Shown here one piece after another: positions 1 to 37,823 of a stretch of DNA of 37,823 nt; position 1 is the first letter of the stretch, and each line of letters starts with the position of its first letter. The DNA is from Actinomycetota bacterium (GTDB lineage Bacteria > Actinomycetota > Thermoleophilia > Gaiellales > F1-60-MAGs149), in the NCBI GenBank assembly GCA_947478745.1, contig CANJXE010000006.1, positions 1-37,823 on the forward strand, in the 5' to 3' direction. The notes below the pieces were generated by a model. It saw only the letters and a list, made by a program, of their open reading frames with translations. It was not told where the DNA came from and did no database searches. The translations under genes were made by a program, and so were the position numbers.

Positions 1-45
1 CCCGCCTGGACCTCGTAGTCGAGGAGCAGTCCGGGTCCGCCCCCA

Positions 46-116
46 ATGCGTGGCAGGACGAGGATTAGGCGGAAGATCCGCTCAGGCATCTCCGCTGTCT
101 GGTGATCACGCCTCGC
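46..116. repeat. 71-bp direct repeat, copy 1
   Basis: ATGCGTGGCAGGACGAGGATTAGGCGGAAGATCCGCTCAGGCATCTCC...CCTCGC matches 245-315 with 2 mismatches by eye. Confidence 0.95.
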
Positions 117-149
117 TCAGAGATCCCGCGCAGCGGGATCCCCTGAGCG
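114..149. repeat. Hairpin: CGCTCAG-A-GATCCCGC(GCA)GCGGGATC-CC-CTGAGCG
   Basis: Perfect 8-bp inner and 7-bp outer stems read directly. Confidence 0.85.
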
Positions 150-202
150 CGCACCCAACTCGGCGAGACGCCGCAGGCGCCGAGACGAGTCGCGGCCGGA
201 GA

Positions 203-232
203 GCAGCGAGCCCGCACAGCGGGCTCCCCTGC
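203..232. repeat. Hairpin: GCAG-C-GAGCCCGC(ACA)GCGGGCTC-CC-CTGC
   Basis: Same architecture as the hairpin at 114-149, with a compensatory T-A to G-C change in the stem. Confidence 0.85.
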
Positions 233-244
233 AAAACGCCCGCC

Positions 245-315
245 ATGCGTGGCAGGACGAGGATTAGGCGGAAGATCCGCTCAAGCGTCTCCGCTGTCTG
301 GTGATCACGCCTCGC
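245..315. repeat. 71-bp direct repeat, copy 2
   Basis: See copy 1 at 46-116. Confidence 0.95.
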
Positions 316-572
316 ACAGCGGTCCCGGCGTGACGTCGATGACGGGAATCCGCGACCACTTCCCGCTGGGGGCGCCACGCGATCTGGGAGGCCGTGGGCG
401 TTGAATGCGCCGTGCGCGATCCGTGCAGATGCCGCCGTCAGGCGGGAGCCGATCATGTGCAGGTACCTGCATACCTGCTCAAGCAATAGTCATCCGATAC
501 TGAAGTGCTCTGCGATGCATGCTAAGAATGCACCGTCGCCGTCAAACGACGGGACCGACCCTCGGTCTCCTC

Positions 573-1241
573 ATGCCCCTTTCCGATATTCACGTGCTCG
601 TCGTCGAGGACGACGCATTCACTCGCACCACCGTGTGCGACGCGCTGCGCTACCACGGCGTGCACGTGATGGGCGATGCGGGGACTGCGTCCGAGGCGAT
701 TGCGATCGCGATGGCGTCGCGGGTCGATGTCGCGCTGCTGGACCTCGATCTCGGCGGCGGCCCCGGGGGCATCGATGTCGCTCAGGCGCTGCGTCGACAC
801 CAGCCGGATGTCGGGATCGTGATCCTCACCACCTACGAGGATCCTCGACTTGCGCGCAAGAGCGCCGCCACGCTCCCCGAGGACATCGTCTACATCGTCA
901 AGCGGGAGCTCTCCGACGGTGGGACGCTGCCGCGCGCGCTGCAGAATGCCATTGCCGTCGCGACGATCGAGGAAGCGCCGATGCCACGTGCTCGACGCGG
1001 TTCCGTCGCGCCACCGCTGCTGACTGAGACGCAGATCGAGGTCATGCGCCTGGTCGCAGAGGGCTGCTCGAATGCGCGCATCGCCCAGCTGCGCTTCGTC
1101 ACCGAAGGGGCGGTCGAGAAGCAGATCCACCGCACGGCCCGCCTCCTCGGCATCGACGCGAGCGTGGACCAGAACGTCCGCGTACAGCTGGCGCGGGCGT
1201 ACTTCCGCGTGACGGGCGCCACCGTCCGCGCCGAGGCCTGA
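573..1241 (+). CDS. Response regulator, receiver domain plus LuxR/GerE-type HTH
   Basis: MPLSDIHVLVVEDDAFTRTTVCDALRYHG...LLDLDL...VKREL; C-terminal LTETQIEVMRLVAEGCSNARIAQLRFVTEGAVEKQIHRTARLLGI. Confidence 0.88.
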   Translation: MPLSDIHVLVVEDDAFTRTTVCDALRYHGVHVMGDAGTASEAIAIAMASRVDVALLDLDLGGGPGGIDVAQALRRHQPDVGIVILTTYEDPRLARKSAATLPEDIVYIVKRELSDGGTLPRALQNAIAVATIEEAPMPRARRGSVAPPLLTETQIEVMRLVAEGCSNARIAQLRFVTEGAVEKQIHRTARLLGIDASVDQNVRVQLARAYFRVTGATVRAEA

Positions 1242-1252
1242 GGCTCCCGCCC

Positions 1253-3016
1253 ATGACGCTGCAGCAGCGCATCGGCGGTGCCGCCGCGTTCTCGCTGCCG
1301 GTCTGGCTGACACTCTGCGCGATCTCGCTGCTCGCGACCCTCCTCGTCTCCGGCGTCGACGTGGCCTCGGGCGCGGGAGCGCTGCGAGCGGCCACGGCGT
1401 TCACCGCAGCGAGCGCGATCATCGGCATTGCATTCCTCGGCGTCACGTACCTGCGACGCCCGGGGACCGCCCTGCGGGTCGACGTCGTGATCGTCCTTGC
1501 CGTGGCCATCAGCCTCGTGCGCTCAGCGGTGTCCATGCAGCTGTTGAACGACGCTGCCTTCGCGGACCGCTCGATCGCCGCCTCGCAGCTGATCGCGGTG
1601 ACGATCACGACCGCGCTGACGATCGTGGTGGCGAACGCCGTGGTCGAGACGATCGCCAGCCAGCGGCGCATGCGAGCAGAGCTGGCCGCCACCCTCGTCG
1701 AGCTCCGTCACCAGCAGCTGCAGCAGGCGGCGCTCGGCGACGCGATCGATCGCGCCCTGCTGACCGAGGTTCTCCGCGAGACTGACGCGATCCGCCACCT
1801 GTCGGCGGCGGACGAGGCCGAGTCGGTGGACGAGCGCCTCGCCCTGGCCGCGGCCCTGCGCGCCACCGCCTCCGGCCCGCTCCGCACCTTCAGCCACCAG
1901 CTGGAGGCCAGACGAAGCGAGCCGTATCCGCTCGAAGCCGGGTTCCTGCGCACGCTGATGGCGACCGTTCACGCTCACCCGCTGTGGCCGCGCCAGACTG
2001 CCGCCGTCTCGGCGGTCGTCTCCGCCACCTCCCTCATCTACCTGCGTCGCGAGGATCTGGGACTCACCGCCGCAGTGACGACGTTCGCCGGCGCGGTGCT
2101 GACCGGTCTCATCCAGTTCGTGCTCGTCTGGCTCGCTCTCGCCGGGATCGATGCGCTCGATCGGCGCTGGCGCGCCATGGCACCGTTGGCAATTCCGCTC
2201 GCCATCGTCGCGATCGCGGCGATCTCACTCGCGCGGAGCACGCTCGTGATGCGGGAGATCACCAGCACGGTGCCCAGCGGCTTCCTCGTGTTGACCATCG
2301 TCACATCCGTGCTGGTCGTCCTCCTCACCAACGCCGCGATGGCATCGCAGCTCTCGCAGGAGAGCGTCCTCGAACGGCTGCACCGCACGATCGACGAGGA
2401 GGAGACTGATGCCCATGCGCGCAACTTCGAGCTCGTGCGCGCCAGCCGCACGCTCGCGCGGTACGTGCACGGGACGCTGCAGTCGCGGCTGCTCGCCTCG
2501 GCGCTGGCGATCGAGCAGGCTGAGCGGGCCGGCGACCCCGCTGGTTTCGATCGCGCCCTCGAGCAGGCCCGCGCAGCGCTGTCGCTGCCGGAGGTGCTCC
2601 CTCCCGCGCCCGAGGATCTGGATATCGCCGTCCGTCAGACCGTGGCGCTCTGGAACGGCCTCGCGCAGATCACACTGCACATCGAGGACCCCATGCCGCC
2701 GCTGGCCAGCACGACGATCCTCGACATCTGCCTGATCGTCGAGGAGGGCGTCTCGAACGCCATGCGCCACGGTGCGGCGACGACCATCGCCATCGGCCTG
2801 ACCGCCACGGAGTCTGGTGGTATCACGATCACGATCAGCGACGACGGCGTCGGTCCGACCGGCGGCACACCGGGGCTGGGCTCGGCGGTCTTCGACGAGG
2901 CGGGGCCCACGCCGTGGACGCTGACGCCCCGCAAGGACGGCTCGGGCGCGGTCCTGCGCGTGCTGCGTGCCGTTCCGCTGTCATCGCTGACGGGCGTGCT
3001 CCCACCCGTGCGGTGA
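1253..3016 (+). CDS. Multi-TM sensor histidine kinase with C-terminal HATPase domain
   Basis: Many hydrophobic segments; H-box-like YVHGTLQSRLLASALAIEQ; N-box-like IVEEGVSNAMRHGAATTIAI; DDGVGP. Confidence 0.85.
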   Translation: MTLQQRIGGAAAFSLPVWLTLCAISLLATLLVSGVDVASGAGALRAATAFTAASAIIGIAFLGVTYLRRPGTALRVDVVIVLAVAISLVRSAVSMQLLNDAAFADRSIAASQLIAVTITTALTIVVANAVVETIASQRRMRAELAATLVELRHQQLQQAALGDAIDRALLTEVLRETDAIRHLSAADEAESVDERLALAAALRATASGPLRTFSHQLEARRSEPYPLEAGFLRTLMATVHAHPLWPRQTAAVSAVVSATSLIYLRREDLGLTAAVTTFAGAVLTGLIQFVLVWLALAGIDALDRRWRAMAPLAIPLAIVAIAAISLARSTLVMREITSTVPSGFLVLTIVTSVLVVLLTNAAMASQLSQESVLERLHRTIDEEETDAHARNFELVRASRTLARYVHGTLQSRLLASALAIEQAERAGDPAGFDRALEQARAALSLPEVLPPAPEDLDIAVRQTVALWNGLAQITLHIEDPMPPLASTTILDICLIVEEGVSNAMRHGAATTIAIGLTATESGGITITISDDGVGPTGGTPGLGSAVFDEAGPTPWTLTPRKDGSGAVLRVLRAVPLSSLTGVLPPVR

Positions 3017-3026
3017 CGCCGATGTC

Positions 3027-3812
3027 CTAGTGGCCGATGAGGAGGTCCTGCACGCCGCGCAGCAGGATCTCGCTGTTGGGGTGCTCGAGGTCGACGTGCA
3101 GCGCGGTCAGCGACACGAACCCGTCGGCGACCGCCTCGAAGTCCGTGCCGGGCGCGCGGTGGTAGTCGGCGTCGCCCGAGTAGAGCCGGAAGCGGCGCTT
3201 GCCGTCGCGCTCCTCGGCGAGCTCGATCTGGTCGGCCCAGATGCGGCGCCCCAGCTTGCAGACCCGCACGCCGCTCGGCGTGCCGGTCGGGCAGTTGACG
3301 TTGAGCAGCACGTCACGGCCGAGCTCGCCCGATGCGAGCAGCTCGGCGAGGCGCGGGACGATGCGCTCGGCGGTGGCGAACTCGTACTCCCCGTCGCGCG
3401 TGTGATGCAGCTCGCCGCCGGTTGACTGCTGCGAGACGGCGAGGCCCGGCGTGCCGAGCAGGACGCCCTCCATCGCCGCGGCCACGGTGCCGGAGTACGT
3501 CACGTCGTCGCCGAGGTTGAGGCCGAGGTTGGCTCCCGCCACGACGAGGTCGAAGCTGGCGCCCGGCTCGGTCGCCTCCGCGAACCGGACGCAGTCCACG
3601 GGCGTACCGGCGACGGCGAAGGCCTCGGTGGCGCCGGGCACGTCGCGCTCCTCGACCTCGAGGGTTCCGCGAATCGTGATGCCGCGCGCCACGGCGCTCT
3701 GATTCGCGGCCGGAGCAACGACGATCACCTCCGCGATGGTGCTCAGAGCACGGGCCAGCGCGTGGAGTCCTGGAGAGTCGATGCCGTCGTCGTTCGTCAG
3801 GAGCAGGCGCAT
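3027..3812 (-). CDS. surE: 5'-nucleotidase SurE
   Basis: MRLLLTNDDGIDSPGLHALARAL...VAPAANQSA...GTPVDCV...NLGLNLGDDVTYSGTVAAAMEG. Confidence 0.95.
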   Translation of the reverse strand: MRLLLTNDDGIDSPGLHALARALSTIAEVIVVAPAANQSAVARGITIRGTLEVEERDVPGATEAFAVAGTPVDCVRFAEATEPGASFDLVVAGANLGLNLGDDVTYSGTVAAAMEGVLLGTPGLAVSQQSTGGELHHTRDGEYEFATAERIVPRLAELLASGELGRDVLLNVNCPTGTPSGVRVCKLGRRIWADQIELAEERDGKRRFRLYSGDADYHRAPGTDFEAVADGFVSLTALHVDLEHPNSEILLRGVQDLLIGH

Positions 3813-3848
3813 GAGGCTCCACGATACCGGTCCGCGTATGCTGCTGGC

Positions 3849-4925
3849 GTGAGCGAGCAGGCACAGAAGGGCGGCATCAACCGCTCCGAGGGGATCCAGT
3901 TCCTCGTCATCGCAGCGATCGCAGTGGCCGCGTTCGCCCTCGTGCTCGCCCACGTCAACGAGGTCGTGATCTTCATCGTCTGCGGCATCGCCGTGGCGGG
4001 CATGGCGCACGTGCTCGGCCTCGCCACCGAGCAGGCGGGCGAGGCCGCGGGCCCGCGGGTCTCCGCGCTGCTCAACGCAACCTTCGGCAATGCGGCAGAG
4101 CTGATCATCGTGGTGCTTGCCGTCCGTCAGGGCGGCGAGCTGATCGATGTCGCTCGCTACTCGATCATCGGCTCGGTGATCGGCAACGTGCTCCTGATCC
4201 TCGGCGCCTCGCTGCTCGTGTCTGGCATCAAGAACGGCCGCCAGGGCTTCAGTGCGGCGATCGCGGGCGTCAACGCGACCATGCTGCTGCTCGCCACGGT
4301 GGCGCTGGCGCTGCCCACGCTGTTCAACGGCCTGTCGCACATGGATACGGGTGCGACGGTGAACCTGTCGCACGGCGTGGCGATCGTGATGGTCATCCTC
4401 TACGCCGCCTACCTGTTCCACGCCTTCCAGTCTCCGGAGGAGAGCGGTGCGGCCACGGGGCATGCACGCTGGTCCACGCGGCTCGCGCTCGCCGTCCTCG
4501 CCGTCTCCGCCATCATCACCGGCGTCTTGTCGGAGTTCCTGGTCAGCGCGATCGAGCCGACGATCGAGCAGACCGGCATCTCCCCCGTCTTCATCGGCCT
4601 GATCGTGGTGCCGCTCGTCGGCAACATCGCCGAGCACTTCGCAGCCGTCAAGATCGCGGCCAAGGGCGACCTCGACTTCTCGATGGGCATCGCCTTCAAC
4701 TCGGCCCTGCAGGTGGCGCTCGCCGTCACCGCCGTTGCCGTGCTCGCGGGCTTCGTCTTCGGCCACGAGCTGGCGCTCGCCTTCGGCGCGCTCGAGATCG
4801 CCGTGCTGATCGCCGCTGCCGTCGTGGCCGCCTTCATCGCGATCAGCGGCAAGGCGACCTGGCTCGAGGGCCTTGAGCTGCTCGCGATCTACGCGATCGC
4901 GGCCATCGCCTTCTGGTACGTCTGA
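3849..4925 (+). CDS. caxA: Calcium/cation:proton antiporter, CaxA family
   Basis: GTG start; two repeated signatures, LLNATFGNAAELIIVVLAVRQG and VPLVGNIAEHFAAVKIAAKGDLDFSMGIAFNSALQ; about 11 TM segments. Confidence 0.88.
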   Translation: MSEQAQKGGINRSEGIQFLVIAAIAVAAFALVLAHVNEVVIFIVCGIAVAGMAHVLGLATEQAGEAAGPRVSALLNATFGNAAELIIVVLAVRQGGELIDVARYSIIGSVIGNVLLILGASLLVSGIKNGRQGFSAAIAGVNATMLLLATVALALPTLFNGLSHMDTGATVNLSHGVAIVMVILYAAYLFHAFQSPEESGAATGHARWSTRLALAVLAVSAIITGVLSEFLVSAIEPTIEQTGISPVFIGLIVVPLVGNIAEHFAAVKIAAKGDLDFSMGIAFNSALQVALAVTAVAVLAGFVFGHELALAFGALEIAVLIAAAVVAAFIAISGKATWLEGLELLAIYAIAAIAFWYV

Positions 4926-5011
4926 CGCGGACACATTGGGCCTGGGCCCAAGCATGTCCGCGCGCGGACATGACGGGCCCGGGCCCAGAATGTGTCCGCG
5001 TCAGACGTACC
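4915..5011. repeat. 97-nt near-perfect palindrome overlapping the caxA 3' end and stop codon
   Basis: GGTACGTCTGACGCGGACACATT...CATGTCCGCG|CGCGGACATG...AATGTGTCCGCGTCAGACGTACC. Confidence 0.95.
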
Positions 5012-5049
5012 GCTCGTGTGACGGCTCGCACAGAGCCGCCACACGAGCG
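5011..5049. repeat. Stem-loop CGCTCGTGTG-A-CGGCTC(GCACA)GAGCCG-C-CACACGAGCG
   Basis: 16 bp paired, one A/C mismatch, 5-nt loop. Confidence 0.85.
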
Positions 5050-5131
5050 AACCGTCCTCTCTGCACACCACTGACTCCGGCACCCACCACCGTCATCGGA
5101 GAAGACCCCACCGTCCGCGCGCGGACATGAC

Positions 5132-5299
5132 GGGCCCGGGCCCAGAATGTCACTGGCCAGACAGGACGCACGCGCCACAGCGGAAGACGAAGTGACATCT
5201 AGGGCCCGGGCCCAGAATGTCACTGGCCAGACAGGACGCTTGCGCCACAGCTGAAGGCGAAGTGACATTTAGGGCCCGGGCCCAATTTGTCACTGGATC
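5132..5299. repeat. 70-bp tandem repeat, about 2.4 copies, starting with GGGCCCGGGCCCA
   Basis: GGGCCCGGGCCCAGAATGTCACTGGCCAGACAGGACGC... at 5132 and 5202; third, partial copy at 5272. Confidence 0.95.
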
Positions 5300-5350
5300 G
5301 CGAGACGCCATTGGGCTCGCACGTCGGGCCGAGGCCTCGGGCCGTCCGCC

Positions 5351-6091
5351 TCAGTAGTCGACGCGCACGAGGCAGAGCCCGTGCGGCGGAGCTGTCCAGC
5401 CCGCCGCGTCGCGCGGCTGGCCCGCGAGCAGGGCCGCGAAGGCGTCCGGGTCGGTCCCGCTGTCACCGCGGGAGGTGACGATCATCGTGCCGACCAGGGT
5501 GCGGACCATGTGGCGCAGGAACGCGTCGGCGGTCACGTGGAACCGCAATCCCTGCTCGGTCTCCACCCAGCGCGCCTCGAGCACCGTACGGGTGAACGTC
5601 TTGTGCTCCGTCTCGGCCGGCGTGAAGGCGGTGAAGTCGTGCGTCCCGATGATCTCGGCGGCGAAGCGGTCGAGCAGGGCACGATCGAGGCGGCGAGGCT
5701 CGTGCAGCTCGCGGAGGCTGCGCAGCGGATCGCGCAGCGAGCCCGTGCGCAGGTCGTAGGTGTAGGAGCGGCTCTGGGCGGAGAACCGGGCGCTGAACCC
5801 CGCGGGGGCCTCCTCGGCGGAGACCACGGCGATATCGGGGGGCAGCTGGCCGTTGAGCGCCCGTGCCAGCGAGGTGGTCGGCGGACCACCCGCTCGCTCG
5901 AACGTGACCACCTGTCCCGTGGCGTGCACGCCTGCGTCGGTGCGCCCTGCAACGACGATGTCGCCGAGGGTGTCGTGGAGGCTGCGAATGGCGCGCGTCA
6001 GCTCGCCACCAACGGTGCGCGCGTCGGGCTGGACGGCCCAGCCGTTGAAGGCGGAGCCGTCGTAGGCGACGAGCAGTCGCGTATTCACCAT
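5351..6091 (-). CDS. truA: tRNA pseudouridine(38-40) synthase TruA
   Basis: LLVAYDGSAFNGWAVQPDARTVGGEL...VAGRTDAGVHATGQV...FLRHMVRTLVGTM. Confidence 0.97.
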   Translation of the reverse strand: MVNTRLLVAYDGSAFNGWAVQPDARTVGGELTRAIRSLHDTLGDIVVAGRTDAGVHATGQVVTFERAGGPPTTSLARALNGQLPPDIAVVSAEEAPAGFSARFSAQSRSYTYDLRTGSLRDPLRSLRELHEPRRLDRALLDRFAAEIIGTHDFTAFTPAETEHKTFTRTVLEARWVETEQGLRFHVTADAFLRHMVRTLVGTMIVTSRGDSGTDPDAFAALLAGQPRDAAGWTAPPHGLCLVRVDY

Positions 6092-6537
6092 GCGCGCGGA
6101 TCGAGCCGATCGAGCAGCTGTGGGGCACCGCCGCCACGCGCGACGACGATCAGGCTGCCAGCGACCAGCAGGGCGCTCCCGAACAGCGGCAGGCCACCCT
6201 CGACGCGTCCGGCGGTCACGGCGACCACCAAGAGGACCACGAGCAGCACCAGCGCGCACAGGCGACTGGCCAGGCCGACCACGAGGCCCACGCCGAACAC
6301 GATCAGCACGAGGCTGCCCAGCCAGACGGCGAGAGACGGTGCGGGCAGCGCCCAGTCGGCCGCGTGCGCCACGGTCGCGCCATGGCCGATGGCGACGCGC
6401 ACGCCGACGATGACGGCCGCCATGCCGATGATGATGCGGACGAGCAGCAGCACCAGCGTGCTGCGGCCGCGCACCGGGGCGCCCTGACCGGGCATCCCGT
6501 GCTTGATCAGGCTCGGTCCGCCGGCGGGCGTGCTCAT
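6085..6537 (-). CDS. DoxX-like small membrane protein
   Basis: LVLLLVRIIIGMAAVIVGVRVAIGHG... four hydrophobic segments; overlaps truA. Confidence 0.55.
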   Translation of the reverse strand: MSTPAGGPSLIKHGMPGQGAPVRGRSTLVLLLVRIIIGMAAVIVGVRVAIGHGATVAHAADWALPAPSLAVWLGSLVLIVFGVGLVVGLASRLCALVLLVVLLVVAVTAGRVEGGLPLFGSALLVAGSLIVVARGGGAPQLLDRLDPRAW

Positions 6538-6546
6538 GCCGTGGGC

Positions 6547-6993
6547 CTAGGCGTCAGCTGCGCTGGAGGCGATCTGCGTGCCCTCGATGACGGCGCGCAG
6601 CTGCCCTTCGAGGTCCTCGTAGCTGGCCGACGGGACGGTGCAGATGATCGCGTAGCCATCGCCGTCGACCGTCGTGAGTCCAACCATCTGCCGCAGGCGC
6701 AGGCCCGCGGCCTCCCACTCGACGACGCGCAGGTGCGCAGGCGAGCCGGAGATCTCGATGTGCTCGATCTCCCTCGTCTCGCGCACGGGCACCTGATCGG
6801 CGAGCTTCTGCACCCAGCCGCTGGAGAAGCCGCCAAGGCCCATGCTGTTGCACAGGGCCTCGCGCGTCACCACGACGTTGGGCTGAGCTCCCCCGCTGGG
6901 CGGACCGACGAGAGTGAGCACCGTCCGATCCTCCCAGCCCGGAGGCTGCGAGATCGTGACGGATCCTGCGGAGATGCGGACGGTATCGCTCAT
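6547..6993 (-). CDS. DcrB/DUF1795-like protein
   Basis: ISQPPGWEDRTVLTLVGPP...NVVVTRE...VREIEHIEISGSPAHLRVVEWEAAGLRLRQMVGLTTVDGDGYAIICTVPSASYEDLEGQLRAVIEGTQI. Confidence 0.6.
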   Translation of the reverse strand: MSDTVRISAGSVTISQPPGWEDRTVLTLVGPPSGGAQPNVVVTREALCNSMGLGGFSSGWVQKLADQVPVRETREIEHIEISGSPAHLRVVEWEAAGLRLRQMVGLTTVDGDGYAIICTVPSASYEDLEGQLRAVIEGTQIASSAADA

Positions 6994-7019
6994 GCCGACG
7001 GCACCCTACCCGAGGATGC

Positions 7020-7373
7020 TCAGTCGACCCACTCGAGGATCGCCATCTCGGCGTTGTCCCCGGAGCGCGGGCCGAGCTTGACGATCCGCGTGTAGCCGCC
7101 CTGACGCTCGGTGAAGCGCGGTGCGATATCCACGAACAGCGCGTGCACGACGTCGCCGCTGCGGAGGTAGGCCTTGGCCTGACGGCGGGCATGGAGATCG
7201 CCGCGCTTGCCGAGCGTGACCATCTTCTCGGCGATCGGCCGGACCTCCTTCGCCTTGGCGAGGGTGGTCGTGATGCGGCCGTGCTCGACGAGCGAACCGG
7301 TCAGGTTCGAGAAGAGCGCCTTGCGGTGGGCCGAGTCACGGCCCAGGGTACGTCCCTTGCGCTGATGTCGCAT
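7020..7373 (-). CDS. rplQ: 50S ribosomal protein L17
   Basis: [58 protein letters not shown]. Confidence 0.97.
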
Positions 7374-7377
7374 GGTG

Positions 7378-8343
7378 CTAGCCCTCGTCTCCGCGCAAGC
7401 GCAGTCCGTGGGCGCCGAGGGCGGCACGGATCTCGTCGATCGACTTGCGACCGAAGTTCGGGATGGCAGCCAGATCGCGATCCGACTTGGCGACCAGGTC
7501 GCCGACGGTCTCGATGCCGACGCGCTTGAGGCAGTTGTACGAGCGAACGCCCAGCTCGAGCTCCTCGATGAGGATGTGCTCCATGCCGTTCGTCGGAGCC
7601 ACGTCGAACTCGGGCACCGAGCGCTCGAGGCTGCGGGCCAGCTCGGCCGTGTCCATGTTGGCGAAGATGTTGAGCTGGCGGATCAGGATCTCAGCGGCGG
7701 CCGTGACGGCCTCCTTGGGATCGATCGCGCCGTTCGTCTTCACGTGCAGCGTCAGCTTGTCGAAGTCCGTGTCGGAACCGACGCGGGCCGGCTCGACCGT
7801 GTAGGTCACGCGGCGGACGGGCGAGAAGATCGAGTCGACCGGAATGACGCCGATGGTGGTCTCGAAGTCCTTGTTCTCGCTGGCCGGCACGTAGCCGCGG
7901 CCGCGACCGATGGTCAGCGACATCTCCAGCTTCGACTTGGCGGCGAGGTTGCAGATCACGAGGTCCTTGTTGAGGATCTCGACCGGACCGGCGACGGCGA
8001 TGTCGGCGGCCGTGACGATACCGGGACCCGACTTGACGATGTCGGCCTCGATCTCGAGTGCGTCGCCCTCCATCTGGAGGACGAGGCCCTTGAGGTTCAG
8101 GATGATGTCCGTGACGTCCTCGCGGACGCCGGGCACCGTCGTGAACTCGTGCTGTGCGCCCTCGATACGGACGCTGGTGACCGCGGCGCCCTCGAGCGAC
8201 GAGAGCAGCACGCGGCGCAGCGAGTTGCCGAACGTGTAGCCGAAGCCGCGCTCAAGCGGCTCGACGACGAACACGCCCTCGGTCGCGGAGACCTCTTCGT
8301 GGACGATCTGCGGCATCTGGAATTCAAGCATGCGGGTGCTCAC
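7378..8343 (-). CDS. rpoA: RNA polymerase subunit alpha
   Basis: [36 protein letters not shown]-terminal alpha-[24 protein letters not shown]. Confidence 0.98.
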
Positions 8344-8960
8344 TTCGAATACAGCTCCACGATCAGCTGCTCTTGGACAGGGGTATCGATCTCATCACGG
8401 TCCGGCATGCGGAGCACCTTACCCGTGAGGTTGTCATGGTCGGCCTGCAGCCAGTTGGCCACCGACGCGGTCAGATCGGTCGCGCTTCGCACTGCGGTCT
8501 CGCCCGCGGCGCCGGGGCGCAGCGAGACGATGTCATCGGCGCGGACCGAGTACGAGGGGATGTTGACCCGACGACCATTGACATGGAAGTGGCCGTGGCG
8601 CACCAGCTGCCGTGCCTGGGCACGGGAGGCGGCGAAGCCGAGGCGGTAGACCACGTTGTCAAGACGCATCTCGAGCAGGCGAAGGAGCTCCTCGCCGGTG
8701 ATGCCCTGACGACGCGAGGCCTTCTTGTAGTAATTGCGGAACTGCTTCTCGAGCACGCCGTAGTAGCGGCGGGCCTTCTGCTTCTCGCGCAGCTGCAGCA
8801 GGTACTCGGACTGCTTGATGCGACCGCGGCCATGCTGGCCCGGCGGATAGGAGCGACGCTCGACAGCGCACTTCTCGGTCAGGCAGCGCTCGCCCTTGAG
8901 GAAGAGCTTGACGCCTTCGCGGCGGCACTGACGGCACTTGGGATCGGTAACGCGGGCCAT
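8340..8960 (-). CDS. rpsD: 30S ribosomal protein S4 (zinc-binding type)
   Basis: [36 protein letters not shown]...[38 protein letters not shown]. Confidence 0.98.
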
Positions 8961-8973
8961 TGCTCAGTGTCTC

Positions 8974-9381
8974 CTAGACGCGGCGGCGCTTGCGGGCGCG
9001 GCAGCCGTTGTGGGCCTGCGGGGACACGTCACGCACGCCGATGATCTCGAGGCCAGCGGCCTGCAGGGAGCGCATCGCGGTCTCGCGACCGGAGCCGGGC
9101 CCCTTGAGGAAGACCTCGATCTTCTGGAGACCGTGCTCCATGCCCTCGCGGGCGCAGAGATCGGCGGTCACCTGAGCGGCGAACGGCGTCGACTTGCGGG
9201 AGCCCTTGAAGCCGGCTGCGCCGGCGGACTTCCACGCCAAGACGTTGCCTTCCTTGTCGGTCAGCGCGACGATCGTATTGTTGAACGACGTCTTGATGTG
9301 CGCCTGGCCAACGGCCACGTTCTTGCGCACCTTGCGGCGCGTGCGGCCACGAGTGCCGGCGGATCGACGAGGAGGAGCCAT
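8974..9381 (-). CDS. rpsK: 30S ribosomal protein S11
   Basis: [43 protein letters not shown]...[12 protein letters not shown]. Confidence 0.98.
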
Positions 9382-9401
9382 GAAACGGGGTAGTCCTTTC
9401 C

Positions 9402-9773
9402 TTAGCCCTTGCGACCGCGCGAGACGGTCTTCTTCGGACCCTTGCGGGTCCGGGCATTGGTCTTCGTGCGCTGACCACGGACCGGGAGGCCGCGGCGATG
9501 GCGAATGCCGCGGTAGCAGCCGATCTCCATCAGGCGCTTGATGTTGCCGGAGCGCTCACGTCGCAGGTCGCCTTCGACCTGCACGTTCGCGTCGATGTAG
9601 GCGCGGAGGCGAGCAACTTCCTCATCAGTGAGATCGCGCACCTTCTGGTGCGACTCGATCCCAAGCTCCTTGCAGATGCTCTGGGCCGTCGAACGGCCGA
9701 TCCCGTAGATGTACGTCAGGCCGATCTCGACGCGCTTCTCCCGGGGGATGTTGACTCCAGCGATGCGTGCCAC
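9402..9773 (-). CDS. rpsM: 30S ribosomal protein S13
   Basis: [39 protein letters not shown]...[27 protein letters not shown]. Confidence 0.98.
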
Positions 9774-9777
9774 GCGA

Positions 9778-9891
9778 CTACCCCTGACGCTGCTTGTGAC
9801 GGGGGTTCGGGCAGATCACGTGAACGATGCCGGAACGACGAATGACTCGGCACTTGTCGCACATTGGCTTAACGCTGGGACGGACCTTCAT
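9778..9891 (-). CDS. rpmJ: 50S ribosomal protein L36 (37 aa; absent from the supplied ORF track)
   Basis: Hand translation: [37 protein letters not shown]. Confidence 0.97.
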
Positions 9892-10003
9892 GAAACCCTC
9901 GGGTGTGAATCGAACAGGATGGGGCGCAGAGCAGGCCAATTGGCCGCACTGGTGCGCGGAGGGGCACCGTAGCAGAGCACTTGAATCAGGTGCGCCATAA
10001 CCA

Positions 10004-10783
10004 TCAGATCGGGTGGTTGACGATGGAATCGCCGCGCACGAGGGTCAGGACGCGGGGTCCCTCCTCCGTGATGGCGACGGTGTGCTCGAAGTGGGCGGCG
10101 AGGCTGTCATCGACCGTGAAGATCGACCAGCCGTCGTCGTCGACGTGGATCTCGTAGGAGCCGTCCGTGATCATCGGCTCGATCGCGAGGGTCATCCCGG
10201 CCTTCAATTCCGGCCCGGTCCCCGCCTCGCCGTAGTTCTTGACCTGCGGGTCCTCGTGCATCGAGCGCCCCACGCCGTGGCCGACGAGGTCGCGCACGAC
10301 GGCGAAGCCTGCGGCCTCCACGACCGTCTGCACGGCCGCGCCGATGTCTCCGAGGCGCCCCCCTGCCTGCGAGGCCGCCACGGCCGCCTGGAGCGACGCC
10401 TGACACGTGCGGAGCAGCACCTTGGTGCGCTCCGGCACCTGCCCGATGGCCACGGTGACGGCGGAGTCGCCGACGAAGCCCTGCCGGGTCACGCCGACGT
10501 CGATCGAGAGGATGTCGCCATCGGCGAGGACGACGAGGTCGCTGGGGATGCCGTGCACGATCATCGTGTTGGGCGACGCGCAGATCGAGCCGGGGAAGCC
10601 GCGGTAGCCCTTGAACGTCGGTACCCCGCCGCAGGCGCGGATGTGCGCCTCGGCGATCTGGTCGAGATCGAGCGTCGACATGCCGGGGCGCGCGGCCTCG
10701 GCGACCAGCGCGAGGGTCTCGGCGACGATCTCGCCGGCCGCCGCCATGCGGTCGAGATCGCGTGGCGACTTGCGGTGGATCAC
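10004..10783 (-). CDS. map: Type I methionine aminopeptidase
   Basis: [30 protein letters not shown]...[23 protein letters not shown]...[14 protein letters not shown]...GMTLAIEPM. Confidence 0.97.
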
Positions 10784-11433
10784 GCGGGCAGCGCCGCGTC
10801 GATGCGCGCAGCGACCTCGGCCGTGGTACCGATGCCGTCGATGACGACCTCGGGCACGCCGGCCTGCTGGTAGTGGCCGCGCACGGGCACGGTCTGCGCC
10901 AGGTACACGTTGCGATAGCGGTTGCGGACCACGTCGGGCTCGTCGTCGGGCCGGCGGATCAGCGGCAGGCCCTCCTCGTCGTCGATGCCCGGGGTCTGCG
11001 GCGGGTCGTACAGCTCGTGGTAGATGCGCCCGTTGTGGGCCGTCAGGCGTCCGGAGATGCGCCTGACGATCTCCTCCTCGGCCACGTCGAGCACCAGCAC
11101 GCAGTCGAGGGGGCTCCCCCGCTCCGCGAGCATCGCGTCGAGGGCAGCGGCCTGGGCCACGTTGCGCGGGAAGCCGTCGAGCAGGAAGCCGGTGGCGGCA
11201 TCGGGCTCGGCCAGGCGATCGCCCAGCATGCGCACGACGAGCTCGTCGGGGACCAGATCGCCGGCCTCCATGTAGGCCTTCGCCTCGACGCCGAGCGGCG
11301 TGCCGCCCTTGACGTTGGCGCGCAGGATGTCGCCGGTCGAGATGTGCGGGATCGCCAGGCGCTCTGCGAGTCGCGGCGCCTGGGTTCCCTTGCCCGCACC
11401 GGGCGGACCGAAGATGAGATACGCGCCCGGCAC
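10780..11433 (-). CDS. adk: Adenylate kinase
   Basis: YLIFGPPGAGKGTQAPRLAERLAIPHISTGDILRANVKGGTPLG...GFLLDGFPRNVAQA. Confidence 0.97.
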   Translation of the reverse strand: MPGAYLIFGPPGAGKGTQAPRLAERLAIPHISTGDILRANVKGGTPLGVEAKAYMEAGDLVPDELVVRMLGDRLAEPDAATGFLLDGFPRNVAQAAALDAMLAERGSPLDCVLVLDVAEEEIVRRISGRLTAHNGRIYHELYDPPQTPGIDDEEGLPLIRRPDDEPDVVRNRYRNVYLAQTVPVRGHYQQAGVPEVVIDGIGTTAEVAARIDAALPA

Positions 11434-12707
11434 TACTTCAGGAAGCCCTCGTAGTGCCGCATCATCACCTGCGATTCCATCTGTCGCATGGTGTCGAGTG
11501 CGACGCCCACCACGATCAGGATGGAGGTGCCGCCGAGAGCCTGGGCGACGGCCTGCGAGAAGCCGCCGTACTTGATGAAGATGGTCGGTGCGATTGCGAT
11601 CGTGCCGAGGAAGATCGAGCCGGGCAGGGTCAGCCGGGTCATCACGCGGTCGAGGTACTGCGCGGTCGGGCGGCCCGGGCGGACGCCGGGGATGAAGCCG
11701 CCGTTCTTCTTGAGGTTCTCAGCCTGCTCCGTCGGGTTGAACTGCACCGCGGTGTAGAAGAACGAGAACATCACGATCAGGCCGAACTCGAGGATCATCG
11801 ACGCCCACGAGGCCGGCGCGAACCAGTCCGCGAGGAAGTTGAGCGCGGGCACGAGCTGGCCGATCGTCGGGGGCAGGAACAGCACGGCGACCGCGAAGAT
11901 CACGGGGATCACGCCCGCCATATTGACGCGCAGCGGCATGTACGTGGAACCGCCCGTGGTCATGCGGCGGCCCACCATGCGCTTGGCGTATTGGATCGGG
12001 ATGCGGCGCTGCCCCTCATTGACGTAGACGACGGCGACGATCACCGCCAGCACGATGATCGGAAGGCTCAGGCGCTGGAAGGTGCCGGAGTTGGCCCAGG
12101 CGCTGACGCCGACGGGGAGCGAGACGAGGATCGAGGCGAAGATGATCAGCGACTGGCCGTTGCCGATACCGCGCTGGGTGATCAGCTCGCCCATCCACAT
12201 CAGGAGCGTCGTGCCGGCGGTGAGCGTGACGACGATCAGGATGAACGAGCGTGGAGTCAGGCTGGTTAGTGAGTTCGTCCCGCCCAGCACCGAGCCGTTG
12301 TGGAACAGGATCACGTAGCCGATCGACTGCAGCAGGGCGAGGATGACGGTCAGGTAGCGCGTGTACTGCGTGATCTTCTTCTGCCCCGCCTCGCCCTCCT
12401 TCTGGAGTGCCTCGAGGCGCGGGACGACCACCGTCATCAGCTGCATGATGATCGACGCCGTGATGTACGGCATGATTCCGAGCGCGAAGAACGACAGGTT
12501 CTGCAGCGCCTGACCGGAGAACAGGTTCAGGTAGCCGAGGATCGTCGAGCCCGCACCGCCGCTGAAGAGATTCTGGATCTCGGCCGTGTTGACCCCGGGC
12601 GTGGGCAGCCAGGAGCCAGCGCGGTACAGGAGCAGCATCGCAGCCGTGAACAGGATGCGATTGCGGAGTTCCTTGACCCGGAGGGCGTTGGCTACAGCAG
12701 CGAGCAC
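11433..12707 (-). CDS. secY: Preprotein translocase subunit SecY
   Basis: LRVKELRNRILFTAAMLLLYRAGSWLPTPGVN...GIMPYITASIIMQLMTVVVPRLE...YAKRMVGRRMTTGGSTYMPLRVNMAGVIPVIFA. Confidence 0.98.
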   Translation of the reverse strand: MLAAVANALRVKELRNRILFTAAMLLLYRAGSWLPTPGVNTAEIQNLFSGGAGSTILGYLNLFSGQALQNLSFFALGIMPYITASIIMQLMTVVVPRLEALQKEGEAGQKKITQYTRYLTVILALLQSIGYVILFHNGSVLGGTNSLTSLTPRSFILIVVTLTAGTTLLMWMGELITQRGIGNGQSLIIFASILVSLPVGVSAWANSGTFQRLSLPIIVLAVIVAVVYVNEGQRRIPIQYAKRMVGRRMTTGGSTYMPLRVNMAGVIPVIFAVAVLFLPPTIGQLVPALNFLADWFAPASWASMILEFGLIVMFSFFYTAVQFNPTEQAENLKKNGGFIPGVRPGRPTAQYLDRVMTRLTLPGSIFLGTIAIAPTIFIKYGGFSQAVAQALGGTSILIVVGVALDTMRQMESQVMMRHYEGFLK

Positions 12708-12723
12708 GGGCCCAGCCTACCGG

Positions 12724-13236
12724 CTACTGCTCGGACTCGGCCGGAGCCGCGCGCTCGATCACCTTGGCGGTGCCGCCCGCGGCCTCGATCTTGGCCTTGG
12801 CAGACGCCGAGAAGGCGTGCGCGTGGATCGTCAGGGCATGTCCGAGGTCGCCCTCGCCGAGCACCTTGACCGGATGCTTGATCCGACTGAGGAGACCGGT
12901 CTGCACGAGCATCTCGGGCGTTACCTCGGTGCCGGCCGGGAACTTCTCGGCGAGCGATCCGACGTTGACGATCTCGGACTGCGTGCGGAACGGACCCATC
13001 GGCATCGACTTCTTCATGTGCGGTCCGCGGAGCTTGCCGGTGCGCATGTAGAGCGGCATCTGGCCGCCTTCGAAGCCGGGCCGCATGTTGTGGCTGCCCG
13101 AACGGGACTTCTGGCCCTTCTGACCACGGCCGGCAGTCTTGCCGTTGCCGCTGCCGTTGCCGCGGCCCACGCGCTTGCGCGTCTTCTGGGCGCCCGGCGC
13201 GGGCTTCAGGTTGCTGAGGGTGATGGGCTCGCTCAT
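12724..13236 (-). CDS. rplO: 50S ribosomal protein L15
   Basis: [41 protein letters not shown]. Confidence 0.97.
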
Positions 13237-13418
13237 GCGGCGTCGACCTCCTCGATCTTCAAGAGATAGCCGACCTGATGCAGCATGCCCTGCAGGCCGG
13301 GCGAGTCCGTATGCACGCGGGAATGACCGATGCGACGCAGACCGAGCGCGCGCAGCGTGCCGCGATGCTCCTTCTGAACGCCGATCGTCGACTTCACCTG
13401 GGTGACCTTGATGCTCAT
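13233..13418 (-). CDS. rpmD: 50S ribosomal protein L30
   Basis: [50 protein letters not shown]. Confidence 0.96.
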
Positions 13419-14002
13419 GCGGTCACCTCTGCCTCAGCGGATGCGGCAGCGGCTGCTGCAGCGGCGTCGGCGGTCTTCTTGCGGCTTCCGCCCTGGGGCA
13501 GGATCTCGTGCAGCTGCTTGCCGCGGAGTGCCGCGACGTCCTCCGGGCGGCGGAGGCTGCGCAGGGCGACCTCGGCTGCTCGGCAGAGATTGATCGGGGT
13601 CGACGTGCCCAGCGACTTGGCCAGCACGTCCTTGATACCGGCGAGCTCCAGCACCGCGCGGACGCCGGCGCCGGCGATGACGCCGGTACCCTGCGAGGCG
13701 GGCTTGAGGAGCACCTTGCCGGCGCCGTAGACGCCGGTGATCTCGTGGGTGATGGTCGTGTGGTGACGCGGGACCGTGAAGAGGTTCTTCTTCGCGTCCT
13801 CGATCGCCTTCTGGATCGCGACGGGGACCTCGTTGGCCTTGCCGTAGCCGACACCGACCTGCTCCATCTCGTCGCCCACCACGACCAGCGCGGTAAAGCT
13901 GAAGCGACGGCCGCCCTTGACGACCTTCGCGACGCGGTTGATCTCGACGACGCGCTCGTGGAGCTCGCGGCCCTGGGCATCCGTTCCAACTCGGCTAGCC
14001 AT
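13415..14002 (-). CDS. rpsE: 30S ribosomal protein S5
   Basis: [61 protein letters not shown]. Confidence 0.98.
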
Positions 14003-14349
14003 CAGAACTCGAGACCTCCCTCGCGCGCACCTTCGGCGAGCGCTTTGACACGTCCGTGGTAGAGGTATCCACCACGGTCGAACACGACATTGCTGACTCC
14101 GGCGGCCTTGGCGCGCTCAGCGATGAGCACTCCCGTGGCCTTCGCCTTGGCCGACTTGTCGCCCTCCTTGACGGAGCGCGAATCGGCCGCCGCGAGGGTA
14201 TGGCCCTGCACGTCGTCGATGAGCTGCGCGTACACGTCCGAGTTCGACCGGAAGACGGCCAGACGGGGACGTGCGGCGGTGCCGCTGATCTTGCCGCGAA
14301 CGCGCCGATGGCGACGATCGCGGGCCTGCTTCGGGGTGATCTTGCTCAT
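14002..14349 (-). CDS. rplR: 50S ribosomal protein L18
   Basis: [31 protein letters not shown]...[28 protein letters not shown]. Confidence 0.97.
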
Positions 14350-14879
14350 GCGCGCTTACCGACCTTCCGGGCGACATGCTCGCCCGCGTAGCGAATGCCC
14401 TTGCCCTTATACGGCTCCGGCGGACGCAGCTTGCGGATCTCGGCGGCCACCTGGCCGACGCGCTGCTTGTCGATGCCGCGGACGATGATCTGCGTGGGCG
14501 CGGGGACTTCGAACTCAATACCCTCCGGCGCGTCGTACTTGACCGCGTGGGAGTAGCCGAGCGCGAGCTCCAGGTTCTTGCCCTGGGCGGCGCAACGATA
14601 GCCGACGCCCTGGATCTCGAGCTCCTTGACGTACCCGTTCGAAACGCCCTCGACCATGTTGAAGAGGAGGCTGCGGGTGAGTCCGTGGAGCGCGCGATGA
14701 TTCGGGCGATCGGTGGGACGCTCGATGCGGATCTCGCCCTCGTCGACGATGACCGTCATGTCGGGGGAGATCTGCTGAACGAGCGTGCCCTTCGGTCCGG
14801 TGACCGTGATGCGCCCGGGGGCGACCTCGACGGAGACTCCGGAGGGGATGGTGATGATGCGGCGGCCGATGCGACTCAT
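14346..14879 (-). CDS. rplF: 50S ribosomal protein L6
   Basis: [33 protein letters not shown]...[26 protein letters not shown]. Confidence 0.97.
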
Positions 14880-14883
14880 GTGA

Positions 14884-15279
14884 TTACCAGATGAAGCACA
14901 GCACTTCTCCGCCGACGCCGCGCTTGGCTGCGTCTGCGGCAGTGCAAATGCCGGTCGAGGTGGACATGATTGCGGTGCCGAGGCCACCGAGGACGCGGGG
15001 AAGCCGGTCCTTGGGGGCGTACATCCGGCGTCCGGGCTTCGAGACGCGCTTGAGCCCGTAGATGACGCGCTCGCGGTTGCGGCCGTACTTCAGCTCGATC
15101 ACGAGCAGGGGCTGAGGCGTTGCGGCCTCCTCCGACCAGGAGGCGATGTAGCCCTCCTCATGGAGGATGCGTGCGATCTCGCGCTTGCTGCGGGAGGTGG
15201 GCATGATGACCTTGTCATGCAGCGCCGTGTTGGCGTTGCGGATGCGGGTCAGCATGTCTGCGATGGGATCATTGACCAT
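14884..15279 (-). CDS. rpsH: 30S ribosomal protein S8
   Basis: [43 protein letters not shown]...[26 protein letters not shown]. Confidence 0.97.
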
Positions 15280-15283
15280 GGTG

Positions 15284-15469
15284 CTACCAGCTCGACTTCG
15301 TCATACCGGGGATAACGCCCTCATGCGCGAGCTGCCGGAGGCAGATGCGGCACAGGCCGAACTTCTTGTACACCGCACGCGGGCGGCCGCACTTCTGGCA
15401 GCGCGAGTAGTTGCGCACCTTGTACTTGGCCGGACGAGCGGCCTTCATGCGGAGAGCAGTCTTCGCCAT
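15284..15469 (-). CDS. rpsN: 30S ribosomal protein S14 type Z (zinc-binding)
   Basis: [41 protein letters not shown]. Confidence 0.97.
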
Positions 15470-15474
15470 ATCTC

Positions 15475-16038
15475 TCAGGCCTCTCGGAACGGCATGCCGA
15501 AGTGCTTGAGGAGCTCGCGCGCCTCATCATCGGTTGCCGCGGTCGTGGTGATGGTGATGTCCATGCCCCGGACCTGATCGATCCGGTCGTAGTCGATCTC
15601 CGGGAAGATGATCTGCTCCCGGATGCCGAGCGAGTAGTTGCCGCGCCCGTCGAAGGACGTGGCGCTGATGCCGCGGAAGTCGCGGATGCGGGGTAGCGCG
15701 ACCGTCGTGAGACGATCGAGGAACTCGTACATCTGCTCGCCGCGCAGCGTGACCTTGCAGCCGATCGGCATGCCCTCGCGCAGCTTGAAGCCGGCGATGG
15801 ACTTGCGGGCGATCGTGATGATCGGCTTCTGGCCCGCGATCTGCGTCATCTGCTCGACGGCATGATCGAGCGCCTTCGAGTCGGTCTTCGCGTCGGAGAC
15901 GCCCATGTTCAGCGTGATCTTGGTGAGCCTCGGCGCCTGCATGGAGGACGTGTAGCCGAAGGTCTCGATCAGCTGCGGCTTGATCTCGCGCTCGTAGCGC
16001 TCCTTCAGCCGGGGGATGTGGGTTGCGATGTCAGCCAT
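15475..16038 (-). CDS. rplE: 50S ribosomal protein L5
   Basis: [41 protein letters not shown]...[31 protein letters not shown]. Confidence 0.97.
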
Positions 16039-16373
16039 TACTTGTCGATCTCCGTCCCGCACTTCTTGCACATGCGGACATTGGTTTCGGCCTTCTTGCC
16101 GACGCGTGTCGCCTTGTCGCACGACGGGCACACGAGCATGACGTTCGAGCGGCGCAACGGCGCCTCCTGCTCGAGGATGCCGCCCGGAGCCATCTGCTGA
16201 CCGCCGGAGCCCGGGACCGGGCGCGGCTTCAGGTGACGCTTCGCCAGGTTGCGACCTTCGACGACGACGCGCGCCGTGGTGGGATCGGCCGAGACGACCT
16301 TGCCGCGCTTGCCGCGGTCCTTGCCGGTGATGACCTCGATGGTGTCACCGGTCTTGATGCCGATTCCTGCCAT
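16038..16373 (-). CDS. rplX: 50S ribosomal protein L24 with C-terminal CxxC/CxxC motif
   Basis: [22 protein letters not shown]...[33 protein letters not shown]. Confidence 0.96.
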
Positions 16374-16741
16374 CAGAGCACCTCCGGGGCGAGCGAGACG
16401 ATCCGCATGAAGTTCTTCTCGCGCAGCTCGCGGGCCACGGGCCCGAAGATGCGCGTTCCGCGCGGGTTGCCCGCCGGGTCGATGATGACCGCGGCGTTGT
16501 CGTCGAAGCGGATGTTCGTGCCATCGTCGCGGTGATGCGCCTTGGTGGTGCGCACGACGACGGCGTGGACGACCTCGCCCTTCTTGACGGTGCCATTCGG
16601 CGTAGCCACCTTGACGGTCGCGACGATGATGTCACCGACATGTGCGTAGCGACGGTGCGAACCGCCGCGGACGCGGATGCAGAGGATCTCGCGGGCGCCG
16701 GTGTTATCGGCAACTCGGAGACGGGATTCCTGCTGGATCAC
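16373..16741 (-). CDS. rplN: 50S ribosomal protein L14
   Basis: [44 protein letters not shown]. Confidence 0.98.
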
Positions 16742-17409
16742 TTGGCCACCTCGACGATCTCGACCAGGCGCCAGCGCTTGGTGCGGGACAGCGGACGCGT
16801 CTCGACGACACGAACCGTGTCACCGATGTTGGCCGTGTTCAGCTCGTCATGCGCATGGAGCGTCATGGAGCGGCGCATGATCTTCTTGTACTTGGGATGT
16901 GCCTTGAGGACATCGACGCGCACGGTGATCGTCTTCTCGCCCTTGTTGGACGTGACGACGCCACGGCGCTCGCGACGGCGGCCCTGCTCGGCGTCCTGCG
17001 CGGGGGTGCGAACGTACTCGCCCCCGGTGGACTCGCCGCGGCGGCGCTTGCGCGCAGCAGCGGACTTCTTGCGCAGCTCGGCGCGCTCCTCAGCCGTCGT
17101 GCGGACACGGCGGATGCGGTTGGTGCGCGGCGGGCGCTTCTTCTTCTCCTTGACCGGCTCGGGCTCGGCGACGGCCTCGACGGGCGCAGCCTCCTCCGCG
17201 ACAGCCTCGGGGGCGGCCTCCTCGACGGGGGCCTCCTCGACAGCAGCCTCGACGGCGACCTCCTCAGCGGGGGCCTCCTCGACAGCAGCCTCGGGTGCGG
17301 CCTCCTCGGCGGCAGCCTCGACGGCGACCTCCTCGGCGACGGCCTCGTCGGCGACAGCCTCGTTCACGGGAGTCTCCTCCACGTCCGGGGTCTCGTTCTC
17401 GTCGCTCAC
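16738..17409 (-). CDS. rpsQ: 30S ribosomal protein S17 with a long N-terminal extension
   Basis: C-terminal S17 core [79 protein letters not shown] start overlaps the rpmC stop (GTGA). Confidence 0.93.
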
Positions 17410-17615
17410 GACGCTCCACCTTCCATCTTGTCGGCCTGCTCGCCCTGGATCGTCAGCAGGCGAGCGAGCTCGCGGCGGACACCGGTCAGGTTGGACGTGT
17501 TCTCGAGCGCGCCGGTGGCGTGCTGGAAACGCAGGTTGAACAGCTCCTGACGAGCCTCGGCCACCTTGCGGGCGACGTCGTCCGAGCTGAGCTCGCGGAT
17601 CTCACTAGCCTTCAA
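17406..17615 (-). CDS. rpmC: 50S ribosomal protein L29 (TTG start at 17615, or GTG at 17624)
   Basis: [56 protein letters not shown]. Confidence 0.92.
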
Positions 17616-18030
17616 AGAGATCACCTTCCCGGGTGACGAACTTGCAGGGGATCGGCAGCTTCTGGGCTGCCAGCGCCATGGCCTCGCGGGCCAACGGCTC
17701 GGGCACGCCGGCGAGCTCGAACATGATCCGGCCCGGGCGCACGACGGCGACCCAGAACTCGGGCGAGCCCTTGCCCGAGCCCATGCGGGTCTCGGCGGGC
17801 TTCTTCGTGACGGGCTTGTCCGGGAAGATCGTGATCCAGACCTTGCCACCGCGCTTGATCTTGCGGGTCATGGCAATACGTGCGGCCTCGATCTGACGAG
17901 CGGTGATCCACCCCTCGTGCATGGCCTTGAGCCCGTACTCGCCGAAGGTGACGCGGGCATGGCCCTTGGTCTCACCCGTGCGACGACCACGATGAACGCG
18001 GCGGTGCTTGACGCGACGCGGCATCAGCAT
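17605..18030 (-). CDS. rplP: 50S ribosomal protein L16
   Basis: [66 protein letters not shown]. Confidence 0.98.
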
Positions 18031-19097
18031 CAGGAATCACCCTCCTCGGCAGCGGGAGCCTCAGCGGCGGGAGCCTCGACAGCAGGAGTCTCCTCCGCAG
18101 CGGGCGCCTCGACGACGACGGTCTCCTCGACGACGACCTCGGCCACGGGGGTCTCGATGACCTCGTCGACCACGATCTCCTCGACCACGGGGGTCTCGGA
18201 CTTGGGACGGGCGCGACGACCGGCCGGAACGGACGGACCGCTCAGGCGCGGCTGGTTCGGACCACCGGGTCCGCCGCCACGGGGGCGACGATCGCCACCG
18301 GGGCCGCCGCCACGCTCGCCACCGCGCTCGCCACCGCCACCCGGAGCACCGCGGCGGCCCTTGGGGCGCGCGGGACCGAGCTCTTCGATGGCGCCCTTGG
18401 CGCCACCCTTGCGGCGTCGAGCATCAACCTCGCCGAGGCGAGTCTGATTCTGATCCTGGCCCTCGAAGCCCTCGGGCATGATCTCGCCCTTGTTGATCCA
18501 GACCTTGACGCCGATGCGGCCGTACGTGGTCTTGGCCTCGGCGAAGCCGTAGTCGATATCGGCGCGGAGCGTCTGGAGCGGCACGCGGCCCTCCGAGTAC
18601 TGCTCGGTCCGGCTCATCTCGCCGCCGCCGAGGCGACCGCCGCACTTGATGCGGACGCCTTGGGCGCCGGAGCGGACCGCCGACTGCAGCGAGCGCTTCA
18701 TCGCGCGGCGGAAGGCCACGCGATTCTGCAGCTGCTCGGCAACCGACTGCGCCATCAGGCGCGCGTCGAGCTCGGGACGCTTGATCTCGTTGATGTTGAT
18801 CTGCACGGCGCGGCCGGTGATCGAGTGGACCTCCTTGCGGAGGGCGTCAACCTCGACACCGGACTTGCCGATGACGATGCCCGGACGGGCGGTGTAGATG
18901 TCGATCGTGATCTTCTGCGAATCCTTGCGGATGTGGATGTCGGACAGGCCCGCGTGGCTCAGCTTGTTGTGGATGTGCTCGCGGATCTTGATGTCCTCAC
19001 CCAGGTAGCGGGCGAACTCGCGATCGGAGCACCAGTTCGACTTCCAGTCGTGGATGATGCCGACGCGAAGGCCGCCAGGATGAACTTTCTGGCCCAT
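18030..19097 (-). CDS. rpsC: 30S ribosomal protein S3 with a C-terminal RG-rich then acidic extension
   Basis: [39 protein letters not shown]...[15 protein letters not shown]. Confidence 0.97.
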
Positions 19098-19099
19098 AT

Positions 19100-19831
19100 C
19101 TAGCTCTTCTCCTCGTCGGTCTTCTCAACGGCCGGCTTCTTGGCAGCAGGCTTCTTCGCAGCGGGCTTCTTGACCGCTGCGTCGTCACCAGCGGCTGCCG
19201 CCGGCTTCTTCGCCGCAGGCTTCTTGGCTGCGGGCTTCTTCTCAGTGGTCGCGTCCGTGGTGGCTGCCGCCTTCTTGGCGGTGGCCTTCTTCGGAGCTGC
19301 GGCGGCCGTATCGTCGGCCGCGACTTCGGTGACGTCGGACGCCGCTGCGGCGTCCGTGCCCCCGTCGGTCTTCTTCGACGCGGCGACGCGCTTGGCGCGA
19401 GCCGAATCGGAGGACGTCTGCTTGGCGCCGGCGGTCTCGACCTCGCCCTCCACGATCGTGCCGCTCGTCAGCGAGCGGAGCAGGATCGTGATGTGCGCGG
19501 TGCGCTTGTTGATGCGGCTGGCGCGGCCACGGGCACGCGGCTTGAAGCGCTTGATCGTGACGCCCTCGTTGGCGAACGCCTCGTGGATCACGAGATCGTC
19601 CGGCGAGAGGCCGTGGTTGACCTCGGCGTTCGTGACCGCGGAGCGGAGCACGAGCTCGATGTCCTTGGCCACGGCGCGCGGCGAGAACAGCAGGAGCTTG
19701 CGGGCATCCGTGACCTTACGGCCGCGGATGTCGGCGAGCACCAGCCGGACCTTGCGGGCCGACGAGCGGACGTGCTTCGCCTCGGCGCGCACGAGCCCGG
19801 TCTTTTCGTAGGAGAATCGCTCGCCCGACAT
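19100..19831 (-). CDS. rplV: 50S ribosomal protein L22 with an Ala/Lys-rich C-terminal extension
   Basis: [27 protein letters not shown]...[23 protein letters not shown], then [14 protein letters not shown]...[12 protein letters not shown]. Confidence 0.96.
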
Positions 19832-20109
19832 CAGCCGCGCCTCGACTGCTTGTCGGAGATGTGACCACGGTAGGTGCGCGTCGGCGCAAACTCGCCGAGC
19901 TTGTGACCCACCATGGCCTCGGAGATGAACACGGGGACGTGCTTGCGCCCGTCGTGGACCGCGATCGTGTGGCTGACCATCTCCGGGAAGATGGTGCTGG
20001 CACGCGACCAGGTCTTGAGCATCTTCTTTTCCTTGGTGGCGTTCTGCTCCTCGATGCGCTTGAGGAGACGCTCGTCCACGTAAGGACCCTTCTTCGACGA
20101 ACGGGACAT
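19831..20109 (-). CDS. rpsS: 30S ribosomal protein S19
   Basis: [62 protein letters not shown]. Confidence 0.98.
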
Positions 20110-20949
20110 CTACTTCCTGCCCTTCCCGCGGCGACGGCCACGGACGATATCTGCGGACGAGGCCTTCTTCGGGTCGCGGGTGCGACGTCCGAGCGTGGGC
20201 TTGCCCCACGGGGTCACAGGGTGGGAGCCCTTGCCCTTGCCTTCGCCACCACCATGCGGGTGGTCAACGGGGTTCATTGCGGTGCCACGGACGCCCGGGC
20301 GCTTGCCGGCCCAGCGAGCTCGGCCGGCCTTGCCGCCGACCTCGTTCTCGTGCGTGGTGTTGCCGACCTGGCCGATCGTGGCGCGGCAGTGCGCGCTCAC
20401 GCGGCGGAGCTCGCCGGAGGGCAGGCGCAGCAGCGCCGTCTCGGCCTCCTTGGCGACCAGCTGGGCGCTCGTGCCGGCGGAGCGGCACATGCGTGCGCCC
20501 TGGCCGGGACGGAGCTCGACGGCATGCACCGTCGTGCCGGTCGGGATGTTGAACAGCGGCAGCGCGTTGCCCGGCTTGATGTCGGCCTCGGGACCCGAGG
20601 AGACGAACGAGCCGACCTCGAGGTTGACCGGAGCCAGGATGTAGGCCTTGGCGCCGTCCACGTAGTGGAGCAGCGCGATGCGCGCGGAGCGGTTCGGGTC
20701 GTACTCGATGGCGGCGACCTTCGCGGGCACGCCGTCCTTGAGTCGCTTGAAATCGACGATGCGGTAGCGGCGCTTATGGCCACCACCCTGATGGCGCGTC
20801 GTGATGCGGCCGTTGTTGTTACGGCCGCCGTGACGATGGACCGGCGCGAGGAGGCTCTTCTCCGGTGTCGACTTCGTCACTTCGGCGAAGTCGGACACAG
20901 TCATGAAGCGGCGACCCGGCGAGGTCGGGCGGAACGAGCGGACGCCCAT
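20110..20949 (-). CDS. rplB: 50S ribosomal protein L2
   Basis: [63 protein letters not shown]...[13 protein letters not shown]. Confidence 0.98.
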
Positions 20950-21251
20950 TATGCGACTCCCTCGAAGATCGGAATGGACTGGCCCTCGGCGAGCTTGACG
21001 ATCGCCTTCTTGCCACCCGGGCGCGTGCCCTTGAACATGCCGCGACGCTTGGGCTTGGAGGGAACCTTGAGAATGTGCACGTCCACGACGTTGACCTTGA
21101 AGATCTCCTCGACCGCCTGGCGGATCTGGGTCTTGTGGGCGTCGGGGTGCACGTGGAACGTGTACTTGCCGTCCTCGGTCAACGAGTAGCTCTTCTCGCT
21201 CACGACCGGGGCGAGCAGCACCGTGTGGGCTGCGGGCGTGGTGGACTTCAT
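20949..21251 (-). CDS. rplW: 50S ribosomal protein L23
   Basis: [60 protein letters not shown]. Confidence 0.97.
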
Positions 21252-21889
21252 GCGGTCACCTCGTCCTTCTGCTTGGTCGATGCGAGCGTGGCGGTCAGCT
21301 CGTCGAGCGCGGTGGTGCTGATCAGCAGGCGACGGGCCCAGAGGAGCTCGGTCAGACCGACCTCGGTCGGGGTCAGGACGGCCGAGCGCGGGATGTTGCG
21401 GAACGACAGTGCCGCAGCCTCCTCCTCGGTGCCGACGACCACGACCAGGGGCGTGACGCTCCAGCCCTCGACGAGCTTGAGGGCGTCCTTGGTCTTGGGG
21501 GTGTCGAACGAGCCGGCCTCGAAGATGCCGAGCGAGCCGTTGCCGGCGTGCTGGCTGAGCCCCATGCAGCGGGCCTTCTTGTACGCCTTCTTGTTGACCT
21601 TGACCGCGTAGGAGCGCGGCTGCGGGCCGAAGACGGCGCCACCACCGGTGAACTGCGCGGCGCGCGTCGTGCCCTGGCGGGCGCGACCCGTGCCCTTCTG
21701 GTTGAACGGCTTCGCGCGTCCACCGGCGACCATGCCGCGGGTCTTCGTCGCGTGGGTGCCCTGACGGCGGCCAGCGGCCTCCGCCTTGGCGACCTCGTGC
21801 AGCAGGCCGGGGGCAACCTCGACGCCGAAGACGGCGTCGGACAGGTTGACGGTTCCGGTGCCGCCGATGATGGGAGCAGTCAGGGACAT
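21248..21889 (-). CDS. rplD: 50S ribosomal protein L4
   Basis: [61 protein letters not shown]. Confidence 0.97.
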
Positions 21890-22506
21890 CAGTGCACGTC
21901 CTCTCGGATCTCGACGAGTCCGCCCTTCGGGCCCGGCACAGCGCCGGACACGAGGATCACGTTGCGGCTGGGATCAACATCGATCACCGTGAGACCGCGC
22001 TGCGTGATGCGCTTGTTGCCCATCTGGCCGGCCATCCGCTTGCCCTTGAACACGCGGGACGGCCAGGCCGACTGGCCGATCGAGCCGGGGGCGCGCACGT
22101 TGTGCGAGCCGTGGCTGACCGGGCCGCGGCTGAAGCCGTGGCGCTTGATGGTGCCTGCGAAGCCCTTGCCGACGCTGGTTCCGGAGACCTTGACGTGGTC
22201 GCCAGGTCCGAAGACGCCGACCGTGACGGCCTCGCCGATGTTCATGTCGGTCGTACCGCGGAACTCCGTCAGATGACGGTGCGGTCCGACGCCGGCCTTC
22301 TTGAGGTGGCCGGCTTCCGGCTTGGAGAGGTCCTCGAGATCAACCGACTGGTACGCGAGCTGGACGCCGTCGTAGCCGTCAGCGTCAGTGGTGCGTACGC
22401 CGACGATCGGGCACGGGCCCGCCTCGATCACGGTGACGGGCAGACGTGCCCCGTCTTCCGTGAAGAGCTGGGTCATCCCCAGCTTGCGTCCGATGATGGC
22501 TTTCAT
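21889..22506 (-). CDS. rplC: 50S ribosomal protein L3
   Basis: MKAIIGRKLGMTQLFTEDGARLPVTVIEAGPC...GKGFAGTIKRHGFSRGPVSHGSHNVRAPGSIG. Confidence 0.98.
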   Translation of the reverse strand: MKAIIGRKLGMTQLFTEDGARLPVTVIEAGPCPIVGVRTTDADGYDGVQLAYQSVDLEDLSKPEAGHLKKAGVGPHRHLTEFRGTTDMNIGEAVTVGVFGPGDHVKVSGTSVGKGFAGTIKRHGFSRGPVSHGSHNVRAPGSIGQSAWPSRVFKGKRMAGQMGNKRITQRGLTVIDVDPSRNVILVSGAVPGPKGGLVEIREDVH

Positions 22507-22509
22507 GGT

Positions 22510-22818
22510 TTAGAGCTTGATCTCGATGTCGATGCCGGCGGGAAGGTCGAGGCGCATGAGCGAGTCAACCGTCTTCGGCGTGGGGCTATGGATGTCGATC
22601 AGCCGCTTGTGAGTGCGGATCTCGAAGTGCTCGCGGGAATCCTTGTCCTTGAAGGGGGAACGGATCACGCAGTAGACGTTCTTCTCGGTCGGCAGCGGGA
22701 CAGGGCCGGACACGGTCGCGCCGGAGCGCACCGCCGTGTCGACGATGTCCTTGGCGGACCGGTCCAGAGTCTGGTGGTCGTAGCCCTTCAAACGGATGCG
22801 GATTTTCTGCTCAGCCAA
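22510..22818 (-). CDS. rpsJ: 30S ribosomal protein S10 (probable TTG start at 22818)
   Basis: (M)[45 protein letters not shown]. Confidence 0.95.
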
Positions 22819-22822
22819 GGGG

Positions 22823-24007
<1,185 letters not shown>

Positions 24008-24084
24008 CGTGTTCTCCGGGTCTCCCTGGGACTGTGGAACTGAAGGGGGGTAGTGGTGGTTTGCGGGGTAGCGGGACTGGCCCG

Positions 24085-26196
24085 TTAGGCCTTCGCCGTA
24101 ATGGTTTCGGCGATGCTCTTCGGCACTTCCTCGTAGTGCAGGAACTGCATGGTGTACGTCGCGCGACCCTGCGAGAGGGAGCGGACGTCGGTCGCGTAGC
24201 CGAACATCTCGGCCAGCGGGACGCGAGCGGTGACAACCTGTGCGTTGCCTCGGGGCTCCATGCCCTCGACGCGGCCGCGGCGGCTGTTGAGGTCGCCGAT
24301 GACGTCGCCCATGTACTCCTCGGGCGTGACGACCTCGACGGCGAAGATCGGCTCGAGCAGCGCGGAGTCGCCTCGGCGGAGGCCCTCCTTGAGCGCCATC
24401 GAGCCGGCGATCTTGAACGCCATCTCCGAGGAGTCCACGTCGTGGAAGCTGCCGTCGATCAGGGCGACCTTGACATCGACCACGGGGAAGCCGGCGATGA
24501 CGCCTGCGCTTAGTGCCTCGCGGGCACCTTCGCCGACGGCCTTGTGGTACTCCTTGGGCACGACGCCGCCGACGATTTCGGAGACGTACGAGAAGCCCTC
24601 ACCCGGCGCGGTCGGCTCGACGCGCAGCCAGACGTCGCCGTACTGGCCGCGGCCACCGGACTGGCGGACGAACTTGCCCTGAATCTTGGGGACGGCCTTG
24701 CGGATGGTCTCGCGGTAGGCGACCTGCGGCTTGCCGACGTTGGCGTCGACGGAGAACTCGCGCATCAGGCGGTCCACGATGATCTCGAGGTGGAGCTCGC
24801 CCATGCCGGCGATCAGCGTCTGGCCGGTCTCCTCGTCGGACTTGACGCGGAACGTCGGGTCCTCCTCGGAGAGGCGCTGCAGCGCTGCTGCAAGCTTGTC
24901 CTGATCGGCCTTCGTCTTCGGCTCGACGGCCACCTCGATGACCGGCTCGGGGAAGTCGATGGACTCGAGCAGGATCGGCTGCTTGTCGTCGCAGAGCGTG
25001 TCGCCCGTGGTCGTGGCCTTGAGGCCCACGCCCGCGGCGATCTCGCCGGCGCCGATCTCCTCGCGCTCCTCGCGGTGGTTCGCGTGCATCTGGAGGATGC
25101 GCCCGATGCGCTCCTTCTTGTCGGTCGATGCGTTGTACACCGCGGAACCGGCCTTGAGGTGCCCGGAGTAGACGCGGAAGTAGGTCAGCTTGCCGACGAA
25201 CGGATCGCTCATCACCTTGAAGGCGAGGGCGGAGAACGGTGCGGTCAGCGTGGCCTCGCGCGTCACGGTCTCGCCCGTGCGGGGCACGGTGCCCTCGACC
25301 GGCGGCACGTCGAGCGGGCTCGGCAGGTACGCGATGACCGCGTCGAGCATCTGCTGGACGCCCTTGTTCTTGAAGGCGGTGCCGCAGAGCAGCGGGGTGA
25401 CGGTGAGGTCGAGCGTGGCGGCGCGGATCGCGGCGATCAGGTCGGCGTTGTCCACCGGCTGATCCTCGAGGAACGCCATCATGATGTCCTCGTTGTGGTC
25501 CGCGACGGCCTCGACCAGCGTGTGGCGGGCCAGCTCGGCCTCGGCCAGCAGGTCACCCTCGGGATCGAACTCGGTCCAGGCCAGACCCTTCTCGTCCTGA
25601 TCGAAGACGATTGCCTTCATGCGGACGAGGTCGACGACGCCCTGGAACTGATCCTCGGCCCCGATCGGGATCTGGATCGGCACCGGGTTGGCGCCGAGGC
25701 GGTCGACGATGGTCTTGCGGACGTACTCGAAGTCGGCGCCGACGCGGTCCATCTTGTTGACGAACGCGATGCGCGGCACGCTGTACTTGTCGGCCTGGCG
25801 CCACACCGTCTCGGACTGCGGCTGGACGCCGGCGACCGAGTCGAACACGGCGACCGCGCCGTCGAGGACGCGCAGCGAGCGCTCCACTTCGACGGTGAAG
25901 TCCACGTGCCCGGGTGTATCGATGATGTTGATGCGGTGACCGCTCCACAGCGCCGTCGTGGCAGCCGAGGTGATCGTGATGCCGCGCTCCTGCTCCTGGA
26001 CCATCCAGTCCATCGTCGCGCCGCCCTCATGGACCTCGCCCAGCTTGTGGGTGCGGCCGGTGTAGAAGAGGACGCGCTCGGTGACGGTGGTCTTGCCCGC
26101 ATCAATGTGGGCCATGATCCCGATGTTCCGGTACAGGTCGAGCTGGTCCGCGCGCGGCGCAGCGGACTCGGTCTGGGTGTCGATGACGATGCTCAT
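24085..26196 (-). CDS. fusA: Translation elongation factor G
   Basis: [58 protein letters not shown]...[26 protein letters not shown]. Confidence 0.99.
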
Positions 26197-26201
26197 ATGC
26201 G

Positions 26202-26672
26202 TTACCAGCGGTAGTGCGCGAAGGCCTTGTTGGCCTGCGCCATTCGGTAGATGTCGTCCTTGCGCTTGAAGGCGCCGCCCTGCTGGTTCGTCGCGTCAAG
26301 GATCTCGGCGGCGAGGCGCTCGTCGGAGCCGCGCTCGCGGCGCTGACGGGCGAACGTCACGAGCCAGCGGACCGCCAGGGTGCGGGCGCGGCGCGTGGGC
26401 ACCTCGACCGGGACCTGGTAGTTGGCGCCACCGACACGACGGCTCTTGGTCTCGAGGACCGGCGTGACGGACTTGATCGCCTGCTCGAGGACCTCGACGG
26501 GCTCGCGGCCCGACTTCTCGGCGACGATCGCAAGGGCGCCGTAGACGATGCGCTCAGCGGTGGAGCGCTTTCCGTCCAGCATGACCTTGTTGATGATCTG
26601 CGTGACCAGCGTCGACTTGTAGACCGGATCCGGAATCAGTTCGCGCGGTGTGATATCTGCTCGACGGGGCAT
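26202..26672 (-). CDS. rpsG: 30S ribosomal protein S7
   Basis: [47 protein letters not shown]...AFAHYRW. Confidence 0.98.
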
Positions 26673-27040
26673 TAGCTCTTCTTCGCTCCGTACTTCGATC
26701 GGGCCTGCTTGCGGTCGGCGACGCCGGACGTATCCAGCGCTGCGCGGATGACCTTGTAGCGGACGCCCGGGAGGTCCTTGACGCGGCCGCCGCGGATCAG
26801 CACGACGCTGTGCTCCTGCAGGTTGTGGCCGACGCCGGGGATGTAGGCGGTGACTTCCATGCCGTTCGAGAGGCGGACGCGAGCAACCTTGCGAAGCGCC
26901 GAGTTCGGCTTCTTCGGGGTCGTCGTGTAGACGCGCGTGCAGACGCCCCGCTTCTGCGGCGCACCCTTCAGCGCGGGGGTCTTCGTCTTGGCCTTCTCGG
27001 GGGTTCGCGGCTTGCGAACCAGCTGGTTGATCGTGGGCAT
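26672..27040 (-). CDS. rpsL: 30S ribosomal protein S12
   Basis: [69 protein letters not shown]. Confidence 0.98.
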
Positions 27041-27115
27041 GGACTCCGAGGTCCGCTTTCCGTTGGGCGCCCGAGGGCGCACGTTGATATGCGCGGCAGT
27101 AGCCGCAGCCCGAGG

Positions 27116-27144
27116 ACTCTAGGGCATCTGACGGAAAGCGCCAA
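27116..27144 (-). promoter_or_regulatory. Candidate sigma-70-type promoter of the str operon (TTGGCG-N17-TAGAGT)
   Basis: Minus strand: -35 TTGGCG (27144-27139), 17-nt spacer, -10 TAGAGT (27121-27116), about 75 nt upstream of rpsL. Confidence 0.5.
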
Positions 27145-27265
27145 ACGACAACCGTCGCCCGCGCGGGGCCGGATGCACGCTGGGGTTCTGAGTGGAAGGC
27201 TGCAGCGGGAACCGCAGCGCGTGAATGTGGTGTACAGGGGCCGTCGGACGGAGCCCGGTTTCGGC

Positions 27266-28204
27266 TCAGGGACTGAGGAACTGCAGGGTGAGCGCCGTCT
27301 GCTGCCCGACGCCGAGAACCTGGAGGTCGCCGCCCGACCCCTGACGGGCTGCGAGCGCCACGGCCTGACCGGCCTCCAGATGCAGCAGGCTGCTCAGCGA
27401 GATCGCCGAGGGCTCACCGGGCGCCGTGATCGCGCTCTGCGCCTCCCCGAAGTACGGACTGTCCGGACTCCCCGCAGGCACGACCCAGACGGCGCGCAGG
27501 CCCGAGCCGTTGCTCTGGAAGACCACGCTGCCCGTCACCTGGTACACCCCGGTCACCGGTGCCGTCAGCCGCGTCGGCTGCGCCGTCGACCAGACGCCGC
27601 CCTGCGTGTAGGCGACGTCGGTCATCGGCAGCTCCGCAATCTGCCCGTTGGCGATCGCGATCGGCGCCGAGCGGTAGACCCGAGCGCCCGGCAGCGGCGC
27701 CAGCTCGGTCACGCCCACGGCGCCCGCCGCAAGCTCGCTCGCCCCCACCCCGCCCGCGGCGATCTGGCCCCGGCCGATGCTGTTGGGCGCGATCTTGGCC
27801 GCCCCGATCGAGCCGTCGGCGATGTCGCCCGCCCGCACGGCGCCCGTGGCCAGCTCGTCGGAGCCGACGGCGCCCGCGGCGATCTCGCTCTTGCCGACCG
27901 CACCCGTGGCGATCTGCACGGCGCGGACGCTGCCGTTGGCCAATCCCGGCTGGGGGTATGTGCCCGTCAGCACGCCACCGGCGCGGATGCCCTTGAGGTT
28001 CGCGCGCGCGACCTGGCCCTTGGCGAAGGCCGTGTAGCGCAGCGAGCCCTGACGCACCTTGGCGTTGGTGACGGCACCGTTTCTCAACTGGCCCGTGCCG
28101 ATCAGCGCCGTGGCGGCCGAGCCGAGCGCTGGCAGCGCGGCACCGACGGCGAGCATGAGCACGATCAGCGCGGCCAGACGGCGCCGGGTGAACAGGGTCT
28201 GCAT
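27266..28204 (-). CDS. Secreted repeat-stalk protein with a C-terminal C1q/TNF-like jelly-roll candidate domain
   Basis: Signal peptide [31 protein letters not shown]; degenerate 10-residue repeats [35 protein letters not shown]-terminal beta-rich region [21 protein letters not shown]... Confidence 0.65.
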
Positions 28205-28438
28205 GGGGTACTCCCTCTGGATTGCGAGAGAATTGTGACGCTCGTCCCGCCGTTCGACAACCCCCCGCGGCAGATCGGCTCCTGCGCCTGTGCCACCGCC
28301 TGCGTCCTGACAATGGATAGAGCCCTGACCGCCACCGCCGTGACCGGGAACGGATGCTGTCCGCCCACGCGATGGAGAAGTCCGCCATCGCCTACTCGGC
28401 GCGTGCACTGAGCAGGCGCCCACTGCGATACTGGGGTC

Positions 28439-28957
28439 ATGGAGTTCCCCGACCTGACCCTCCCCCGTGCCGGCGGCGGCACCGTCTCCCGCGCGGACCT
28501 CGCCGGGCGACCGTGGATCGTCTACCTGTCGCGGCACCCCGGTTGACCGGTCTGCCAGCGCCACCTCCGCCGTGCCGTGGAGGCCAAGACCGCGATCCGC
28601 GAGGCCGGGGCCGACCTGCTGGTCGTGCTGCCCACGTCTGCGGGCCGCGCTGAGGGCTGGAGGCAGGCCAACGGAGCCTGGGACGTGACCGTGATCGGCG
28701 ACGAGGACCGCACGCTCTACCGCGCGCTCGGCGTCGGCAGGGGCACGCCCCGCAACCTGCTGCTCGACCCGCGCTCGTGGCGCGAGGCCGCCGGCGAGCT
28801 GCGGCACGGCCGCTTCGCGATGAAGCACCGCAACGACGACGGCTTCCAGCTCGGCGCCGACATCGTGCTCGACGCGGAAGGCCGCGTGGCGTTCATCCAT
28901 CGCCCCGCGACGGCCGCAGATCGCGTGCCCGTGGCGGAGCTGCTGGCGCGGGTCTGA
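28439..28957 (+). CDS. AhpC/TSA-like (peroxiredoxin-like) protein with an in-frame TGA at the first position of CxxC; candidate selenoprotein
   Basis: MEFPDLTLPRAGGGTVSRADLAGRPWIVYLSRHPG-[TGA 28544-28546]-PVCQRHLRRAVEAKTAIREAGADLLVVLPTS...; single in-frame stop, frame then open to 28957. Confidence 0.7.
28548..28592 (+). promoter_or_regulatory. Candidate bacterial SECIS-like hairpin just 3' of the in-frame TGA
   Basis: Outer stem CGGUCU/AGACCG; upper stem CCUCCGC/GUGGAGG (one G-U) with 6-nt loop CGUGCC, 24 nt after UGA. Confidence 0.5.
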
Positions 28958-28967
28958 CGGCGCGGCT

Positions 28968-29028
28968 CGATCAAGGGCCGCTCGTGCTCCTGCAACGGTA
29001 CGGCGCGATCAAAGGCCGCTCGTGCTCC
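28968..29028. repeat. 23-bp direct repeat pair, CGATCAAGGGCCGCTCGTGCTCC / CGATCAAAGGCCGCTCGTGCTCC
   Basis: 28968-28990 and 29006-29028, one mismatch, 38-bp period. Confidence 0.95.
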
Positions 29029-29033
29029 AAGCC

Positions 29034-29150
29034 GGGATGCGACTAAGGGGTCAGACCCTTTCGTCGCATCAACCGCAGCTTGCCCTCCTTCTCCGAGCAT
29101 CAAGCTGGGCGGCCATGCGACGAAAGGGTCTGACCCCTTAGTCGCATCCC
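29034..29150. repeat. 117-nt inverted-repeat element with perfect 36-bp arms
   Basis: GGGATGCGACTAAGGGGTCAGACCCTTTCGTCGCAT (29034-29069) is the exact reverse complement of 29115-29150. Confidence 0.97.
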
Positions 29151-29157
29151 ACCAATG

Positions 29158-29202
29158 AAAAAGGCCCCCGTCTCCCCGGCAGCTGCCGGGGAGACGGGGG
29201 CC
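29158..29202 (-). terminator. Intrinsic terminator downstream of rpoC
   Basis: Perfect 40-bp palindrome GGCCCCCGTCTCCCCGGCAG|CTGCCGGGGAGACGGGGGCC followed on the minus strand by TTTTT. Confidence 0.93.
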
Positions 29203-29218
29203 CTGTTCCTCGCTGTGA

Positions 29219-34162
<4,944 letters not shown>

Positions 34163-34209
34163 TTCAATGTCTCCTTAGCGGGTGGGATGTCGTTGGTCGC
34201 CGGGGCGCC

Positions 34210-37823
<3,614 letters not shown>

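Follow-up and report, generated by a model that had tools for sequence, protein, structure and literature searches.

Shchedrina and colleagues reportedly described, in 2007, UxxU as the motif of selenoprotein L (SelL), and SelL-like proteins in which one selenocysteine (Sec) is replaced by Cys are said to have been noted already in that description. A 2026 inventory of 119 prokaryotic families contains the prokaryotic 'Peroxiredoxin-like family protein' cd02970 with the motif UxxS (PMC13188914, Table 1), a type of domain described as PF13911 (PMC9312934), and a 'Redoxin family protein' with UxxC, which corresponds to PF08534 and to Prx-like 3 of the GOS paper, where it was found to be more abundant in marine samples. 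Different Sec motifs are counted as different subfamilies (PMC13188914). A 2016 survey further lists a 'ULPU-containing selenoprotein' (PMC5029168).

The window, i.e. the whole stretch of 37,823 nucleotides analysed here, is contig C6 of a metagenome genome of 1.65 Mb that is 87.65% complete. On its plus strand, a frame running from ATG 28439 to the terminal TGA at 28955-28957 contains a sole internal stop, the TGA at 28544-28546, which is residue 36 and the first position of the UxxC redox motif RHPGUPVC (Table 1). The initial annotation had pointed out both this frame with its single internal stop and the position of the TGA on the first residue of a redox motif, and both observations were borne out: the protein sequence it quoted is exact, and homologs have Cys or TGA in that column. 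It was also correct that the open-reading-frame list begins the gene only at GTG 28577, by which the N-terminus and the active site are lost.

Table 1. Coordinates of the predicted selenoprotein gene, its putative recoding elements and its neighbours in the window.
Feature	Coordinates	Strand	Evidence
Predicted selenoprotein gene of 172 aa plus stop with Sec at residue 36; thioredoxin fold, SelL-related/PRXL2-like	28439..28957	+	frame reading, homologs, profile matches, predicted structure
UGA codon predicted to be read as Sec, first residue of UPVC	28544..28546	+	TGA in 48/55 homologs, TGC/TGT in 7
TGC, Cys39, second (putatively resolving) residue of UxxC	28553..28555	+	aligned to C47 of human PGFS, Sec36 to C44
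Predicted SECIS hairpin, 5' arm CCUCCGC	28564..28570	+	folding, re-draw test
Predicted SECIS apical loop CGUGCC, second position G followed by U	28571..28576	+	24 nt after UGA
Predicted SECIS hairpin, 3' arm GUGGAGG, contains spurious GTG start	28577..28583	+	folding, ORF list
Divergent neighbour, repeat-type protein, hydrophobic N-terminus, 312 aa	27266..28204	-	conserved neighbour in genus
rpoC, convergent neighbour	29219..34162	-	identified from gene order and by inspection; arrangement shared by genus members

To NCBIfam NF040769, 'SelL-related redox protein', the product matched over its full length (residues 3-171, E 3.8e-25) with UxxC, CxxC and one UxxU form falling in the same columns; its 88.5 bits lie under the curated cut-off of 120, which within the order only the distant member G038 exceeds (121.6 bits). 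In contrast to SelL with its two Sec, the protein would have one Sec and one Cys, and where SelL sensu stricto has UxxU, it has UPVC. Pfam AhpC-TSA_2 (PF13911), the PRXL2 family to which human prostamide/prostaglandin F synthase (PGFS) and vertebrate SelU belong, scored 50.7 against a gathering threshold of 27, and Pfam AhpC-TSA also scored above its threshold. In the AlphaFold model (pLDDT 92.5, pTM 0.88) Sec36 lies directly before helix 37-48, and the best full-length relative in the PDB was the PRXL2-type human PGFS (TM-score 0.74/0.78), aligned over profile positions 8-167 with U36/C39 on C44/C47. Ranking by Foldseek E-value alone placed PrxQ/BCP and AhpC entries of similar lengths first, with lower TM-scores. 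Identity to PGFS is about 20%, however, PGFS carries Cys where the bacterial form has Sec, and prostaglandin-type substrates find no support here. The motif is RHxxUxxC, and the PxxxTxxC(U) of typical peroxiredoxins (AhpC/Prx1, PrxQ) is absent. The cd02970 protein belongs by description to the same domain family and also has Sec first in its motif, but its second residue is Ser instead of Cys, which sets it apart by description. We read the product as a UxxC selenoprotein of the SelL/PRXL2-like group. The AhpC-like, SelU/PRXL2-type name in the initial annotation was close: PGFS is the best full-length match in the PDB, and among sequence families the SelL-related redox protein fits best.

Homologs were collected from members of the same order and by a scan of GTDB genomes, together giving 55 distinct sequences. 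A locus scan with the single protein as query gave no match, at least partly because a Cys codon was built into its pattern HPGCPVCQ, and it was the scan with the A2 clade alignment that gave homologs; the GTDB scan is biased, since the patterns derived from one clade and one of them expected a Cys codon. TGA occurred at the exact column in 48 of the 55 and Cys (TGC or TGT) in 7, counts that are not independent because the homologs are related to each other. In the comparison proposed by the initial annotation the relatives were thus mostly TGA and not all Cys. The TGA was conserved at 31-90% identity, i.e. down to about 31%. The named carriers of the gene bear the labels Thermoleophilia, Acidimicrobiia/Acidimicrobiales, Miltoncostaea, Dehalococcoidia and Myxococcales, and many of the relatives found have the motif ULPC. 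Further in-frame stops were confined to L138 (Myxococcales, JAAFIF010000110.1), which has two in-frame TGAs in RHLRULAU, a UxxU form like the double-Sec motif of selenoprotein L. When another 299 genomes from the class were sampled and TGA was counted per match irrespective of its column, there were again matches with one TGA and matches without any, remote members included. A plasmid search gave nothing but matches at about 34% identity.

A hairpin at 28564-28583, starting 17 nt past the UGA, fits the bacterial SECIS model of PMC13188914, which asks for a loop of 3-9 nt, a stem of 4-16 bp, a G within the first two loop positions, a distance of 16-37 nt to the UGA and an MFE <= -7.5: it has a 6-nt loop, a 7-bp stem, a distance of 24 nt and -11.8 kcal/mol. 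The free energy alone is unremarkable for GC-rich code (mean z -0.86; 3 of 48 sequences below 0.05), and because energy is weak evidence in such code a motif-specific synonymous re-draw test was used, its statistic chosen after the GU loop had already been noticed. By this test a hairpin with a GU-type loop was present in 35 of the 48 Sec genes (11.6 expected from synonymous codon re-draws) and, at another position, in one of the 7 Cys genes (0.3 expected); 13 of the 48 Sec genes had no hairpin of the tested form. Within the genus the Sec relatives conserve the 20-nt hairpin, and an almost identical one stands in L031, which comes from another family and whose protein is about 46% identical; in two further clades the CGUG loop sits on other stems. 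The hairpin of the two nearest Cys genes is weakened or broken: L026 retains 6 of 7 stem pairs, three of them G-U, L032 retains 5 of 7, and their best local folds are other structures of -5.6 and -3.3 kcal/mol versus -11.8. Since dozens of relatives retain the TGA and most of them also a readthrough-type hairpin, we infer that the UGA is almost certainly decoded as Sec.

Profile searches for the selenium machinery, which the initial annotation had called for, were successful in part. The genome encodes selB (322.7 bits including the C-terminal part, cut-off 242), selA (493 bits), which adjoins selB on contig C31, and selD (324 bits) on C24, all scoring above curated cut-offs, but no tRNA-Sec (selC) over the Rfam cut-off was found in the incomplete assembly, in which the best RF01852 matches are ordinary tRNAs. 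Six congeneric genomes, that of the nearest relative G003 among them, carry a tRNA-Sec(TCA) of the expected length (57.9-59.6 bits), and the selC-bearing stretch of G003 has no real counterpart in the assembly studied here; the simplest reading is that selC was lost through incomplete assembly. G003 also carries a formate dehydrogenase alpha gene with a canonical Sec codon in NRTUHAPS (L147, G003:C18:4160-6028), which indicates that UGA recoding is very probably used in the genus, and the formate dehydrogenases of G001 and G004 have Cys (ARVCHSP) in its place, a second Sec/Cys difference within the genus. Of the 14 genomes carrying the TGA form, 11 had a selA match, and the 6 genomes carrying the Cys form had none (Fisher p = 0.0022), an association that is supportive only, because the genomes are related (4 of the 6 Cys genomes are of one genus) and incomplete. 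One genome, G012, has the TGA gene and tRNA-Sec with no selA match in an assembly that is itself incomplete (87%).

Two alternatives named in the initial annotation, a pseudogene (a Cys gene whose TGC recently became a nonsense TGA) and a sequencing error, were not borne out, given the TGA in 48 of 55 homologs and the purifying selection on the gene. The sister species G007 does have TGC at this codon in the same locus, which would fit a recently mutated Cys gene, but the TGA is common to G003, G001, G004, G009 and G012 and to distant genera. The dN/dS ratio against G003 was 0.16 before the TGA and 0.11 after it, well below 1 on both sides, and GC3 was 0.91 and 0.94, respectively, indicating that the part after the stop is translated protein under constraint instead of decaying sequence. 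A tree built without the Sec column requires at least four Sec/Cys changes, and the G007 Cys gene, which occupies the same syntenic position as the Sec genes of the genus, is nested in a Sec clade, so that Cys looks derived in G007. The pseudogene was therefore rejected as extremely improbable. A sequencing or assembly error at 28544-28546, conceivable for a sequence from a single metagenome assembly, has practically no probability left, since dozens of assemblies made independently from other species have TGA at this codon, which excludes it.

Decoding of the UGA by a suppressor tRNA that inserts another amino acid (Cys or Trp) is also very unlikely, as is the production of only a short peptide and a GTG-started fragment. 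Cys-inserting tRNA-Sec variants are known elsewhere, and selC was not seen in this assembly, yet selA, selB and selD are present, the tRNA-Sec(TCA) of congeners has the expected length, and Sec relatives preserve the SECIS-like hairpin, which the nearest Cys relatives have only in weakened or broken form. GTG 28577 is not a plausible start, because it falls within the 3' arm of the predicted hairpin and translation from there would leave out the active site. Selenocysteine is thus supported as the reading of the UGA, as the initial annotation had proposed; of the three observations it had named as speaking against Sec, namely a complete genome without selB/selC, an error in the codon, and relatives all Cys with decay of this copy, none held, selB being present in the incomplete assembly and selC in six congeners.

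For Sec incorporation, the hairpin downstream of the UGA would bind SelB carrying Sec-tRNA(Sec), which SelA would make from Ser-tRNA and selenophosphate supplied by SelD, and residue 36 would be filled by Sec. Placed at the N-terminal end of helix 37-48, the Sec36 selenol would then attack an oxidised substrate, of which a peroxide or a disulfide is the likeliest; Cys39 would resolve the adduct as a Se-S bond, and a thioredoxin- or mycothiol-type reductant would reopen that bond. The PGFS-like fold together with RHxxUxxC in place of PxxxTxxC suggests a selenol/thiol oxidoreductase with such a Se-S intermediate, and reduction of peroxides or disulfides is, with moderate confidence, the activity that we would assign, the cycle and substrate being deduced from fold and motif. 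The product is probably cytosolic, with no export signal recognizable by eye, and the neighbours (rpoC, an exported-looking protein and rpsL) gave no hint of function.

The locus lies between rpoC and rpsL in the genus. A 544-aa open reading frame at 27266-28900 is an open-frame over-extension of the divergent neighbour across the gene. By eye, TGCGATACT (28425-28438) stands a few bases upstream of the ATG, and comparable TGCGAT motifs are suggested by the translations of the upstream regions in G003 and G012; transcription may start from an extended -10 promoter and give a leaderless mRNA. Downstream, a perfect 36-bp inverted repeat with arms 45 nt apart occupies 29034-29150. Its core AAGGGGTCAGACCCTTTCGTCGCAT has 31 copies in this genome with <=2 mismatches, 16 in forward and 15 in reverse orientation and most of them arranged in opposed pairs at a distance of about 60-70 bp, while 6 degenerate copies occur in G003, one in G007 and none in three other congeners; it is a REPIN- or MITE-like element multiplied in this lineage. 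A GC-rich palindrome without a spacer between its arms (29147-29218), located between the gene and rpoC, looks like a bidirectional terminator.

Neither the 2026 inventory nor the 2016 survey has an entry named as an actinobacterial UxxC SelL/PRXL2-like protein, and a literature search found no paper on Thermoleophilia selenoproteins. The 'Redoxin family protein' shares UxxC in a redoxin-like domain, and the ULPU in the name of the 'ULPU-containing selenoprotein' compares with the ULPC of many homologs collected for this analysis; a prior listing under one of these names, both of which were compared by description only, is possible. On balance we lean slightly towards an undescribed and widespread actinobacterial SelL/PRXL2-like RHxxUxxC subfamily (Thermoleophilia, Acidimicrobiia), in which Sec would be usual and at least some Cys forms would be secondary losses that accompany the disappearance of the selenium machinery and an eroding SECIS hairpin.

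The family is likely missing or broken in databases, because ordinary gene calling cuts it after residue 35 or starts it past the active site. The gene would add an oxidoreductase selenoprotein to the Actinomycetota, and the genus offers a natural experiment in which, at the same rpoC-rpsL locus, several species have Sec with the hairpin and another has Cys with an eroded hairpin, a comparison that lets the gain and loss of Sec be traced at the nucleotide level.
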